Shown one piece after another: positions 1-64,000 of a DNA stretch of 64,000 bases. A program made the translations under genes and the position numbers. The notes beneath the pieces are model-generated. The model saw only the letters and a program-made list of their open reading frames with translations. It did not search any database and was not told the DNA's origin. The stretch covers positions 1 through 64,000 of the forward strand of contig NZ_JAKZLB010000002.1 in NCBI RefSeq assembly GCF_022808865.1, in the 5' to 3' direction. The stretch is from Geothrix oryzisoli (GTDB taxonomy: Bacteria; Acidobacteriota; Holophagae; Holophagales; Holophagaceae). Each line of letters starts with the position of its first letter. Within the stretch, counting starts at the first letter, position 1.

Positions 1-221
1 GCTCCATGGAACCCTCAAAGGCTTCCTATCTTCTATCCGGTTTTCAAAGACGCCCACCGCGCTTCCGCACAGTCCGAAGTCGCCTCTCGGCCCCTTCCAG
101 CACCCCGCAGCCTCAACTGCGCAGGACGTTTAGATTACCAGGGGAGTGTCGCAGCGCAAGCGGAAATTTTTCAGGAGGCACGCGCCAACGTTACATCTAT
201 GGAGAAATCCCCTGGCAATCC
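1..221. other. intergenic left edge, no gene seen
   Basis: This stretch lies downstream of the stop codon of the pgi gene, which reads leftward. I see no convincing coding region or RNA. The open frame on the + strand that covers it continues antisense across pgi and has the arginine/proline-rich composition of a GC-rich shadow frame. Confidence 0.5.
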
Positions 222-1382
222 CTAGGAAATCCCCAGTTTCAGGAGCGTCCGGCGCTTGCCCGACTCCACTGCGGGCTGGTTGAAGGGGTCCACTTCCAAC
301 GCCATCCCGGACAGTCCCACCACCAGCTGCCAGGCCATGAGGAAAGCCCCCAGCGACGCTTCATCAAGGGCATCCAGATGCCAATGCACCACCGAAAGGC
401 CCGCGCCTTCCAGCGCTTCGCGCGTGCCCTCCGCCTGCGCCCGCAGAATGTCCTCGCCACCCCAGCGCCCCAATCCTGTGAACGGGCACTGCGGCGGCGG
501 ATCAGAGGGTTCCGTCGCGTGATCGTGGCCCACGGTCACCAGCACCACACCCACGTTGCGCGGGCCGTCCAGCCACCGCTGCAGCTGGGCATGCTGGTCC
601 TGCGGGCCGATGGCGCGGATGGGCGTGAGTCCCCGTCGGCTGCCATCCGCCGCTTGTTTGCCCAGGCTCTCCGCAACCAGCTGCACCCACCAGGCGCCCA
701 CCGTCTCCAGCCGCGTGGCATAGGGCAGCAGCACCCACTGATCCGTGCCGCGCACGAATCCGCCGGAGAACGCGCGCACCATCTCCCACACGCGCGCGCC
801 CCAGATGCCCCGCTCCTGCTCCGTCTGCGCGACCACCTCACGGGCCCCCGCGAGGAACCGGCAGGGGTCGAGGCCCGCCCAGCGCAGCGGCAGCGCGCCG
901 ATGGCCGTGAAAGCCGAATAACGCCCCCCCACCTGCTCGGGAATGGGCAGCAATGTCCAGCCCTCCGCCCGCGCCAGCTGGGCCAGGGGATTCTCATCAT
1001 CCTGGGTGATGGCGATCGGCGCCTGGCGCCAGCGGCCCCAGCCGTTCTGGGCCCGCAGCCGCCCGATCCAGGTCCAGAGTTCCAGGGTCCGGCCACTCTT
1101 GGAGGCGAACACCAGCTGATCCTCGGGTTCCAGCCGCAGCCCGTTGGATTCGGGAGAGGCCAGCGGCTGCCACCGATGGCGCAGCGAGGCCCCGGCGAGG
1201 GCGTGGATGAGGGCATCCGCAGGCAGCAGGGAGCCGCCGATTCCGCACCAGAGCAGGCGGCCGGGCGCGAGCGACAGGGGCAGGGCCACATCCTCCGCGA
1301 AGCGCCAGCCCGCCATCGGGTGTCCCGTCATCTGCCGCCACAGGTCGTGCGATTCCATCCCGGCCTCTCTTGTTTCAGTCAT
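222..1382 (-). CDS. pgi: glucose-6-phosphate isomerase (short form)
   Basis: Phosphoglucose isomerase converts glucose-6-phosphate and fructose-6-phosphate in the cytosol (glycolysis/gluconeogenesis). The 386-residue protein shows the two sugar-isomerase (SIS) phosphate-binding segments: GIGGS at residues 47-51 and SKSGRT at 94-99. It also has the family GGRYS motif at 152-156 and a C-terminal NQPAVESGK segment that matches the PGI signature. It is shorter than the usual 450-550 residues, as in several non-enterobacterial forms. The first ATG is at 1382; an internal ATG at 1358 (Met9) is also possible. It is divergent from galU with only about 29 bp between starts, so the two sugar-phosphate genes share a very compact promoter region. 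Confidence 0.88.
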   Translation of the reverse strand: MTETREAGMESHDLWRQMTGHPMAGWRFAEDVALPLSLAPGRLLWCGIGGSLLPADALIHALAGASLRHRWQPLASPESNGLRLEPEDQLVFASKSGRTLELWTWIGRLRAQNGWGRWRQAPIAITQDDENPLAQLARAEGWTLLPIPEQVGGRYSAFTAIGALPLRWAGLDPCRFLAGAREVVAQTEQERGIWGARVWEMVRAFSGGFVRGTDQWVLLPYATRLETVGAWWVQLVAESLGKQAADGSRRGLTPIRAIGPQDQHAQLQRWLDGPRNVGVVLVTVGHDHATEPSDPPPQCPFTGLGRWGGEDILRAQAEGTREALEGAGLSVVHWHLDALDEASLGAFLMAWQLVVGLSGMALEVDPFNQPAVESGKRRTLLKLGIS

Positions 1383-1411
1383 CTTAGGCCATCATGACCT
1401 TTGGAGCCGCC

Positions 1412-2284
1412 ATGAAGACCCTTCGCAAAGCCGTCATTCCCGTCGCCGGCCTGGGCACCCGCTTCCTGCCCGCCACCAAGGCACAGCCCAAGGAGATGCT
1501 CCCCCTGGTGGACACGCCGGTGATCCAGTACGTGGTGGAGGAGGCCATCCGGGCTGGCGTGGAGAGCATTGTCCTCGTGACCGGGCGCGGCAAGGGCGCC
1601 ATCGAGAACCACTTCGACGTCGCCTACGAGCTCGAGGACACCCTCCGCCGCCGCGGGAAGCAGGAGGATCTGGATCTGGTGCGCGACATCACCCACCTCG
1701 CGCAGTTCGCCTATGTGCGCCAGGGCGAACCCCTCGGGCTCGGCCACGCGGTGCTGTGCGCCCGCCATGCGGTGGGCGACGAGCCCTTTGCCCTGCTCCT
1801 GGGCGACGACGTCTTCGATGAGCGAGACTCGGCCCTGGATGCCCTCATCACGGCCTACCAGACCACCGGAAAGTCCATCGTGGGCGTCCAGGAGGTCCCG
1901 CTGGAGCATGTCTCCCGCTACGGCATCGTCAGCGCCCCCGGGAAGAACGAGCCGATCTGGGATGTGACAGCGATTGTCGAGAAACCGAATCCGGTGGACG
2001 CCCCCAGCCGCTGGGCCGTCGTGGGGCGCTACGTCCTGGAACCCCGGGTGTTCGAGCACCTCGCCGCCCTGAAGCCCGGCGTCGGCGGCGAGTACCAGCT
2101 CACGGATGCTCTGGCGATCCTGGCCCGGGAGGGACGCCTGGTGGCCGCACCCATCCCCGCCAAGCGCTTCGACACCGGGAACAAGCTCGACTACCTGAAG
2201 GCCAATGTGGAGTTCGCCCTCAAGCGGGACGACCTGCGCGGCGATTTCACCGCCTACCTGAAGGACCTGGTAAAGGGGCTCTAG
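1412..2284 (+). CDS. galU: UTP--glucose-1-phosphate uridylyltransferase
   Basis: GalU makes UDP-glucose from UTP and glucose-1-phosphate for exopolysaccharide, LPS and nucleotide-sugar synthesis. The N-terminus (KAVIPVAGLGTRFLPATKA, then PKEMLPLVDTPVIQY) is the classic nucleotidyltransferase fold signature, and VEKP and the lysine region near residues 190-200 are also typical. I chose the ATG at 1412 because GGAG sits about 6 nt upstream and family members start MKxLRKAVIP. An ATG at 1394 would add six residues. The stop overlaps the convergent copA stop region by 4 bp. Together with the divergent pgi it forms a small sugar-phosphate locus. Confidence 0.93.
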   Translation: MKTLRKAVIPVAGLGTRFLPATKAQPKEMLPLVDTPVIQYVVEEAIRAGVESIVLVTGRGKGAIENHFDVAYELEDTLRRRGKQEDLDLVRDITHLAQFAYVRQGEPLGLGHAVLCARHAVGDEPFALLLGDDVFDERDSALDALITAYQTTGKSIVGVQEVPLEHVSRYGIVSAPGKNEPIWDVTAIVEKPNPVDAPSRWAVVGRYVLEPRVFEHLAALKPGVGGEYQLTDALAILAREGRLVAAPIPAKRFDTGNKLDYLKANVEFALKRDDLRGDFTAYLKDLVKGL

Positions 2285-4395
2285 CGGCGGAGCCTCAGGG
2301 CGTTCAGCACCACGGTGAGCGAGCTCAGGCCCATGGCCAGCCCCGCCAGCATGGGCCCGCCGAACCGCTCCAGCTGGCCGGAGGCGGCCAGCGGCACCAG
2401 CACCAGGTTGTAGCCGAAAGCCCACCCCAGATTCTGGCGGATCACGCGGTGGGTCCGCAGGGCGAGGCGGCGGGCGGCCAGGATGGGCTCCAGCCCCGGC
2501 CGCAACAGCACCAGCGGCGCCGCCGCCATGGCCGCACCGGTGCCCTGCTCGCCGGCCCCGGACCCCATGGCGATGCCGCAGTCCGCCTGGGCCAAGGCCG
2601 GCGCGTCGTTCACGCCATCGCCGACGAAGCCCACCACGGCGCCCTGAGCCTGGAGCTCCCGGATGCGGGTCAGTTTCCCCTCAGGCCGCAACCCCGCGGC
2701 CACGGAAGCGATGCCCACGGCCTCGGCCATCCGCGCCGCGGGCTCGGCCCGGTCTCCCGTGAACAGATGGAGGCGGAGGCCCTGCTTCGCCAGCTGCCCC
2801 ACCACCGCGGGGCTCTCGGCCCGCAGCCGGTCGCCCAGCACGAACACACCCTTCAATCCGGACGCGTCCGCCAACCCCACGGCAGTGCCGTCCTCATCCA
2901 CCAAGGGGAAGGTCGCCCCCAGGAACGCCGCGCTGCCGAGCCGCCAGGGGGTTCCGTCGATCTCGCCGCTGACGCCCCCGCCCGGATGGGTGCGGAAGGC
3001 CGCCACCGGCTTCAGGGCCCCGCCGTGGGCCGCCATCAACCCGCGGGCGATGGGATGTTCGGAATCCCGCTCCAGGCTGGCAGCGAGCTCCAGCAGCTGC
3101 GCTTCTGCCAGGTCCGAGATCACCACGACCCGACGGAGTCTCGGCCGTCCTTCCGTGAGGGTCCCGGTCTTATCGAAGGCCAGGTCCGTGGCCTGGCCCA
3201 GGGCCTCCAGCGCCGCCGCATCGCGGACCAGCACCCCCTTACGCGCGGCGGAACCCAGGCCCACCATCACCGCCACCGGCGTGGCAAGGCCGAGGGCGCA
3301 GGGGCACGCGATCACCAGGAGGGTGACGGCCGGCCGCCAGGCCGAGGCCAGGGTGCCCGTGGCCACCCACCAGCCCGCCAGAGTCAGCACGGCCAGGACC
3401 AGGATCGCCGGTACGAAGACGGCGCTGATGCGGTCCGCCAGATCCTGGGCCGGGGCCTTGGAGCCCTGGGCCTGGGCCACGAGCTGGGCCATGCGCGCCA
3501 GCTGGGTATCCGCGCCCACGGCCTGGACCTCCATTTCGAGCGCCGAGCCGTGAACCACGGTCCCGGCCACCAGGCCCTCCCCCGGGCCCTTCGGGACCGG
3601 CAGGGGCTCGCCCGTGAGCATGGCCTCGTCCACTTCCGCCCGGCCTCCGGTCACCCGGCCATCCGCAGGCACCGCATGGCCCGGCAGCACACGGGCGCGG
3701 TCGCCGGGGCGCAGATCGGCCACCGGCACCTCGGTCACGGTTCCGTCCGGCCCGAGGCGCAGGGCGGTGGGCGGGGCCAGAGCCAGCAGCTCCTTCAGGG
3801 CATCCGTGGCCCTGGACTTGGCGCGGCTCTCCAGGTACTTGCCGGTGAGCAGGAAGGCCACCAGCGCGGCGGCCGTCTCGAAGCTGAGGTGGTGGACGCC
3901 ACGGAGCCACTCCGCCACCGCGAAGGACCAGGCCACGCCGGACCCCAGGGCGATGAGGGTGTCCATGGAGGCCTGACCGTGCCGCCCCTGGCGGGCCGCC
4001 CGGCGGAAGAAGCCCCAGCCCGCCCAGAAGACCACCGGGGCGGACAGCAGCGCCTGGAGCCAACCCGGCAGGTGGATCCCCAGACCGGGGACCATGGCTA
4101 CCAGGAAGGGGGCCGTCAGCACCAGGGCGATGACCATCCGGTTCCGGGCCGGGGCCGGGTCATCCTCGGCCCGCGCCACCGCCTGGTCGGGCTGGGGCCG
4201 ACCGAGGCCGTACCCCGCCGCCTCGACCTGGGCGGCCAGGGTTTCGAAGGTGGCTTCGCCCTCCACCGTGGCGGTGGCCGTGGCGAGGTTGACAGAGGCC
4301 GCCCGGACGCCCGGGGTCTCCGCCAAGGCCTTCTCCACATGCCGCACGCAGGAGGCGCAGGTCATGCCGGTGACAGTAAAGGTCTCCGTGCTCAT
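2281..4395 (-). CDS. copA: copper-translocating P1B-type ATPase
   Basis: This inner-membrane ATPase exports monovalent copper (possibly silver). The 704-residue protein has, in order: an N-terminal heavy-metal-associated domain with CxxC (C13, C16), membrane helices from about residue 85, the actuator loop TGEP near 261, the intramembrane metal site CPC at 364-366, the phosphorylation motif DKTGTLT at 408-414, and the hinge motif GDGVNDAP near 590. The intramembrane CPC predicts Cu(I) family specificity. It is the last gene of a merR-copZ-copA operon, 18 bp after copZ, and ends tail-to-tail with galU. Confidence 0.93.
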   Translation of the reverse strand: MSTETFTVTGMTCASCVRHVEKALAETPGVRAASVNLATATATVEGEATFETLAAQVEAAGYGLGRPQPDQAVARAEDDPAPARNRMVIALVLTAPFLVAMVPGLGIHLPGWLQALLSAPVVFWAGWGFFRRAARQGRHGQASMDTLIALGSGVAWSFAVAEWLRGVHHLSFETAAALVAFLLTGKYLESRAKSRATDALKELLALAPPTALRLGPDGTVTEVPVADLRPGDRARVLPGHAVPADGRVTGGRAEVDEAMLTGEPLPVPKGPGEGLVAGTVVHGSALEMEVQAVGADTQLARMAQLVAQAQGSKAPAQDLADRISAVFVPAILVLAVLTLAGWWVATGTLASAWRPAVTLLVIACPCALGLATPVAVMVGLGSAARKGVLVRDAAALEALGQATDLAFDKTGTLTEGRPRLRRVVVISDLAEAQLLELAASLERDSEHPIARGLMAAHGGALKPVAAFRTHPGGGVSGEIDGTPWRLGSAAFLGATFPLVDEDGTAVGLADASGLKGVFVLGDRLRAESPAVVGQLAKQGLRLHLFTGDRAEPAARMAEAVGIASVAAGLRPEGKLTRIRELQAQGAVVGFVGDGVNDAPALAQADCGIAMGSGAGEQGTGAAMAAAPLVLLRPGLEPILAARRLALRTHRVIRQNLGWAFGYNLVLVPLAASGQLERFGGPMLAGLAMGLSSLTVVLNALRLRR

Positions 4396-4413
4396 CGCGG
4401 TGCCTGGATGGGC

Positions 4414-4617
4414 CTAGGCCCGGTCCATCTGGTAGCCCGCCTCGGCCACCTTGGCGGACAGTGCCTCGAAGCTGGCGGTGCCGGTCACCTTGGCCGTTCC
4501 GCTGGCCAGGTCCACGGCCACTTCCGCGACACCGGGGGTGGTGCGGATCGCCTTGTCGACGTGGCGGACACAGCCGCCGCAGGTCATGCCGGTCACGCGG
4601 TAGATTTCGGTAGTCAT
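4414..4617 (-). CDS. copZ: copper chaperone, heavy-metal-associated domain
   Basis: This is a 67-residue, single-domain HMA protein with the metal-binding GMTCGGC motif (C13 and C16). It is expected to carry Cu(I) in the cytosol and hand it to the matching N-terminal domain of the adjacent ATPase, whose HMA domain has the same GMTCxxCVRHV arrangement. It lies between the MerR regulator (16 bp upstream) and copA (18 bp downstream), clearly one transcription unit. Confidence 0.9.
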   Translation of the reverse strand: MTTEIYRVTGMTCGGCVRHVDKAIRTTPGVAEVAVDLASGTAKVTGTASFEALSAKVAEAGYQMDRA

Positions 4618-4633
4618 GGGTTCTCCGGTGGGT

Positions 4634-5122
4634 TCAGGCCCGCAGTTCCGTGAGCGCGGGCAGGCGTTCGGCTTCGTTGAGCAGGGTCTCCATCAGGTTG
4701 CAGCCGAGATCGCTGCTCTGACCGTCCGGCGTCCCCAGGGTGATGCGGAGGATCTCCACCAGCAGCTGGATCTCAGCCAGCCTGCTTTCCAGGACACGGA
4801 GCTTGCCACCCAGGGCGTCGCGCACATGGGCGCAGGGGGCGCTGTCCTGACGCAGGGCCCGCAGCAGCTCCTGGATTTCGTCCAGCGTGAAGCCCGCGGC
4901 CTGGGAGGCCTTCAGGATCCGCACCCACTGGATGGCCTGCGGGGGGAAGAGGCGATACCCCTTGGGCGACCGGGGCAGGTCGCCGAAGACGCCTGCGTCC
5001 GCGTAGAAGCGCAGGTTCCGGGCGGTCAGACCCGAGCGGGCGGCGAGCTGGCCGATCTTCAGCAGACGCTGAGCCGAGGGCGCGGGGGCCGGGGTGGGGC
5101 GAAAGTCGGCGACGGTCGACAT
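4634..5122 (-). CDS. MerR-family metal-responsive regulator
   Basis: A transcription factor of 162 residues. The MerR winged HTH starts at LKIGQLAARSGL (21-32) with the RNLRFYADAG and RSPKGYRLF segments typical of the family, followed by the long dimerisation helix. Candidate metal ligands are C97 (APC at the start of the dimer helix, as in ZntR/CadR/PbrR) and C141 in the C-terminal loop. The CueR pair of loop cysteines is not evident, so the inducer cannot be read with confidence even though the operon encodes Cu-type proteins. It has a GGAGGT ribosome site and is the first gene of the operon, so autoregulation is likely. Confidence 0.85.
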   Translation of the reverse strand: MSTVADFRPTPAPAPSAQRLLKIGQLAARSGLTARNLRFYADAGVFGDLPRSPKGYRLFPPQAIQWVRILKASQAAGFTLDEIQELLRALRQDSAPCAHVRDALGGKLRVLESRLAEIQLLVEILRITLGTPDGQSSDLGCNLMETLLNEAERLPALTELRA

Positions 5123-5149
5123 GGGAACCTCCCAAAGACGAACAGCCCC

Positions 5150-5180
5150 AGCTTAAGCCTCCAGTTACATGGAAGCTCAA
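5150..5180 (-). promoter_or_regulatory. MerR-type promoter/operator with 19-bp spacer
   Basis: Reading leftward there is a -35 hexamer TTGAGC (5180-5175), a 19-bp spacer, and a -10-like TAAGCT (5155-5150). Inside the spacer lies the imperfect dyad CTTCCA-N6-TGGAGG. Overlong 19-20 bp spacers holding a dyad are the hallmark of promoters that MerR-family activators untwist. It sits 28 bp upstream of the regulator's start codon, so it should drive merR-copZ-copA. Confidence 0.65.
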
Positions 5181-5198
5181 GGATAAAATCACAAAAAA

Positions 5199-7082
5199 CT
5201 ATATGCGCTCAGAGCGATGAATATGCAGGTGCAGCAGGGTCACGGCCGCCGGGGTGACGCCGGGGATCCGGCTGGCCTGTCCAAGGGTCTCGGGGCGATG
5301 CAATGTCAGCTTTTCCAACACTTCTCGAGAAAGCCCATGAAGGTGCTCCAGGCGGAAGTCCGCCGGGATCCGCACATGGTCCCAGGCCCGGTGACCCTCC
5401 AGCAGGCGGGCCTCCCGGTCCCGGTAGGGGGCGTAGCGCAGGTCGAAGAGCAGCAGGTCCCGCTCCCAGGCGGGGTTCCAGCCACCCTGCGGCTCGGCCC
5501 ACCCCTCCAGAAGGGCCAGGCAGACGTCGGCCTCGGCAGGCCCCATCTGCTGGCGGCGCAGCAGGTCCGACAGGGCCAGGCCCGCATCCAACCGGAGACC
5601 GGCCCCGGTGGCGATGGGGCCGAAGGGGCTGGTCTGGGTCACCCAGGCGGCGTCGCATTGGGTCCGCAGCCGCTCCCGCCGCTCGACCTTGGCCTCCACC
5701 AGGGCCAGCTCCCGCGAGGTCAGCGCCCCGATCTCCCTGGCCACAGCCAGGAGCCGGGCGTCCGCCACGTCGCAAGCCAGGCCCAGGCGGTGTTCCGCCC
5801 GGGCCGTCAGCATGCGGTAGGGCTCGTCCGTGCCCTTGGTGACGAGGTCGTCGACCATCACGCCCAGATAGGCCTGGTCCCGCCCAAGGATCACGGGTTC
5901 CTGTCCCCGGAGCCAGCGCACGGCGTTGAGGCCGGCGAGGAGCCCCTGGCCCGCGGCCTCCTCGTACCCCGTGGTGCCGTTGATCTGGCCCGCGAACCAG
6001 ACGCCCTCCACCTCGTCCACGGCCAGGTCCCGCCGCAGCTGCAGAGGGTCGAAGCTGTCGTACTCGATGGCATAGCCGGGGCGCAGGATCTCGGCGACCT
6101 CGAACCCGGGCAGGCTGCGGACCATCCGGAGCTGCACCTCCGGCGGCATGGAGGTGGACAGGCCCGCCAGGTAGATCTCCTCGGTCTCCAGGCTTTCCGG
6201 CTCGACGAAGATCTGGTGGCGCCCCTTGTCGGGGAACTTCACGAACTTGTCCTCGATGGAAGGGCAGTAGCGGGGGCCGACGCCCTCGATGTGGCCACCG
6301 TAGAGGCTGGATTTCGGGAGATTCTCCCGCACGATGGCCTCGGTCTCCGCGGTCGTGTGGACGATGTGGCAGGGCACCTGCGGCTGGGGGATGCCAGGGC
6401 TGAAGAAGCTGAAGGGACGGGGCGGGGCGTCGCCAGGCTGGACCTCCAGGCGGTGGAAGTCAATCGAGGCCCGCGCCAGCCGCGGGCTCGTACCGGTCTT
6501 CAGCCGGCGGCACCGGAGCCCCAGGCTCTTCAGCTGTTCCGCCAGATGGGTGCTGGCGGGTTCCCCGGCCCGGCCCGCCTCCATTCGGCGTTCGCCAATG
6601 AGAATGCGTCCATTGAGGAAGGTTCCGCTGGTGACGACCACGGCATCGCAGGGCAGGACGGAACCATCCAGCAGTTCGACGCCCTTCAGCCCCCGGGTGC
6701 CTTCGGTCCAGAGGAGGGCCGCGGCGGTCCCCTGGCGGAGGCGCAGGTTCGGCGCGTGCTCCAGCAGGTGGCGGGCGGCGATGCGGTACTTCACCTTGTC
6801 CGCCTGGGCCCGGGGTCCGCGGACGGCCACGCCCCGGCTCTCGTTGAGGATGCGGAAGTGGATGCCCGTGGCGTCGATGAGGCGGCCCATGGCCCCGCCC
6901 AGGGCGTCCAGTTCCCGCACCATGTGGCCCTTGCCCACCCCGCCGATGCTGGGGTTGCAGCTCATCTGGCCGATCTGGTCGAGGTTCATGGTGAGCAGCG
7001 TCGTGGCCATGCCCATGCGGGCGGCGATGTGCGCCGCCTCGATTCCGGCATGCCCGCCGCCAATGACCACTATCTGCTTCAC
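5199..7082 (-). CDS. mnmG: tRNA uridine-5-carboxymethylaminomethyl(34) synthesis enzyme MnmG
   Basis: MnmG (GidA), with MnmE, installs carboxymethylaminomethyl groups on U34 of certain tRNAs using FAD. The 627-residue protein starts with the Rossmann FAD motif IGGGHAGIEAA and keeps the family segments SCNPSIGGVGKGHMVRELDALGG, EGVGPRYCPSIEDK and QINGTTGYEEAAGQG, and has the usual length. The start is a GTG at 7082 with a GAGGTGG ribosome site; no ATG fits. Its start overlaps (GTGA) the stop of a 52-codon leader frame that begins with a diverged copy of the mnmG start (see the entry at 7079-7237). The partner mnmE is not in the window. Confidence 0.93.
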   Translation of the reverse strand: MKQIVVIGGGHAGIEAAHIAARMGMATTLLTMNLDQIGQMSCNPSIGGVGKGHMVRELDALGGAMGRLIDATGIHFRILNESRGVAVRGPRAQADKVKYRIAARHLLEHAPNLRLRQGTAAALLWTEGTRGLKGVELLDGSVLPCDAVVVTSGTFLNGRILIGERRMEAGRAGEPASTHLAEQLKSLGLRCRRLKTGTSPRLARASIDFHRLEVQPGDAPPRPFSFFSPGIPQPQVPCHIVHTTAETEAIVRENLPKSSLYGGHIEGVGPRYCPSIEDKFVKFPDKGRHQIFVEPESLETEEIYLAGLSTSMPPEVQLRMVRSLPGFEVAEILRPGYAIEYDSFDPLQLRRDLAVDEVEGVWFAGQINGTTGYEEAAGQGLLAGLNAVRWLRGQEPVILGRDQAYLGVMVDDLVTKGTDEPYRMLTARAEHRLGLACDVADARLLAVAREIGALTSRELALVEAKVERRERLRTQCDAAWVTQTSPFGPIATGAGLRLDAGLALSDLLRRQQMGPAEADVCLALLEGWAEPQGGWNPAWERDLLLFDLRYAPYRDREARLLEGHRAWDHVRIPADFRLEHLHGLSREVLEKLTLHRPETLGQASRIPGVTPAAVTLLHLHIHRSERI

Positions 7083-7237
7083 CGCACCACCTCTAGGTCT
7101 GGTCCCATCCAGAGGATCGAGGCCTCCCTCCTATCGCAGGCGACATCTAGTCGCCTGCTCCCGCGTTCCGCTTCGCGGAGCCGCGGAGTCGGGACAATTC
7201 CGGCGTGCCCGCCGCCGATCACCACCACCTGCTTCAA
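7079..7237 (-). pseudogene. ghost copy of the mnmG 5' end (52-codon leader frame)
   Basis: On the minus strand a TTG at 7237, preceded by GGAGGA, starts LKQVVVIGGGHAGI. This is the mnmG N-terminus again (KQIVVIGGGHAGI), with about 35 of 42 bases identical and most differences synonymous. After 14 codons (about position 7195) the match stops, but the frame stays open to a TGA that overlaps the real GTG start of mnmG. Either it is a relic of a previous, diverged mnmG allele, or it is now a translated leader coupled to mnmG. There is no sign that it is a functional protein by itself. Confidence 0.55.
7136..7158. repeat. perfect 9-bp inverted repeat between the two mnmG starts
   Basis: GCAGGCGAC, 5-nt loop, GTCGCCTGC. 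It lies inside the roughly 110-bp segment that separates the ghost mnmG start from the real one. It could be a hairpin in the mnmG leader mRNA or part of the inserted DNA; it has no U-tract, so a terminator is unlikely. Confidence 0.45.
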
Positions 7238-7315
7238 GCCGTCCTCCGAAGGGTGTCAGGATACCCTCCCCAATCAGCGGGCACGGGACTCGCCTGGATG
7301 TGAGAAAATGGGGCC

Positions 7316-8155
7316 ATGCGACCCCGTTTGAGCCCTGAGGAACGCCGCGACCGCCGGAAGCGCGCCATGCGGCGCTCCATGTTCGTGCTGCCTTCCAGCA
7401 TCACCATGGCCTCGATCTTCTGCGGGTTTTCCAGCGTGGTCATGTCCATCAACGCCGCCGGGGCCACTCCGGAGCGCTACTTCCTGTGGGCCGCCGGCCT
7501 GCTGGTGCTGGCGGGGATCTTCGATGGCCTGGACGGGCGCGTGGCCCGGGCCACCAACACGGCCACGGAATTCGGCGTGCAGCTGGACAGCCTGGCGGAC
7601 GTGGTCAGCTTCGGCATGGCACCGGCCATCCTCGCCTACCGCTACGGCTTCTTCCACCTGGGCATCCACGACCCCAACCTGCGGGCCGCCGGCTGGGCCG
7701 CCTGCTTCGTCTTCACGGCCTGCGGCGCCCTGCGCCTGGCCCGCTTCAACGTGCAGGTGGGGGCCGTGGATCCTCGCTACTTCGTGGGCCTGCCCATCCC
7801 CGCCGGCGCCGCCTGCGTGGCCTCGGTGATCATCTGGCGGCCCACGCCGCCGGCCGCCTCTCTCCAGGCCTACGCCCTGGCCGCGGAACTCTTCCTCGTG
7901 GGCCTCCTGATGGTGTCCACGATCCGCTTCCCCAGCTTCAAGAAGCGGGCCGGCAGCCCCCGGGCCGCCATGCTGACCAGCCTGAGCATCGTCCTGATCT
8001 TCGCGCTGATGATCCTCCTCCGGCAGCGCTTCTTCGTCGGCTTCTTCGCGGCCTACATCACCCTCGGCATCCTCCTCAACCTCGCCTGGAAGGCCGGCTG
8101 GCGGGGCATCGAGCCCCCCAGAGACGGGGCGGAGAACCTGGAGACCGTCCACTGA
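7316..8155 (+). CDS. pssA: CDP-diacylglycerol--serine O-phosphatidyltransferase
   Basis: This is a membrane enzyme that makes phosphatidylserine, the precursor of phosphatidylethanolamine. The 279-residue protein carries the CDP-alcohol phosphatidyltransferase motif DGxxAR-x8-Gxx(x)D-xxxD, seen as DGRVAR...GVQLDSLAD, followed by VVSFGMAPA, which is typical of PssA. Several hydrophobic helices follow. The N-terminus is rich in Arg (RPRLSPEERRDRRKRAMRR). The ATG at 7316 is chosen as first in frame; no strong ribosome site is seen. It is a single-gene unit facing the convergent nucleoside transporter. Confidence 0.87.
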   Translation: MRPRLSPEERRDRRKRAMRRSMFVLPSSITMASIFCGFSSVVMSINAAGATPERYFLWAAGLLVLAGIFDGLDGRVARATNTATEFGVQLDSLADVVSFGMAPAILAYRYGFFHLGIHDPNLRAAGWAACFVFTACGALRLARFNVQVGAVDPRYFVGLPIPAGAACVASVIIWRPTPPAASLQAYALAAELFLVGLLMVSTIRFPSFKKRAGSPRAAMLTSLSIVLIFALMILLRQRFFVGFFAAYITLGILLNLAWKAGWRGIEPPRDGAENLETVH

Positions 8156-8180
8156 AGGCCGTGGCTTCGGCCCCAAGTTC

Positions 8181-9554
8181 CTAGCTCAGGATCCCCGCGA
8201 TGCAGGCGCTGAGGAAATTGGCCAGGGTGCCGGCCAGCATGGCCCGCAGGCCCAGGCGGGCCAGATCGCCCCGACGCTCCGGCACCAGGGCGCCGATGCC
8301 GCCCACCTGGATGGCGATGCTGCTGAAGTTGGCGAAGCCGCACAGGGCGAAGGTGGACACCAGCCGCGCCTTGGTGGACAAGTTCGTCATGGCACCCAGG
8401 TCGAGGAAGGCCACGAACTCGTTCACCACCATGCGCTTGCCCAGCAGGGAACCCACCTGCCCCGCCTCGATCCAGGGCACGCCCATCAGGTAGGCGAAAG
8501 GCTTGAACACCGTGCCCAGCACCAACTCCAGGCTGAACCCCGGATGGATGGCCTTCATCAGGCCGTTGAGCAGGTAGATCAGGGCGATGAAGGCGATCAG
8601 CATGACCGCCACGTTGAAGGCCAGCTGGCCGCCTTCGAAGGCCCCGCGGGCGGCCGCATCCAGCACGTTCGCATCATGGTTGGGGATGTCCACCTTCACT
8701 TCGCCGGCGGTTTCCGGGGTTTCGGTCTCGGGTTCCAGGAGCTTGGCCATCATCACCGCGCCGGGGGCCGTCATGATCACGGCGGTGAGCAGGTGCACGA
8801 TGTCCACGTGGGCCACCTGGACGTAGGCCACCATGATGCTGCCGGAGACGTGGGCCATGCCCGCCGTCATGATCAGCATCAGCTCGCTCCGGGTCATGCG
8901 GGCCAGGAAGGGGCGGATGGTCAGGGGCGCCTCGGTCTGGCCCATGAGGATGCTGGCGGCCACACTCACGCTCTCGGCGCCCGACACCTTGAGGAAGCGG
9001 CCCATGGCCCGGGCCGCCGCGCTCACGACCCACTGCATGACGCCCACGTAGTAGAGCACCGCGAAGATGGAGGCGACGAAGATGATGGTGGGCAGCACGG
9101 CGAAGGCGAACACCATGCCCACCTTGCCACCGGGACCGTCGGAGAGCGAGCCGAACACGAAGCTGGCGCCCTCGTGGGCGTAGGCCATGAGGTGTTCCAC
9201 CACGATGCGCATCTGGTCGAAGGTCGAACCCACCAGGTTCCCCCGGAGCAGGCCCAGGACGATGACCCCGAACAGGCCCCAGTTGAGGGCCTTGTTCTCG
9301 TAGGAGGCGAACCTCCGCAGCAGCATGGGGGTGAACATCAGGAGCAGCACCACCCAGCCGGCGCCCTTCGGGAAGGGCAGGAACGCCAGCAGGCCCGCGA
9401 TCGCCGATCCCTTCAGCACCACCAGGGCGAAGATCCACTGGAGGCAGAGCCCCCAGCCGATGGTGCGCCAGTGGATGGCGCTGCGCTTGTGCGACAGCGC
9501 GTACGCAATGGCCATGAAGGCCACGATCCCGGCCAAGCCGATGAAGCGTTCCAT
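8181..9554 (-). CDS. concentrative nucleoside transporter (CNT/NupC family)
   Basis: An inner-membrane, cation-coupled nucleoside importer. The 457-residue protein, with about 10 membrane segments, has the family motifs GQTEAPLTIRPFL, TAGMAHVSGSIMVAY, GKRMVVNEFVAF and LCGFANFSSIAIQVGGIG. These correspond to the Na+/nucleoside binding core and the gate domain. The ATG at 9554 begins a hydrophobic N-terminus (RFIGLAGIVAFMAIAYAL). It follows the small roadblock-like gene by 9 bp, so the two are probably co-transcribed, although a functional link is not evident. Confidence 0.88.
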   Translation of the reverse strand: MERFIGLAGIVAFMAIAYALSHKRSAIHWRTIGWGLCLQWIFALVVLKGSAIAGLLAFLPFPKGAGWVVLLLMFTPMLLRRFASYENKALNWGLFGVIVLGLLRGNLVGSTFDQMRIVVEHLMAYAHEGASFVFGSLSDGPGGKVGMVFAFAVLPTIIFVASIFAVLYYVGVMQWVVSAAARAMGRFLKVSGAESVSVAASILMGQTEAPLTIRPFLARMTRSELMLIMTAGMAHVSGSIMVAYVQVAHVDIVHLLTAVIMTAPGAVMMAKLLEPETETPETAGEVKVDIPNHDANVLDAAARGAFEGGQLAFNVAVMLIAFIALIYLLNGLMKAIHPGFSLELVLGTVFKPFAYLMGVPWIEAGQVGSLLGKRMVVNEFVAFLDLGAMTNLSTKARLVSTFALCGFANFSSIAIQVGGIGALVPERRGDLARLGLRAMLAGTLANFLSACIAGILS

Positions 9555-9563
9555 CCGAGCTCC

Positions 9564-9920
9564 CTACAGTTCCTGATTCAGGGCCTGGACGGCCTGCTCC
9601 ATGTAGAACCGGGCGCGGCCCAGCAGGCCCTCCCGCTGCATCACCAGCACCAGCGTGCACTGCTCCTTGGCGCCCATCATCAGGATCCAGTGCTGATCCG
9701 TGGCGAAGACCACCTGCTTGACCTCGCCGCGGTCGAACTCCTCCACCGCCTGCTGGAGGTGCCGCTTCACCACGTGCTGGTAGGCGCCCAGGAGCTGCAG
9801 CCCCTCGTTGGAAACCTGGATCGTGCGGGAGCAGATGGGATCCCCGTCGTGATCGTTGAAGGTGGCGGCCAGGGCCTCGGGCACCTGTTCGATCAGCCGA
9901 TCCAGGAGTTTCTGGAACAT
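9564..9920 (-). CDS. roadblock/LC7-like small protein
   Basis: A soluble protein of 118 residues from the ATG at 9920, which has GGAG 7-8 nt upstream; an upstream frame to 9971 is less likely. The pattern of an N-terminal helix (FQKLLDRLIEQVPEALAATFNDHDGDPIC), two central helices and paired strands (KQVVFATDQHWILMMGAKEQCTLVLVMQ) resembles the roadblock/LC7 (MglB-like) fold that regulates small Ras-like GTPases. No MglA-type GTPase is nearby. Assignment is by fold-like pattern only. Confidence 0.45.
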   Translation of the reverse strand: MFQKLLDRLIEQVPEALAATFNDHDGDPICSRTIQVSNEGLQLLGAYQHVVKRHLQQAVEEFDRGEVKQVVFATDQHWILMMGAKEQCTLVLVMQREGLLGRARFYMEQAVQALNQEL

Positions 9921-9998
9921 GGTGGGACTCCGGTGATGCGTGCTGACAGCATGACCGGACTGGAGGCCCATGGCAAAACCAGGGCCCCATCCCGTGAT

Positions 9999-10373
9999 CT
10001 AGATCCCCCTGGCCACCTGGAGCGCCCAGATCCCCGCGAGCAGGAACCAGACCCCGAACCGCGCGCCCCGGGAGGCCGGCAGGGGTGGATAGGGGTCCCC
10101 GCGCCAGGCCCGGCCCAGGTCCCAGAGGCCTGCCACCGGCGCCGCGGCAGCCAGGAGCGCCAGGGCCGGATACCAGTGGAGGGCCTCGCGCCAATGGCCC
10201 TGGCTCAGGGCGAGGATGCCCCGGGTGAGCCCGCAGGTGGCGCAGGCCACTCCCGTGACCCGCTTGAAGGCGCAGCCCGGCAGCAGGCCCGCAAAGGGGA
10301 CCAGGGATCCCGCCAGCCAGACTCCCAGGGCCAGGGCCAGGCCGGCCAGGGCGAGCCAGGGCACCCGTCTCAT
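9999..10373 (-). CDS. DUF2752 membrane protein
   Basis: A membrane protein of 124 residues. It shows the DUF2752 signature CxFxxxTGxxCxxCGxTRG (CAFKRVTGVACATCGLTRG) after a first helix, then further hydrophobic segments. The function of the family is not known. The ATG at 10373 overlaps the stop of the upstream gene (ATGA), indicating translational coupling. The frame remains open upstream, but that part is antisense-like shadow within the neighbouring gene. Confidence 0.7.
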   Translation of the reverse strand: MRRVPWLALAGLALALGVWLAGSLVPFAGLLPGCAFKRVTGVACATCGLTRGILALSQGHWREALHWYPALALLAAAAPVAGLWDLGRAWRGDPYPPLPASRGARFGVWFLLAGIWALQVARGI

Positions 10374-11053
10374 GAGGCCGTCCGCAGCAGCACCACCATC
10401 GTCGCCGCCAGCCCCAGGGCGCAGGTGGCCAGCAGGATCGCGTGGAGCACCGTGGCCGCCACCCCCCGCCAGGGCTCGCACCCATGCCGGGCCGCCAGCG
10501 CGAAGCCGCGGAAGAGCCACAGGTAACCGTCCAGCAGCCACAGCGGCAACGCCAGCACAACGCCCAGGACCGGCACGAAGCCCAGCAGCCCGGCCAGGGT
10601 GCCCAGGGCCGTGATGCGCAGAGCCTCCGCCTCGGCCAGCAGGCTGGTCCGGAAACCGCGCCGTTCTTTCAGGCCGCCGAGCAGCCACAACCCCGTATGG
10701 TCCCACACGGCGTGATGGAACCAGGTTCCCAGCACGCCCACGGGCACGATCAGCAGGAGCCAGGGCCAGATCCGGCCGAAGGCGGGCGCGGCCGGCAGGG
10801 TCCGGAACAGCTCCCTGAGCACCTCAGGATCGGCACCTGGCAGCCGCTCCAGCCAGTCCGTCGGCCCGCCCCGTCGCAGCTCCCCGTAGGCCACGAGGGC
10901 CCTCCAGAGCGCCATCCCGGCATTCGCCAGGGCCAGGGGCGTCCACACGGCCAGCATCCGCACCAGGGCCCGGCCCAGGGGGGGCGGCGCACCCGCAAAG
11001 GCCCCGGTGGGCCGGATCAGGGCCCGGAGCGACGCCGCGAAGGGGACTCGCAT
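10370..11053 (-). CDS. YIP1-like multi-pass membrane protein
   Basis: A protein of 227 residues with about five hydrophobic segments (LVRMLAVWTPLALANAGMALW, PWLLLIVPVGVLGTWFHHAVW, TALGTLAGLLGFVPVLGVVLALP, and a C-terminal helix). The FHHAVWDHTG element resembles YIP1-domain proteins, but I cannot confirm the family. The ATG at 11053 overlaps the stop of the upstream secreted protein gene (TGATG). It is the middle gene of a three-gene overlapping operon (11733 to 9999). Confidence 0.55.
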   Translation of the reverse strand: MRVPFAASLRALIRPTGAFAGAPPPLGRALVRMLAVWTPLALANAGMALWRALVAYGELRRGGPTDWLERLPGADPEVLRELFRTLPAAPAFGRIWPWLLLIVPVGVLGTWFHHAVWDHTGLWLLGGLKERRGFRTSLLAEAEALRITALGTLAGLLGFVPVLGVVLALPLWLLDGYLWLFRGFALAARHGCEPWRGVAATVLHAILLATCALGLAATMVVLLRTAS

Positions 11054-11733
11054 CACTTCCTCAGGAACAGGGTCTCGAAGTCCCGCAGGGCGATGGCGTC
11101 GCCATCCCGCTTGAGGGGCGCGTAGAAGTCCCGGGGGCTCAGCTCGGCGAACTCCCCGAAGGTGGCCACGTTCCCGTTGATGTAGGCGATGAACTCATCC
11201 TGGCGGTGCTTGATGTAGGGCCGGAAGGGGCGCGAGATGGCGCCCAGCAGTGCGGAATCCAGGGCCGTCCAGGTCTGGAGGTAGGTCTCGAACCCGTTCT
11301 TGCCTTCCCAGTAGCGGTACGAGGTGAGCATCTTGGCCCTCACGGCGAAGGGCGTCTTGAGGCGGCCCTTCTCGGCCACCCCCTCGACCAGGTACACCCG
11401 CTGGCCCGGGCGCTGGTAGACGAGGCGCAGGGTGCCCTTCAGGCCGTGGGCATCGTCGATGCTCCAGGATCCGTCCGGATGGATGAAGGCGTAGAAACCG
11501 GGCACGAACTGGCAGTGCCGCCACATGGCCGCGCTCAGCCGCGGGTGGTCGAACAGCTTTTCCATCGTGGCCAGGCGGACCTGTTTCGGCTGGGTCCGGG
11601 TTTCGAAGGCGAAATCCACCCGGTTCAGGATGTCCAGGGCCTCGGCCCGGGGCCCGGGGGGCAATTGGTCCACGAAGGCCGGAGGCTGGGCCTGGGCGAG
11701 GACAGCCAGGAAGGCGAGGACCACGGCGCGCAT
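11053..11733 (-). CDS. secreted protein of unknown function
   Basis: A 226-residue protein with a clear signal peptide (MRAVVLAFLAVLAQAQPP). The mature part has no motif I recognise. It contains tryptophans and charged residues typical of a soluble periplasmic or lipoprotein-carrier-like beta domain (GTLRLVYQRPGQRVYLVEGVAEKGRL...). The start at 11733 is chosen because the signal peptide begins there; the open frame upstream is shadow. First gene of a tightly overlapping operon with two membrane proteins. Confidence 0.6.
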   Translation of the reverse strand: MRAVVLAFLAVLAQAQPPAFVDQLPPGPRAEALDILNRVDFAFETRTQPKQVRLATMEKLFDHPRLSAAMWRHCQFVPGFYAFIHPDGSWSIDDAHGLKGTLRLVYQRPGQRVYLVEGVAEKGRLKTPFAVRAKMLTSYRYWEGKNGFETYLQTWTALDSALLGAISRPFRPYIKHRQDEFIAYINGNVATFGEFAELSPRDFYAPLKRDGDAIALRDFETLFLRK

Positions 11734-11847
11734 GCCTAAGACGCTAGCACCGACGGCCCGGAAGGGGGACCCTTGCCCGGGGGCCGCCGCCAGAACCGCC
11801 CCGGCACCCGCCTCGCGGCTATGCTTTTCCTCTGCCCCGAGGCTTCC

Positions 11848-13329
11848 ATGTCGCCCGCATCCCCCTGGTCCCGCACCCCGGTCGCCCTGCTCTGCGCCCT
11901 GCCAGGGCTGGTCCAGGTCTCCGCCCGGGCCCAGGAGGGCGACCTGGCGGAGCGGCTGTACCAGAGCGGTGAACGCGCCTATGCGACCAAGGCCTACCAG
12001 GAGGCCCTGGACACCTGGAGCCAGCTGCTCCAGGCCGCCCCCAAGAGCGAATTCGCCCCCCGGGCCCTCCTGGCGCTGGCCCGCCACCAGGTGGAGGTGG
12101 AGCACAAGCCCGAGGCGGCCATGCCCTATCTGGACCGCCTGAAGGGCGACTACCTCCGGGCCCCCGAGGCCGCGGACGGGCTGCTCCTGCGGGGGACGCT
12201 GCTGGCGCGGCAGGCCCGGCGGGCCGCGGACCTGAAGGACGCCATGGCGGAGTTCAACCGCGTCATCGACCTGTTCCCCGAGGCCCCCGCGGTGCCGGAG
12301 GCCCGCTTCCGGCTGGGCCGGGCCTGGCGGGACCAGGGGCAGTGGGGCCGCGCCCTCCACCAGTTCGTGGAGGCCTTCGTCGTCCGCCCCGATGCCGCCA
12401 TCGCGCCCCGGGCCATGCTGGAGGCTGCCGAGACCCTGGACCTTCTCGGGGATCTGCCGGGCTGCCTGCGCTTGCTCCAGCAGCTCCGGACCGCGGCACC
12501 GCGAAGTCCCGAGGCCCAGGAAGCCGCATGGCGCCTGGCTGTGCGTGTGAAGCACCGCCTCCAGAAACCACCCCTCGCCAACGAGGGGGTCTGGCCCGCG
12601 GGCCGCGTGAAGTGGCTCAAGACGCCCACGCTGCTGGCCACCGCGGCGGATGGGGACCTGCTCATCTACCAGAACGGCCTGGATCGAGCCTTCCGGTTCC
12701 ATCAGGGCGAGCTGACCCCCGCCGGTGCCGGCGCCCCCGGGGCCAAAGCCATGGTCGCCGCGCCTGCGGGCGAGGTCTGGCTCCTGGCCAAGACGGGCCT
12801 CCTCCGCGAGCAGGTCGCGGCCCCGATGCCTCTGGGCGGACTCAGCGCCATCTCGGGAGCGGCCCTGGATCGCTGGGGCGCCCTCTGGGTGGCCGATGCG
12901 AAAACCCCCGCCCTGACGGTCTTCAGTCCCGATGGGACCTCCCGCCCGGTGGCCTCCCCCACCGCCAATGCCCTGGCGCCCCTGCCCACGGGCGGCCTGG
13001 TCATCGCAGCGGACGCGGACCGCAAGCTGCTCTTCCTGGATGCCGACGGCCAGCCCCGCACGGTGGTCCCCTATGGCAAGGACCTTCCGGCCACCTTCCG
13101 GTATGTGGTCGCCCTGGCTTCGGACGGCGCCGGACAGGTGGCCGCCCTGGTCGAGGGGGGCGACTTCGGCGAGGGCGTGGTGATCTTCGGCCCCCAGGGC
13201 GCCGTGCTCCGCCAGGCCACCTTCAAGAGCCTGGGCATCAGCGGCCGCATCACCTCCCTTGCCATGGATCACGCGGGTGGTCTCATCCTCTGCGACCGCC
13301 GCAACGACCTTCTGTACCGGTTGAACTGA
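11848..13329 (+). CDS. secreted TPR plus beta-propeller protein
   Basis: A 493-residue exported protein. After a hydrophobic N-terminus (about residues 5-28) come TPR-like helical pairs (AERLYQSGERAYATKAYQEALDTW..., AMAEFNRVIDLFPEAPAVPEARFRLGRAW) to about residue 250. A C-terminal half of repeated strand units with D-G/P-D turns follows (LATAADGDLLIYQ, LDRWGALWVADAKTPALTVFSPDGT, MDHAGGLILCDRRNDLLY), resembling an NHL/SMP-30 propeller. I use the ATG at 11848 (GAGG upstream); 11821 is possible. It is followed after 1 bp by the PEGA protein gene, so the two likely act together in the envelope. Confidence 0.6.
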   Translation: MSPASPWSRTPVALLCALPGLVQVSARAQEGDLAERLYQSGERAYATKAYQEALDTWSQLLQAAPKSEFAPRALLALARHQVEVEHKPEAAMPYLDRLKGDYLRAPEAADGLLLRGTLLARQARRAADLKDAMAEFNRVIDLFPEAPAVPEARFRLGRAWRDQGQWGRALHQFVEAFVVRPDAAIAPRAMLEAAETLDLLGDLPGCLRLLQQLRTAAPRSPEAQEAAWRLAVRVKHRLQKPPLANEGVWPAGRVKWLKTPTLLATAADGDLLIYQNGLDRAFRFHQGELTPAGAGAPGAKAMVAAPAGEVWLLAKTGLLREQVAAPMPLGGLSAISGAALDRWGALWVADAKTPALTVFSPDGTSRPVASPTANALAPLPTGGLVIAADADRKLLFLDADGQPRTVVPYGKDLPATFRYVVALASDGAGQVAALVEGGDFGEGVVIFGPQGAVLRQATFKSLGISGRITSLAMDHAGGLILCDRRNDLLYRLN

Positions 13330-13330
13330 C

Positions 13331-15364
13331 ATGCGCATCCGCCGATTCCTCCCCTTCCTGTTCCTGTTGGGCCTGGGCCTCGGGGCCCAGGATGCGACCG
13401 TCAAGGACACCTTCCTCCAGGCCAAGGCCCTCTGGGCCACCCAGGGCGACCGCGAAGGCGCGACCGCCCGCTTCGAGCAGGTGGTCGGCGTCCTGGCCCC
13501 CAGGGCCGCCACGCTGGACCCCGCCTGGTCCCAGGTGCTGTGCGAAAGCTACAACTGGCTGGCGGTGCTGGACGACCGGCATGCGCAGACCAAGCCGAGG
13601 GCCCAGGGGCGCCTCCAGGCCCTCATCGATCTGGATCCGGATTTCGAGGTGGACCGCACGCTCACCTCCCAGCGCTTGACGACCCTCTTCGACCGCCTGA
13701 AGGCGGAGAAGTACGCCCCGGTGAAGTTCAGCTACTCGCCCGAAGGAGGGACGCTCTCCGTGGACGGCCGCCCCGGTCCGCCCCTGGGCCGCCGGTTCCT
13801 TCCCTTCGGTTCGCACAAACTGGCCTACAGCCGCCCGGGCTATGCCTCGGTGGAATTGAGCCTCGACCTGGCCTCCGGAGAGGGCCGGACCGCGGACTTC
13901 AAGCTCACGCGCGTGTCCTCCACCGTCACCCTCTATGTGCAACCCAGCGGAGCCGAAGTCCTGGTGGATGGCCGGAGCCTGGGCCGCACCAAGGGTCAGG
14001 CGGGAGCCGAGGCGGCGGCCCTGGCCGTGCCCCTGGGGCTGCGCCCGGAGGATCTCTCCGAGGCCTTCGTGATCAGCGAACTGGCCGCGGGGCCCCATCA
14101 GCTCGAACTCCGCGCCCCCTGCCATCGCACCAAGGTGCTCGAGATGGAGGCGAACCTGGCCACGCCCTGGGCGGACCACACGCTGGAGCCCATCCGCCTC
14201 GACGATTCCAAGGGCACCCTGTCCGTCGGTTCAGCCTGGCCCGGCGGCGAGCTCTTCCTCTCGGGCCAGAGCCAGGGCCCCCTGCCCGTGGCCCAGCTGC
14301 CGGTCTGCTCGGGTCCGTACGATCTGCTGGTCCGCTTCCCCGCAGGCGGGTTCTCCAAGCGCATCACCGTGGAGGAGGGCAAGGCCCTGACGGTGGATGC
14401 CCGCCCCAAGCCCCGCCTGGCCTTCCTGGGCCTGGAAGGCGAGACCGACTTCACGGGCCGGGCCCGGCTGCTCTCCCTCCTCGAGGGTCTCGGCGACCGG
14501 CTCCAGCAGGTGGCCTTCCTGCCCGCCCGCCCCGGTGAGGCGCCCCGAGAGGCCCTCGCGCGGGTGAAGGCCTCCCGGGAGGCAGAGCTCATCCTGCTGG
14601 CCACCCCGGTGCCCGCCAAGGTGGTCCACCAGGTCGAACTGCTGGTGGCCACGCTTGAGGGGGAGGAGGAGCGGTTGCTGGTCAAACCCCTGGAAGAGGA
14701 CCCGCTGGGGGCTCTGGCCGCGCGCCTCAATGCCGTTCCCGCCCTCCACGAACCGGGGCTGGGACTGTCCCTCCTCGAGGTTCCCGGCGAACCCGGCCCG
14801 TGGGTGCTCTCCGCCTCCGAGGCCGCCCAGAAGGCCGGCCTCCAGGTCGGCAAGGCGCTCACCCAGGCCGACGGCAAGCCGCTGCCCTCCATTCAGGCCC
14901 TCCGCCGCGTGCTCGAAGGTGCCAGGGGATCCGTCGCCCTCAGCCAGGGCGGGGCGGCCGTGACCCTGCCGGTCCAGACCGAGGCCCTGGAGATCCCCCT
15001 CGGCGCCTCGAACCTCTGCTATCCCGCCGTCCTGGCCCACCTGCGCCTCCTGTACGCCGGCGCCAAGGGCGACGAGGCCAACCTCATCCGGCTGAACCTG
15101 GGCCTCGGGCTCATGCACTTCCGCAAGTACGACAAGGCCATCGAGCAGCTGCGGGACGCCCGGCTCAGCACCGTGAGCGGCGTGAGCCAGGGCACCCTGG
15201 ACTACCACACGGGCCTCTGTTTCCTGCGCCTGGGGAGCGCCTACCAGGCTGAAGCGACGCAGGCATTCCGGCAGGCACTGAAGTATCCTCAGGCAACCCT
15301 GCTCGGCCCAGACGGCCCCCTGGTCGGCCCGCTGGCCCGACAGGCCCTTGAAGACCTGAAGTAG
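13331..15364 (+). CDS. secreted PEGA-domain/PDZ/TPR protein
   Basis: A 677-residue protein with a signal peptide (RRFLPFLFLLGLGLGAQ). N-terminal TPR-like helices are followed by two PEGA-like units (GGTLSVDGRPGPPLGRR...GSHKLAYSRPGYASVELSLDL and SGAEVLVDGRSLGRTKG). A PDZ-like segment lies around residues 485-550 (AAQKAGLQVGKALTQADGKPLPSIQALRRVL), and a C-terminal TPR pair comes near 590-660. PEGA domains are usually surface or cell-wall associated; a direct function cannot be stated. It is coupled to the TPR/propeller gene 1 bp upstream and to the small membrane protein downstream. Confidence 0.65.
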   Translation: MRIRRFLPFLFLLGLGLGAQDATVKDTFLQAKALWATQGDREGATARFEQVVGVLAPRAATLDPAWSQVLCESYNWLAVLDDRHAQTKPRAQGRLQALIDLDPDFEVDRTLTSQRLTTLFDRLKAEKYAPVKFSYSPEGGTLSVDGRPGPPLGRRFLPFGSHKLAYSRPGYASVELSLDLASGEGRTADFKLTRVSSTVTLYVQPSGAEVLVDGRSLGRTKGQAGAEAAALAVPLGLRPEDLSEAFVISELAAGPHQLELRAPCHRTKVLEMEANLATPWADHTLEPIRLDDSKGTLSVGSAWPGGELFLSGQSQGPLPVAQLPVCSGPYDLLVRFPAGGFSKRITVEEGKALTVDARPKPRLAFLGLEGETDFTGRARLLSLLEGLGDRLQQVAFLPARPGEAPREALARVKASREAELILLATPVPAKVVHQVELLVATLEGEEERLLVKPLEEDPLGALAARLNAVPALHEPGLGLSLLEVPGEPGPWVLSASEAAQKAGLQVGKALTQADGKPLPSIQALRRVLEGARGSVALSQGGAAVTLPVQTEALEIPLGASNLCYPAVLAHLRLLYAGAKGDEANLIRLNLGLGLMHFRKYDKAIEQLRDARLSTVSGVSQGTLDYHTGLCFLRLGSAYQAEATQAFRQALKYPQATLLGPDGPLVGPLARQALEDLK

Positions 15365-15379
15365 ATGGAGGTATCACCC

Positions 15380-15769
15380 ATGAGCCACCAGCGCGGTGAA
15401 GGCAAGCTCGGCTGCATCGTCTCTCTGCTCGTCTTCGGCGCTCTGGCCGCCGCGGGCTACAAGGCCATTCCCGTCTACTACGCCGACAGCGAGCTGGTGG
15501 ACGCCTGCGACTTCATCGCCAGCAGCGCCGCCAAGAAACCCATCGAGACCATCGAGCGGGAAGTCCGGGACAAGGCCCGGGAGCTGCAGATCCCAGAGGT
15601 GCTCGCGGACAAGAACGCCATCCGCGTCACCAAGACCGGCACCGGCGAGGCCGGCACCTGCACCATCACTCTGCGCTTCAAGCGCACCATCGACTTCTAC
15701 GGCACCTACCAGTGGACCAAGGAGACGAACAAGCGCGTCTCCAAGCCCATCTTCGAGAACATCGGCTAG
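15380..15769 (+). CDS. small membrane-anchored protein, DUF4845-like
   Basis: A protein of 129 residues. A single N-terminal membrane helix (LGCIVSLLVFGALAAAGYKAIPVYY) precedes a short alpha/beta domain (helix DACDFIASSAAKKPIETIEREVRDKARELQIP, strands IRVTKTGTGEAGTCTITLRFKRTIDFYGTY). This matches the layout of DUF4845 proteins, but the assignment is tentative. The ATG at 15380 is preferred because GGAGG lies 8 nt upstream; an ATG at 15365 overlaps that site. It is the third gene of the 11848-15769 envelope operon. Confidence 0.55.
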   Translation: MSHQRGEGKLGCIVSLLVFGALAAAGYKAIPVYYADSELVDACDFIASSAAKKPIETIEREVRDKARELQIPEVLADKNAIRVTKTGTGEAGTCTITLRFKRTIDFYGTYQWTKETNKRVSKPIFENIG

Positions 15770-15821
15770 CCCAGGCGCCGGTGGGGCTTGCGGCGGGGCG
15801 CCGGGCGCGGCACCCTGCCAT

Positions 15822-17093
15822 ATGCTCCTGTCACTTCCCGAAGACAACCGCCTTCCCCGGGGGAGGGCGCTGCATCCGATCCGGGTGCCCGGCTCGAAGT
15901 CCGTCACCAACCGGGCCCTCCTGCTGGCCGCCCTGGCGCCCGGAACCAGCCGCTTCCAGGGCGGCCTGGAGGCGGAAGACACCCGCTGGATGCGGAGGGC
16001 CCTGACTGACCTGGGACTTGGCCTCCAGGAGCAGGACGGCGTGTGGGTCATCGAAGGGGGCAGGCGCCCGCGGGCCTCGGGTCCGCTCTGGCTTGGCGCC
16101 TCCGGCACCACCCTCCGCTTCCTCCTGCCCTGGCTGGCCCTGAAGGCCGAGGGCCCCGTCCGGCTGGAGGGCGATCCCCGGCTCTTCGAGCGGCCTCTGG
16201 GACCGCTGCTGGCCCCCCTGGAGGCCCTGGGGGCAGCCTGGGAGCCGGATCGCCAGGGCGCCTGGCTGAGGCCCGCCCCCCAGCTCCCGGAGCGTCTGGA
16301 TCTGACGGTGGACGCCCGTCTCAGCAGCCAGTTCCTCACGGGCCTGGCCCTGACCGCGGCAGCGCTGCCCGGAGGCGGCACCCTGCGCTGGACCGAGGTG
16401 GCGAGCCCCAGCTACCTCGTCCTCACCACCCAGTGGCTCCAGCGGTTCGGCTGTGAGGCCCGCCTGGAACCCGGCCAGTGGAACATCCCCGGCGGCGCCC
16501 TGGGCGCGCGGACCCTCGACCTGCCCGGCGATTGGAGCGGCGCCGCCGCCTTCCTCGCCGCCGCCGCCGCCACGGGTCGCAGCCTGCGCCTGGAGCCCCT
16601 CGACCCGGCGGACGCCCAGGGCGACCGCGCCATGGTGGCCATCCTGGAGGCGGCGGGCTGCCGCGCCCAGTGGCTCGACTCCCAGGCGTTGGAGCTGTCC
16701 GGCCCCCTGGCCCGGGGGCTGGACGCCGACCTCACGGACTGTCCGGATCTGGGTCCGGTGCTGGCGGCCCTGGCCGCGCTGGCCCCGGCGCCGTCCGAGC
16801 TGCGGGGCCTCCACACCCTGCCCCTGAAGGAGTGCGATCGGCTCGACGCCTCGGCGGAACTGGTCCGCTGGCTGGGCGGCGCCGCCGAGGTGATCGGCGA
16901 CCACACGCTGCGCGTGACGCCCGGGCCTCCGCCCGGGCCGCGGCCGGCCTTCGACCCTCGGAACGACCACCGCATGGCCTTCGCCGCCGCCGTGGGCGGC
17001 CTGAGGTGCGGAGGCGAGGTCCGCGATCCCCACTGCGTGGCCAAGACCTTCCCCCAGTTCTGGGATGTCTGGCGCGGGATGCTGGGGTGCTGA
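15822..17093 (+). CDS. aroA: 3-phosphoshikimate 1-carboxyvinyltransferase (EPSP synthase)
   Basis: EPSP synthase catalyses the sixth step of the shikimate pathway to aromatic amino acids. The 423-residue protein has VPGSKSVTNRALLLAALAPG (phosphate/PEP-binding N-terminus), LGASGTTLRFLLPWL, LDARLSSQFLTGL-type and LPLKECDRLDASAELV segments, then NDHRMAFAAAVGGL near the end: all the family landmarks at normal length. The ATG at 15822 starts MLLSLPEDNR. The gene's last 7 bp overlap the GTG start of the downstream sigma-54 activator, so the two are translationally coupled. Confidence 0.92.
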   Translation: MLLSLPEDNRLPRGRALHPIRVPGSKSVTNRALLLAALAPGTSRFQGGLEAEDTRWMRRALTDLGLGLQEQDGVWVIEGGRRPRASGPLWLGASGTTLRFLLPWLALKAEGPVRLEGDPRLFERPLGPLLAPLEALGAAWEPDRQGAWLRPAPQLPERLDLTVDARLSSQFLTGLALTAAALPGGGTLRWTEVASPSYLVLTTQWLQRFGCEARLEPGQWNIPGGALGARTLDLPGDWSGAAAFLAAAAATGRSLRLEPLDPADAQGDRAMVAILEAAGCRAQWLDSQALELSGPLARGLDADLTDCPDLGPVLAALAALAPAPSELRGLHTLPLKECDRLDASAELVRWLGGAAEVIGDHTLRVTPGPPPGPRPAFDPRNDHRMAFAAAVGGLRCGGEVRDPHCVAKTFPQFWDVWRGMLGC

Positions 17094-20000
17094 GGGCCGC
17101 CTGGCTCGGCCACTGGAAAGCCCCCTGGGGTCTGGATCGGGGCCGGCGCTGGGGCGACCCCCTCTGGGCCCTACCTGCCATCGCCCAGGCCTGGCTGCTG
17201 GGCGGGCGGGAGGGGCATTGGCCGCGTCTGGCCCAGAGCGCCCGGAGGCCGCTGGGCCCCCAGGTGGACGCACCCCCCACGGCCTTCAGCCCCCGTCCCG
17301 ACCCGGCCTGGGTGGCCCTGCTCCGGCACGGCAGTGCGGCCGTGCCCGCGGCCCAGCGCGGCCCCCGGGAGAGCGAGCTGCTGGCCTGGGCCTGGGAAGC
17401 CCTGCTCGAAGGGGATGGCAGGCCCTGGATGGCCGCGGGCTCCGTGGCGCTGGATCTTCCCCGGCGCCAGCGCTGGATCGCCCTGCTGGGGGCCGTCGAT
17501 GACGGGGGCGCCCTGCACCTGCCGCCCTTCCTGGAAGTGCTGGTGCCTGCCGCCCTCCGCCACCTGCCGCCGGACTGGTGGGCCTTCCTGCTGCGGAGCC
17601 AGGATGCGGAGGGCCGCCTCCTGCCCGAAGGCCCCCTGGATCCGGCCCTGCCCTGGCCCCTCCTCCAGGCCCACGCGCAGCCCCTGGTGCTGGAGCGCCT
17701 GCCCGAGGCCCTCGCCGCCCACGCGGAAGCGCCCTGGCTGGCGGCCCTGCCGGATGGGCGGTGGATGCTGGACCCCCGCCTGCGGGCCTGGGGGCGGGGC
17801 TTCGGAGCCTGCCCGCCGGGCCTGGCCCCGCTCGGGCCCGGCGGCCTGGGGGCCGGCGAGGTCCCCGACCCGCCTTCGGCCGCACTCCTGCGCATGGAGC
17901 TGGCCCCGGACCAGCCACCGGGCTGGCGGGACAGCCTGGAGGCCGATTTCCGCGAACGCCTCCACCGGCCTCCCCCGCCGCCGCCCTCGGGCCACCCTAC
18001 CTGGGACCGGCTCCGCATGCGCTGGGGCGGCGAGGCCGCAGCCGAGGCCGACGGCTACCCACCCAGGGGCGGTGGCGCGCATCCCTGCGCGGATCCCTTC
18101 CACTGGATGGCCGAGGGGCTGCGGGCGGACCGGGCCTGCGAGCCCGAGACCTCCCTCCGCGCCTTCACCCTGGCCCACGCCCACTTCACGCGGCTCGGGG
18201 CCCCGGCCTGGGCGGAGCGGGCGGCCTCCAACGCCGCCTACCTGGCCCTCAAGTGGGCCGACCTCGCGGCCCATACCCGCTGGTCGGCCCTGCGTGGATC
18301 CCTCCCCCAGCCCTGGAAGGACCTGGAGGAGGCCCACCTGAAGGAAGTGATCCTCGAACCGGAGGCTTCCCTGGTCGAGATCCAGCGCCTGGTGGCGGAC
18401 CACCCGGACTTCCCCCAGGCCTGGGGCCTGCTGGCCATGCACGGCGCGGGCCAGGAGCGCTGGGACCTGGTGCGGGCCGGGCTGGTGCATGTCCGGGAGC
18501 ATCCCTACGCGCGGTTCCTGGAAGCGGCGCTCGGTCCCCTGACGGAGGACCCCCCGCCCGGCGCGGACCCCGAGACCCGCCTCAGCTGGGAGACCCACCG
18601 CCTCTTTCGCGGCACCGGCGACCCCGGGCGCTTCTGGGAGGCCTGGCGGGCCTGCCCCTCCCAGGTCCTGTGCCTCGAATCCGGGCTGCAGGTGCTGGAG
18701 CGGAGGCCCGACCTCCGCCGGGCCGAAGCCCTGCTGGCCCTCCAGGCCATTGCCGACCGCGCCTGCTCGCCCCGCCACCAGCGGCGCCTGGCCGCCCTCT
18801 GGCCCACAGCGGAAGGCGCCCCGGCCCCGACGCCCACGGCCCTGCTGGAGCGCTGGCTGGCCGGGCGGACGACTCCCACCTGGCTGGTCTGGGGCGAGGG
18901 CGGAGGGTTCCGCACCCTGGGCGCTGGGGACCCCGCGCCGGAGGGGGCCCTCAGCCGCCTGGCCCGGGATGGCTCCCTGGCCCCTTTTCCCCACGGCAGC
19001 TGGATCTGGCAGGGCCACGCCCTCGCCTGGGAAGGGTGTCCCGTGGGGGCCGCCCTGCTCGCCCAGGCCCCCGACGCCCTGCCCGAGGCCCCCCTCGAGC
19101 CCCTGCTGCTGGCCCCCTGGCTGGCCCGGCTCCAGGAGACCCGGCCCCCGCAGCCCATCGAACCCGGGGACCTGCTCCTGACGGACGGCAGCGAGCCGAT
19201 GGCGTCCGTCCTGCGCGAACTCGACCGCGTGGCCCCCTCGGGCCTGCCCGTGCTGATCCTCGGCGCCACGGGCACCGGCAAGGAGTTGGCGGCGCGGGAA
19301 CTCCACCGCCGCTCGGGACGGTCCGGCGCCCTGGTGGCGGTGAACTGTTCCGCCTTCGCCGAGGGGCTGCTGGAATCAGAGCTCTTCGGCCACATGAAGG
19401 GCGCCTTCACGGGCGCCGACCGCGAGCGCCGCGGAGCCATCGAGGCCGCCCGGGGCGGCACCCTGTTCCTGGACGAGGTGGCGGATCTCTCCCCGCGCCT
19501 CCAATCCCTGCTGCTGCGGGTGCTCCAGGAACGGGAGATCCGCCGCGTGGGCTCGGACCAGGCCATCCGGGTGGATGTGCGCTTCGCCGCCGCCACGCAC
19601 CGGCCCCTGGAGGAGCTGGCTGCGGCCGGAACCTTCCGGCGGGACCTGCTCTTCCGCCTCCAGGGTGCGGTGCTGCGGCTGCCGCCGCTGTCGGCCCGCC
19701 GCCACGAATTCCCCTTCCTCGTGCCCCGCCTGGTCGTGAAGGCGGCCGAGGCGGCGAAGCGCCCCGTGCCCGCCCTGGCCCCCGGCCTGCCCCAGGCGCT
19801 GGCCCGTCTGGCCTGGCCCGGAAATGTCCGCGAGCTGCTCCATGCCCTGGAGCGGGCCATCCTGCGCTGCGACCACGGCGTCCTGAGGGCCGCCCACCTG
19901 CCGGAACTGGAGGCTCCCCTCTTCCAGGCGCGGACCTGGGAGGACGCCACCCGGGTCTTCCAGCGGCGGCTCCTGCTGGAGACCCTCCAGGCCTGCGATT

Positions 20001-20170
20001 TCCGCATGGCCGAGGCCGCCCAGACCCTCGGCCTCGCGCGACCCGCCCTCTACGCGACCGCCAAGCGGCTGGGCCTCGACCTGATCGCGGAGCGGCACCG
20101 GACCGCCGAGGCCGAGGATCCGCCCGCTATAGCCGCCGTCCGGAACTCCGCTCCAGGTCCTCGAGGCTGA
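17087..20170 (+). CDS. sigma-54-dependent transcriptional activator with very large novel N-terminus
   Basis: A protein of 1027 residues. The C-terminal third is a complete bacterial enhancer-binding protein: Walker A GATGTGK (726-732), the sigma-54 contact loop GAFTGA (772-777), GGTLFLDEVADL (Walker B), FRRDLLFRL, WPGNVREL, then a Fis-type helix-turn-helix (MAEAAQTLGLARPALYATAKRLGL). The first about 690 residues match no receiver, GAF or PAS pattern that I know. They are Trp/Pro/Ala-rich and helical, partly TPR-like. The GTG start at 17087 overlaps the aroA stop (GTGCTGA). The final codons overlap the ghost of the mutL 3' end. Confidence 0.82.
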   Translation: MLRAAWLGHWKAPWGLDRGRRWGDPLWALPAIAQAWLLGGREGHWPRLAQSARRPLGPQVDAPPTAFSPRPDPAWVALLRHGSAAVPAAQRGPRESELLAWAWEALLEGDGRPWMAAGSVALDLPRRQRWIALLGAVDDGGALHLPPFLEVLVPAALRHLPPDWWAFLLRSQDAEGRLLPEGPLDPALPWPLLQAHAQPLVLERLPEALAAHAEAPWLAALPDGRWMLDPRLRAWGRGFGACPPGLAPLGPGGLGAGEVPDPPSAALLRMELAPDQPPGWRDSLEADFRERLHRPPPPPPSGHPTWDRLRMRWGGEAAAEADGYPPRGGGAHPCADPFHWMAEGLRADRACEPETSLRAFTLAHAHFTRLGAPAWAERAASNAAYLALKWADLAAHTRWSALRGSLPQPWKDLEEAHLKEVILEPEASLVEIQRLVADHPDFPQAWGLLAMHGAGQERWDLVRAGLVHVREHPYARFLEAALGPLTEDPPPGADPETRLSWETHRLFRGTGDPGRFWEAWRACPSQVLCLESGLQVLERRPDLRRAEALLALQAIADRACSPRHQRRLAALWPTAEGAPAPTPTALLERWLAGRTTPTWLVWGEGGGFRTLGAGDPAPEGALSRLARDGSLAPFPHGSWIWQGHALAWEGCPVGAALLAQAPDALPEAPLEPLLLAPWLARLQETRPPQPIEPGDLLLTDGSEPMASVLRELDRVAPSGLPVLILGATGTGKELAARELHRRSGRSGALVAVNCSAFAEGLLESELFGHMKGAFTGADRERRGAIEAARGGTLFLDEVADLSPRLQSLLLRVLQEREIRRVGSDQAIRVDVRFAAATHRPLEELAAAGTFRRDLLFRLQGAVLRLPPLSARRHEFPFLVPRLVVKAAEAAKRPVPALAPGLPQALARLAWPGNVRELLHALERAILRCDHGVLRAAHLPELEAPLFQARTWEDATRVFQRRLLLETLQACDFRMAEAAQTLGLARPALYATAKRLGLDLIAERHRTAEAEDPPAIAAVRNSAPGPRG

Positions 20171-20200
20171 GCTTCTTGAGGATGGGGCGGTCGTGGGGAC
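20127..20200 (-). pseudogene. ghost copy of the mutL 3' end
   Basis: Reading leftward, this 74-bp block encodes PHDRPILKKLSLEDLERSSGRRL-stop, a second copy of the MutL C-terminus (PHGRPILKKLTLDDLERSFGRRL-stop at 20249-20322). By hand count 61 of 74 bases match, and most of the changes are silent or conservative. It is 122 bp downstream of the real end and in another frame. The remnant partly overlaps the end of the sigma-54 activator gene. It looks like the residual tail of a different mutL allele. Confidence 0.7.
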
Positions 20201-20248
20201 GGGGCCCCGCCCACGAGCGCTTGCGCGAGTGGTAGGCCGCCGATTGGG

Positions 20249-22045
20249 CTAGAGCCGCCGTCCGAAGCTGCGTTCCAGGTCGTCCAGAGTCAACTTTTTG
20301 AGGATGGGGCGGCCGTGGGGACACGTGTTGGGCACCTCGCAGGCCAGCAGGTCCCGGATGAGGCCCAGGGCCAGATCCGGCGGCAGGGCGTGGTGCTTCT
20401 TGATGGCGGCGCGGCAGGCCAGCTCCGCATTGAGGTCGCGGCGGAAGGTGTCGAGATCCACCCGGCCCTCGCGCTCGAGCCGGGCCAGCAGGTCCTCCAG
20501 CAGGGTCTGGGGATCCCGGTCCGCCAGGAAGTCCGGCAGGCCGCGCACCACCAGGGCGCCCTCTCCGAAGGGGTCCGCCTCCACCCCGGCCGCCTCCAGC
20601 TCGGACAGGAAGGGGGACAGCCGCGCCAGGGCCTCGGGCCCGATCTGCACCACCTGGGGCGGCATCAGGGGCTGGATGGCGGGGGCGTGGCGGCGCAGGA
20701 AGAGCCGCTCGAAGAGCACCCGCTCGTGGGCCACATGCTGGTCCACGATCCAGAGTTCTGGCCCCCGGTCCCCCTCGATCTCCGCCAGCAGATAGGTCTG
20801 CTGGAAGCTCCCCAGGTAGCGGATGACCCCGCCGGGATCCAGCGGCTCCGAGACTCCCGAGGACATGGGCTCGTAGGCGTAGACCGTCTCCAGGGGCCGG
20901 GTCGTGAAGGTCTCGTCGAGCGTCCGGTAAGCGCCCAGGGCCCCGCCGGAATGGTCGGACCAGAGGCGGGGGTGCTGGGCCGCGGCACGCCGGGAGGGGT
21001 CCAGCTCGAGCTCCGCCTCCAGCGGCTTCGGTGGCAGCTCCAGCACCGAGGCCAGACCCCCGCGGAGCTTCGCCCAGGCCTCCTCGGCCCCGCCCCGCAC
21101 CCAGGCGAAGATGCGCTGGGGCTCCCGGAAGCGCACCTCGGCCTTCGTCGGATGGACGTTCACGTCCACGGCCTCGGGGGGCAGCTCCAGGAAGAGCACC
21201 GCCGCGGGATACGAACCCTTGGCGAAGGTGCCGGACCAGGCCTCGGAGAGTGCCGCCAGCAGCAGGCGGTCCCGCACGGCCCGGCCGTTCACGAAGAGGT
21301 AGAGGTGGTTGCGGTCGCGGAAGCTGAGGTCCGGCGGTGAGACGAAGCCCCGCAGGCGCCAGGGGAGCTCCCCGTTCACGAAGGGCACCAGGCGCGTCAG
21401 CTTCTCACCGAGCAGCGGCCCCAGCCGCTGGCCCGCGTCCTCCACCGGCGGCAGCACCAGGGGCGCGCCGCGGTCGGGGCGGATGGTCCAGTGCACGCCC
21501 GGCGAACTCAGGGCCAGCCGTGCCACGGCCCCCCAGAGCTGGGCGTGTTCGGTGTCGGTGGACTTCAGGAAGCGCCGCCGCGCCGGGAGCTGGGCGAAGA
21601 GGTCCCGCACCGTGACCGTGGTGCCCCGGCTGCGCGGCGCGGGCGTGACCTCCCGGATGATGCCGAACTCGCAGCGCAGACGGTGGCCCGCGCCCTCGGT
21701 TTCCGCACTGGTCAGGTCGAAGCGGCTCACGCTGGCGATGCTGGGCAGAGCCTCCCCCCGGAAGCCGAAGGAGGCCAGACGTCCCAGGTCCTCCGCCGTC
21801 CGCACCTTGCTGGTGGCGTGGCGCTCCAGGGCCAGGTAGAGGTCATCCCGGGCCATGCCGGAGCCGTCATCCGCGACCTCCAGCAGGCGCTTGCCGCCCT
21901 CTTCCCAGGCCACTTCGATGCGGCGGGCACCGGCGTCGAGGGCGTTCTCCACCAGCTCCTTGAGCACCGAGCTGGGCCGCTCGACGACCTCCCCCGCCGC
22001 GATCTGGTTCGCGACCTGGTCGGGGAGCACGCGGATCTTGGCCAT
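20249..22045 (-). CDS. mutL: DNA mismatch repair protein MutL
   Basis: MutL links MutS mismatch recognition to strand removal. The 598-residue protein has the GHKL ATPase start (IAAGEVVERPSSVLKELVENALDAGA), DDGSGM, and GFRGEALPSI. A linker follows, then a C-terminal domain holding DQHVAHERVLFE (endonuclease motif DQHA-xx-E-x4-E with Ala changed to Val) and CPHGRPI near the end. It should therefore be a nicking-type MutL, as in bacteria without MutH. The start ATG at 22045 (MAKIRVLPDQVANQIAAGEV) is standard. Its 3' end is duplicated just downstream (20127-20200). Confidence 0.93.
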   Translation of the reverse strand: MAKIRVLPDQVANQIAAGEVVERPSSVLKELVENALDAGARRIEVAWEEGGKRLLEVADDGSGMARDDLYLALERHATSKVRTAEDLGRLASFGFRGEALPSIASVSRFDLTSAETEGAGHRLRCEFGIIREVTPAPRSRGTTVTVRDLFAQLPARRRFLKSTDTEHAQLWGAVARLALSSPGVHWTIRPDRGAPLVLPPVEDAGQRLGPLLGEKLTRLVPFVNGELPWRLRGFVSPPDLSFRDRNHLYLFVNGRAVRDRLLLAALSEAWSGTFAKGSYPAAVLFLELPPEAVDVNVHPTKAEVRFREPQRIFAWVRGGAEEAWAKLRGGLASVLELPPKPLEAELELDPSRRAAAQHPRLWSDHSGGALGAYRTLDETFTTRPLETVYAYEPMSSGVSEPLDPGGVIRYLGSFQQTYLLAEIEGDRGPELWIVDQHVAHERVLFERLFLRRHAPAIQPLMPPQVVQIGPEALARLSPFLSELEAAGVEADPFGEGALVVRGLPDFLADRDPQTLLEDLLARLEREGRVDLDTFRRDLNAELACRAAIKKHHALPPDLALGLIRDLLACEVPNTCPHGRPILKKLTLDDLERSFGRRL

Positions 22046-22080
22046 GGCCTAGAAAGCTATCAGCTATCGGCTGCCAGCTG

Positions 22081-22533
22081 TCAGCTCTGCCGCGACTCGG
22101 CCAGGGTCCGGGGCACCGGCTGGGCGTGGGGGATGAAGAGGTGCCCCAGGTAGGCCAGCAGGAACAGCCCGGCGCCGAGGCCGTGGGCCCAGCTGAAGGC
22201 CGTGCGCCAGGCGGGGCTGGTGACCACCTGCACGCCATAACCCGACAGCACCATGGGGGCGATGAGGAAGGCGGCGCCCAGGCCGGTCCGGCGGCCTTCG
22301 GGCCCCTTCTTCAGCTTGACCTGGAGGTGGCCGCGCACGGCCATGCCCAGGGCGAAGAGGAGCAGGGGCGCCGTGAGCACATGGAGGTGCTGGGCCGCCG
22401 GCAGCCAGGGGTGGGGCTCGGGACCGAACTCGCCGGCCCGCACGCCGAACCAGCGCAGGAGGCCATCCATCAACCCGGTGCCGGCGGTGAGCAGGGCCGC
22501 CAGGTGCAGACTCCAGCGTTCGAGGGGGCTCAT
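22081..22533 (-). CDS. four-helix membrane protein, possible cytochrome b-like partner of the flavoprotein
   Basis: A protein of 150 residues with about four membrane helices (LHLAALLTAGTGLMDGLLRWF, LHVLTAPLLLFALGMAVRGHL, GLGAAFLIAPMVLSGYGVQVV, AFSWAHGLGAGLFLLAYLGHLFI). Histidines H48 and H50 (AQHLHVL), H69, H127 and H138 lie in or near helices, so haem binding like a small cytochrome b (DUF4405-like) is possible. Its start overlaps the stop of the FMN-binding protein gene (ATGA), tying it to the apbE-porin-flavoprotein operon. The haem role is inferred. Confidence 0.55.
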   Translation of the reverse strand: MSPLERWSLHLAALLTAGTGLMDGLLRWFGVRAGEFGPEPHPWLPAAQHLHVLTAPLLLFALGMAVRGHLQVKLKKGPEGRRTGLGAAFLIAPMVLSGYGVQVVTSPAWRTAFSWAHGLGAGLFLLAYLGHLFIPHAQPVPRTLAESRQS

Positions 22534-23048
22534 TTCGCCTCCCGGTACAGCACCTGGTGCAGGGCCAGGCAGCGGCGAGCCGCGTCCGTCATGGCGTTCG
22601 CGGTGAGCGTGGCACCCGAGAGGGGCCGGATGGCGCCCTTGAGGGTGAGCTGGGGGTCGAGGACCTTCCCCTCGAACTGCTTCACCCAGGCCTCCTTCGC
22701 CATGTACTCGGCCGGCTCGTGGAAGGCCACGGCCTCCACGCGGAGAACGCGGCCGCCGGGCGAGAGGGCCACCAGCAGGGTCTCGTTCAGGGTGCGGACC
22801 CGGTGGGTGTCGAAGAAGCCGACACCCACGAGGGTTCCGCTCTTCCGCGCCTCGTAGGCCACCAGCCAGCGCCCTGGCACCTCCACCTGGGCCAGCGCCT
22901 TCGCCCGCCCGGCCTGGGCCTCGCTGAGCACGAACTCCCGGCGGGTGAACTGGGCCCCCGGGAAGGCCAGGGCCAGGGCCTCCTGCGTGGTGGGCAGGGC
23001 CGCGAAGAGCGGCAGGGAGAAGGCGAGGGGGGCGAGGACGCGGATCAT
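22530..23048 (-). CDS. periplasmic FMN-binding domain protein (RnfG/NqrC-like)
   Basis: A protein of 172 residues with a signal peptide (MIRVLAPLAFSLPLFAALP). The C-terminal region LSGATLTANAM (143-153) is the FMN-binding-domain motif in which a threonine (expected T147) is flavinylated by ApbE. The usual Asp at the start of the ApbE recognition motif is replaced here (RPLSGAT). Co-encoded ApbE (24377-25339) and the four-helix membrane protein support a membrane-to-periplasm flavin electron-transfer role. Operon position: porin upstream with a 39-bp gap. Confidence 0.75.
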   Translation of the reverse strand: MIRVLAPLAFSLPLFAALPTTQEALALAFPGAQFTRREFVLSEAQAGRAKALAQVEVPGRWLVAYEARKSGTLVGVGFFDTHRVRTLNETLLVALSPGGRVLRVEAVAFHEPAEYMAKEAWVKQFEGKVLDPQLTLKGAIRPLSGATLTANAMTDAARRCLALHQVLYREAK

Positions 23049-23087
23049 GGGAGCCTCCGGGCGGTGGGATGGCGCGGGGACCAGGGT

Positions 23088-24380
23088 CTAGAAGTAGAAC
23101 CCGAGGCCGACATTGAACTGGTCGCGGCCGGTCTCGGCGCGGTTCTCGATCTGGTTCCAGTCCGCCTTCACGGCGACGTTGGGGATGGGCTTGTAACTCA
23201 CGCCCACGGTCTTCACCGTCACGTCGTTGGCGAGGTCGGGGGTCACGCCCGGCACCACCCGCTGCTGGGAGTTCAGGCGCTCGTAGCGGACGAAGGGGAT
23301 GAGGGCCTGCCGCCCGGATCCGCGAAGCACGTCGTAGCCAGCCTCCAGGTAGCCGCCGAACTGGCGCGTGCCGGTCTGGAATCCCTCGCCGGTGATCGGC
23401 AGGGCTGCCACGCCCGCCTCGGAGTTGGTGATGCGGGAGAAGAGACCCCGCAGCTGCAGGCCGCCGGCGCGGTACTCGGCGTGGATGTCCCACAGGGCCG
23501 TGATGAGCGGCTCGGCCCCATCCTCGGGGTTGGAGTTGCCGCGGTAGAAGCTGAAGCCGAGGGTGGTGCCGGGGATGGGCGCCCAGTCCAGGCGGCCGGT
23601 CCAGGCCAGGCTGTTGGCCTTGGTCTCCTTGCCGAACTGGCGCCCGCCCTTGATGCTCGCGCCGGTGAAGCCCTCATGGCCGTTGCCGGCATCGGGGTTG
23701 GCGTCCATGCCGTTCACCAGGTACAGGCGGTAGCTGAGGTTCCCGGCCAGCTCGCCGTGGAGACCGACCCCGTTCTCGTGCCAGGTGCTGGGGATGATGC
23801 GGCGCTCCACCAGGGGGCGCTGGGAACCCAGGAAGGCCGGGGGCTCGTGCAGCTCGTTGATGAAGCCCACGGGCAGGAGCATCATGCCGGCCCGCACATT
23901 GAAGGCCTTGTTGATCAGGAAGTCCAGGTAGGCGAACTCGACCTTGGCCTCGCCGCCGGTGGACTCGTCCGAGTAGCCGCCATGTTCGAACTCGATCTCG
24001 GAGTTGAAGACGATGTGCTCGTTGAACTTGTAGCCCGTGTAGAGGACGAGGCGCAGCGCGTCGAGGCTGTTCTCCCGGGGGGCCTTCGACCCGTCCTGCA
24101 GCTTGGAATCGAGCGACTGATAGAGGAACTCGCCGTAGCCGCCGATGCTGAGGCCCGAGGACACCGCGTAGACCTTGCTGGCGCTGGGGGCCAGGCCGAA
24201 GCGGCCTTCTTCGGTGGCGGCAGGCATGGTGGCCCCCGCCTTCTGGGTCTCCAGCTCCCGGGACATGGCGTCCAGGCGGCGCTCGAGATCGGCGATCCGC
24301 TTGTCCGTGTCCGGCTTCTCCTGGGCGAAGGCAGGTGCGGCCAGCAGGGCGCACATGAGGGGGGTGAGGAGGGACTTCAT
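23088..24380 (-). CDS. outer-membrane porin with coiled-coil N-terminus (OprP/OprO-like)
   Basis: A 430-residue protein with a signal peptide (KSLLTPLMCALLAAPAFAQ), a short coiled coil (DKRIADLERRLDAMSRELETQK), then a long beta-barrel built of alternating strands and ending in the aromatic FNVGLGFYF typical of BAM substrates. Motifs such as GGYGEFLYQS and FEHGG...EAKVEFAYLDF resemble phosphate-selective porin-like proteins. The substrate is unknown. Its start overlaps the apbE stop, so it belongs to the same operon, and an iron- or anion-related role is inferred from context only. Confidence 0.72.
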   Translation of the reverse strand: MKSLLTPLMCALLAAPAFAQEKPDTDKRIADLERRLDAMSRELETQKAGATMPAATEEGRFGLAPSASKVYAVSSGLSIGGYGEFLYQSLDSKLQDGSKAPRENSLDALRLVLYTGYKFNEHIVFNSEIEFEHGGYSDESTGGEAKVEFAYLDFLINKAFNVRAGMMLLPVGFINELHEPPAFLGSQRPLVERRIIPSTWHENGVGLHGELAGNLSYRLYLVNGMDANPDAGNGHEGFTGASIKGGRQFGKETKANSLAWTGRLDWAPIPGTTLGFSFYRGNSNPEDGAEPLITALWDIHAEYRAGGLQLRGLFSRITNSEAGVAALPITGEGFQTGTRQFGGYLEAGYDVLRGSGRQALIPFVRYERLNSQQRVVPGVTPDLANDVTVKTVGVSYKPIPNVAVKADWNQIENRAETGRDQFNVGLGFYF

Positions 24381-25339
24381 CGGGACTCCCGAGGGATCAG
24401 GGTGGGGTGGAGGGAGCGGAAGGCCGGACTCATCCGGACCGTTCCGTCGTGGAGAAGGAAGGCGGCGGCCACGCCCTGGCGCTCGGCCCAGGCGGGACCC
24501 GCGTCAGGGCCCAGCACATAGAGGGCCGTGGAAAGCACGTCGGCGGTGAGGGCGTCCGCGGCCACCACGGCCGTGCTGCCCCAGGCCGGGCAGGGTTCGC
24601 CCGTGCGGGGATCGAGGATGTGGCGCCCCCGCTCGGAGGTGCCGCTGCCGGAGAGGGAGGCGTCACGCAAGACGACGGTGATCCGGGGGCGCTCGCGATC
24701 CAGGGGATCCGCCACCGAGGCGGATACCGGGCGGCCCCAGGCCAGCAGCTGGCCGCCGAAGTCGAGGATCCCCGCCGGCACCGCGGCCGCCCGGCGCATG
24801 CGGTCCAGGGCATAGCCCTTGAGGAAGCCGCCCTCCTCCACCCCCGCGTCGGGCTGGGTCAGGCGGGCGGTGCCTGCGGCCGCGTCCGTGATCAGCAATC
24901 GGGCTCCCGAGGACCGGCGGGCTGCCGCCAGGGCCTGGGGATCGGGGAGCTTCCCTCCTTCCCGGATGCCCCAGGCCCGCATCAGGGCCATGAGGGCCGG
25001 ATCGAAGGCCCCGTCCGTCCTGAATTGCCAGGCCTTCATCTGGTCCAGGAGGTCGAGCCACTCGCGGTCGAGGGCCACGGGGCGCCCCTGGGCGGCGTTC
25101 AGGCGGCTCCAGGACGAGACCGGATTCCAGGTCGAGCAGGCCGCTTCGATGCGGGTGGCTTCGGCCAGGGCCGCTTCGGAGGCCCGGACCAGGTCACCGG
25201 GACCCTCGAGATGTACCCGCAGCTCCGTTCCCATGGCCAGCACCCGCCGGTCCTGGGTGGGCACGGCGACCTGGACCATTGCCACGGCGGGGACCAGGAG
25301 GAAGGGGAGGCCACTCACAAACATGAGAATGAGTCTCAT
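24377..25339 (-). CDS. apbE: FAD:protein FMN transferase
   Basis: ApbE attaches FMN covalently to threonines of exported flavoproteins. The protein (about 320 residues) has AMGTELRVHL, AACSTWNPVSSWSRLNA, GGFLKGYALD (conserved EEGGFLKGYA), ILDFGGQLLAWG, RGRHILDPRTGEP and the C-terminal ADALTADVLSTALYVLG metal-binding segment. The substrate is probably the FMN-binding protein two genes downstream. The start is uncertain: 25339 gives MRLILMFVSG..., a good signal peptide, but a TTG at 25360 and ATGs at 25351 and 25324 are also in frame. The operator dyad lies over this start region. Confidence 0.85.
   Translation of the reverse strand: MRLILMFVSGLPFLLVPAVAMVQVAVPTQDRRVLAMGTELRVHLEGPGDLVRASEAALAEATRIEAACSTWNPVSSWSRLNAAQGRPVALDREWLDLLDQMKAWQFRTDGAFDPALMALMRAWGIREGGKLPDPQALAAARRSSGARLLITDAAAGTARLTQPDAGVEEGGFLKGYALDRMRRAAAVPAGILDFGGQLLAWGRPVSASVADPLDRERPRITVVLRDASLSGSGTSERGRHILDPRTGEPCPAWGSTAVVAADALTADVLSTALYVLGPDAGPAWAERQGVAAAFLLHDGTVRMSPAFRSLHPTLIPRESR
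25324..25338. promoter_or_regulatory. operator dyad 1, TGAGA-N5-TCTCA
   Basis: The dyad is extended to ATGAGA...TCTCAT at 25323-25339. It covers the start region of apbE and lies just downstream of an AT-rich, TATAAA-containing stretch (25341-25346 on the minus strand). The half-sites TGAGAAT/AGTCTCA resemble a Fur 7-1-7 box (TGATAAT-N-ATTATCA), so iron control is a plausible but unproven reading. Confidence 0.5.
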
Positions 25340-25369
25340 ATTTATAACCATGAATTTCAAGACCCTTTT

Positions 25370-25384
25370 TGAGATGGGTTCTCA
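25370..25384. promoter_or_regulatory. operator dyad 2, TGAGA-N5-TCTCA
   Basis: The second copy of the same dyad is extended to a perfect 9-bp inverted repeat (TTTTTGAGA/TCTCAAAAA, 25366-25388). It lies between the divergent apbE operon and the metallopeptidase gene, with its centre 46 bp from dyad 1. Placement suggests one regulator controls both directions. Confidence 0.5.
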
Positions 25385-25423
25385 AAAAATGATTTCCGTC
25401 ACCGCCTGGGTTCACACTGGGGC

Positions 25424-27970
25424 ATGCGCTCCCGATCCCTGTTGCCCGTCCTGGCCTTCCTCCCAGCCCTGGTCCAGGCGGCTCCGCCGCGAGTCCAGGC
25501 CCCGGACGCGCCCTGGCTCACCTTCACCACGGCCCACTACCGCATCCACTGCCCGGCGGCCTTCGAGGCTTTCGGGCGCGAGGTGGCGGGGCGCGTCGAG
25601 GGCATCCACGCCCAGTACCTCGGGCTGGTCGGCTATGCCTACGAGAAACCCGGCAAGCCCATCGACATCCTGATCCTGGACCCCGTCATGGAGTCCAACG
25701 GCCAGGCCCTCCCCATCCTTCAGCGGCCCCATGTGGTGCTGTGGAAGACGGAACCCGAGCCCGATTCCGTCATCGGCCACCACCACGGCTGGGCCGAGCT
25801 GCTGGTGGCCCACGAGCTGGGCCACATGCACCACCTGCTGCGCCCCGCCCGGAAACCGAGCCTGTGGCGCCGCTGGACCGCGGCGCTGGGGCCCCTCGCG
25901 GAGAAGTCGCCCCGCTGGGTCACGGAGGGCTACGCCACGGTCATCGAGGGCCGGCTCACAGGCAGCGGCCGCCCGCACAGCGCCTTCCGCGCGGCCGTGC
26001 TGCGCCAGTGGGCCCTCGAAGGCAAGCTGCCCACCTACGAGGCCCTGAATGGCACGGGCGGCTTCCTCGGCGGCAGCATGGCCTACCTGGGCGGCAGCGC
26101 CTACCTGGAGTGGCTGGAGGCCAGGTCCGGTGATCCGAAGATCCTCCAGACCCTATGGCTCCGCCTTGCGGGCAAGCGCAAGTTCAACGACGCCTTCAAG
26201 GCCACCTTCGGCTTCGGCCCCAAAGACGGCTACCAGCGCTACTGCGCGGAGCTGACCCACACGGCCCTGGAACTGGAGCGCCGCGCGCGCACCGAGGGGC
26301 TCCGTGAGGGCGATCTGGTCACCCAGCTCCCGGGCTGGGCCTCGGATCTGGCCCTGAGCCCGGATGGCACGCAGCTCCTGGCCAATGTGCAAGGTCCCCG
26401 GAAGCCTGGCCTCTACGTCTGGGACCTGAACGCGGCCCCCAAGCCGGCCAAGGCCGAACCCGGGGAGCCCGCCGACCACACTCCCCTCGCCCCCGTCCTG
26501 CCGCCGGCCCACCGCCTGGGATCGATCGACGGGGCCCTGCCCTGGAAGCCGCGGTGGACGGCTCCCGGCCACATCGCCTTCCAACTGCGCCTGCCCGACG
26601 GCGAAGGCGTCCTGAAACCGCGGCCGCGGGAGTGGGCCGTCGGGCCCGGCCCGGCTCCGGTGCCTCCGCCCGCCCGGTCCGAGGCACCGGGCCGACCCAC
26701 CTGGAAGGAGGTGGACGGCATCTGGAACCTGCTCGATGGTCAGGGCCGGCCCCTCACCCGCACCCTGGCCGCCGCCTGGAACCCCGTCATCACGCCCGAC
26801 GGCAAGTGGATCTACTACACCCAGCTCAGCGCCTCGGGCGTCCAGATCCGCCGCCTCGACACCGCGCAACCGCCCCTCGAGACCAGGCCCCTGCCGAGCG
26901 ATCCCGCCCCCCTCGTGAAGGACCAGATCCTTCCGAAACCCGACGAACCCAGCCCCCTGCCGGCACCGGTGGCCGTGGAACCCCACCCGTATCGGATCGG
27001 GGACAGCCATGACACCTTCACCCTGGCCGGGTACAGCGCCACGCCCTCGGGCCTCAGCGCCCAGCTCGGCGCCGGCGGCAACGACATCCTCGGCCGCCTG
27101 AACTGGCAGGTCCTGGCGGGCCTCGGCGACGGCGCGGGGCCGCGCGGCGGCATGGCCGGCGCCACCTGGCGGGGCTGGCGCTGGGCGCCTTCCCTGCAGG
27201 CCTTCTCCATCCTGGAGCGCCCCTCGAGCCAGCGCTTCGCCCCGGTGGCCGGCTTCGACCGGGAGCGGCGCGGCCTGGAGTGGGCCTTCGCATGGGCGGA
27301 CCTGGGCCGCCCCTGGTCGCACCTCCGGCCGGTCGTGGCCTTCGAGCGGGTGGAACCCGTGGACGGGGCCGCGCTCCACCGCGCGCTCTGGGGGGCGGTG
27401 GCCGACCTCGGCAGCTTCTGGAGCCGCGACGGGCAGGGCCTCCGCGCCGACCTGGCCGCCCGGGGGCAGCAGGGCCGCACCGACGGCCACGCCTGGAGCC
27501 TGGCCCGCGCCTCGCTGACTCTGGGGTGGATCAATCCCTGGTCCCCGCTCACGATCCGGCTGGAGGAAGGCCGCATCGGAGGCGAACCCACCGCCCTGGA
27601 TCACTTCCACCAGGGAGGCGTGGCCACCTCCCTGCTGCCCGCCTCGCTGGACGCCAACCGGGTGGTCCAGGCGGCCCTCCCCGCCTACACCGCCACGGGC
27701 AACCGCCTCCAGCGCCTGCGGGGCGACTGGCGCCTGGGCCTCCTCCAGGCCTATGTCGAGCACACGGCGGTCTGGCAGGATCCCGCGCCCCGGCCCACGG
27801 CGCAGCGGGTGGCGGGCCTCGAACTGGACAGCCGCAACCTGGGCCTGCCTCAGGATGTGCTGCGGCGCCTGGCGGGAAACCTCTCCTTCACCCTGGGCCT
27901 CCACCGGCCCTTGGACGGCGCCATGAAGGGCCGTACTGTGGGAACCCTCAGCGTGATCGTGCGGCCGTGA
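25424..27970 (+). CDS. exported gluzincin-type metallopeptidase with beta-rich C-terminal half
   Basis: An 848-residue protein with a signal peptide (RSLLPVLAFLPALVQAAPP). The zinc site HELGH is at 130-134, and a downstream glutamate in WVTEGYATVIEG (about 168-174) is the likely third ligand, as in the gluzincins. The middle has WD40/TolB-like strands (SDLALSPDGTQLLANVQG, NPVITPDGKWIYYTQL). The last about 280 residues alternate as outer-membrane-barrel-like strands ending VGTLSVIVRP. It could be a surface peptidase or a barrel-anchored one. It is divergent from the apbE operon across the paired operator and is followed 20 bp later by a phosphoesterase gene. Confidence 0.7.
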   Translation: MRSRSLLPVLAFLPALVQAAPPRVQAPDAPWLTFTTAHYRIHCPAAFEAFGREVAGRVEGIHAQYLGLVGYAYEKPGKPIDILILDPVMESNGQALPILQRPHVVLWKTEPEPDSVIGHHHGWAELLVAHELGHMHHLLRPARKPSLWRRWTAALGPLAEKSPRWVTEGYATVIEGRLTGSGRPHSAFRAAVLRQWALEGKLPTYEALNGTGGFLGGSMAYLGGSAYLEWLEARSGDPKILQTLWLRLAGKRKFNDAFKATFGFGPKDGYQRYCAELTHTALELERRARTEGLREGDLVTQLPGWASDLALSPDGTQLLANVQGPRKPGLYVWDLNAAPKPAKAEPGEPADHTPLAPVLPPAHRLGSIDGALPWKPRWTAPGHIAFQLRLPDGEGVLKPRPREWAVGPGPAPVPPPARSEAPGRPTWKEVDGIWNLLDGQGRPLTRTLAAAWNPVITPDGKWIYYTQLSASGVQIRRLDTAQPPLETRPLPSDPAPLVKDQILPKPDEPSPLPAPVAVEPHPYRIGDSHDTFTLAGYSATPSGLSAQLGAGGNDILGRLNWQVLAGLGDGAGPRGGMAGATWRGWRWAPSLQAFSILERPSSQRFAPVAGFDRERRGLEWAFAWADLGRPWSHLRPVVAFERVEPVDGAALHRALWGAVADLGSFWSRDGQGLRADLAARGQQGRTDGHAWSLARASLTLGWINPWSPLTIRLEEGRIGGEPTALDHFHQGGVATSLLPASLDANRVVQAALPAYTATGNRLQRLRGDWRLGLLQAYVEHTAVWQDPAPRPTAQRVAGLELDSRNLGLPQDVLRRLAGNLSFTLGLHRPLDGAMKGRTVGTLSVIVRP

Positions 27971-27990
27971 TCCCTTCCCTGGAACCTTGA

Positions 27991-29169
27991 ATGCTCTTCC
28001 TCATCGGCCTCGTCCTCATCTTCCTGGTCCAGTGGCTGCACCTGCGCCTCCTGCGCCTGGAGCTGCCGGGGCGGTACTACCGCATGCTGCCCTGGGTCCT
28101 CGTCCTCCTCCACGTCCCCCTGATCCTCTTCGCGGGACTCCGGATCCTGGGACTCGGAGGTCCGGGCGCCCTGCCGCTGCTGCGCGCCATGGCCCGGGGC
28201 GGGTTCTACTTCCAGGCCTTCACGGTGCTGCACCTGCTGGCCGGCATGACGGCCGAAGGGCTCTGGCATCTCTGGCAGCGGAACGAGCCTGAGCCGGTCG
28301 GCGAGGCCGTGGACCCCGGGCGCCGGACCTTCCTGAGAACCGCCGCCCTCGCCAGCACCGGCGCGGCCGTGACCTTCGGCGCCGTCGGGTCCCGGGAGGC
28401 CTACGGGGGGCCGAGCATCACCCGGCGCGACCTGGCGTTCAAGGACCTGCCTCCCGGCCTGGACGGCCTCCGCCTAGCCCACCTCAGCGACCTCCACTCC
28501 GGGCCCCTGGTGGGACCGGAGGTCCTGCGCCGGTGGCGCGAGGCGGCGGCCCGGGAACGCCCCGACCTGCTCCTCTTCACGGGTGACCTGGTGGACAGCC
28601 GCCCGGAGGAGCTGGCCCCGCTCCTCGAAGCCTTCCGGGACTTCGCCGCGCCCCTCGGCACCTTCGCCGTGCTGGGCAACCACGACTACTTCGATGATCC
28701 GCGCCCCATCTGGCGGGACCTGGAGGCCGCCGGCATCCGGTGCCTCGAGAACACCTCGGCCATGGTCCGGCGCGGAGGCGACACCCTGGCCATCATGGGC
28801 CTGCAGGACCCCATGGCGCGGAATGGCCGCTTCCGCCGCATGGTCTTCGGCCCCGGTCCACGGCCCGCGGAAGCCGCCCGCGACGTGCCCGCCGATGCGT
28901 TCCGCCTCTGCCTCAACCACCGGCCCAGCGAGTGGGAGAAGGCCCTGGAGGCGGGGGCCAAGCTCACCCTCTCGGGCCACACCCACGGCGGCCAGATCAA
29001 TCCCATCCCGGGCATCAGCAGCGCCCACCTCCTTGGTCCCCGCACCGGGGGCCTGTACCGCGAGGGGGAAGACCTGCTCTACGTGAGCCGGGGCCTGGGG
29101 GTCGTCGGCCTGCCCCTCCGCATCGGCGCCCCCCCCGAGATCGCCATCCTCACGCTGAGACGGGGCTGA
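27991..29169 (+). CDS. membrane-anchored metallophosphoesterase (YkuE-like)
   Basis: A protein of 392 residues. Three or four N-terminal membrane helices (LFLIGLVLIFLVQWLHL ... FTVLHLLAGMTAEGLWHL) are followed by an RRTFLRTAALASTGAA segment that looks like a Tat-type signal inside the protein. Next comes a calcineurin-like domain with HLSDLHSG, FTGDLVDS, LGNHDYF, LNHRP and SGHTHGGQINPI: all five metal-binding blocks are present. It is expected to act on a phosphoester outside the cytoplasm; the substrate is unknown. It is likely in one operon with the metallopeptidase. Confidence 0.8.
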   Translation: MLFLIGLVLIFLVQWLHLRLLRLELPGRYYRMLPWVLVLLHVPLILFAGLRILGLGGPGALPLLRAMARGGFYFQAFTVLHLLAGMTAEGLWHLWQRNEPEPVGEAVDPGRRTFLRTAALASTGAAVTFGAVGSREAYGGPSITRRDLAFKDLPPGLDGLRLAHLSDLHSGPLVGPEVLRRWREAAARERPDLLLFTGDLVDSRPEELAPLLEAFRDFAAPLGTFAVLGNHDYFDDPRPIWRDLEAAGIRCLENTSAMVRRGGDTLAIMGLQDPMARNGRFRRMVFGPGPRPAEAARDVPADAFRLCLNHRPSEWEKALEAGAKLTLSGHTHGGQINPIPGISSAHLLGPRTGGLYREGEDLLYVSRGLGVVGLPLRIGAPPEIAILTLRRG

Positions 29170-29189
29170 TCCACGGGCCCCGACAGGCT

Positions 29190-29226
29190 ACGAAGATTTT
29201 CGTTGCTCGCTACGAAACTTGTCGTA
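29190..29226. promoter_or_regulatory. two BlaI-type operator dyads
   Basis: Dyad A is ACGAA-N4-TTCGT (29190-29203); dyad B is TACGA-N6-TCGTA (29211-29226). They sit 35-71 bp upstream of the BlaI-family start. BlaI/MecI/CopY repressors bind short dyads with TAC/GTA ends upstream of their own genes, so these are the probable autoregulatory operators. The core TACGA differs from the classic TACA/TGTA. Confidence 0.6.
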
Positions 29227-29260
29227 TCTTGGGGGCATCCCTCCCTTGGAGCCCTATCCC

Positions 29261-29644
29261 ATGCAGCCTTTCCCCCGCCCCACCGATGCCGAGCTCGCCA
29301 TCCTGCGGGTGCTCTGGGAGCGGGGACCGAGCACCGTGCGGCAGGTCTACGAGGTGCTGTCGGCCGAGCGGGAACTGGGCTACACCACCGCGCTGAAGAT
29401 GCTGCAGATCATGCATGAGAAGGGTCTGGTGCAGCGGGACGTCACGGACCGCACCCATGTCTTCTCGGCCACCCAGACCCAGGTCCAGACTCAGCGGACC
29501 ATGCTCGACGACCTGCTGGACAAGGCCTTCGGGGGCTCGTCCCTGAACCTGGTCATGCAGGCCCTGGCCACCCGCAAGGCCAGCCGCGAGGAGCTGGCGG
29601 AGATCCGGAAGATGCTCGACCAGGCGGAAGGAGGGAAGCGATGA
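29261..29644 (+). CDS. BlaI/MecI/CopY-family transcriptional repressor
   Basis: A protein of 127 residues from the ATG at 29261. The winged helix is recognisable: PTDAELAILRVLWERGPSTVRQVYEVL..., GYTTALKMLQIMHEKGLVQRD, THVFSAT. It is followed by a dimerisation helix region. Such repressors are inactivated by proteolysis through a partner M56 membrane peptidase, which is here the very next gene with a 4-bp overlap. The family often controls beta-lactamase or copper genes, but no such gene is in this unit. Confidence 0.88.
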   Translation: MQPFPRPTDAELAILRVLWERGPSTVRQVYEVLSAERELGYTTALKMLQIMHEKGLVQRDVTDRTHVFSATQTQVQTQRTMLDDLLDKAFGGSSLNLVMQALATRKASREELAEIRKMLDQAEGGKR

Positions 29645-31815
29645 ATCCTTTTCCGATGGACCCGCTGCTGTCGCTTGTCCGCGAACCCTGGGCCCGGAAC
29701 CTGGGCTGGAGCCTCCTCCACTTCCTGTGGCAGGGTGCCGCCCTGGGCCTGCTGGCCTGGCTGCTGCTGGCCCTGCTCCGAGGGGCCAGCGCCAAGGCCC
29801 GCTATGGCGCCGCCTGCGCCCTCCTCCTGCTGATGGCGGCGGCGCCGGTGGTCACCTTCCTGCTTCTCCAGCGACAGGCCCCCGCCCCAGCCGAGCCCCT
29901 CTCCCTCACCGTGGCGGCCCTGACCGGCGAGCCGGCGGGGGAGGCGCCTCTGCCCCTGCGGATGAAAGCCGCCCTGGACGCGGCCCTGCCCTGGCTGCTG
30001 GGCACCTGGGCCCTGGGCGTGCTCCTGCTGTCCACCCGGTTCCTCGGCAGCTGGATCCGCGTCCAGCGCCTGCGCCGCCGCAACTCCTCGCCCGTCCCCG
30101 CCGAGTGGCACCTGGTGCTGTCGCGGCTCTGCCGGGAGCTGAGGCTCTCCCGCACCGTGCGCCTCCTCCAGTCCGCCGCCGTGGAGGTGCCCACCGCCCT
30201 GGGCTGGCTGCGCCCCATCATCCTCCTGCCCGCCTGCGCCCTCACCGGCCTGGCCCCCGCCCAGCTGGAAGCCGTGCTGGCCCACGAACTGGCCCACATC
30301 CGCCGGGGCGACTTCCTGGTGAACCTCCTCCAGTCCCTGGTCGAGGTGGTGCTCTTCTACCACCCCGCCGTGTGGTGGCTCTCCGCCCGCGTCCGTGCCG
30401 AGCGGGAGCTCTGCTGCGACGACGCGGCGGCCGCCCTCTGCGGTGATCCCCTCATCCTGGCCCGGGCCCTCACCGACCTCGAGGCCCTGCGCGACCCCGA
30501 CTCCCCCGCCCCCACCCACCTGGCCCTGGCCGCCAACGGAGGTTCCCTCATGCACCGCGTCCGCCATCTGCTCCAGCCGGCCCTGCCGGCCTCCAATGCC
30601 GCCCGCGCCACCGCCCTGGCCCTGCTGGCCGCCTCCCTCCTGGGCGCGGCGGGGGCGGTCTTCCAGGACAAGGGGAAAGAGCCCCCCACACCCAAACCGG
30701 ATCAGAACACCCGCATGAAGGTGATCGACGGCGAGCGCCAGATGGACGTGCAGATGAAGGGCGAGGTCAAGCTCGATCCTGCGGCCAAGGATCCCGTGGT
30801 CATCCCCGGCGACGGCAGCTTCCGCGTGGAGGAGAAACAGGGCGTGAAGGCCCGGACCTACACCGTCACCAAGGACCAGCGCACCTACACCGTGGACGGC
30901 CGGGAGCAGCCCCTGGATGCCGAAGGGGAGGCCTGGGTGCGTGGCGTCGTGAAGGATGCCGCCAAAGCCACCACCGCCCGGGAGAAGGTGCGCCGGGTGG
31001 AGATCCGCACCCGACACCTCGGCGACCATGCCCGGGGGCTGGACGCTCGCGCCCGGGACCTGGAGGCCCGCGAGCGGGAGCTGGATGCCCACACTCACGA
31101 CCTGGAAGCCCGGACGAAGGACCTGGAGCATCGCGCCCAGGTCCTGACACCCGAAGAACAGACCCGGCTCAAGGCCGATGGAGAGCGCCTCAAGGTCGAA
31201 GGCGAACGGCTCAAGGCCGAAGGCGAACGGCTCAAGGCCGAAGGCGTGAAGCTCAAGGCCGAGGCCGAGCGGTTCAGAAATGATCCCGAAATGAAGGCCC
31301 TCATCGCCAAGGCCGAGCAGGAGGGCCGCAGGGTCCGCGTCGAGGTGCTCAAGCAGAAGGACGCCGAACCCGACACCCTGGTGATCCGGCGCCACGAGGA
31401 CGGTCAGGAGGTCGTCGAACGGCGGGTGAAGGTCCTCCGGAAGGGTGGCGGCAACGGCGAGGGGCCGACCTGGGCCGTCATCGGCCCCGGGGGTGAGGAG
31501 GTCATCGTCGAGGGGATGGACCAGGCGATCCCCATCCCACCCCAACCCATGCCCAGGATGCGCATCCTGCCCCGCGGCCATCGCCAGGGCGGCGATCCCC
31601 AGGCCGAGATGGCCGCGATCAAGGCGGAGCTGAAGGCCCTCCAGACCCGGCTCGACCAGCTGCAGAAGGAGATGTCCACCACCCCGAAGCCCCCCAAGGC
31701 GCCGAAGGTCCCGACGGCCCCCAAGCCCAACTCCGTCCCCCCACCCCCGCCTCCGCCGGACGCTCCTCCCGCTCCTCCCGCTCCGCCCACGCCGCCCGCC
31801 GAGTCCGGAAACTGA
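29641..31815 (+). CDS. M56-family (BlaR1-like) membrane metallopeptidase with coiled-coil C-terminus
   Basis: A protein of 724 residues. Its membrane helices (WSLLHFLWQGAALGLLAWLLLALL etc.) flank the M56 zinc peptidase core: LAHELAHIRRGDF (HELAH at 215-219), then FYHPAVWWLSARVRAERELCCDDAA. There is no penicillin-binding sensor domain as in BlaR1. The C-terminal 370 residues hold a charged coiled coil with near-perfect 7-residue repeats (GERLKAE, four consecutive copies) and a Pro-rich tail. The input signal is therefore unknown. It overlaps the BlaI gene by 4 bp and is expected to cleave that repressor. Confidence 0.85.
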   Translation: MNPFPMDPLLSLVREPWARNLGWSLLHFLWQGAALGLLAWLLLALLRGASAKARYGAACALLLLMAAAPVVTFLLLQRQAPAPAEPLSLTVAALTGEPAGEAPLPLRMKAALDAALPWLLGTWALGVLLLSTRFLGSWIRVQRLRRRNSSPVPAEWHLVLSRLCRELRLSRTVRLLQSAAVEVPTALGWLRPIILLPACALTGLAPAQLEAVLAHELAHIRRGDFLVNLLQSLVEVVLFYHPAVWWLSARVRAERELCCDDAAAALCGDPLILARALTDLEALRDPDSPAPTHLALAANGGSLMHRVRHLLQPALPASNAARATALALLAASLLGAAGAVFQDKGKEPPTPKPDQNTRMKVIDGERQMDVQMKGEVKLDPAAKDPVVIPGDGSFRVEEKQGVKARTYTVTKDQRTYTVDGREQPLDAEGEAWVRGVVKDAAKATTAREKVRRVEIRTRHLGDHARGLDARARDLEARERELDAHTHDLEARTKDLEHRAQVLTPEEQTRLKADGERLKVEGERLKAEGERLKAEGVKLKAEAERFRNDPEMKALIAKAEQEGRRVRVEVLKQKDAEPDTLVIRRHEDGQEVVERRVKVLRKGGGNGEGPTWAVIGPGGEEVIVEGMDQAIPIPPQPMPRMRILPRGHRQGGDPQAEMAAIKAELKALQTRLDQLQKEMSTTPKPPKAPKVPTAPKPNSVPPPPPPPDAPPAPPAPPTPPAESGN

Positions 31816-31832
31816 CCTCGCCGTGCTCTACC

Positions 31833-31866
31833 TGTGAATCGGGCCCGCATGCGGGCCCGATTCACA
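31833..31866. terminator. 34-bp perfect palindrome, bidirectional terminator candidate
   Basis: Two 17-base arms with no loop base, starting TGTGAATCGGG and centred on GCATGC. It lies between the convergent M56 peptidase gene and the DinG-like helicase gene and includes the helicase stop codon. Strong, GC-rich and convergent, it fits a shared terminator. There is no clear U-tract, so a protein-binding palindrome cannot be excluded. Confidence 0.55.
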
Positions 31867-33913
31867 GCAGGCGGAGGAAGGTCTCCACCCGCTCCCAGTC
31901 CCGCGTCACCGGGAAGGGCGGGAGCGCCGCCCGCACCTGCGCGGCGTAGCGCTTCCCCAGGCGGTCCTCGCTGGGCAGCATGAGGCGCGGATCCAGCACC
32001 GCCACCACGCCGCGGTCGCCGCGGGTGCGGATGAGGCGGCCGATGCCCTGCTTGAGCTTGAGTGTCATCTGGGGCACCTGGATGCCGATGAAGCCGAGGC
32101 CGTCGCGCTGGGCGTCCGCCTCGCGAATGCGGGCCTGGAGCACAGGATCGTCCGGGGGCGCGAACGGGAGCGCGGAGACCACCACCAGGCTCAGCGCGTC
32201 GCCCGGCAGGTCCACGCCCTGCCAGAAGCTGGCGAGGCCCAGCAGCACGGCCGACGGCGTGGCCCGGAAGCGGTCCAGCAGCTGGGTGCGGGACAGGCCG
32301 TCGCCCTGCACGAAGAAGGTGAGCTCCGGCAGTGCGTCCTCCAGCCGCGGGCGGAAAGCCGCCAGCATCTTGCGGCTGGTGAAGAGCAGGAGGGCCCGGC
32401 CCCGGCTGGCCCGCAGCATGCGCTCCATGGCCGAGAGCGACGCCTCGATCCAGGCGGGGTCGCCGACCCCGCCGCCGCTGCCCGGGCGGCGCTCCGGCAG
32501 GTCCGGCGGCACGAAGAGCAGGCCCTGGGCCTCGAAGTCGAAGGGGCTCTCCACGTGCTCGGCGACCTCCACCTCGGGCCGGGTGAGGCCCAGGCGCAGA
32601 CCCAGGCCGTTGAAGCCGCGGCCGTCGCGCAGGGTGGCGCTGGTCAGCACCACGCTCTCGAAGCCGCGGCGCACATGCTGGTGGAAGAAGGGCCGTACGT
32701 CCACGGGGTTCGACTTGAAGTGGACGAGGTGCGCGCCCTCCCGGTTCACGGTGGACACCCAGCCCTCCGGCTGGGCGAAGATCTGCTCCATGCGGGAGAA
32801 GGCCGTGCCCACACGCTCCGCGAGGCGCATCCAGAGCGGGTTCTCGGGGTCGGCGGCCGCCAGGCGCCGGGCCTCCATCCACAGGGGGTGGCCCGCCTCC
32901 ACCCAGGCCCCCACGCCATCGGCCAGGGCCTTCATCTCGGGGCCGGGGCTCAGCAGGGGCAGGACGCCGCCTTCCAGGGGCACCCAGGTGAGGAGGTCGG
33001 TCCAGGCCCGCTCCCAGGGCTCCAGCAGGCCGAGCAGCGCGGCCCCCGACCCCTTGGCCGCGTCGCGCAGGTCCGTGAACAGCAGGTTCATGGCGCGGCT
33101 GGACCAGGCCTCGGCGCAGCTTTCGGTGAGCTGCTCCTCCAGGTCGTGGGCCTCGTCGAGGATGAGCACCGGCGCGTCCGGCAGCACCTGGCCAAAGGCC
33201 GATTCGCGCAGCACGCGGTCCGCCAGCAGCAGGGCATGGTTGACGATGATGAGGTCGGCCTCGGCCACCTCCGCCCGCAGCTTCGTGAGGAAGCAGTCCT
33301 CGTAGCGGGGGCATTGGCGCCCCGTGCAGCGCTCGGCCCGGGCATTGAGCTTGTCCCAGAGGGGCGACTCACCCTCGCCGAAGCGGCCCAGGCCCTCGCG
33401 GTCGCCGTCCTGGGTCTCGCGGGTCCAGCGCTGGAGGGCCAACCAGAGCTGCTGGTCCGCCCGGGTGAACTCCAGGTGGGCGTCCGTGGACACGGCCTCC
33501 CAGGCCGTGCGGCAGAGGTAGTTGGCCCGGCCCTTGGCCAGCACGGCCTTGATGGGGCGCCCCAGGATGCCCGAGGCCCGGGGGACGTCCTCCTCCAACA
33601 GCTGGCGCTGGAGCTGCTTCGTGCGCGTGGCCACCAGGATGGGGCGGCGCCCCGCGGCCAGGGCCGGCACCAGGTAGCCCAGGCTCTTGCCGGTGCCCGT
33701 GCCCGCCTCCACGGCCTGGATGACGGCTTCGGGCCGGGCCTCGGGCTCGCCGCCGCCATCACGCCACTTCTGGAAGCGGGCCGTGCCATCCACCACGGCG
33801 TTGTGGACCAGCTCCGCCATGCGCCGCTGGCCGGGCCGGTCCTCCGCGCCGGGGAAGCAGGCGAAGATCCGGCCCTCCGGCGGGGCGAAGTAGCGGTCCA
33901 TGGGATGCGCCAT
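31862..33913 (-). CDS. DinG/XPD-family ATP-dependent DNA helicase
   Basis: A superfamily 2 helicase of 683 residues with an iron-sulfur cluster. Visible: the Walker A region AVEAGTGTGKSLGYLVPAL, RANYLCR, then cysteines CTGRQCPRYEDC (with the earlier YLC) as 4Fe-4S ligands. Also present are the DEAH box (LILDEAHDLEEQL), TSATL and the C-terminal motif QGIGRLIRTRGDRGVVAVLD. It acts on forked or R-loop DNA in repair and replication. The start at 33913 (MAHPMDRYFAPPEG) is preferred over an upstream frame to 33991. It stands alone, convergent to the M56 gene. Confidence 0.85.
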   Translation of the reverse strand: MAHPMDRYFAPPEGRIFACFPGAEDRPGQRRMAELVHNAVVDGTARFQKWRDGGGEPEARPEAVIQAVEAGTGTGKSLGYLVPALAAGRRPILVATRTKQLQRQLLEEDVPRASGILGRPIKAVLAKGRANYLCRTAWEAVSTDAHLEFTRADQQLWLALQRWTRETQDGDREGLGRFGEGESPLWDKLNARAERCTGRQCPRYEDCFLTKLRAEVAEADLIIVNHALLLADRVLRESAFGQVLPDAPVLILDEAHDLEEQLTESCAEAWSSRAMNLLFTDLRDAAKGSGAALLGLLEPWERAWTDLLTWVPLEGGVLPLLSPGPEMKALADGVGAWVEAGHPLWMEARRLAAADPENPLWMRLAERVGTAFSRMEQIFAQPEGWVSTVNREGAHLVHFKSNPVDVRPFFHQHVRRGFESVVLTSATLRDGRGFNGLGLRLGLTRPEVEVAEHVESPFDFEAQGLLFVPPDLPERRPGSGGGVGDPAWIEASLSAMERMLRASRGRALLLFTSRKMLAAFRPRLEDALPELTFFVQGDGLSRTQLLDRFRATPSAVLLGLASFWQGVDLPGDALSLVVVSALPFAPPDDPVLQARIREADAQRDGLGFIGIQVPQMTLKLKQGIGRLIRTRGDRGVVAVLDPRLMLPSEDRLGKRYAAQVRAALPPFPVTRDWERVETFLRLL

Positions 33914-34019
33914 CGAATCAGTGTGGAGCAAAGGCGGAAAAAGGGCGAACGATCGGACGGTTCCGCCTGGGTGGGTCACGAAGAACTGCAACGACTCGCC
34001 GCCGGGCGGTCCCCCTTGA

Positions 34020-34478
34020 TTATTTGTGGTAGTCCTTGCCCCGAAGGATGGTGAAGGCCCGGTAGAGCTGCTCCAGGAGCATCACCCGGCTCAACTCGTG
34101 GGGGAAGGTCAGGGGTGACAGGCTGAGTTGTTCCTTCACTTCGGCTTTGAGGGCCGGATCGAAGCCATGGCTGCTGCCCAGGACGAAGGCCAGGCTGGCC
34201 CCCCGGTCCATGCGTTCGCCCAGCCACCGGGACAGGGCCTCACTGTCCCGGAGCTTGCCCTCCGGCGTGAGGAGGACGGGGCAGGTCACCGCCTTCAGCT
34301 TCGGACGCAGGCGCTCGGCTTCTTCCCGCAGCTGGCGGGCGGGATCACCCTTCCCTTCGGCCAGTTCGAGGACCTCCATCCGGGCATAGGGACGCAGCAT
34401 GTCGAGGTAGTGGCGCTCCAGGCCCCGGCAGGGTTCCAGGCGCAGACGACCGAAGGCGATCAACCCGATGGGATACAT
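34020..34478 (-). CDS. rlmH: 23S rRNA (pseudouridine(1915)-N(3))-methyltransferase
   Basis: A SPOUT methyltransferase that methylates pseudouridine 1915 in helix 69 of 23S rRNA. The 152-residue length is standard. The C-terminal trefoil-knot signature is clear: FVLGSSHGFDPALK, then LSPLTFPHELSRVMLLEQLYRAFTILRGKDYHK. The family glycine pair in the SAM loop (IGGPxG) reads LGSSHG here, a known variation range but worth noting. Single gene; the start ATG is at 34478. Confidence 0.92.
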   Translation of the reverse strand: MYPIGLIAFGRLRLEPCRGLERHYLDMLRPYARMEVLELAEGKGDPARQLREEAERLRPKLKAVTCPVLLTPEGKLRDSEALSRWLGERMDRGASLAFVLGSSHGFDPALKAEVKEQLSLSPLTFPHELSRVMLLEQLYRAFTILRGKDYHK

Positions 34479-34568
34479 GATCCCATTGTGATGAATTTCC
34501 CTTGGCAGCGCCGCAGGAAGGCTCCACCATCCTTTACATTCAGGTCATTCCGTTCCGGAGGTTATCCC

Positions 34569-35189
34569 ATGCGACGTACCTTGATGCTGCCCCTCGCCAG
34601 CCTGCTCCTCGTGCCCGCCTTCATGGGCTGCAGCAGCGACGAAATCCCGACCACTCCGCCCGCTGCCGCGACGGAACCCGCCGACATCCTCTACCACCTG
34701 CAGTATCTGGCCGTGCGCAAGGACTACAAGCATGCGGCCCTCATCGCCCCCATCACCCCCGATGTGGTCTTCCCCTCCGCCCGCCAGATGCACATGGACG
34801 CCAAGGCGCTGGGCATCACCCTCACCCCCGAGGAGTTGAAGGGCCTGGGCATCGAGCACCTGGCCGCCAAGCTCGACGAGCTGCCCGGCGGACCTGATCC
34901 GGTCAACTTCCCCGATTACACCGTGAAGGATGCCCGGCTGGCCTACAACGCGGGCATCTACCGCCTGACCAAGGGCCTCACGGCGAAGTCTTGGGGCAAG
35001 ATGCGGCACATGGGCATCACGGACAACGCCGCGGCCCGCCAGTTCGGCTCCCAGACCATCGTGAAGGACATGGCGATCGGCTTCGACGGCACCAAGATCC
35101 TCAACGTCAGCTGCCTCAAGAAGCCCGATGGCACCTACGGCGTCTCCTTCATGCGCTACCTGGTCTCCCTCAAGGGCCTGAAGCAGTAG
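34569..35189 (+). CDS. lipoprotein of unknown function
   Basis: A protein of 206 residues. The signal peptide ends in the lipobox FMGC (MRRTLMLPLASLLLVPAFMGCSS), so it should be acylated and inserted in the inner or outer membrane. The mature part is helical (DILYHLQYLAVRKDYKHAALIAPIT...) with no family I recognise. GGAGG lies 7 nt before the ATG at 34569. An isolated gene between rlmH and the glutamate dehydrogenase gene. Confidence 0.7.
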   Translation: MRRTLMLPLASLLLVPAFMGCSSDEIPTTPPAAATEPADILYHLQYLAVRKDYKHAALIAPITPDVVFPSARQMHMDAKALGITLTPEELKGLGIEHLAAKLDELPGGPDPVNFPDYTVKDARLAYNAGIYRLTKGLTAKSWGKMRHMGITDNAAARQFGSQTIVKDMAIGFDGTKILNVSCLKKPDGTYGVSFMRYLVSLKGLKQ

Positions 35190-35261
35190 CAGCGGAATCC
35201 CGTTCGCCGCGGCCCCGGGTGACCGGGGCCGCGCTATGCTAGGCGCCGGTGGGGGTTCCCC

Positions 35262-36509
35262 ATGACCGGACCCATGAACCTCTTCGACAACGTGAACCGC
35301 CAGTTCGACGAGGCCGCCGATATCCTCGGGCTCTCCCAGGAACTGCGGGAGCTGCTCAAGACGCCCTACCGGGAGATCACCGTCGCCATGCCCATCCGCA
35401 TGGAAGACGGCACCCTCCGGGTGTTCAAGGGCTACCGGGTGCAGCACAACGGCGTGCGGGGCCCCCAGAAGGGTGGCATCCGCTTCCACCCGGACCTGGT
35501 CCTGGATGATGTGCGCGCCCTGGCCAGCCTCAACACCTGGAAGACCGCGGTGGTGAACATCCCCTTCGGCGGCGCCAAGGGCGGCATCCAGTGCGATCCC
35601 TCGAAGATGTCCCAGCACGAGTTGGAGATGCTGACCCGGCGCTACATCTCCAAGATCTCCATGGTGCTCGGACCCACCCGCGACGTGCCCTCACCGGACC
35701 TGAACACCAACGCCCAGACCATGGCCTGGGTGCTGGACGAGTACGGCCGCAAGAACGGGTACCAACCAGCCTGCGTCACCGGCAAGCCCCTCGAGCTCGG
35801 CGGCAGCCAGGGCCGGGAGGCCGCCACCGGCAAGGGGGTGGCCATCTGCGCGCGGCAGGCCTGGACCCAGGTGCTGGGCCGCGACCTGCAGGGCGCCCGG
35901 GTCGTGCTCCAGGGCTTCGGCAATGTGGGCAGCTTCGCCGGGAAGTTCCTCGCCGAGATGGGTGCCCGCATCGTGGCCGTGGCCGACCACGGCGGTGCCG
36001 TGCGCCGGGGGGAGGGCCTCGACGTGCCCGCCCTCTTCGCCTACGTGCGGCAGAACCGCGGCACCGTGGCGGGCTTCCCGGGGGGCGAGGCCTTTGACCC
36101 CGCGACCGTGTGGGCCCAGGACGGCGACATCCTCGTCCCCGCCGCCCTTGGTGGCGTGCTGACCCAGGCCACGGCTCCCGAGGTGAGGGCCCGGCTCATC
36201 GTGGAGGGCGCCAACGCCCCGACCACCCCCGAGGCGGACCGGGTCTTCCGGGAGCGCGGCATCACCTTGATCCCCGACATCCTGGCCAATGCCGGGGGTG
36301 TCACCGTGTCCTACTTCGAGTGGGTGCAGAACCTCCAGCAGCTGTTCTGGGACGAAGCCGAGATCTTCGAGAAGGAAGAGAAGATCCTGATCCAGGCCTT
36401 CCACGACGTGGAGGAGAAAGTGAAGCTGCATGGCTGCACCTGGCGCACCGGCGCCCTCGTGCTGGCGCTGGAGCGGGTTAAGAAGGCCAACGAGCTGCGC
36501 GGCTGGTAG
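35262..36509 (+). CDS. glutamate dehydrogenase (Glu/Leu/Phe/Val family)
   Basis: Oxidative deamination of glutamate to 2-oxoglutarate, or the reverse. The 415-residue protein shows YRVQHNGVRGPQKGGIRFHP, FGGAKGGIQCDP (catalytic Lys loop), GPTRDVPSPDLNTNAQTMAW, SQGREAATGKGV and the Rossmann motif VLQGFGNVGSFAG, matching the hexameric small-subunit GDH type. Coenzyme preference is not readable by eye. The ATG at 35262 is used; an ATG at 35274 (MNLFDN) is also possible. There is no operon partner: a 117-bp gap precedes the next gene. Confidence 0.9.
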   Translation: MTGPMNLFDNVNRQFDEAADILGLSQELRELLKTPYREITVAMPIRMEDGTLRVFKGYRVQHNGVRGPQKGGIRFHPDLVLDDVRALASLNTWKTAVVNIPFGGAKGGIQCDPSKMSQHELEMLTRRYISKISMVLGPTRDVPSPDLNTNAQTMAWVLDEYGRKNGYQPACVTGKPLELGGSQGREAATGKGVAICARQAWTQVLGRDLQGARVVLQGFGNVGSFAGKFLAEMGARIVAVADHGGAVRRGEGLDVPALFAYVRQNRGTVAGFPGGEAFDPATVWAQDGDILVPAALGGVLTQATAPEVRARLIVEGANAPTTPEADRVFRERGITLIPDILANAGGVTVSYFEWVQNLQQLFWDEAEIFEKEEKILIQAFHDVEEKVKLHGCTWRTGALVLALERVKKANELRGW

Positions 36510-36626
36510 GTTTCCCGTCACAAGAGGGCCCAGCCTGGCTTTTGCGGGTGGCTTTTCCTTCTGACGCCTGGGAAAATCCTCAATTGGGCTGGCGGGGCGT
36601 CCCGAGACACCGGCCGCGGAGGATGC

Positions 36627-37682
36627 ATGTCCAAGAAGAACGTCGTCCATGTGGTCGGCACGGGGACCATCGGCGAGCCGCTGATCGGCCTGCTGACGGA
36701 GTACAAGAAGGAACTGGGCATCGACGACGTCACGTTCCACAAGAACAGCGTCAGCGAGCGCCCCAAGGTGAAGGCCCTGTTGCGCCGCGGCGCCAAGCTC
36801 GCCGTCGACGGCGACAAGGTGGAGGGCTTCAAGGCCCTGGGCATCGAGGCCGCCATGCTCCACGACCAGGCCCTGAACGAGGCCACCGTGGTCATCGACT
36901 GCAGCCCCAAGGGCATGGACATGAAGGAGAAGCTCTACACGAAGTACGAGCACAACACCAAGGGCTTCATCGCCCAGGGCAGCGAGTTCGGCTTCGGCAC
37001 CATGTACGCCCGCGGCATCAATGACGACGTGCTCAAGAAGAGCGGCCAGTATGTGCAGGTCGTGAGCTGCAACACCCACAACCTCTCCTGCATCATCGAC
37101 ACCCTGGCCCTGGCGGAGGGGGACGACAACCTGGTGGAGGGCAGCTTCGTCTGCATGCGCCGCGCCAACGACATCAGCCAGGTGAAGGACTTCTGCCCCG
37201 CGCCCCAGGTGGGCACCCACAAGGAGGGCAAGTTCGGCACCCACCACGCCCGCGACGCCTACCACCTGTTCCAGACCCGGGGCCTGGAGCTGAACCTGTT
37301 CAGCAGCGCCATCAAGCTCCCCACCCAGTACATGCACAGCCTCTGGTTCGACCTGCGCCTCAAGCGCCCCACCACCCTCGAGGCCCTCAAGACCCGCATC
37401 AAGGCCAACGACCGCATCGCCATCACCGAGAAGAAGGACGCCAACACCGTGTTCTCCTTCGGCCGCGACCAGGGCCACTACGGCCGCATCCTCAACCAGA
37501 CCGTGATCCCCCTCAGCACCCTCGCCATGCCCAACGAGAACCGGGTGGTGGGCTTCTGCTTCACGCCCCAGGACGGCAACAGCCTCCTCTCCAGCGTGGC
37601 CGCCGCCCTGCACTTCATCCACCCCGAGGACTTCGAGGAGCGCATCCAGGTGCTGAAGCCCTACTTCTTCGACGAAGTGTAG
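36627..37682 (+). CDS. archaeal-type (type II) glyceraldehyde-3-phosphate dehydrogenase-like protein
   Basis: A protein of 351 residues. It has a Rossmann nucleotide-binding N-terminus (VVHVVGTGTIGEPLIGLL), VVIDCSPKGMDMKEK in the place of the archaeal VVDATPEG segment, and VVSCNTHNLSCIIDTL, whose C148 fits the catalytic cysteine of type II GAPDH (SCNTTxL). The overall layout matches archaeal GAPDH rather than the usual bacterial GapA. It could instead be a related phosphorylating dehydrogenase. A monocistronic gene with GGAGGA before the ATG and a strong terminator 35 bp after the stop. Confidence 0.6.
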   Translation: MSKKNVVHVVGTGTIGEPLIGLLTEYKKELGIDDVTFHKNSVSERPKVKALLRRGAKLAVDGDKVEGFKALGIEAAMLHDQALNEATVVIDCSPKGMDMKEKLYTKYEHNTKGFIAQGSEFGFGTMYARGINDDVLKKSGQYVQVVSCNTHNLSCIIDTLALAEGDDNLVEGSFVCMRRANDISQVKDFCPAPQVGTHKEGKFGTHHARDAYHLFQTRGLELNLFSSAIKLPTQYMHSLWFDLRLKRPTTLEALKTRIKANDRIAITEKKDANTVFSFGRDQGHYGRILNQTVIPLSTLAMPNENRVVGFCFTPQDGNSLLSSVAAALHFIHPEDFEERIQVLKPYFFDEV

Positions 37683-37716
37683 GCCGGCCCGGATCGCTCC
37701 GCGGTTCGAGTTCGTG

Positions 37717-37740
37717 AAAGGGCCCGCTCGCGGGCCCTTT
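37717..37740 (+). terminator. intrinsic terminator after the GAPDH-like gene
   Basis: Perfect 10-bp stem AAAGGGCCCG / CGGGCCCTTT with a 4-nt loop, followed by CTTAT. The short T-rich end and position 35 bp after the stop codon make this a convincing Rho-independent terminator. Confidence 0.8.
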
Positions 37741-37800
37741 CTTATGGAATGCTTTTCCTCATCTCGGGCCGCACAGCGGCGCGAGCCCTCCGGGACGACC

Positions 37801-38274
37801 ATGCACATCACCGCCACCTACACCCTCACCGCCAACGAGGCCCTGCGGGGCGCGCGGACCTTCAAGCGCATCTGGTACCAGGTCTCCGTGGGCGCGGGCC
37901 TGGGGTTGATGCTGCTGGGGGCCTTCAACCTTGCCCCGGGACAACGGGTGCCGGGCCTGTTCCTGATCCTGAACGGCCTGCTCTTCGCGGGGCTGCCCGA
38001 GGTCGTCCTTCGGCTGGCCCGGCGCCGGCGCGGGGCCGACGCCTACACGCCTGTGGAGGTGGTCTTCGACGACGAGGGCCTCACCCTGCGCACCGACGCC
38101 AGCGAGGGCGGCCTGCCCTGGACCGGGTTCGCGAAGATCCAGCGCCAGAGCGGCTTCTGGATCTTCCGCACCGGCCCATCCCAGGCCGTGCTCCTGCCCG
38201 AGCGGGCCCTGGATGCCGCCGCCAGCGCCGAGCTGGAGGCCTTCCTCCGGGCCCGGAAGCTGCTGCGGCCATGA
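37801..38274 (+). CDS. YcxB-like membrane protein
   Basis: A protein of 157 residues. The N-terminal strand ITATYTLTANEALRGARTFKR leads into two membrane helices (YQVSVGAGLGLMLLGAFNLA, GLFLILNGLLFAGLPEVVL) and a C-terminal PH-like strand domain (VEVVFDDEGLTLRTDASEGGLPWTGFAKIQRQSGFWIFRTGPSQAVLLPERAL), as in the YcxB family, whose function is unknown. The start at 37801 avoids the upstream terminator that a longer frame would span. It overlaps the downstream glycosylase gene by 4 bp (ATGA). Confidence 0.65.
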   Translation: MHITATYTLTANEALRGARTFKRIWYQVSVGAGLGLMLLGAFNLAPGQRVPGLFLILNGLLFAGLPEVVLRLARRRRGADAYTPVEVVFDDEGLTLRTDASEGGLPWTGFAKIQRQSGFWIFRTGPSQAVLLPERALDAAASAELEAFLRARKLLRP

Positions 38275-38849
38275 ACCTCGAAGGCCCCGTCGACGCCGTC
38301 GCCCGGTCCCTGCTGGGCATGTGGCTGGTGCGCGAGGAGGTCAGCCTCCGCATCACGGAAGTGGAGGCCTACGGGGGGCCCGGGGACAGCGCCAGCCATG
38401 CCCGCCACGGCCGCACCGCCCGCAATGCGCCCATGTGGGGGCCGCCGGGCCGGGCCTATCTCTACTTCTGCTATGGCATGCACTGGATGCTGAACGTGGT
38501 CACCGGACCCGAAGGCGAGGCTTCCGCCGTGCTCATCCGGGGCGCCGAAGTCGTGGCCGGCCTGGAGACCGTCCTGGCGCGCCGGAACACCACCAGGACC
38601 TTGTCCCAGCCCTGCGCGGGCCCCGGCAAAGTGGCCCAGGCCCTGGGGCTCGACAAGACCTTCGACGGCCACGATCTGCTGGCCTCCGGTGGCCTGGAGC
38701 TGCGGCCGGGAACGCCCCCGGCCCACCTCCTCGCCGGCCCGCGCCTCGGCATCGGCTTCGCCACCGCCGAGGATCGGGCCCAGCCCTGGCGCTACGCGGA
38801 CGGCGACAGCCGGGCCGTCCTGCATCGGAAGGCCCTCTCCCCCTTCTGA
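38271..38849 (+). CDS. DNA-3-methyladenine glycosylase (MPG/AAG family)
   Basis: Removes alkylated and deaminated purines in base-excision repair. The 192-residue protein has the family blocks ARSLLGMWLV, ITEVEAYGGPGDSASHARHGRTARNAPMWGPPGRAYLYFCYGMHWMLNVVTGPEGEASAVLIRGAE in sequence (Glu in EVEAY is catalytic, and the YGMHW intercalating Tyr region is present), then GPGKVAQALGL and GPRLGIGFA. Length is typical of AAG. It is translationally coupled to the YcxB-like gene. Confidence 0.9.
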   Translation: MNLEGPVDAVARSLLGMWLVREEVSLRITEVEAYGGPGDSASHARHGRTARNAPMWGPPGRAYLYFCYGMHWMLNVVTGPEGEASAVLIRGAEVVAGLETVLARRNTTRTLSQPCAGPGKVAQALGLDKTFDGHDLLASGGLELRPGTPPAHLLAGPRLGIGFATAEDRAQPWRYADGDSRAVLHRKALSPF

Positions 38850-38880
38850 ATCCGACTATGCTTCCACCCGGGAGGCCGCC

Positions 38881-39084
38881 ATGCCCTATGTGAACATCCG
38901 CATCACCCGCGACGGGGCCACCGCCGAGCAGAAGGCCCGCCTCATCCAGGGCGCCACCCAGCTCCTGGTGGACGTGCTGGGCAAGAACCCCCAGACCACC
39001 GTGGTGACCATCGACGAGGTGGAAACGGACAACTGGGGCATCGGCGGCGAGACCGTCACCGCGCGGCGGAAGCAGGGGAAGTAG
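38881..39084 (+). CDS. 4-oxalocrotonate tautomerase-family protein
   Basis: A 67-residue single-domain tautomerase. Processing exposes the catalytic Pro1 (MPYVNIRITRDGATAEQKARLI...), followed by the conserved helix and VTIDEVETDNWGIGGETV near the end. The in vivo substrate of such small tautomerases usually cannot be told from sequence. GGGAGG lies upstream of the ATG at 38881. It follows the glycosylase gene by 31 bp and is the last gene before ssrA. Confidence 0.85.
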   Translation: MPYVNIRITRDGATAEQKARLIQGATQLLVDVLGKNPQTTVVTIDEVETDNWGIGGETVTARRKQGK

Positions 39085-39094
39085 CTCCCGTACC

Positions 39095-39123
39095 TTGTGG
39101 ATCCGGGGAGGACTCCCCATACT
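39095..39123 (+). promoter_or_regulatory. probable ssrA promoter
   Basis: TTGTGG (39095-39100), exact 17-bp spacer, CATACT (39118-39123). It lies about 55 bp upstream of the mature 5' end of tmRNA, which fits a precursor trimmed by RNase P. Confidence 0.5.
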
Positions 39124-39179
39124 CAGGATCCGCTTCAACCGAACCTTCGAGGAGGGGAGGAAGAAGCCACTCGACCCTT

Positions 39180-39570
39180 GGGGGTGACCGGTTTCGACAG
39201 GTCGTGATCCAGGTGTTCGGTGCAGGCGGGGGTTGGACGGCTGGCCCCCTCATCAAGCCGCCCAAATCAAACTGCCAACGATAACTTCGAACTGGCTCTC
39301 GCTGCCTAGGGCAACCTAGGCTCCGAGCGAGTCCTCGGGATCTCTGGGTACCGAGCTCGTTAAACCTCCGAAAGGGTGGCTTCGGCCTGCCGGACGGAGG
39401 CACCAGATAGGCCGCCGCGACGCCCCCTGACAGCGGCCGAGATAAGGGGGCACACGTCCCGAGCGGCTCGTCCGTTCCCCGCCGGGAGGTTTCAAGAGCG
39501 GACCAAGCCTGTGGAAGAGCCGCCATCCGGCATGTCTTGGACGTGGGTTCGACTCCCACCACCTCCACCA
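39180..39570 (+). ncRNA. ssrA: transfer-messenger RNA (tmRNA)
   Basis: tmRNA rescues stalled ribosomes and tags the nascent chain for proteolysis. The 5' end GGGGGTG pairs with CACCTCC just before the 3' ACCA to form the alanine-acceptor stem. GACCGGTTTCGACAG at the 5' end is the conserved D-arm-like region, and GTGGGTTCGACTCCCAC is the T-arm near the 3' end. The tag reading frame at 39274-39309 encodes ANDNFELALAA then TAG. The last 14 bases are repeated 13.7 kb away, so the 3' end was rebuilt by the inserted element and the gene stays functional. Confidence 0.95.
39557..39570 (+). other. attL core (14-bp direct repeat)
   Basis: CACCACCTCCACCA, the end of the tmRNA T-arm and acceptor stem plus CCA. 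The same 14 bases occur at 53277-53290. This marks the left junction of the island. Confidence 0.8.
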
Positions 39571-39682
39571 GCACGTTTTCCGAGGGCATCCGAAGGCGTC
39601 CGATTCACCCAGCAATTTCAACGAATCGGCGCCATCGGGAGTCCGACCGGGTCCGAATGCATCCGTTGCGATCCGGGGGTAA

Positions 39683-39706
39683 CTGGGGGCAAGATTTGGG
39701 GCAACT
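39683..39706 (+). repeat. left arm-type integrase repeat
   Basis: The 24-bp block CTGGGGGCAAGATTTGGGGC+AACT contains repeats of a (T)GGGG(G)CAAC-type unit, and a further related unit (CCGGGGGTAACT) lies just before it. A near copy (about 21 of 24 bases) is at 53192-53215 by the other element end. Tyrosine integrases bind such arm sites flanking the core. Confidence 0.55.
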
Positions 39707-39733
39707 GGGGCCCCGCCCCAAGGAGTTGCCCCC

Positions 39734-40933
39734 ATGCCCCTTACTGATGCCGCCCTGCGCAAAGCCAAGGCCGGCGTGAAGCCTGTTCGGCTCCACGATG
39801 AGCGCGGCCTCTACCTGGAAGTCGCCCCGAGCGGGGGTAGGTGGTGGCGCCTGAAATACCGCTTCGACGGCAAGGAGAAGCGTCTCTCGCTGGGGGTCTA
39901 CCCCGACGTGGGGCTGAAGGAGGCCCGTGAGAGCCGGGACGAGGCGCGGAAGCTGCTGAGCCAGGGTGTGGACCCCGGGGAGCACCGGAAGGCCAAGAAG
40001 GCAGCCAAGGCGGACCGTGCAGCCAACAGCTTCGAGGTCGTGGCGAGGGAGTGGGTCAAAAAATTCGCTCCGACCAAGACAGAAAAATACTGGGATGGCG
40101 TCCTTCGGCGCTTCGTCCGCGACATTTTCCCCTGGATCGGGGATCGGCCGATCTCCGACATCTCCGCCCCCCAACTGCTCGAGGTGGTTCGCAGGATCGA
40201 GGCACGCGGGGCCCTGGAGACGGCCCATCGAGCCCTGGGGTCCTGCGGGCAGGTGTTCCGGTATGCGGTGGCCACGGGGCGGGCCGAACGCGACCCCTCA
40301 GCGGACCTCCGGGGAGCCATCCCCCCGGCCCAAGGAAAGCACATGGCGGCCACCACGGACCCGGAGCAGCTTGCGGGCTTTCTGCGGGCCATGGAGGGCT
40401 ACGAGGGCGGCCTCATCGTGCGCTGCGCCCTCCGCCTGGCCCCCCTCGTCTTCGTGCGTCCTGGGGAGCTTCGCCATGCCGAGTGGGCCGACATCGACCT
40501 CGTCGCAGCCGAGTGGCGCTACCTCGTCACCAAGACCCAGACGCCGCACATCGTGCCCCTCGCCACCCAGGCCGTGGCCATCCTGAAAGAGGTCCAGCCA
40601 CTCACCGGGAGAGGGCGATTCGTATTCCCAAGTGCGCGGAGCACCGCCCGCCCCATGAGCGACAACGCCATCCTGGCGGCCCTCCGGCGAATGGGCATCG
40701 GCAAGGAGGAGATGAGCGGCCACGGGTTCCGGGCCGTGGCTCGGACCCTCCTGGAAGAAAAGCTAAACTTCCGTGCCGACTTCATCGAGCATCAACTCGC
40801 CCATGCCGTGCGCGACCCCAACGGCCGGGCCTACAACCGCACGACCCACCTCGAGGAACGGCGCAAGATGATGCAGGCGTGGGCTGACTATCTAGACGCC
40901 CTTCGGGCGGGGGGCCCGGGTAATGGGGCTTAA
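39734..40933 (+). CDS. tyrosine recombinase integrase (P4-type, DUF4102 N-terminus)
   Basis: A protein of 399 residues. Its N-terminal arm-binding domain (LTDAALRKAKAGVKPVRLHDERGLYLEVAPSGGRWWRLKYRF...) is typical of prophage P4-like integrases; a SAM-like core-binding domain follows (residues 98-200). Catalytic residues are present: R247 (RPGELR), K267, H330-xx-R333 (HGFR), H357 and the nucleophile Y367. AGGAG lies before the ATG at 39734. It starts 164 bp from the attL core in ssrA, the usual arrangement, and should catalyse integration and excision of the island. Confidence 0.93.
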   Translation: MPLTDAALRKAKAGVKPVRLHDERGLYLEVAPSGGRWWRLKYRFDGKEKRLSLGVYPDVGLKEARESRDEARKLLSQGVDPGEHRKAKKAAKADRAANSFEVVAREWVKKFAPTKTEKYWDGVLRRFVRDIFPWIGDRPISDISAPQLLEVVRRIEARGALETAHRALGSCGQVFRYAVATGRAERDPSADLRGAIPPAQGKHMAATTDPEQLAGFLRAMEGYEGGLIVRCALRLAPLVFVRPGELRHAEWADIDLVAAEWRYLVTKTQTPHIVPLATQAVAILKEVQPLTGRGRFVFPSARSTARPMSDNAILAALRRMGIGKEEMSGHGFRAVARTLLEEKLNFRADFIEHQLAHAVRDPNGRAYNRTTHLEERRKMMQAWADYLDALRAGGPGNGA

Positions 40934-41079
40934 GCAGCCGGTCCCATACATCGGCATCCGAGCCAATGTTGCCGATTCATCCAGGTAAGCATCTTGCTTT
41001 TGGACGGCGGTCCGCCTCGTCGATCAACGATGATCGGCGGTTTTACGGCCGGTCGTGATGCGGTTGTGATACTTTTTTT

Positions 41080-41100
41080 CTCAAGTTCACCTAAATTGAG
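41080..41100. promoter_or_regulatory. dyad upstream of the protease pair
   Basis: CTCAAGTT-N5-AAATTGAG, arms matching at 7 of 8 bases. It follows an extended -10-like TGTGATACT (41066-41073... on the + strand) and precedes GGAGG and the ATG at 41115. It is a likely operator or promoter-proximal element for the two-gene unit; the regulator is unknown. Confidence 0.35.
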
Positions 41101-41114
41101 GTTCGGAGGCACCC

Positions 41115-41321
41115 ATGGCTGCAAGAAAGGCGGGCGCAACCCTCGACTTGGCTCACGTGAGCAAGGTGTTCAAGGACATGGCCAAATATTCGCCTTATGT
41201 CCCGGCGTACCAGGCACCCATCGATACTCCAGCACCCCCCTTACGCGATCCAAAGACGGGGGCGCTTCTTTCACGGTTTCGGTACTCCGACTCTTCTGCC
41301 TCCGTGTTTGAGGAGAAGTAA
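41115..41321 (+). CDS. small protein partnered with the SDH-type protease
   Basis: A protein of 68 residues, start ATG at 41115 with GGAGG 8 nt upstream. No known family. Residues 1-25 are basic and helical, while the second half is extended and Pro-rich (YVPAYQAPIDTPAPPLRDPKTGALLSRF). Its stop overlaps the start of the protease gene by one base (TAATG), so the two are translationally coupled and probably work together. It could be an adaptor, substrate or inhibitor of the protease. Base composition is AT-richer than the host chromosome. Confidence 0.6.
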   Translation: MAARKAGATLDLAHVSKVFKDMAKYSPYVPAYQAPIDTPAPPLRDPKTGALLSRFRYSDSSASVFEEK

Positions 41322-42268
41322 TGCCGAATTGGCATGATCTGAATGCCGAGATCCAGAAGATCCGGCAGATAGGCCAGATGCACCACATGACCGCCTTCGA
41401 TCAGGTTCGGAGGAACGCGTTAAAAGTGCTGCATGACCTAACCGGCAGAAACGTCATCGTCTACTACAGCGGTTGGCTCCAGAAAATGGACCTCCAGCGA
41501 AGTCATGGGCGTGATTTCAGCATCCATGATGGGGACAAAAATGGCTTCATGGCTGTCATCCATCGTTTAGATCGGTCTCGGGGACTCGACTTACTGATGC
41601 ACACTCCGGGGGGTGACTTGGCCGCCACGGAGTCACTAGTGGATTACCTTCACGCCAAATTCACAGATATTCGAGTTGTGGTCCCGCAAATTGCCATGTC
41701 CGCAGGGACCATGGTTGCGTGTGCCTCGAACCGCATCCTAATGGGAGATCAATCAAGCATCGGCCCCATTGACCCGCAAATATTTGGAATGCCCGCGCAC
41801 GGCATTCTGGAGGAGTTCGCTCAAGCTGGTCGAGAAATATCGAAGGACGCTTCAAGGATTCCGCTTTGGCAGCCCATCATCGCGAAGTACGACCCGACCT
41901 TGATCGGTGAATGCATGAAGGCGACCGTGATGAGTCAGGAGATGGTGGCTAACTGGCTCGAACAGAGAATGTTCCAGGGCCTGTCTACCCGGTCTGCAAA
42001 GGCCCGGGCAAAGAAGATCGTGCGAGAGTTAGGTGATCACGCCCTAACCAAATCACATGCTCGGCATATATCAAAGCAGAAGGCCACGGCTCTTGGACTG
42101 GTCGTGGAGTCACTTGAAGCCCCCGGCAATGAAGACCTCCAAGATGCGGTATTGACCGTCCATCACGCCTGCGTTCACACCCTGTCTTCAACGCCTGCCC
42201 TAAAAATCATCGAGAATCACGATGGTGTGGCATTCATTGAGCAGGCGATGGTACAGGCGCCTGGCTGA
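41321..42268 (+). CDS. SDH_sah-type ClpP-fold serine protease
   Basis: A protein of 315 residues. The central region LLMHTPGGDLAATESLVDYL (HTPGG 94-98), VVVPQIAMSAGTMVACASNRILMG (nucleophile S127) and SSIGPIDPQ (145-153) match the serine dehydrogenase proteinase family, relatives of SppA/ClpP. There is no signal peptide or convincing membrane helix, so it should be cytosolic. The C-terminal third is helical. It is coupled to the 68-residue protein upstream. Family members occur in mobile islands, but their role is not established; a defence or regulatory role is inference. Confidence 0.8.
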   Translation: MPNWHDLNAEIQKIRQIGQMHHMTAFDQVRRNALKVLHDLTGRNVIVYYSGWLQKMDLQRSHGRDFSIHDGDKNGFMAVIHRLDRSRGLDLLMHTPGGDLAATESLVDYLHAKFTDIRVVVPQIAMSAGTMVACASNRILMGDQSSIGPIDPQIFGMPAHGILEEFAQAGREISKDASRIPLWQPIIAKYDPTLIGECMKATVMSQEMVANWLEQRMFQGLSTRSAKARAKKIVRELGDHALTKSHARHISKQKATALGLVVESLEAPGNEDLQDAVLTVHHACVHTLSSTPALKIIENHDGVAFIEQAMVQAPG

Positions 42269-42274
42269 TTGCCA

Positions 42275-42940
42275 TCATTGATTCGGTTGGCTGAACTTCG
42301 CCCGCCAGTCGCCCAGACTGAGCCCGAGCAGGATGCCGCGCTGAAAGGAGGTCAGCCCAAGCCCGGAAGCCCCGAGGGGGAAGACCACCTTGTGGGGGTG
42401 GACCATCGGGTCCCACAGGAGTGACAACAGGGCCGGCAGGAGGCCGGCCGTGGCCATCCCCTCGGGGCAGAAGTAGAGCGTGCCACGGCCTTCCTGAAGT
42501 TGCTTCAGGAGCCTTGGGACCGTCACCTCGGCCGCCCATTGAAACTGGTGATCCCAGTCGAGCGGATCCGCAGGTGGCGCCACCGGGAGGAACTCGATCT
42601 GAGCGCCGTCGTGCCCAGTCGGGTCGCAGTTCCGCCATTCGGAGGGCAGGATCAACGACTCCCACCCGGACCAGACCAACGTCTCTCCCTCGGGCCCCCC
42701 CTTGCGCTCCGAATAGGGGCCCAGGCGATCAACCACCTGGTTCTCGCTGGCCAGTTGGAACACCATCTTGTTCTGGAGCCCGTGGAGCGCGTCCAGAATG
42801 CCCTTCTGCCAGCCATCCTGGTCCTCCCGCGGCGCCCGCCGGCGAGGGGTGGCCAGCAGCAGGGTGCCCGGAGTGTTCACCCAGGGAACGTTGATCCGAT
42901 GCAGGTGAAGAAGAGGGTGTGCTGGTCGAGGGGTGGGCAT
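42275..42940 (-). CDS. unknown island protein
   Basis: A 221-residue protein; the ATG at 42940 has AGGAG 6 nt upstream, and a longer start at 42958 is less supported. It is convergent with the protease gene (6-bp gap). The sequence mixes strands and helices: MVFQLASENQVVDRLG, LVWSGWESLILPSEWR, then VPRLLKQLQEGRGTLYFCPEGMATAGLLPALLSLL. The last stretch recalls a P-loop after a strand, but the phosphatase CX5R arginine is replaced by threonine. I do not recognise the family. Confidence 0.6.
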   Translation of the reverse strand: MPTPRPAHPLLHLHRINVPWVNTPGTLLLATPRRRAPREDQDGWQKGILDALHGLQNKMVFQLASENQVVDRLGPYSERKGGPEGETLVWSGWESLILPSEWRNCDPTGHDGAQIEFLPVAPPADPLDWDHQFQWAAEVTVPRLLKQLQEGRGTLYFCPEGMATAGLLPALLSLLWDPMVHPHKVVFPLGASGLGLTSFQRGILLGLSLGDWRAKFSQPNQ

Positions 42941-43133
42941 GGGAACTCCTGTCTTCACTTCCCGGTGAGCGACTGCGATTAAAGAACGGGAAATCCTCCG
43001 TAGTGGCTGGGGGTGGGACTCGCGTTGAATCGATCCGGGCCCGTTCTCTGGGACATTTAGCCCAGAATCAGTAATTACTGAAAGCGATATGACACTCGTT
43101 GTCTAAATGGGCCTAATCGCGGCCATTAGCGAT

Positions 43134-46100
43134 TCAGGCCCAGCCTTCCGACCTGACCCTGCCGATGAGCGCCTGCAGTTCGTTCGGGGCCTTGCAGACC
43201 TCGAACCGCCACTTCCCCAGGGCCCCCCACCGGTTCACGGCACGGACCCACCGCCGGGCGGCCTCGTGCTTGGCTTGGTCCTGGTCATCCTCCTGCCCCT
43301 TGATCTCCAGGACCAGGGTGCGCCCGGGCTCGATCTGGACCAGGAAGTCCGGCTGGTAGCTGTGCCCCTGACCTTCGTAGTCGTAGGGGATGTTGAACTC
43401 CAGGCGTTCGTTCTTGGCATAGCAGCGGAGCTTGCCCTGTTTGGCGGCAAGTTCGAGGTGGAAGGACGCGCTCTGCTCCCACTGCTTCGTGTCCAGGGCG
43501 ACCTGGTTGATGTGGCTGGCCTCGGTGGGTTGGCAGGGCTTGGTGGTCTTGAAGTCCACGCGAGCGGTGGTGCCCTTGGCTTGGTAGCGGTTGAGGATGG
43601 GCACCAGGGCCTCCTCCCCCTTGGCCTCGTCGGGTTCAATGGCCGTCAGGAAGCGGTCCGTCAACCGGGCCATATACCGGTCCAGGCCCAACTCGGCGGG
43701 GTGGCAGTCGTTCCACTCCACCTTGGTGGCGGTGTAGGCCTTCACGAACCGCAGGACCTGGGGGAACAGCTGCTGCCGACCTTGGGTGCGGGCGCTGAGC
43801 CGCTGGTCGCCCTTGCCCTCCAGGAGCCCCCACACGACCCGACGGGCCAGTTCGAACTCCAGAGTCTGCAGGTGGGTCGTCTCGTAGTAATGCTGGCGAT
43901 CCTGGGCAACGGTGGGGAACTGGCCGTAGCCGCTGGGGGTGCCCTCGGCGTAGCCGACCTGGGGTGCGACGAAGACCGCCGTGGGCTCCTCCATCGGCTC
44001 CAGACCGAGCGGCTCCATGCCGGCGACATTCGCCTTGATGACGTTGCGGCTGAGCGCGAAGGCGTAGCCCTCCACGTTGGGGAACTCGATCTCGAGGTCC
44101 TTCCGCTCCGGCAGCGCCTTCACGTGTTGCCTGGGTTTGTCCTCCGGCGCGGCCTTCTTCACCGGCCGCCCCTTGAAGGGGATGACCGAGAATGGCACCC
44201 CGTAGACATCCACGTACTCCTCGTGGAGCATGAGCCGCCCCCGCTCGTCCCGGTAGGGCTCGTAGTCCATACGCCGCAGGCCACGGCCAACGACCTGCTC
44301 GCAAAGCAACTGGCTGCCGAAGGCGCGGAGGCCGAGGATGTTGGTCACCGTGTTGGCGTCCCAGCCCTCGCTGAGCATCTGGACGCTCACGACGCAACGG
44401 ACGTGCTCGCCCGGCTCGCCTTTCACGCCCACGGTGGAGACGATCCGCCGCAGTTCCTCGGCAGCCTCCTTCCGGCCGCCCCCCGTGGAAGACTCCGCCT
44501 CGGCCAGGAGCTTCGAGTCGATGCGGATGGTGACCCGACGCGTTGGCGTGTTGGCGAAGGCGGCTTTCAATGCACTCGGGCCGTAGGCCACGCTGCGCTT
44601 CTTCTTGGCCCGCTTCGGCGCCTCCTCATCCTCGTCCCCGTCGACCTCCTTGAGGGCCGTCTCGCCGCTGATGCGCTCGAAGAAGAGTTGGGCGATGTCT
44701 GTGTTGTCGCACACCACGATCAGGACCGGCGGGACCTTCTCCTGGCCTGGCGTGGCAGCCTCGGTCAGCTTGAATCGTTCCTCCCACTGGTCGGCCAGGG
44801 TCTTCAGAGCCCCCTCGGCCTGGGTCCAGACCACGTCCGGCTTCGGCTTACCGCCCGACAGCTTCTGGCCCGGTTTCAGGCTCTCCCGGATCTGTTCCCA
44901 CAGCCGGAAGTATTTGGGGTCAGGCTTGCCGCTTTCATCGGTCTGCCCCGTGGAATCGGCAACAGGGAGTCGGGGGATTTTGGTGATCCCGCTCTCGATG
45001 GCGTCCACCAAGCCGAAGTCAGACACCAGCCAGGGGAAGGGCGATCCTTCCACATGCCCTGATCCCTTGAGGTAGAACGGGGTGGCCGACATATCCACGC
45101 AGAAGCGCACGCCCACGCCCTGGTTGAGCCGGTCGAGGCCCTGGATCCACTGGGTCGCCTCTTCCAGGTCCGCCTTCTCCTCGGCGCTGAGTGGTGTGCC
45201 CTCCGACACCGGGGCCGGGCGGTAGGCATGGTGGGCCTCATCGTTGAGCACCAGGATGGGCCCGCGGCCGTGCAGTTCGCCCAGGAATCGGCGGGCGAAG
45301 GTGTCAGGGTCCTCTTCCCCCTTGTTCACCACGCGGTAGGCCACGCCGTCCTCGACGTTCGCACTTTCCAATGCCAGCTGGTGCCAGTTCTCCACCTTGA
45401 CCCGGCCCTTCCGCATCTCCGGCATCAGGGCCTCGGGCACGATGTCGAACTTGCGGTAGTAGTTGTCGGCCCGATCAGGGCGCAGCACCTGCAGCCGATC
45501 CTTGATGGTCAGATTCGGGCAGGCCACGAACACAGCCCCGGGAAAGCGCTGGCTCTGGGGGTTCCGGGCCCGATTGCACAGCGTCCAGGCAATGAGCATC
45601 GCCATCACCACCGTTTTGCCACTCCCGGTCGCCATCTTGCAGCCATAGCGGCGCAGGGCGGCCAGAGCCGGGTCGGAGGGCCGGTCCAGGAGGGCCGGGG
45701 GGACGTTCATTAGGTCTTGGGCGAAGCGCGGCACCTCGCCCTGGAGCAGGGCCTGGAATTCCTCAAGGCGGAGCCATTCGTCCTTGATTGGGCGCCCCTG
45801 GGCATCCTGGGGGTGACGGACGCGGTGGCCCGCCTCCAGCACTTCGGTCAGGTAGATGACCGTCTCCACCGCCTCCCGCTGGCAGAAGAAGAGGCGCCGC
45901 ACCCGGTCCTCCCGGCTCCAGTGAAGTAGAAGCTGGCGCGTCACCGGGGTCACATGCGGATAGCCGCTCGCCCGCCAGTCGCGCACATTCCTGCGGAGCA
46001 TGTTCACCAGCGGGAGGTCGTCCTCATCTTCCTCGATGAATAGGCTGCGTTGGCGGCTGCCCGTGACGCTGCCCTGGTGCCAATAGCGGCTGGGGCGCCG

Positions 46101-46226
46101 GCCATCCTGCTGGATGTGCTGGTGGTGGTCCCGGTCGTAGTGCCAGTGGGTGTCCGGCTCGTCGTAGGGAGAGCAGAGAATGGGCTGAGCGACCGGCTGG
46201 ACAGGAATCGGGGCCTGGTCGGTCAT
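43134..46226 (-). CDS. Type III-like restriction endonuclease subunit (DEAD-box helicase-nuclease)
   Basis: A protein of 1030 residues. An N-terminal extension of about 190 residues precedes a superfamily 2 translocase: Walker A CKMATGSGKT (196-205), ACPNLTIKDR, DEAH box LNDEAHHAYR (329-332), FCVDMSATPFYL, and motif VI-like LCEQVVGRGLRRMDY. Near the C-terminus QPDFLVQIEPGRTLVLEIKG (about 950-970) fits a PD-(D/E)xK nuclease core. With the adjacent methyltransferase it should cleave unmodified DNA. Its start overlaps the methyltransferase stop by 4 bp. Confidence 0.88.
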   Translation of the reverse strand: MTDQAPIPVQPVAQPILCSPYDEPDTHWHYDRDHHQHIQQDGRRPSRYWHQGSVTGSRQRSLFIEEDEDDLPLVNMLRRNVRDWRASGYPHVTPVTRQLLLHWSREDRVRRLFFCQREAVETVIYLTEVLEAGHRVRHPQDAQGRPIKDEWLRLEEFQALLQGEVPRFAQDLMNVPPALLDRPSDPALAALRRYGCKMATGSGKTVVMAMLIAWTLCNRARNPQSQRFPGAVFVACPNLTIKDRLQVLRPDRADNYYRKFDIVPEALMPEMRKGRVKVENWHQLALESANVEDGVAYRVVNKGEEDPDTFARRFLGELHGRGPILVLNDEAHHAYRPAPVSEGTPLSAEEKADLEEATQWIQGLDRLNQGVGVRFCVDMSATPFYLKGSGHVEGSPFPWLVSDFGLVDAIESGITKIPRLPVADSTGQTDESGKPDPKYFRLWEQIRESLKPGQKLSGGKPKPDVVWTQAEGALKTLADQWEERFKLTEAATPGQEKVPPVLIVVCDNTDIAQLFFERISGETALKEVDGDEDEEAPKRAKKKRSVAYGPSALKAAFANTPTRRVTIRIDSKLLAEAESSTGGGRKEAAEELRRIVSTVGVKGEPGEHVRCVVSVQMLSEGWDANTVTNILGLRAFGSQLLCEQVVGRGLRRMDYEPYRDERGRLMLHEEYVDVYGVPFSVIPFKGRPVKKAAPEDKPRQHVKALPERKDLEIEFPNVEGYAFALSRNVIKANVAGMEPLGLEPMEEPTAVFVAPQVGYAEGTPSGYGQFPTVAQDRQHYYETTHLQTLEFELARRVVWGLLEGKGDQRLSARTQGRQQLFPQVLRFVKAYTATKVEWNDCHPAELGLDRYMARLTDRFLTAIEPDEAKGEEALVPILNRYQAKGTTARVDFKTTKPCQPTEASHINQVALDTKQWEQSASFHLELAAKQGKLRCYAKNERLEFNIPYDYEGQGHSYQPDFLVQIEPGRTLVLEIKGQEDDQDQAKHEAARRWVRAVNRWGALGKWRFEVCKAPNELQALIGRVRSEGWA

Positions 46227-49200
46227 GCCCGTTTCCCCTCGGCATCGAGGCTGTGGGTCGCCATCACCTCATTGCCGCGGAGGTCCACGACCTTCACCGC
46301 GCAACGGCGATACTTGCCGGCGGCGAAGGGAAGGCTCTCCGTGCCCGCGAACGCCTTGAAGCGTTCGGCGTCGGCGCTCTTGAGAGCCTTGGCCAGCTTC
46401 TCCCAGGCCGTCTTGTCGGGAAAGAACGCCTGGGAGATGCAAAAGGCGCGGCCGTCGTAGTCCTGGTCCACGAACCACGCTGCCACCTTGTCAGCCTTGG
46501 TATCCGTCAGGCTGTGGTCCACGGGGTTGTAGACGTCCACCCCCTCCATGTGCACTCGGAACTCTCCGCCCTTAAGGCGTTCGAGACGAGTGCGGGGCAT
46601 GCCCATGGCCGTGAACAACTGGGCCCCGGGCCCCTCCTTCAATAGCCCGGACATGGCCACGTCCGGCCGGATCAGCAGCAGGTGGGTGCGCACCTCCCCA
46701 CCTTCCTGGGCATGGGCCTGGATCGCGCCCTGGGCCACGCCATCGAAGCCGAACCCCGCGAACACCAGTTCCTGGAACCCCCGCTGATAGGCCAGCCGAA
46801 GCGCCTGAGCCACCTGGAACTCGGTCACGTTGCCGATGCGGGGGCCGATGCTCACCGCCACGCGTCGCTCCGGGTCGCCCCAGGCGCCCTGGCCGTGGAG
46901 GACGGCCTGCCCCGTTAGAGGTTCGAGCCGCGCGAAGTCCTGGTGCTGGTTGTCGAGGAAATCTACCCCCTGGCGGCGCAGCCACCCCAGCACCTGCTCC
47001 TGGAACGCCTCGGCGTTCTGGGGGGCCGTGCCGGGGTCGAAGACGGGCAGGTCACCCTCGGTGCCCTCGATGGGCGAATCGACCTCCAGGCTTTCGAGGG
47101 CGGGCAGGACGGACTCTACGGTGAAGGGGCCGCTGACCCGCGTGATGCCACGCACCGGGTTGGGCTGGTCGACCAGTTCCTCCTCGGCCACGTTAGCTGC
47201 GATGCAGGCGTTGACTTCGTCCATCTTCGCTCGCCACGCGGCGCGGTAGGTCGTCACGCCCTCACGCAGGGCTTGAGGCCAGTCCTCATCCGTGTCCAAG
47301 GGCACCTCCCAGGCGAACCAACCCACGAAATCCAAGTCGACGGTTGCACGCTTCTTGGCTTCGTCGCTGCGCTCCCTGCCGTCCGGTGGCAGCAGCCAGC
47401 GACGGCGGTCCGCATCTGTCACTGCGCGCTTGCCCTCACCCCGCTCCTTGGCCCGCAGCTTGGCCTTCAGGCTCGCGCGAAGTTCGGGAGTCACTCCCGC
47501 CAGAGCCGCGTTGCAGGCTGCCAGGGCGGCCTCCAAGAGGGGCTCATGCCGGGCAAAGATGGGGTCGAGATCGGCGTTTTTGGCGATGCGGCGCAGTGTC
47601 ACATGGGGCACGGTCCTGCAGTCGAGGGTGCGCGCCTCACCTGAGTTCGGCTCCTTCAGCCAGGCACCATCGGGATTCCGTGCATGGTCTTCGTCGGTGA
47701 TGGGGCGCAGGGCGTAGTAGTCGAACTTCGCCGTCATGAGCCGCTGCCGTGCCAGGGACAGAGCCACGCGGCTGGTGTCGCAGGTGATCCAGCGCCGCCC
47801 CCATTGTTCTGCCACATACGCCGTGGTGCCCGAGCCGCAGGTGGGATCCAGGACGAGGTCACCAGGATCTGTGGTCATGAGCAGGCAACGTTCAATAACC
47901 TTGGTTGCTGTTTGGACCACATACACTTTGTTGGTCGCACCGCCGACATCCGTCCAGGTAGGACCGATTGGGGTTACTGGGTAATCGTCAAAGTATTTTT
48001 TAAATCGAATTTGGGATTGAAGACGAACGATTCTGTCTGCTTTCGCTGCGCGCTCTAGGCCAGAGGTGTCTACCCCCCAATGGCGGTTCGCACCTGGGTG
48101 GAAAACTTGTCCCTGGAATGGAAAATCGACGGTCGTGGTCGTTCGGGATCCGTCTGAAGTTATAGGGTCTGGGGACCATCCATCTGAATCTTCGTCAGAG
48201 ACCCTCAAGCGATCGTTTTTCCGATCCACAAACAGTTGATAGAATTTAGCTTGTTGCTTATTTTTCGCATACCACAGAACAAAATCTGAATTCTGAACTA
48301 GAAACTCTCCAGTCTGTGTTCCAGTTTTTTGAACTTGGATTTGTGAGACAAAGTTTTCGATCCCGAATACCTCATCCATCACTAACCGCAAGCGGTGCAG
48401 GTTCTCGTCGCTTATCTGCACGAAGATGCTGCCGGAGTCTGCCAAGAGTTCCTTGGCGATCATCAGGCGGTCGCGCAAATAGGCCAGGTAGGAGTGCACG
48501 CCCAACGTCCAGGTGTCGCGATAGGCACGCACCATCTCAGGCTCACGCGTCAGATCTTGGTCCCTCTCTGTTTCACGGTGGGCGTTGTCTCCAACCTCAA
48601 CCTGGAAATTTCTAGAGAACTTGATGCCGTAGGGCGGGTCCAGGTAGATCGTCTGCACTTGTCCAGCCAGGTTCTCGCGCCGGGCCAGGGAGGCCATCAC
48701 CTGCAGGCTGTCCCCCAGGACCATGCGGTTGGCCCAATCCACCGGGTAACGGTAGAACTGCAGTTCCTTGGCGGGGTCCAGTTCGGGGTCGGCGAATAGC
48801 CCGCGCTCAAGGTCCTGGCGCTGCACCGCCCGCAGGATGGCCTGGGTGCTCACCCGCTCGTGGATGTGTAGGGCCACCGGGTCCACCTCGAACCGCTCGG
48901 CCTCGCGCTTGCCGGCCCACTCGATCCAGGGGGCCTGGACGCTGAGCAGGGCCTTCAACTCCTCCGCTTCCGAAGCCGACAGTTGGCGTTCGCTGACCAG
49001 GGCCGCCAGTTCAGTCGCGCGATCGGCCTGACCGGTGCCATCAAAGCGGAGCGTGGGCGGCCGATGGGGGTTGTAAGCGTAGGCCAACCGCGGCGGCTCC
49101 GCGGCGCGACCCTCGGCGGCCAGTCCAGCCGGTGGGTTGTTTAGGCGCGTGGCCCGGTGCAGGTAGTTGGCGCTCTCCTCGGTGGACAACTCCAACTCAG

Positions 49201-49315
49201 GGGCCGTCGCCACCGGTTCCGCTGCAATCTTCTTCCCGCTGCCCTTGGGCCGCCCCCGCTTGGGCTTGGCTTCCGTCACGGACGAGGGCTCCAGAGTGAA
49301 TTCCGGGTCGGACAT
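46223..49315 (-). CDS. Type III-like DNA methyltransferase subunit (beta-class, N6-adenine type)
   Basis: A protein of 1030 residues. An AT-hook-like RGRPKGSGKK lies at 20-29; motif IV DPPY at 226-229 (TIYLDPPYG) comes first; SAM-binding motif I LDPTCGSGTT at 489-498 comes later. This is the beta-class order with the target-recognition region between. That region (about 47.9-48.4 kb) is strikingly AT-richer than the rest of the gene. A large C-terminal part follows. The start at 49315 is chosen because an operator dyad and intergenic sequence lie directly upstream. It is expected to modify the target of the coupled nuclease. Confidence 0.88.
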   Translation of the reverse strand: MSDPEFTLEPSSVTEAKPKRGRPKGSGKKIAAEPVATAPELELSTEESANYLHRATRLNNPPAGLAAEGRAAEPPRLAYAYNPHRPPTLRFDGTGQADRATELAALVSERQLSASEAEELKALLSVQAPWIEWAGKREAERFEVDPVALHIHERVSTQAILRAVQRQDLERGLFADPELDPAKELQFYRYPVDWANRMVLGDSLQVMASLARRENLAGQVQTIYLDPPYGIKFSRNFQVEVGDNAHRETERDQDLTREPEMVRAYRDTWTLGVHSYLAYLRDRLMIAKELLADSGSIFVQISDENLHRLRLVMDEVFGIENFVSQIQVQKTGTQTGEFLVQNSDFVLWYAKNKQQAKFYQLFVDRKNDRLRVSDEDSDGWSPDPITSDGSRTTTTVDFPFQGQVFHPGANRHWGVDTSGLERAAKADRIVRLQSQIRFKKYFDDYPVTPIGPTWTDVGGATNKVYVVQTATKVIERCLLMTTDPGDLVLDPTCGSGTTAYVAEQWGRRWITCDTSRVALSLARQRLMTAKFDYYALRPITDEDHARNPDGAWLKEPNSGEARTLDCRTVPHVTLRRIAKNADLDPIFARHEPLLEAALAACNAALAGVTPELRASLKAKLRAKERGEGKRAVTDADRRRWLLPPDGRERSDEAKKRATVDLDFVGWFAWEVPLDTDEDWPQALREGVTTYRAAWRAKMDEVNACIAANVAEEELVDQPNPVRGITRVSGPFTVESVLPALESLEVDSPIEGTEGDLPVFDPGTAPQNAEAFQEQVLGWLRRQGVDFLDNQHQDFARLEPLTGQAVLHGQGAWGDPERRVAVSIGPRIGNVTEFQVAQALRLAYQRGFQELVFAGFGFDGVAQGAIQAHAQEGGEVRTHLLLIRPDVAMSGLLKEGPGAQLFTAMGMPRTRLERLKGGEFRVHMEGVDVYNPVDHSLTDTKADKVAAWFVDQDYDGRAFCISQAFFPDKTAWEKLAKALKSADAERFKAFAGTESLPFAAGKYRRCAVKVVDLRGNEVMATHSLDAEGKRA

Positions 49316-49323
49316 GAACGCTC

Positions 49324-49344
49324 CAACACAATTAGTTTGTGTTG
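49324..49344. promoter_or_regulatory. operator dyad next to the methyltransferase start
   Basis: CAACACAA-N5-TTGTGTTG, perfect 8-bp arms, only 8 bp before the methyltransferase ATG. A near-identical dyad (49461-49481) lies by the divergent XRE gene. A binding site for that regulator, overlapping the ribosome-site region, is the natural reading. Confidence 0.65.
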
Positions 49345-49460
49345 GACAGTTTGCCGGAGAACTCTGCCCAGGCGAAGAAGTCTGGCCCTGTAGAATCAGG
49401 GAATGGCCGCGCGCCGCCTTCCCCGCTCCTGTTCCCGGAGCGAGGGGGCCACCCTGTCGC

Positions 49461-49481
49461 CAACACAAATTGTTTGTGTCG
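49461..49481. promoter_or_regulatory. operator dyad next to the XRE regulator start
   Basis: CAACACAA-N5-TTGTGTCG, seven of eight arm pairs conserved, 13 bp before the ATG at 49495. The same left arm and spacing as the dyad at 49324-49344 point to autoregulation plus control of the R-M operon by one protein. Confidence 0.65.
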
Positions 49482-49494
49482 AACAGGGATTGCC

Positions 49495-49944
49495 ATGAAG
49501 GGTGCACCTCGCCCCCCGCGCCGGCGTGCGCCGAAGCAGCCCCGGGCCCTCAGCGAGCGGCTCTGGCTCGCCCGGGAACGAATGGGCCTGACCCAACGCG
49601 CTCTCGGAGCCCGGATCGGGGTCGGGCAGGCGGCGATCTCGGCCTGGGAAAAGGGCCAGTCTGTTCCCCGGGAGAGCACCTGGCCGCTCCTCGTGAGGTC
49701 CCTCGGAGTCAGCCAACATGCCCTTGAAACAGGCGAGGGCTTTGAAGTAACCCTCCCGGTGGACCTGGTCGCAGAAGCCTCGGAGGCCCCGATGGGCCTG
49801 CCGTCCATGCCGCCGCACGCGGAGGTGCTCCTCGTAGCCACCGATGGCCTTGCCCTGGAGAGCACAACCGCCACCGCAGCTTGCCGCTCGCTCCGGCAGG
49901 CCGTGAAGGAAGGGCGCCCGGTCTGGGTGGTGGTGGGCCACTGA
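49495..49944 (+). CDS. XRE-family regulator of the R-M operon
   Basis: A protein of 149 residues. The helix-turn-helix is clear at about 20-75 (LSERLWLARERMGLTQRALGARIGVGQAAISAWEKGQSVPRESTWPLLVRSLGV). The C-terminal half is not an obvious peptidase domain (EVLLVATDGLALESTTATAACRSLRQAVKEGRPVWVVVGH). It is divergent from the methyltransferase gene, with matched dyads at both starts, which makes it a controller-type regulator. A longer in-frame start upstream would swallow the operator and is rejected. Confidence 0.85.
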   Translation: MKGAPRPPRRRAPKQPRALSERLWLARERMGLTQRALGARIGVGQAAISAWEKGQSVPRESTWPLLVRSLGVSQHALETGEGFEVTLPVDLVAEASEAPMGLPSMPPHAEVLLVATDGLALESTTATAACRSLRQAVKEGRPVWVVVGH

Positions 49945-50067
49945 TCCCGGACGCGGAAGCATCGACTCCGAGGTGAAGTTATCTCAAAATGGCCCCTCAC
50001 CCCGTGGAGGAGTCCTTGGTCTCGGGACCAGCCCTGGCCCCCCCCACCTCGTTGGTCGAGGGGCTCG

Positions 50068-51150
50068 ATGGCTGATCTCCGCCGCAACGAGCAGGACCGT
50101 CTCGAGTCCATCAGGAACCTCCTGGGGCGGGCGATCCGAGAATCCCGAGGGGCCGATAGACGGCCCCTACAGTCGGCGGATTTAGCGCGAGTCGGGACGG
50201 CAATGAGGCAAGTGGTGGCCATCATCGACGCCTACCGAGAAGGTCTCTTCGAGCAGGCCCACTCGGTCCGGGTGAAGTGCATCACCTCCGACTTCGGCTC
50301 CCTGCTCGAGATCCTTTCGGCCCTGGGCGACCGGGAACTGACCGTGGGGGGCCAGGAAAAGATTCGGACCCGAATCAAGAGTTGGACCCACGAGGCCCGT
50401 CAATGGGTGGCCCGTCTGCCCATGCTGGCGGCTGCGTCCCGCCTTCCCGCCAGGGAAGGAAGGTCGGGAGAGGCTCGTTGTGCCCGCCTCAAGGCGTGCT
50501 GGTTGGAGGCGGATGGCGCCTGCTTCGCGCCGCCTCCACAAAGGCCACGGATCCTCCTGAATGGCGTGCCTGACCACTTCCAGCCTGCACCCCTCGGGCT
50601 CAACCCGCTGCTTGAGGTGGACCCGTTGGATAGGAAGCGACCGATGACGGATACTCCGGCATGGACGCCCAAGCCTCGGCCGTTGCTCGAACTCCTGGGC
50701 TTCGCGGAGGAGACCCTGCTCTTGGAGGCAGGCGGGGCCGACCGTGGGGGCCGCACCACCTTCAATGAACGTCGGAGAAATTGCTCCCTCCGAGATGCCT
50801 TCGCGTTCAGCTGTGTGGTGGCCTTCGAGCGAACCCTCGGACCCAGGTCCGCGCGCCAGAGCCAGACCTTCCGACGCGAGATCAAACCCACAATATTCGA
50901 GCGGTTCATCGCCCTGGTCCAGGAGGCGGCTGTCGGCGGGGAGGTCCCGAGGGAGTTGGCCCTTGGGCCGGATCCCGTCCGGCGGGCCATCAAGGTCCAA
51001 CGGGCGTGGCAGAGGCTCTTCCAGGCAGCGGGCGTCGCGGACGGTTCAGCCTTCGGCTCACTCCCGGAGGAAGCCAGGTTGGCTGCACAGCGGCGCTTGA
51101 AGCCCCAAATCCAGGCCCGCTTGAGGCAACCAGTGGTGCCCTGGGTCTAG
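50068..51150 (+). CDS. unknown island protein, 360 residues
   Basis: No family recognised. The first 120 residues are helical (NEQDRLESIRNLLGRAIRES..., VGTAMRQVVAIIDAYREGLFEQAHSVRVKCI...). A few cysteines follow (CARLKACWLEADGACF). The C-terminal part is helical and Arg-rich (FERFIALVQEAA..., KVQRAWQRLFQAAG, EEARLAAQRRLKPQIQARLRQ). Codon-position GC pattern and the intergenic spacing support a real gene. It is transcribed in the direction of the AlpA/Rep genes and lies 123 bp after the XRE gene. Confidence 0.55.
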   Translation: MADLRRNEQDRLESIRNLLGRAIRESRGADRRPLQSADLARVGTAMRQVVAIIDAYREGLFEQAHSVRVKCITSDFGSLLEILSALGDRELTVGGQEKIRTRIKSWTHEARQWVARLPMLAAASRLPAREGRSGEARCARLKACWLEADGACFAPPPQRPRILLNGVPDHFQPAPLGLNPLLEVDPLDRKRPMTDTPAWTPKPRPLLELLGFAEETLLLEAGGADRGGRTTFNERRRNCSLRDAFAFSCVVAFERTLGPRSARQSQTFRREIKPTIFERFIALVQEAAVGGEVPRELALGPDPVRRAIKVQRAWQRLFQAAGVADGSAFGSLPEEARLAAQRRLKPQIQARLRQPVVPWV

Positions 51151-51292
51151 GCGACCCTGGCGGCTAGAACCTCGATGGACTGACCCCCGGCGAATCGCTG
51201 GAAGTGGAGGTTGGTCGAAATTCTGCAGGAACGGATCGACCGAGGCTTTGACATCAGACGGCCTGGGATGCCGCCGGACGCCAGGAGATGAC

Positions 51293-51616
51293 ATGACCCC
51301 GACCATGACGAGCTGCGAACCTGCATCTGAGGCTGCGTCGGACTCCTTGAGAGCCTGCACGCTTCTGCGCCTTCCTGAGGTTCTCCGGGCCCGGGGACGA
51401 TCCCGCAGCACGCATTACTCGGACATTGATCGGGGTCTTTTCACGCGCGCCGTGATTCTCGGCGCCAATTGCGTGGCTTGGCCTGAGTCAGAGGTCATCG
51501 CCTTGAACCGGGCACGCATTTCCGGGATGCCCGACCAGGAGATCCGCGCCCTTGTTGCGCGACTGGAGGCCATGCGGAAGCGGGCCAGGGCCGTGGAGCA
51601 GGACCAGGAGACCTGA
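51293..51616 (+). CDS. AlpA-family small regulator
   Basis: A protein of 107 residues. The MerR-like winged HTH of AlpA proteins is visible: TLLRLPEVLRARGRSRSTHYSDIDRGLFTRAVILGANCVAWPESEVIALNRARI (RLPEV...RSxxY...G.F..V.LG...V.WxxxEV). AlpA proteins control excision or replication genes of P4-like prophages, satellites and integrative elements. I chose the ATG at 51293 (GGAG upstream); 51248 and 51305 are alternatives. It lies directly before the rep gene. Confidence 0.8.
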   Translation: MTPTMTSCEPASEAASDSLRACTLLRLPEVLRARGRSRSTHYSDIDRGLFTRAVILGANCVAWPESEVIALNRARISGMPDQEIRALVARLEAMRKRARAVEQDQET

Positions 51617-51712
51617 GTCGGTCCGGTTGGTCGAAGGGCACGAGGGAGGGATGAGAGGGCTGTTCGGCTAGGCGCTGCCCTGGCTGGCCTTTGACAGCGC
51701 CTGGGGGAGACG

Positions 51713-52522
51713 ATGCACCATCTTGATAATAGAGCCAGTTCGGACCCGCGAGCCGAGCGGCACAGGGCCGCCCTGGTGCTGGCGGATCGGCTTGAGGAGA
51801 TCGGTGGCTTCACCCGGCAGGTCAAGGCGCTCCGTTGCTGCGGAGTCCTCCGCGCCGATGCTGCGGGGGGCCTGCGCGATTATCCCTGTAACCTGCGCTT
51901 CTGCCCGGTATGCCAGCCGAAATGGCGGCGTCGAATGTTCCTCATGTGGGGCGCCAAGGTCGAAGCCCTCCGCAGGCCCGAGGGCGAGATCATGTCGGTG
52001 ACTTTGACCTGTTCAGGCGGGGACGAGGCCCTGGCAGCCCGGAAGGCCGAACTGCGTGGATGGTTATCTCTGCTGTTCCGCAGGCACGCCTGGAAAGCGG
52101 CGGCCGGGCACGTCCGCAGGGTCGGCGTGTTGATGGCGACGGAGGTCGGACCGATGGGTGAGGGGTGCCCCTTGCCCCACGCGCACCTCCTCCTCGTCGG
52201 TCCATCTCCCTGCGAGGTCGCTGCGGCCGCCCATTGGCTCGTGGAGGCCTGGTTGGACCTCGTCCCAGGGGCGAGCCCCCAAGGGCAGGATAGTTCTCCC
52301 TGCAGGCGGCCTGGTGGCGCCGGAAGGTGGCTCAACTACATCCTCAAGGGGGACACCCTTGACCCTTCATGGGATGACACCCGGCTCGAGGCTAGCGCCC
52401 AGGCCCTGCTGGATGGGAGTCATCGGTTGCGCGTCCTGGGGATCCTGCGGGGCCTGAACGTCCCCGCCTCCGCACGCAGACGGGGAAAGATTCGACTTGC
52501 AAATGAATTTCGGAGAAGGTGA
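51713..52522 (+). CDS. rolling-circle replication initiator (HUH Rep, Rep_1-like)
   Basis: A protein of 269 residues. The Rep order is visible: the zinc-like knuckle CNLRFCPVCQPKW (59-71), motif 1 SVTLT (95-99), metal-binding HUH-like PHAHLLL (H156, H158) and motif 3 WLNYILKGDT with catalytic Y209 and K212 plus D215. These are the parts of rolling-circle plasmid initiators that nick the double-strand origin. It implies that the excised island can replicate as a circle. The following small gene starts 4 bp after this stop. Confidence 0.75.
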   Translation: MHHLDNRASSDPRAERHRAALVLADRLEEIGGFTRQVKALRCCGVLRADAAGGLRDYPCNLRFCPVCQPKWRRRMFLMWGAKVEALRRPEGEIMSVTLTCSGGDEALAARKAELRGWLSLLFRRHAWKAAAGHVRRVGVLMATEVGPMGEGCPLPHAHLLLVGPSPCEVAAAAHWLVEAWLDLVPGASPQGQDSSPCRRPGGAGRWLNYILKGDTLDPSWDDTRLEASAQALLDGSHRLRVLGILRGLNVPASARRRGKIRLANEFRRR

Positions 52523-52526
52523 GCAG

Positions 52527-53165
52527 ATGGGCGGAGTCGGAAGCGGGCTGTTGAGGCACCTCGATCGACGTCCACTTACCACGGACCTCCTGCCGCTCGA
52601 CGTCAGAGCCTTGGCTCACCTGGTCGACTTCCGAATCTCGTGCGACGCGACCTGCACCTGGACGGTGCAAGGCAAGGTCGTGGGTTCGGCAGTCATGAAA
52701 GTCGGAGCCGGTGTGCTGGTGCTCAGCTACCAGTTCGTTAGGTCAGAAAATGAAAGGTCGAAGGTGACCGCCTCGGTTCCGCTCGTGTGGTCGCGATGCA
52801 CGTTGGGCGGCGAGCGCCCGTGGTTCCTGTGCCCCGCGGTGGGGTGCGGGCGGCGTGTCGCCATCCTCTACTGCGGGGCCAACCTTCTCTGCCGACGATG
52901 TCTAGGACTAGCCTACCCCAGCCAGCGCGAAGCCGCGCCCGCACGGGCCCATCGGAGGGCTACCCGGATTCGCCAACGCATAGAGGGGCGGGGCGGCAAC
53001 GTCGGCGGCGCCATTCCAAAGAAGCCGAAGGGCATGCACCGCGCGACCTTCTACCGGCTCCTGGTCGAGCATCACCGCCGGATGACCCTATACTTCACCG
53101 GTGCAATCAAACACCTCGAGGTGCTGTCGAGGCGGATCGAGTCGATGGAAGGGCGGCTGAATTGA
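52527..53165 (+). CDS. Cys-rich mobile-element protein (zinc-ribbon-like)
   Basis: A protein of 212 residues starting MGGVGSG, the typical start of a conserved hypothetical family on integrated elements; an ATG at 52497 would overlap rep. The centre has WFLCPAVGCGRRVAILYCGANLLCRRCLGLAYPSQ, four or more cysteines placed like a zinc ribbon, followed by a basic segment (RAHRRATRIRQRIEGRGG). The C-terminus is helical. Function unknown; DNA binding in replication or mobilisation is a guess. It is the last gene before attR. Confidence 0.7.
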   Translation: MGGVGSGLLRHLDRRPLTTDLLPLDVRALAHLVDFRISCDATCTWTVQGKVVGSAVMKVGAGVLVLSYQFVRSENERSKVTASVPLVWSRCTLGGERPWFLCPAVGCGRRVAILYCGANLLCRRCLGLAYPSQREAAPARAHRRATRIRQRIEGRGGNVGGAIPKKPKGMHRATFYRLLVEHHRRMTLYFTGAIKHLEVLSRRIESMEGRLN

Positions 53166-53191
53166 ATCCTCCTGCCCCCACACCGTAAATC

Positions 53192-53215
53192 CTGGGGGCA
53201 ACATTGGGGGCAACT
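53192..53215 (+). repeat. right arm-type integrase repeat
   Basis: CTGGGGGCAACATTGGGGGC+AACT, a near copy of the block at 39683-39706, both in the same orientation relative to the window. It lies 62-85 bp inside attR. Confidence 0.55.
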
Positions 53216-53276
53216 CTGACCACCTTGTTGCACCTAATGCTGTAATCAGAAATCCTTAGTCGCACGATTTGGCGGA

Positions 53277-53290
53277 CACCACCTCCACCA
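53277..53290 (+). other. attR core (displaced native tmRNA 3' end)
   Basis: CACCACCTCCACCA, identical to the last 14 bases of tmRNA. Directly continuous with the native ssrA terminator, so this is the chromosomal side of the crossover. Confidence 0.8.
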
Positions 53291-53328
53291 AAGACAAGCC
53301 CCCGCCCGCGGGGGCTTGTCTTTGGTGG
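53285..53328 (+). terminator. displaced ssrA terminator
   Basis: A perfect 21-bp stem with a 2-nt loop; the left arm begins with the CCACCA of the tmRNA end and continues AAGACAAGCCCCCGC, and the right arm mirrors it. Before integration this hairpin would immediately follow tmRNA. It now ends transcripts leaving the island. Confidence 0.75.
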
Positions 53329-53640
53329 TATTGCCGCTGCGGGCAGGCAGGCGCCCGGAGGGCAGGACTTGATGTCCTGCCCGGAGGATCGGCGCCGTGC
53401 CCAGCAGCGACACGCCAAGCGCCTCTCATTCGGGGCCTCATTTTGTTGTGGTAAAAGGCGAGACTCGAAATCGCTGACATGCTGGCAGGTGGCCGCAGCC
53501 GGAGGCAATCCGGTGGACTGCCGGAGGCGTTAAGCGGCGTGCCGGCCTTTCGCGCGGCCGGAGCGTCACCCGAAGGGTGATGCGGAGGGACTCCCATCAC
53601 CGAGGGTGCCGCCGAACCGCATCCGCGAGGCTTCTGGTAT
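53329..53640. other. hairpin-rich intergenic region, no gene seen
   Basis: About 310 bp without a convincing gene. It contains several inverted repeats: GGGCAGGAC-N5-GTCCTGCCC (53360-53382), CCGGCC-N8-GGCCGG (53542-53561) and TCACCC-N3-GGGTGA (53566-53580). This may be an unrecognised structured RNA, a scar of older insertions at this site, or simple GC-rich sequence. Confidence 0.4.
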
Positions 53641-54603
53641 TCACTCCCCCGCCCCCAGCCCCTCCGCCTGCTCCCGCAGCCGCGCCACGTCCTTGGTCGG
53701 CGCACTCCCGAAGTACCGCCCGTATTCCCGGGCGAACTGGGAGGGGCTCTGGTAGCCCACGCGGCGGCCGGCGGTACCGGCGTCGAGGCGAGTGAGCAGC
53801 ATGAGGCGCCGCGCCTCCTGGAGGCGGATGGCCTTCTGGTACTGCAGGGGGCTCATGGCGGTGACGGCCTTGAAGTGCTGGTGGAAGGAGGAGGGGCTCA
53901 TGTGGACCAGGGTGGCCAGGCGCTCCACGTCCAGGGGCTGGTCGAAGTGGGAGCGGACCCAGGACACGGCCTTGGCGACCCGGTGGAGCTGGCTCTCCTC
54001 CTGGCCGATCAAGGCCACCCGCGGGCCCAGCGGGCTCCGCAGGAGCCGGATGAGGATCTCGTCGAGGACGAGGGGAGCCAGCAGTTCCGCCTCGTCGGGT
54101 CGGGAGGCCAGCTCCAGGAGCCGCACCACCGCGTTGATCACCGGCGCGTCCAGCTGATCCACGCAGATGGCGCGGCCCTCGCCCCGGCGGGGGAGGCCGA
54201 GGGGGTAGACCCTGGCCGTCAGGTCGGCGATCCGCGCCGGATCCAGGTCGATCCGGACGCCGAGGTAGGGCGCCTCCAGGCTGGCCTGGGTGACCTGGGC
54301 GGACACGGGCACATCCACGGAATAGACCAGCACCCGCGAGGCGTCGTACTCGTAGAGCTCCTGCCCCAGCATCACCCGCTTCGCGCCCTGGGCCACCAGG
54401 CAGAGCGCCGGCCGCTGCACGGCGTGGTGGAAATCCTTGTGGGCCCGGGAGGCCCGGGAGGCGTGGACGCCCGGAAGCCGCAGCTCGAAAGTGCCGTCAT
54501 AGGGAGCGTGGGCCAGCAGCAGATCCGCGAGCCGGGCCAGGTCCGGCCGAAGGGGCTCCGATTGGGAACCTTGGGGAAGGGGTGGCGTCGAGGGGCGGGC
54601 CAT
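53641..54603 (-). CDS. AraC-family transcriptional regulator
   Basis: A protein of 320 residues. The N-terminal AraC_N cupin-like ligand domain ([47 protein letters not shown]) is joined to a C-terminal double HTH ([45 protein letters not shown]..., [17 protein letters not shown]). This subtype commonly controls aldehyde or quinone detoxification oxidoreductases. It is the last gene of the minus-strand cluster with a decarboxylase-like protein, aldo-keto reductase and alcohol dehydrogenase, its likely targets. Confidence 0.9.
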
Positions 54604-54675
54604 GAGCCATTGTCTCCTTACGGACCAGCCCGGTGGTCCGGTCGCGGCGTTTCCCGCGGCCGGGCGGTCCCGGGC

Positions 54676-57596
<2,921 letters not shown>

Positions 57597-57670
57597 GGCT
57601 TCCTCCGTGCCGGGTGAGATCGGGCCTCGATCTGCGTGGCGACAGAAGGAAGTCTAGGGAGGGGCGGAGC

Positions 57671-57694
57671 TTCGGATTTGCCTATTACTCCGAA
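57671..57694. promoter_or_regulatory. inverted repeat upstream of the alcohol dehydrogenase cluster
   Basis: TTCGGA-N12-TCCGAA, about 75 bp before the adh start codon. It is suitably placed for the AraC regulator or another activator. AraC proteins more often bind direct repeats, so the assignment is weak. Confidence 0.3.
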
Positions 57695-57742
57695 CTTCTA
57701 GCCCGAACCTCCAGGAAGGAAGCCCGATGCCCCCTCACCCAT

Positions 57743-57781
57743 CCGCAGAAAAGCCCCCGCGGGGCGGGGGCTTTTCTGCGG
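57743..57781. terminator. bidirectional intrinsic terminator
   Basis: A perfect 17-bp stem (left arm CCGCAGAAAAGCCCCCG) with a 5-nt loop. The A-rich and T-rich inner tracts give U-rich ends in both directions. It lies 31 bp after the dctA stop and upstream of the divergent adh promoter region, so it mainly ends dctA transcripts. Confidence 0.8.
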
Positions 57782-57811
57782 CGTGAAACGAGCGTTTCGG
57801 TGGCTGAAACC

Positions 57812-59119
57812 CTATTCCATCTCGTTGGCCAGGACCGGCACCTCGACCACGGGGGTCGCGTCCTTCGCCTTGCCGAGGACGGCATGGAACCGGTCCCAGT
57901 CGAGCTCCTTCTCCCAGCTGGCCATCACGACGGCGGCGATGCAGTTGCCGATGTGGTTGGTGATGGCGCGGGCCTCGGACATGAACTTGTCGATGCCCAG
58001 GATGAGGGCCATGCCGGCCACGGGGATCGTGGGCACCACCGCCAGGGTGGCGGCCAGGGTGATGAAGCCGGAGCCCGTGACACCCGCGGCGCCCTTGCTG
58101 GTGATCATCGCCACCACCAGGATCCCCATCTGCTGGCCCAGGGTCAGCTCGATGCCCAGCGCCTGGGCGATGAAGAGGGAGGCCAGCGTCATGTAGATGT
58201 TGGTGCCGTCCAGGTTGAAGGAGTAGCCCGTGGGGATCACCAGGCCGACGATGGACTTGGAGAGGCCCAGCTTCTCCATCTTCTCCATGAGGGGGATCAG
58301 GGCGGATTCGGACGAGCTGGTGGCCATCACCAGCAGGAGCTCGCTCTTGATGTAGCCCACCACCTTGAAGATGTTGAATCCCGCCAGCCGGGCGATGATG
58401 CCCAGCACCACGAAGATGAACACGGCGCAGGTGGCGTAGAAGAGGAAGATGAGCTGGGCCATGGGCACCAGGGACTTCAGGCCGAACTTGCCGATGGTGT
58501 AGGCGATGGCGGCACCGGCGCCCAGGGGGGCGAGGTAGAGGATCTGGCGCATGACGCCGAAGAACATCTTGCTGAAGTTCTCCATCATGGAGAGGACGGG
58601 CGCCTTGTACTTCTCGGGCATGGCGGCCAGGGAGAAGCCCATCAGCACGGAGATCAGCAGCACCTGCAGGATGTCACCGTCCGTGAAGGCGCTGAACAGC
58701 GTCTTGGGGATCATCTTCAGCAGGTGGTCCGCGATGGTCAGGTGCTGCGCCTGGGTCACGTAGTTGGCCACGAGCTTGGGATCGAGCTTTGAAGGGTCGG
58801 CGTGGAAGCTGCGCCCGGGCCCGAACACGTTCGCCATGACCAGTCCGACCACCAGGGCCAGGGTGCTGACGATCTCAAAGTAGAGGATGGCCTTCCCGCC
58901 CACGCGGCCGGCCTTCTTGATGCTGCCGGAGCCCGCGATCCCCAGGACGACGCTGCAGAGGATCACCGGCGGGATGAGCATCTTGATCAGGTTGATGAAG
59001 CCATCGGCCATGGGCTGCATCTTCACGGCGATGGCGGGGTAGAAGTGCCCCAGCAGCGCCCCGAGGACGATCATGACGGCGACCCAGTTGTACAGTTTTG
59101 ATGCGGCACGCTTGAACAT
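57812..59119 (-). CDS. dctA: C4-dicarboxylate:cation symporter (DAACS family)
   Basis: An inner-membrane transporter of 435 residues. Family motifs: GFINLIKMLIPPVILCSVVLGIAG, KAILYFEIVSTLALVVGL, ATSSSESALIPLMEKME (serine-rich re-entrant loop), IPTGYSFNLDGTNIYMTLASLFIAQ (Na+/substrate site NLDGT), and ITSKGAAGVTGSGFITLAATL. The SSSESA version and the adjacent CitA/DcuS-type two-component genes favour C4-dicarboxylates over glutamate. The start at 59119 has GAAAGGA upstream; a longer frame to 59284 is not supported. Confidence 0.88.
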   Translation of the reverse strand: MFKRAASKLYNWVAVMIVLGALLGHFYPAIAVKMQPMADGFINLIKMLIPPVILCSVVLGIAGSGSIKKAGRVGGKAILYFEIVSTLALVVGLVMANVFGPGRSFHADPSKLDPKLVANYVTQAQHLTIADHLLKMIPKTLFSAFTDGDILQVLLISVLMGFSLAAMPEKYKAPVLSMMENFSKMFFGVMRQILYLAPLGAGAAIAYTIGKFGLKSLVPMAQLIFLFYATCAVFIFVVLGIIARLAGFNIFKVVGYIKSELLLVMATSSSESALIPLMEKMEKLGLSKSIVGLVIPTGYSFNLDGTNIYMTLASLFIAQALGIELTLGQQMGILVVAMITSKGAAGVTGSGFITLAATLAVVPTIPVAGMALILGIDKFMSEARAITNHIGNCIAAVVMASWEKELDWDRFHAVLGKAKDATPVVEVPVLANEME

Positions 59120-59314
59120 GCGGATGGTCCTTTCAGAAACTCCGGAAACGAGAACCGGACGGCCCCGGAAGGGCCGAAGGTGAACACAGTGGGAAAGATG
59201 CCAAGTTGGAGGTGCGGACCGGGGCGTGACCCCCGCTGACGAGCAGACCTGCCGCTCACGCGACCTACGGGTGGTTTTCCTCATTCTGGGTCGCCAGGCC
59301 GGAGGATGGCCGTT

Positions 59315-59331
59315 CTGGAAGTTGATTCCAG
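59315..59331. promoter_or_regulatory. dyad CTGGAA-N5-TTCCAG upstream of dctA
   Basis: Perfect 6-bp arms, 196 bp before the dctA start codon. It is well placed as a site for the adjacent response regulator, though a link is not shown by sequence alone. Confidence 0.35.
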
Positions 59332-59372
59332 GAATTGAAACTTTTGTAAGCAGGCCCGTCTCGCAGGCGCGA

Positions 59373-59392
59373 CGCGGAACCCCCGGAGAATC
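59373..59392 (-). repeat. 20-bp direct repeat, copy 1
   Basis: Reads GATTCTCCGGGGGTTCCGCG on the minus strand, identical to the copy at 59450-59469, which overlaps the end of the response-regulator gene. The block between the copies contains ACCCCCGGA, which can pair with TCCGGGGGT of the repeat, so it resembles a REP-type unit. Confidence 0.5.
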
Positions 59393-59449
59393 GCGAGCGA
59401 GACCCGGCTCAGCTGGGTTGAGCGCGGGGGTCCGGGGGTGTGCGCGCAG

Positions 59450-59469
59450 CGCGGAACCCCCGGAGAATC
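59450..59469 (-). repeat. 20-bp direct repeat, copy 2
   Basis: Identical to copy 1 (59373-59392), 77 bp away. It begins at the last two bases of the response-regulator stop codon, so repeat expansion may have followed the gene end. Confidence 0.5.
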
Positions 59470-60184
59470 ATAAATACCGCTTCGCCTCGCGCAGGTAGGC
59501 CCTCTGCAGCAGGAAGCGGTGGACCGGCCGTCCCCCGGTGCCGTATCCCGGCTCCATGCGCAGCACCTTGAGGGTGCAGAGGAACTCGAAGTACTTCCGG
59601 ACGGAAACCCTGGAGATGCCCACCTGCTGGCCGATCTCCTCGCTGGTGAACCAGGGCGGGGTGTCCGGCCAGGCGGAAATGGCCTGCAGCACCTTGTCCA
59701 GGGTGTTCCGGTCCAGACCCTTGGGAAGGCCCTCCCCCTTCACCACCTCCGCGGGCCGGCGGGCCAGGCGCTTGTCGAGTTCCGCCTGGTCGAGGGTCTG
59801 ACCCTCCCGGATCAGGCGGCGGGTCTCGCCGTAGCGTTCCAGGGCCTGCTTGAGCCGCTCGAACTCGAAGGGCTTGATGAGGTAGTCCACCGCGCCCAGC
59901 TTCAGGGCCCGGTCGATGGTCGCCGCATCCCGCGCGGCGGTCACGAAGATCACGTCCACATCCAGGGCCTGCCGCCGGATGGCCGCCATGAGGTCGATGC
60001 CGCTCTGCCCGGGCATGAAGATGTCCAGCAGCAGCAGGTCCACGGTGTGGTTCCGGAGCAGCTCCAGGGCCTCCGCCGCGCTCCGCGCGGAGGCCACCGT
60101 CTCGAAGCCCGGCACGCGGCTCAGGTACATCCGGTTGAGCTCGGCCACCATGGGATCGTCTTCGACCAGCAGCACCCGGATCAT
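59468..60184 (-). CDS. CitB/DcuR-family response regulator
   Basis: A protein of 238 residues. Receiver domain residues 1-120: acidic pair D9-D10, phospho-acceptor D54 (LLLDIFMPG), FVTAARD and YLIKPFEF. The C-terminus is a winged/HTH region of the CitB/DcuR type (WFTSEEIGQQVGISRVSVRKYFEFLCTLKVLRMEPGYGTGGRPVHRFLL). It should be phosphorylated by the overlapping kinase and control dctA, 348 bp downstream, and possibly other dicarboxylate genes. Start ATG 60184 overlaps the kinase stop by 4 bp. Confidence 0.9.
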   Translation of the reverse strand: MIRVLLVEDDPMVAELNRMYLSRVPGFETVASARSAAEALELLRNHTVDLLLLDIFMPGQSGIDLMAAIRRQALDVDVIFVTAARDAATIDRALKLGAVDYLIKPFEFERLKQALERYGETRRLIREGQTLDQAELDKRLARRPAEVVKGEGLPKGLDRNTLDKVLQAISAWPDTPPWFTSEEIGQQVGISRVSVRKYFEFLCTLKVLRMEPGYGTGGRPVHRFLLQRAYLREAKRYL

Positions 60185-61794
60185 GGTTCCTCCCCTCGGA
60201 AGAGGGTGAACGTGGCGGTGAAGAGGGCGCCGCCGCCCTCGCGGTTCTCGGCGACCAGCCGCCCGCCCCGGGCCTCGATGGCCCGGGCGGCCTGCCAGAG
60301 GCCGAAGCCCCGGTTTTCGCCCTTGGTGGAGAACCCGAGCGAGAAGGTCTGAGAGAGGATCTCCTCGGGCAGCCCCGGACCACTGTCCGCCACGGACAGG
60401 TGCAGCAGCGCCCCCTCGGGCCGGAGGGACACCTGGATCTCGCGGCGGACGCCGTCGCCGATGGCCTCGACGGCATTCTCCAGCAGGTTGCCGAGCACCG
60501 TGACCAGGTCGTGGGAGGCCGCGTCATCGGGACAGGGGGGCAGCGAGGCCTCCTGGTCCAGCTCCATGTGGATGTTCTGCTCCCGCGCCGAGGCGAACCG
60601 GGCGAGCAGGAAGCCCGCGATGACGGGGTCCTTGATCCGCTGCACCACGAACCCCACCTCGTCATCCAGCCTTCCCACCACCCCGGTGATGTAGGACTTG
60701 AGGCGGTCGTACTCCTCCAGCCGGACCAGGCCGAGGATCACGTGGAGCTTGTTCATGAACTCATGGGCCTGGGCGCGGAGGGCGTTGGCGTACAGCCGGA
60801 CGCCGGTCAGCTGCTCCGCCAGCCGGTTCATCTCGGTGATGTCGCGGAAGGTGGCCAGCGCTCCCGTGATGCGGCCGTTGACCAGCACGGGGACCCGGTT
60901 CGTCAGGATCTTCAGCCCCAGGATGTCGCCCTCCTGGTCGTACTCCGCCTGCCCTGTCTCCATGACCGTGCCGAGCCTGGAGCTAGGCAGGACCTCCTCC
61001 ACCGGGTGGCCCACCAGCTCGCCGTGGCTTCCCGCCAGCGCGAACAGGCGCAGGGCCTCCTCGTTGACGATGGTGACCACCAACTCCCGGTTCACCCCGA
61101 TGATGCCCTCCCGCACCGAATGCAGCATGGCATTGCGCTGCTGGAGCACGGTGGAGATCTCCTGGGGCTCCATGCCCATCAGGATCCGCTTGATGCGACC
61201 GGCCAGGTAGGCAGCGCCCAGGATCCCGGCCGCAAAGCCGATGAGGCCCCCGAACAGGATGCGCTTCTGCACACTCACGACCGCCCGGTCGACCCCCGAC
61301 TGGAGGAGGCCCACGGCCACGGCCCCCACTTGCCGGTCCCCCTGCCGGACGGGCGTGAAGGCCCGCAGGGACACGCCCAGCGTCCCCTGAGCCACGGAGA
61401 GGTAGGACTGCCCGCGGAACACCTCCGCATCATCCCCGCCGACGAACCGGGCCCCGAGCAGGGACGGGTTGGGATGGGAGAGCCGGAGCCCATTCATGTC
61501 CATCACCACGACATAATCTACGCCCGCCTCGATCCGGATCCGTTCCGCGAGGGCCTGGACCTGGCTCGGAGGACGCTGGCCCGTCAGCCCTTCGCGCACC
61601 GTCTCCGCCTCGGCCACGAGGCGGGACAGCAGGATCACCTTGCCGCTCAGAGCCTCCCGGGCCTGCTGTTCCATCTTCCAGTCCACGAGGACGCCCGTCA
61701 CCAGCAGGGCCAGGCCCAGAATCAGGCTGACCAGGAGGGTGATCCTGGTCCTGAGCTGGAGGATGGGGCGCGTCCGGGGCATGGTAGGCATCAT
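60181..61794 (-). CDS. CitA/DcuS-family sensor histidine kinase
   Basis: A protein of 537 residues. Transmembrane helix 1 (ITLLVSLILGLALLVTGVLVDW, 18-39), a periplasmic single Cache/PAS-like ligand domain (about 42-175, with YVVVMDMNGLRLSHPNPSLLGARFVGGDD), helix 2 (ILFGGLIGFAAGILGAAYLAG), a cytosolic PAS domain (about 215-320), the phospho-acceptor H344 in ALRAQAHEFMNKLHVILGL, and an HATPase domain (NLLENAVEAIGDG, DSGPGLP, RGFGLW). This is the DcuS/CitA plan for sensing C4-dicarboxylates or citrate. Confidence 0.92.
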   Translation of the reverse strand: MMPTMPRTRPILQLRTRITLLVSLILGLALLVTGVLVDWKMEQQAREALSGKVILLSRLVAEAETVREGLTGQRPPSQVQALAERIRIEAGVDYVVVMDMNGLRLSHPNPSLLGARFVGGDDAEVFRGQSYLSVAQGTLGVSLRAFTPVRQGDRQVGAVAVGLLQSGVDRAVVSVQKRILFGGLIGFAAGILGAAYLAGRIKRILMGMEPQEISTVLQQRNAMLHSVREGIIGVNRELVVTIVNEEALRLFALAGSHGELVGHPVEEVLPSSRLGTVMETGQAEYDQEGDILGLKILTNRVPVLVNGRITGALATFRDITEMNRLAEQLTGVRLYANALRAQAHEFMNKLHVILGLVRLEEYDRLKSYITGVVGRLDDEVGFVVQRIKDPVIAGFLLARFASAREQNIHMELDQEASLPPCPDDAASHDLVTVLGNLLENAVEAIGDGVRREIQVSLRPEGALLHLSVADSGPGLPEEILSQTFSLGFSTKGENRGFGLWQAARAIEARGGRLVAENREGGGALFTATFTLFRGEEP

Positions 61795-61876
61795 CGTACG
61801 GTGGAAGGCCCCGGAACGGCGAAGCCGGCTGGGGAAGGGCCTTTCGAGGCGGCCGGGGGCCCTCCCCGGAATCCGC

Positions 61877-63160
61877 TCACATCCCCGCCATCAGGCGGTC
61901 CAGGTAGCGCGACTTCAGCTGTCGGGAGGCGAGGGCCTGCTTGAGCGGCGGAAGCCTGAGCACCGCGCCGAGGATGGCCCCGACGGCGCGGTGGCCGTAG
62001 CCGGACTGCCCGTCCACCAGGAGTTCCGCCAGCTGACCCCGCTCGAGGGCCATCACGACGGTGCGGTGCGCCGTGTTGGCCGGGGTAAGCACCCGCGCCC
62101 GGCGGGCCTTCAGGCGGATGGCCTCCCTCCGGCAGGCCCGGACGCACACGCCGCAGCCCAGGCAGCGATCCTCGTCCAGCTGGGCCCGCTTTGCCGCCGG
62201 GTGGCGGGGGTCGTGGGCCGACACGAGGCTGAGCGCCTCGACGGGACAGGCGTTGACGCACTTGCCGCAGCCCTGGCAGCGGGTAGCCTCCAGCTCCGGC
62301 TGGTAGTTGGTGGTGTGGACGGGCTTCATGAACGCGAAGCGCCGGGCGGCGATCATGGCCTCGCAGCAGCAGCCGCAGCAGTTGCAGATGAAGCTCACCT
62401 GCTCCCGGACGTTCTCCCCGAACTGCACCAGGCCCCGCTCCCGGGCCTGCTGGAGCAGGTCGAGGCATTCGGAGGCCTCCACCCGCCGGGCCACATGGTG
62501 CCGGGTGAGGGAATCCGCGCAGGTGCCGAAGGTCATGCAGATGTCCATGGGCGCGTCGCAGGCCTTCCCCAGCTGGGCCATCTTGTGCCGGCAGTAGCAG
62601 GCACCGATGCCGATGGCGCCCGCCGAGCGGACCACCTCGCTGGCCCGCTCATGGTCCAGGACCACCAGGCTGGCCTCGCGGGGGAGGGCCGTCTCATCCA
62701 CGAAGACCCGGCCCAGCTGCGTCGCGCCATTCGCGAACAGGGCCCTCGCGAAGTCCTCCTCCACGTTCAGGTACTGGTAGAACAGCTCGGCCAGGGCCTT
62801 CTGGTCCACATCGCCGCGGACCCGCATCATGGAGAACTCGAAGAAGCCCGCCATGGGCGGGGGCAGCACGTAGCGGGTCTCTCCATCCCGGGTGAAGTCC
62901 AGCAGCATGGCGCGCTCCGCCAGGGCGTCCAGCGCGGCCCGCGCCCGGGTCTCCGGAAGCTTCCAGATGGCGGCGGCGCGGCGGGCCGTGAAGGGGCGGA
63001 TCGGCACCTGGGCCAGCAGGTCGGCCTCCTCCTCGCTGACCAGGAGGCGGAGGATCTGGAACAGCCGCTCGGAAGGCGGGGCGCCCTGGGGGAAGCGGTT
63101 CAGACGGGCCACCAGGCGCTCGTAGGTGCCGTGGCCGGGTCGGAGGGAGGCGTGGCCCAT
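61877..63160 (-). CDS. Cys-rich 4Fe-4S ferredoxin-type protein with regulator-like N-terminus
   Basis: A protein of 427 residues. Residues 1-150 look like a winged-helix or ArsR/BadM-like domain (ERLFQILRLLVSEEEADLLAQVPIRPFTARRAAAIWKL). Then come CYC (188-190), C201, C208, the unusual cluster CNCCGCCC (259-266), and two standard 4Fe-4S sites C295-xx-C298-xx-C301-xxx-C305 and C333-xx-C336-xx-C339-xxx-C343. No membrane segment. It may pass electrons to the divergent molybdoenzyme or act as a redox sensor. The start is 63160. Confidence 0.78.
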   Translation of the reverse strand: MGHASLRPGHGTYERLVARLNRFPQGAPPSERLFQILRLLVSEEEADLLAQVPIRPFTARRAAAIWKLPETRARAALDALAERAMLLDFTRDGETRYVLPPPMAGFFEFSMMRVRGDVDQKALAELFYQYLNVEEDFARALFANGATQLGRVFVDETALPREASLVVLDHERASEVVRSAGAIGIGACYCRHKMAQLGKACDAPMDICMTFGTCADSLTRHHVARRVEASECLDLLQQARERGLVQFGENVREQVSFICNCCGCCCEAMIAARRFAFMKPVHTTNYQPELEATRCQGCGKCVNACPVEALSLVSAHDPRHPAAKRAQLDEDRCLGCGVCVRACRREAIRLKARRARVLTPANTAHRTVVMALERGQLAELLVDGQSGYGHRAVGAILGAVLRLPPLKQALASRQLKSRYLDRLMAGM

Positions 63161-63332
63161 GGGGAATCCTGGCGCCAGGATAGTCCCGGATCCGGCTGGC
63201 GGGACCGTCCGGCCCCTGAAAACAACATCCCCGGGGGCCGCGGCGACCAGGCGGCCCCCCTCTTGCCCGGCCCCGGCGGGGCTGGGATTCTTTCCAAAAA
63301 AAGCGACAATGGAGCCTTCCGCCGGAGGGCCC

Positions 63333-64000
63333 ATGCCGACCAGCCTCCACCGCTCCGTCTGCCCCTACGACTGCCCCGACGCCTGCGGCCTCCTGGTGAC
63401 GGTGGAGGACGGCCGCGCCGTGGCAGTGGCGGGCGATCCCGACCATCCCTTCACCCGGGGGAACCTCTGCCCCAAGATGAACCGCTACCAGGACACGGTG
63501 CATCACCCTGAGCGCCTGACGACGCCCCTGCGCCGGACCGGCGCCAAGGGCGGGGGAGCGTTCGCGCCGGTCTCCTGGGACGACGCCCTCGGGGAGATCG
63601 CCGACCGCTGGCGGCGGATCATCGCCACGCACGGTGCCGAGGCCATCCTGCCCTACTCCTACGCGGGCACCATGGGCCTGATCCAGCGCAACGCCGGGCA
63701 TGCCTTCTTCCACCGCCTGGGCGCCTCGAAGCTGGACCGCACCATCTGCTCGCCGGCCAAGAGCGAGGGCTGGGCCCTGGTGATGGGCGCCACGCCCGCG
63801 CCGCACCCGGACGCCTGTGCCGCCAGCGACCTCATTCTCCTCTGGGGCATCAACGCGGCCGCCACCACCGTCCACGGCCTCCACGCCGTGCGCGAGGCCA
63901 AGCGGCAGGGTGCGCAGGTCTGGCTCATCGACACCTACGCCCACGCCACCGCGCCCCTCTGCGACCGCGTGGTGCTCGTGCGCCCGGGCACGGACGGCGC
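63333..64000 (+). CDS. molybdopterin-dependent oxidoreductase, N-terminal part (runs off the window)
   Basis: 222 codons visible. The N-terminal 4Fe-4S motif C9-PYD-C13-PDA-C17 ... LCPK is followed by VSWDDALGEIADRWRRI, YSYAGTMGLIQR and LILLWGINAAATTVHG, matching the DMSO reductase/formate dehydrogenase superfamily. No Tat signal is seen, so it should be cytosolic. The residue at the Mo position lies in RTICSPAKSEGW (C is a candidate, but Ser or others are also used in this clan, so substrate is open). GGAGG precedes the ATG at 63333. It is divergent from the Fe-S protein gene, a likely electron partner. Confidence 0.85.
   Translation, partial: MPTSLHRSVCPYDCPDACGLLVTVEDGRAVAVAGDPDHPFTRGNLCPKMNRYQDTVHHPERLTTPLRRTGAKGGGAFAPVSWDDALGEIADRWRRIIATHGAEAILPYSYAGTMGLIQRNAGHAFFHRLGASKLDRTICSPAKSEGWALVMGATPAPHPDACAASDLILLWGINAAATTVHGLHAVREAKRQGAQVWLIDTYAHATAPLCDRVVLVRPGTDG

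Follow-up and report, generated by a model that had tools for sequence, protein, structure and literature searches.

We analyzed a stretch of 64,000 nucleotides from Geothrix oryzisoli (contig NZ_JAKZLB010000002.1 of assembly GCF_022808865.1), hereafter called the window, in which a restriction-modification (R-M) operon lies divergent from the gene of an XRE regulator. The features of the locus are the following:

43134 to 46226, minus strand: Res, a BPTD_3080 family restriction endonuclease, 1030 aa
46223 to 49315, minus strand: Mod, a Type III-like N6_N4 adenine methyltransferase, 1030 aa
49322 to 49346, no strand: D1, an operator-like dyad, TCCAACACAA-N5-TTGTGTTGGA, immediately 5' of the Mod start codon
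49391 to 49396, plus strand: TAGAAT, a -10-like box for the XRE/leader transcript, 12 nt before the leader ATG
49403 to 49498, plus strand: leader ORF of 31 codons, MAARRLPRSCSRSEGATLSPTQIVCVEQGLP, whose stop TGA overlaps the XRE start (ATGA)
49424 to 49442, plus strand: RNA hairpin CGCTCC-N7-GGAGCG in the leader ORF, +22 to +40, with covariation and a consensus fold
49461 to 49481, no strand: D2, the second dyad, with one mismatch, inside the leader ORF
49495 to 49944, plus strand: XRE regulator, 149 aa, Pfam HTH_3

The regulator belongs to the XRE / HTH_3 group, scoring 43.5 bits against HTH_3 (Pfam gathering score 23). Its helix-turn-helix (HTH) covers approximately residues 19-80, with the recognition helix placed by structure at residues 43-53 (VGQAAISAWEK), and a PDB search gave the P22 c2 and 434 repressors as nearest relatives of this part. 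The C-terminal part had no credible match, only the HTH part matching credibly in the PDB, and Pfam at E 0.001 returned HTH families only, with no WYL domain. Mod (N6_N4_Mtase 109 bits; PADLOC MTase_III 476 bits) adjoins the helicase-nuclease Res, whose gene overlaps the Mod stop by 4 bp, and the two form a Type III-like R-M gene pair. Res scored 930 bits with NF046055 (cut-off 800) and 27.9 bits with ResIII (cut-off 22.5); considering that PADLOC REase_III gave only 37 bits and that the family is named BPTD_3080, Res appears to be an outlying Type III member. Possible start codons farther upstream in the reading frames of XRE and Mod were rejected, as homologues start where annotated here. 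A search of Rfam with 48900-50200 returned a single match, far below its gathering score.

The preliminary description had proposed D1 and D2 as a matched operator pair controlling the R-M operon and its regulator, and its measurements were reproduced. The D1 core (49324-49344, CAACACAA-N5-TTGTGTTG, 0 mismatches) is separated by 8 bp from the start codon of Mod, which on the minus strand has its A at 49315. D2, with its one mismatch, is separated by 13 bp from the XRE ATG at 49495, and the two centers (49334 and 49471) are 137 bp apart. On extension, the perfect arms of D1 reach 10 bp (49322-49346), and a GGAG ribosome-binding-like sequence forms the end of its Mod-proximal arm. Chance cannot account for the two dyads: when the window was shuffled 100 times, matches at up to 3 mismatches averaged 0.02 per shuffle, and no shuffle had two. 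The rest of the 3.23-Mb genome contains one further place within 3 mismatches, and the backward pattern has one place. This further site (C2:715702-715722, L003; 2 mismatches) may be a distant target or a chance match.

We then looked at the conservation of the pair. Relatives of the regulator were found by profile search in 20 of the 47 genomes of the genus, and relatives of Mod in four of the 47, as five copies. Four of these copies have a divergent XRE beside Mod, namely the window, L038, L041 and L039, the last three with XRE identities to the window of 86%, 57% and 57%. Beside these homologous R-M operons D1 and D2 were kept at 4/4 of the XRE+Mod loci found. The fifth Mod copy (G396, 39-42% identity) has no XRE in the fetched stretch, and its genome has no dyad at up to 2 mismatches. 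In the alignment of the four spacers, the window and L041 are identical at 0.76 of D1, 0.79 of the hairpin and 0.90 of D2, compared with 0.43 of the stretch from D1 to the leader and 0.35 of that from the hairpin to D2; D1, hairpin and D2 are therefore conserved islands of the Mod-XRE spacer. Two of the Mod copies (L039:5057-8206 and L040:2326-5643) contain an internal TAG, possibly reflecting decaying systems or assembly errors.

The dyad was also confined to these loci. AACACAA-N5-TTGTGTT with up to 1 mismatch occurs at 8 sites in G000, G182 and G401 (a genome 72% complete), all at XRE+Mod loci, and G000 has two additional sites with 2 mismatches; G087 and G396, which have no such XRE-Mod pair, have zero sites. 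The backward control pattern gave 2, 3, 0, 1 and 0 places in G000, G182, G401, G087 and G396, respectively. Among 396 genomes of the phylum the exact dyad was present in 2, both times at the XRE-Mod locus, and a separate scan of genome contigs recovered 3 loci, which are L038, L041 and L039 (JAUXSE01; JAJZQW01). It is very unlikely that another host regulator binds the dyads and that XRE is merely adjacent, considering that the sites were found only where this XRE is present, that G396, whose Mod copy has no XRE beside it, lacks the dyad as well and that, as shown below, the dyad type tracks the type of recognition helix while the partner gene varies.

We also fetched the flanks of the genus XRE relatives and of some family- and phylum-level loci, and ran an unsupervised search for paired dyads on the upstream regions of 32 XRE genes, each region being 320 bp at most, with 40 shuffles each. 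The 32 regions exclude L119, L120, L124 and L126, from other genera of the same family, as well as the HTH-only partial matches G401:C83, G087:C1:2538583 and G150:C21; seven did not begin at the start codon (L105, L108, L111, L112, L113, L114 and L116), L111, L114 and L116 being later corrected. Paired dyads exceeded all 40 shuffles in 9/32 regions (window, L038, L041, L039, L095, L097, L117, L118 and L125). The observed pair was equaled by 1/40 shuffles in L099 and 6/40 in L115, and by at least 14/40 in the other 21 regions, which is within chance.

Results showed that the dyads of these loci are of several types: ACACAA-N5-TTGTGT in the window group, AAATCAA-N5-TTGATTT, degenerate at D2, in L095, L097 and L099, GACAACTnAGTTGTC in L117 and L118, and TACTTGATTCGAGTA in L125. 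The divergent partner is PD-(D/E)XK in L095, HARE-HTH/Mrr_cat in L097 and an N6_N4 Type III Mod in L117, L118 and L125; in L099, a locus cut by the contig end, it is HARE-HTH only. From locus to locus the half-sites vary in concert, which is the behavior predicted for a cognate repressor. The claim of an operator pair for XRE and the R-M operon is supported in that the pair is kept at 4/4 loci, that at up to 1 mismatch it is restricted to them in their three genomes, and that other restriction loci have matching pairs of different sequence. Six XRE paralogues (L098, L101, L104, L107, L109 and L121) are divergent from long Ser/Thr protein kinases, and these six have neither dyad pair nor leader ORF.

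The dyads might also be read as RNA hairpins in two 5' regions, controlling translation, instead of DNA operators. Both precede start codons, D1 contains the GGAG of Mod and, when the predicted RNA of the leader is folded, D2 forms a hairpin. However, the four loci of the window group have ACACAA in 15/16 half-sites with no compensatory pair change, and D1 and D2, which belong to different transcripts, shift to the same new sequence between subfamilies, making this reading very unlikely. D1 and D2 are very likely the operator pair of the adjacent XRE.

Between the dyads lies the leader ORF. An ATG ORF of 28-33 codons with a stop overlapping the XRE start by 4 nt was found in 13/32 regions. As a control we took 262 further genes from the same sequences, each encoding 100 aa or more; such an ORF at 80-101 nt upstream was present in 2/262, and in 0/91 of those with a divergent upstream neighbor. 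The distance from leader ATG to XRE start varies by locus (92, 98, 83 or 95 nt). Of 18 hairpin-bearing leaders, 16 have the overlapping frame; the leader ORF of L096 stops early. In L105 (6636-7193) the hairpin is kept, but leader ORF and XRE share one continuous reading frame, giving an N-terminal extension with no overlap. The first reading of the element between the dyads, a plain RNA leader, was given up on the ORF overlap.

At 15/18 loci a TANNNT motif begins at position -12 or -13 from the leader ATG (other offsets, at most 3 each), which corresponds to the -10 geometry of a transcript starting at the leader AUG itself. The 5' end implied by the -10-like box would be the AUG of the leader ORF, not that of XRE. 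A consensus promoter scan, which needs a -35 box too, found nothing, no -35 box being apparent, and none of the promoter boxes keeps a constant spacing to D1 among the loci.

We asked where palindromes fall with respect to the leader ATG. Across 15 loci palindromicity peaked at offset 68 (z 7.0), corresponding to D2, and at offset 30 (z 6.3), corresponding to the hairpin, the next value being 2.5. Within +45 to +80 the best palindrome was exactly at offset 68 in 8/15 loci and the palindrome there was not the single best in 7/15. In the window locus the D2 center is at offset 68 from the leader ATG, as it is in 11/11 dyad loci in the coordinates of the unsupervised search, while the distance from D2 to the XRE start codon varies across loci from 15 to 42 bp. 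The proposed placement directly against both start codons is corrected for D2, which keeps its distance to the leader ATG and predicted transcript start instead; D1 overlies the region where Mod translation starts.

The hairpin itself pairs in 93.3% of cells over 15 loci, compared with 27-56% for slid partners, and 10 cells and 3/6 pairs are altered on both sides. In 500 shuffles, the cell count was reached by 0 and the pair count by 58. We do not claim a functional leader peptide, because the peptide is poorly conserved outside the hairpin and D2.

From 15 loci we built a covariance model covering leader nucleotides 1-45 and searched the 47 genomes with it. At E up to 0.05 there were 21 matches, spread over 16 genomes. 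An XRE-family gene follows directly after 17 of the matches; the other 4, with E 0.013-0.030, lie elsewhere. Fourteen of the 17 XRE-linked matches were training loci and three were held out: L111 (E 5e-4), L114 (0.001) and L116 (0.037, no better than the unlinked matches). In all three the leader ORF ends over the XRE start (ATGA, GTGA and ATGA, at +110, +110 and +92), and there is a palindrome at offset 68, which ranks first in L111 and L114 and ties for first place in L116. The divergent neighbors of L111 and L114 are Mrr_cat nucleases, and these two loci have weak partner dyads upstream, with 12 and 14 letters out of 19. In L116 the predicted ACAAC-N3-GTTGT was not found, the D2-like site there being of GACAGC type, and there is no clear upstream partner dyad; L100 and L103 also have a D2-like site with no clear D1.

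In total, the leader is present at 16 loci in 13 genomes, and 12/16 have a restriction or nuclease gene as divergent neighbor. In the remaining four the neighbor is a response regulator (L115), a protein with no Pfam match (L100) or neither a restriction nor a nuclease gene (L103 and L116). As the tree shows that the loci are related, they do not count as 16 independent cases. An MmeI-type restriction-methylation gene (L103:8977-12348) lies 1.8 kb downstream of the L103 XRE, which has leader ORF and D2.

These loci also bear on the looping that the preliminary description had thought possible, in which XRE bound at D1 and D2 would hold the DNA between them in a loop on which joint repression would depend. 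There are indeed 11 loci with two matched sites 125-190 bp apart. Their 9 distinct spacings, however, leave 0.5, 4.5, 7.0, 9.5, 6.5, 1.0, 3.0, 9.5 and 2.0 modulo 10.5 (resultant length 0.17); having no common helical phase argues against phased looping, and so do the D2-like sites of L103 and L116 with no clear D1. We consider loop-dependent repression unlikely.

We compared the third helix of the HTH with the dyads. QQT[IV]SLWE (L115-L118) goes with D2 ACA[AG]C, TNQ[KR] (L100, L111, L114 and L125) with the TAC/TAA types, KATVSAWER with TCAA and GQAA[IV]SAWEK with ACACAA, so that similar helices accompany similar D2 sites even where the partner genes differ. The distance between D2 sites correlated with that between helices 3 (r 0.68), and equally with that of the rest of the HTH (0.68; partial 0.33). 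The leader flanks correlated with helix 3 at 0.46, and D2 with helix 3 at 0.62 when the flanks were held constant. Shared descent could also be the source of this correlation.

Given that the pair is kept in relatives with a mini-gene and an RNA hairpin between the sites, the regulator very probably represses both genes. We propose, with a probability of roughly two in three, that a dedicated XRE acts at D1 to block Mod-Res and at D2 to stall the transcription of its own gene, its translation being coupled to the leader ORF. According to this model, built from sequence comparison, XRE would be a dedicated local repressor with D1 and D2 as its two operators. From D1, which lies against the ribosome-binding site and start codon of Mod, it would switch the Mod-Res operon off; from D2, about 60-80 bp past its own predicted transcription start and within the leader ORF, it would limit the amount of XRE mRNA, an elongation roadblock being the simplest way. 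The leader ORF would be read from a 5'-terminal AUG, through the conserved hairpin, to its end over the XRE start codon, and because of this end XRE translation may be coupled to it and kept low. On entry into a new cell Mod-Res would be made first; XRE would then accumulate until both sides are held at a set level.

An XRE that activates first and represses later, like the controllers of Type II systems, would fit the solved C.BclI, C.Esp1396I and C.AhdI found among the HTH relatives, and an activated promoter would fit a -10-like box with no evident -35. On the contrary, no dyad lies near the -35 upstream of the predicted XRE promoter, D2 is single and downstream of that promoter, and the closest HTH relatives are the phage repressors P22 c2 and 434; an activator-repressor appears improbable. 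Moreover, the partner here is a Type III-like Mod-Res rather than a Type II system, and no C-box is embedded in the regulator's own promoter, D2 being at offset 68 downstream given the predicted start.

The repressor model of D1 and D2 has parallels in known systems. In the available part of its description, C.Kpn2I is a Type II R-M controller, XRE-like and divergent from the methyltransferase gene that it represses, whose own site downstream of its promoter acts as an elongation roadblock (PMC6237814). Judged by the predicted start, the own site here would also be inside the transcribed region. C.Kpn2I differs in having a single binding region, located within the C gene's coding part, for both sides, whereas here there are two separate dyads, with the own site in a leader ORF; the part available mentions neither leader ORF nor hairpin (PMC6237814). 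C.Esp1396I has operators before both the C gene and the methyltransferase gene, but it is Type II and, in the portion of the paper at hand, its C-box is embedded in its own promoter (PMC4824078), whereas here the own site is downstream of the predicted start. The same portion describes leaderless transcripts for Type II C genes (PMC4824078). BrxR, as presented in the accessible sections of its paper, is an autorepressor found with diverse defense systems. One inverted repeat separates the -10 of its gene from the start codon, and another precedes the effector operon; BrxR is a WYL-domain protein of another family, and these sections describe no leader ORF or hairpin (PMC9122601). The phage repressors P22 c2 and 434 share the HTH fold, are the closest solved sequences and use dyad operators; here, unlike in these, the C-terminal part has no credible match, the gene is linked to restriction genes and there are two sites, one of them in a leader ORF.

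In this way a leader-ORF cassette takes the place of start-codon repression or looping as the proposed mechanism, and it would be a new form of R-M controller regulation. The transcriptional controllers in the restriction literature covered, as far as the available texts go, are Type II; Type IIP control and C proteins are treated in one review (PMC12707154) and antisense control of EcoRI and Eco29kI in another (PMC3874152), both available in part. Our searches, which most subscription papers were beyond, found no literature on BPTD_3080 and none joining Type III restriction, a transcriptional regulator, XRE and autoregulation. A search for leader ORF, coupling and R-M gave an unrelated review only, and for Type III mod with a regulator the matches listed were mostly reviews of phase variation and methylation.

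Within one bacterial family, one regulator family with a fixed leader architecture is found beside Type III-like operons, Mrr-type nucleases and PD-(D/E)XK nucleases. Its operators vary in step with the regulator, providing a natural set for testing how defense genes are held and released, and the cognate operator of a new family member could be predicted from position alone. A further and doubtful reading is that Geothrix and relatives carry a portable defense-control cassette with a leaderless, hairpin-bearing leader ORF, which has the operator of the regulator at an exact offset and whose ribosomes would decide whether RNA polymerase passes the bound repressor. If this were true, loss of host translation, as in a phage takeover, would stop repressor synthesis and free the restriction genes, and operator and recognition helix would co-change across restriction systems with the leader geometry fixed.

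Finally, we looked at the surroundings of the locus. No relatives of the XRE were found in the plasmid collection at E 1e-8 or in IMG/VR, and a phage search returned two records of one Erwinia phage repressor, with 33% identity over the HTH part. No island-end repeat of at least 18 nt was found in 39100-54500, save one 76% match within genes. In the window, 50068-51147 encodes a 360-aa protein with no match in Pfam, NCBIfam or PADLOC; it is absent from two of the three other fetched XRE-Mod stretches and has a 75% identical copy beside the XRE in L038. Approximately 10 kb to the left of the R-M locus, 39180-40933 holds a tmRNA gene directly followed by a phage-type integrase, and downstream of these are the R-M genes and an AlpA-like and a weak Rep_1-like protein (51248-52519), an arrangement that resembles a genomic island inserted at ssrA.
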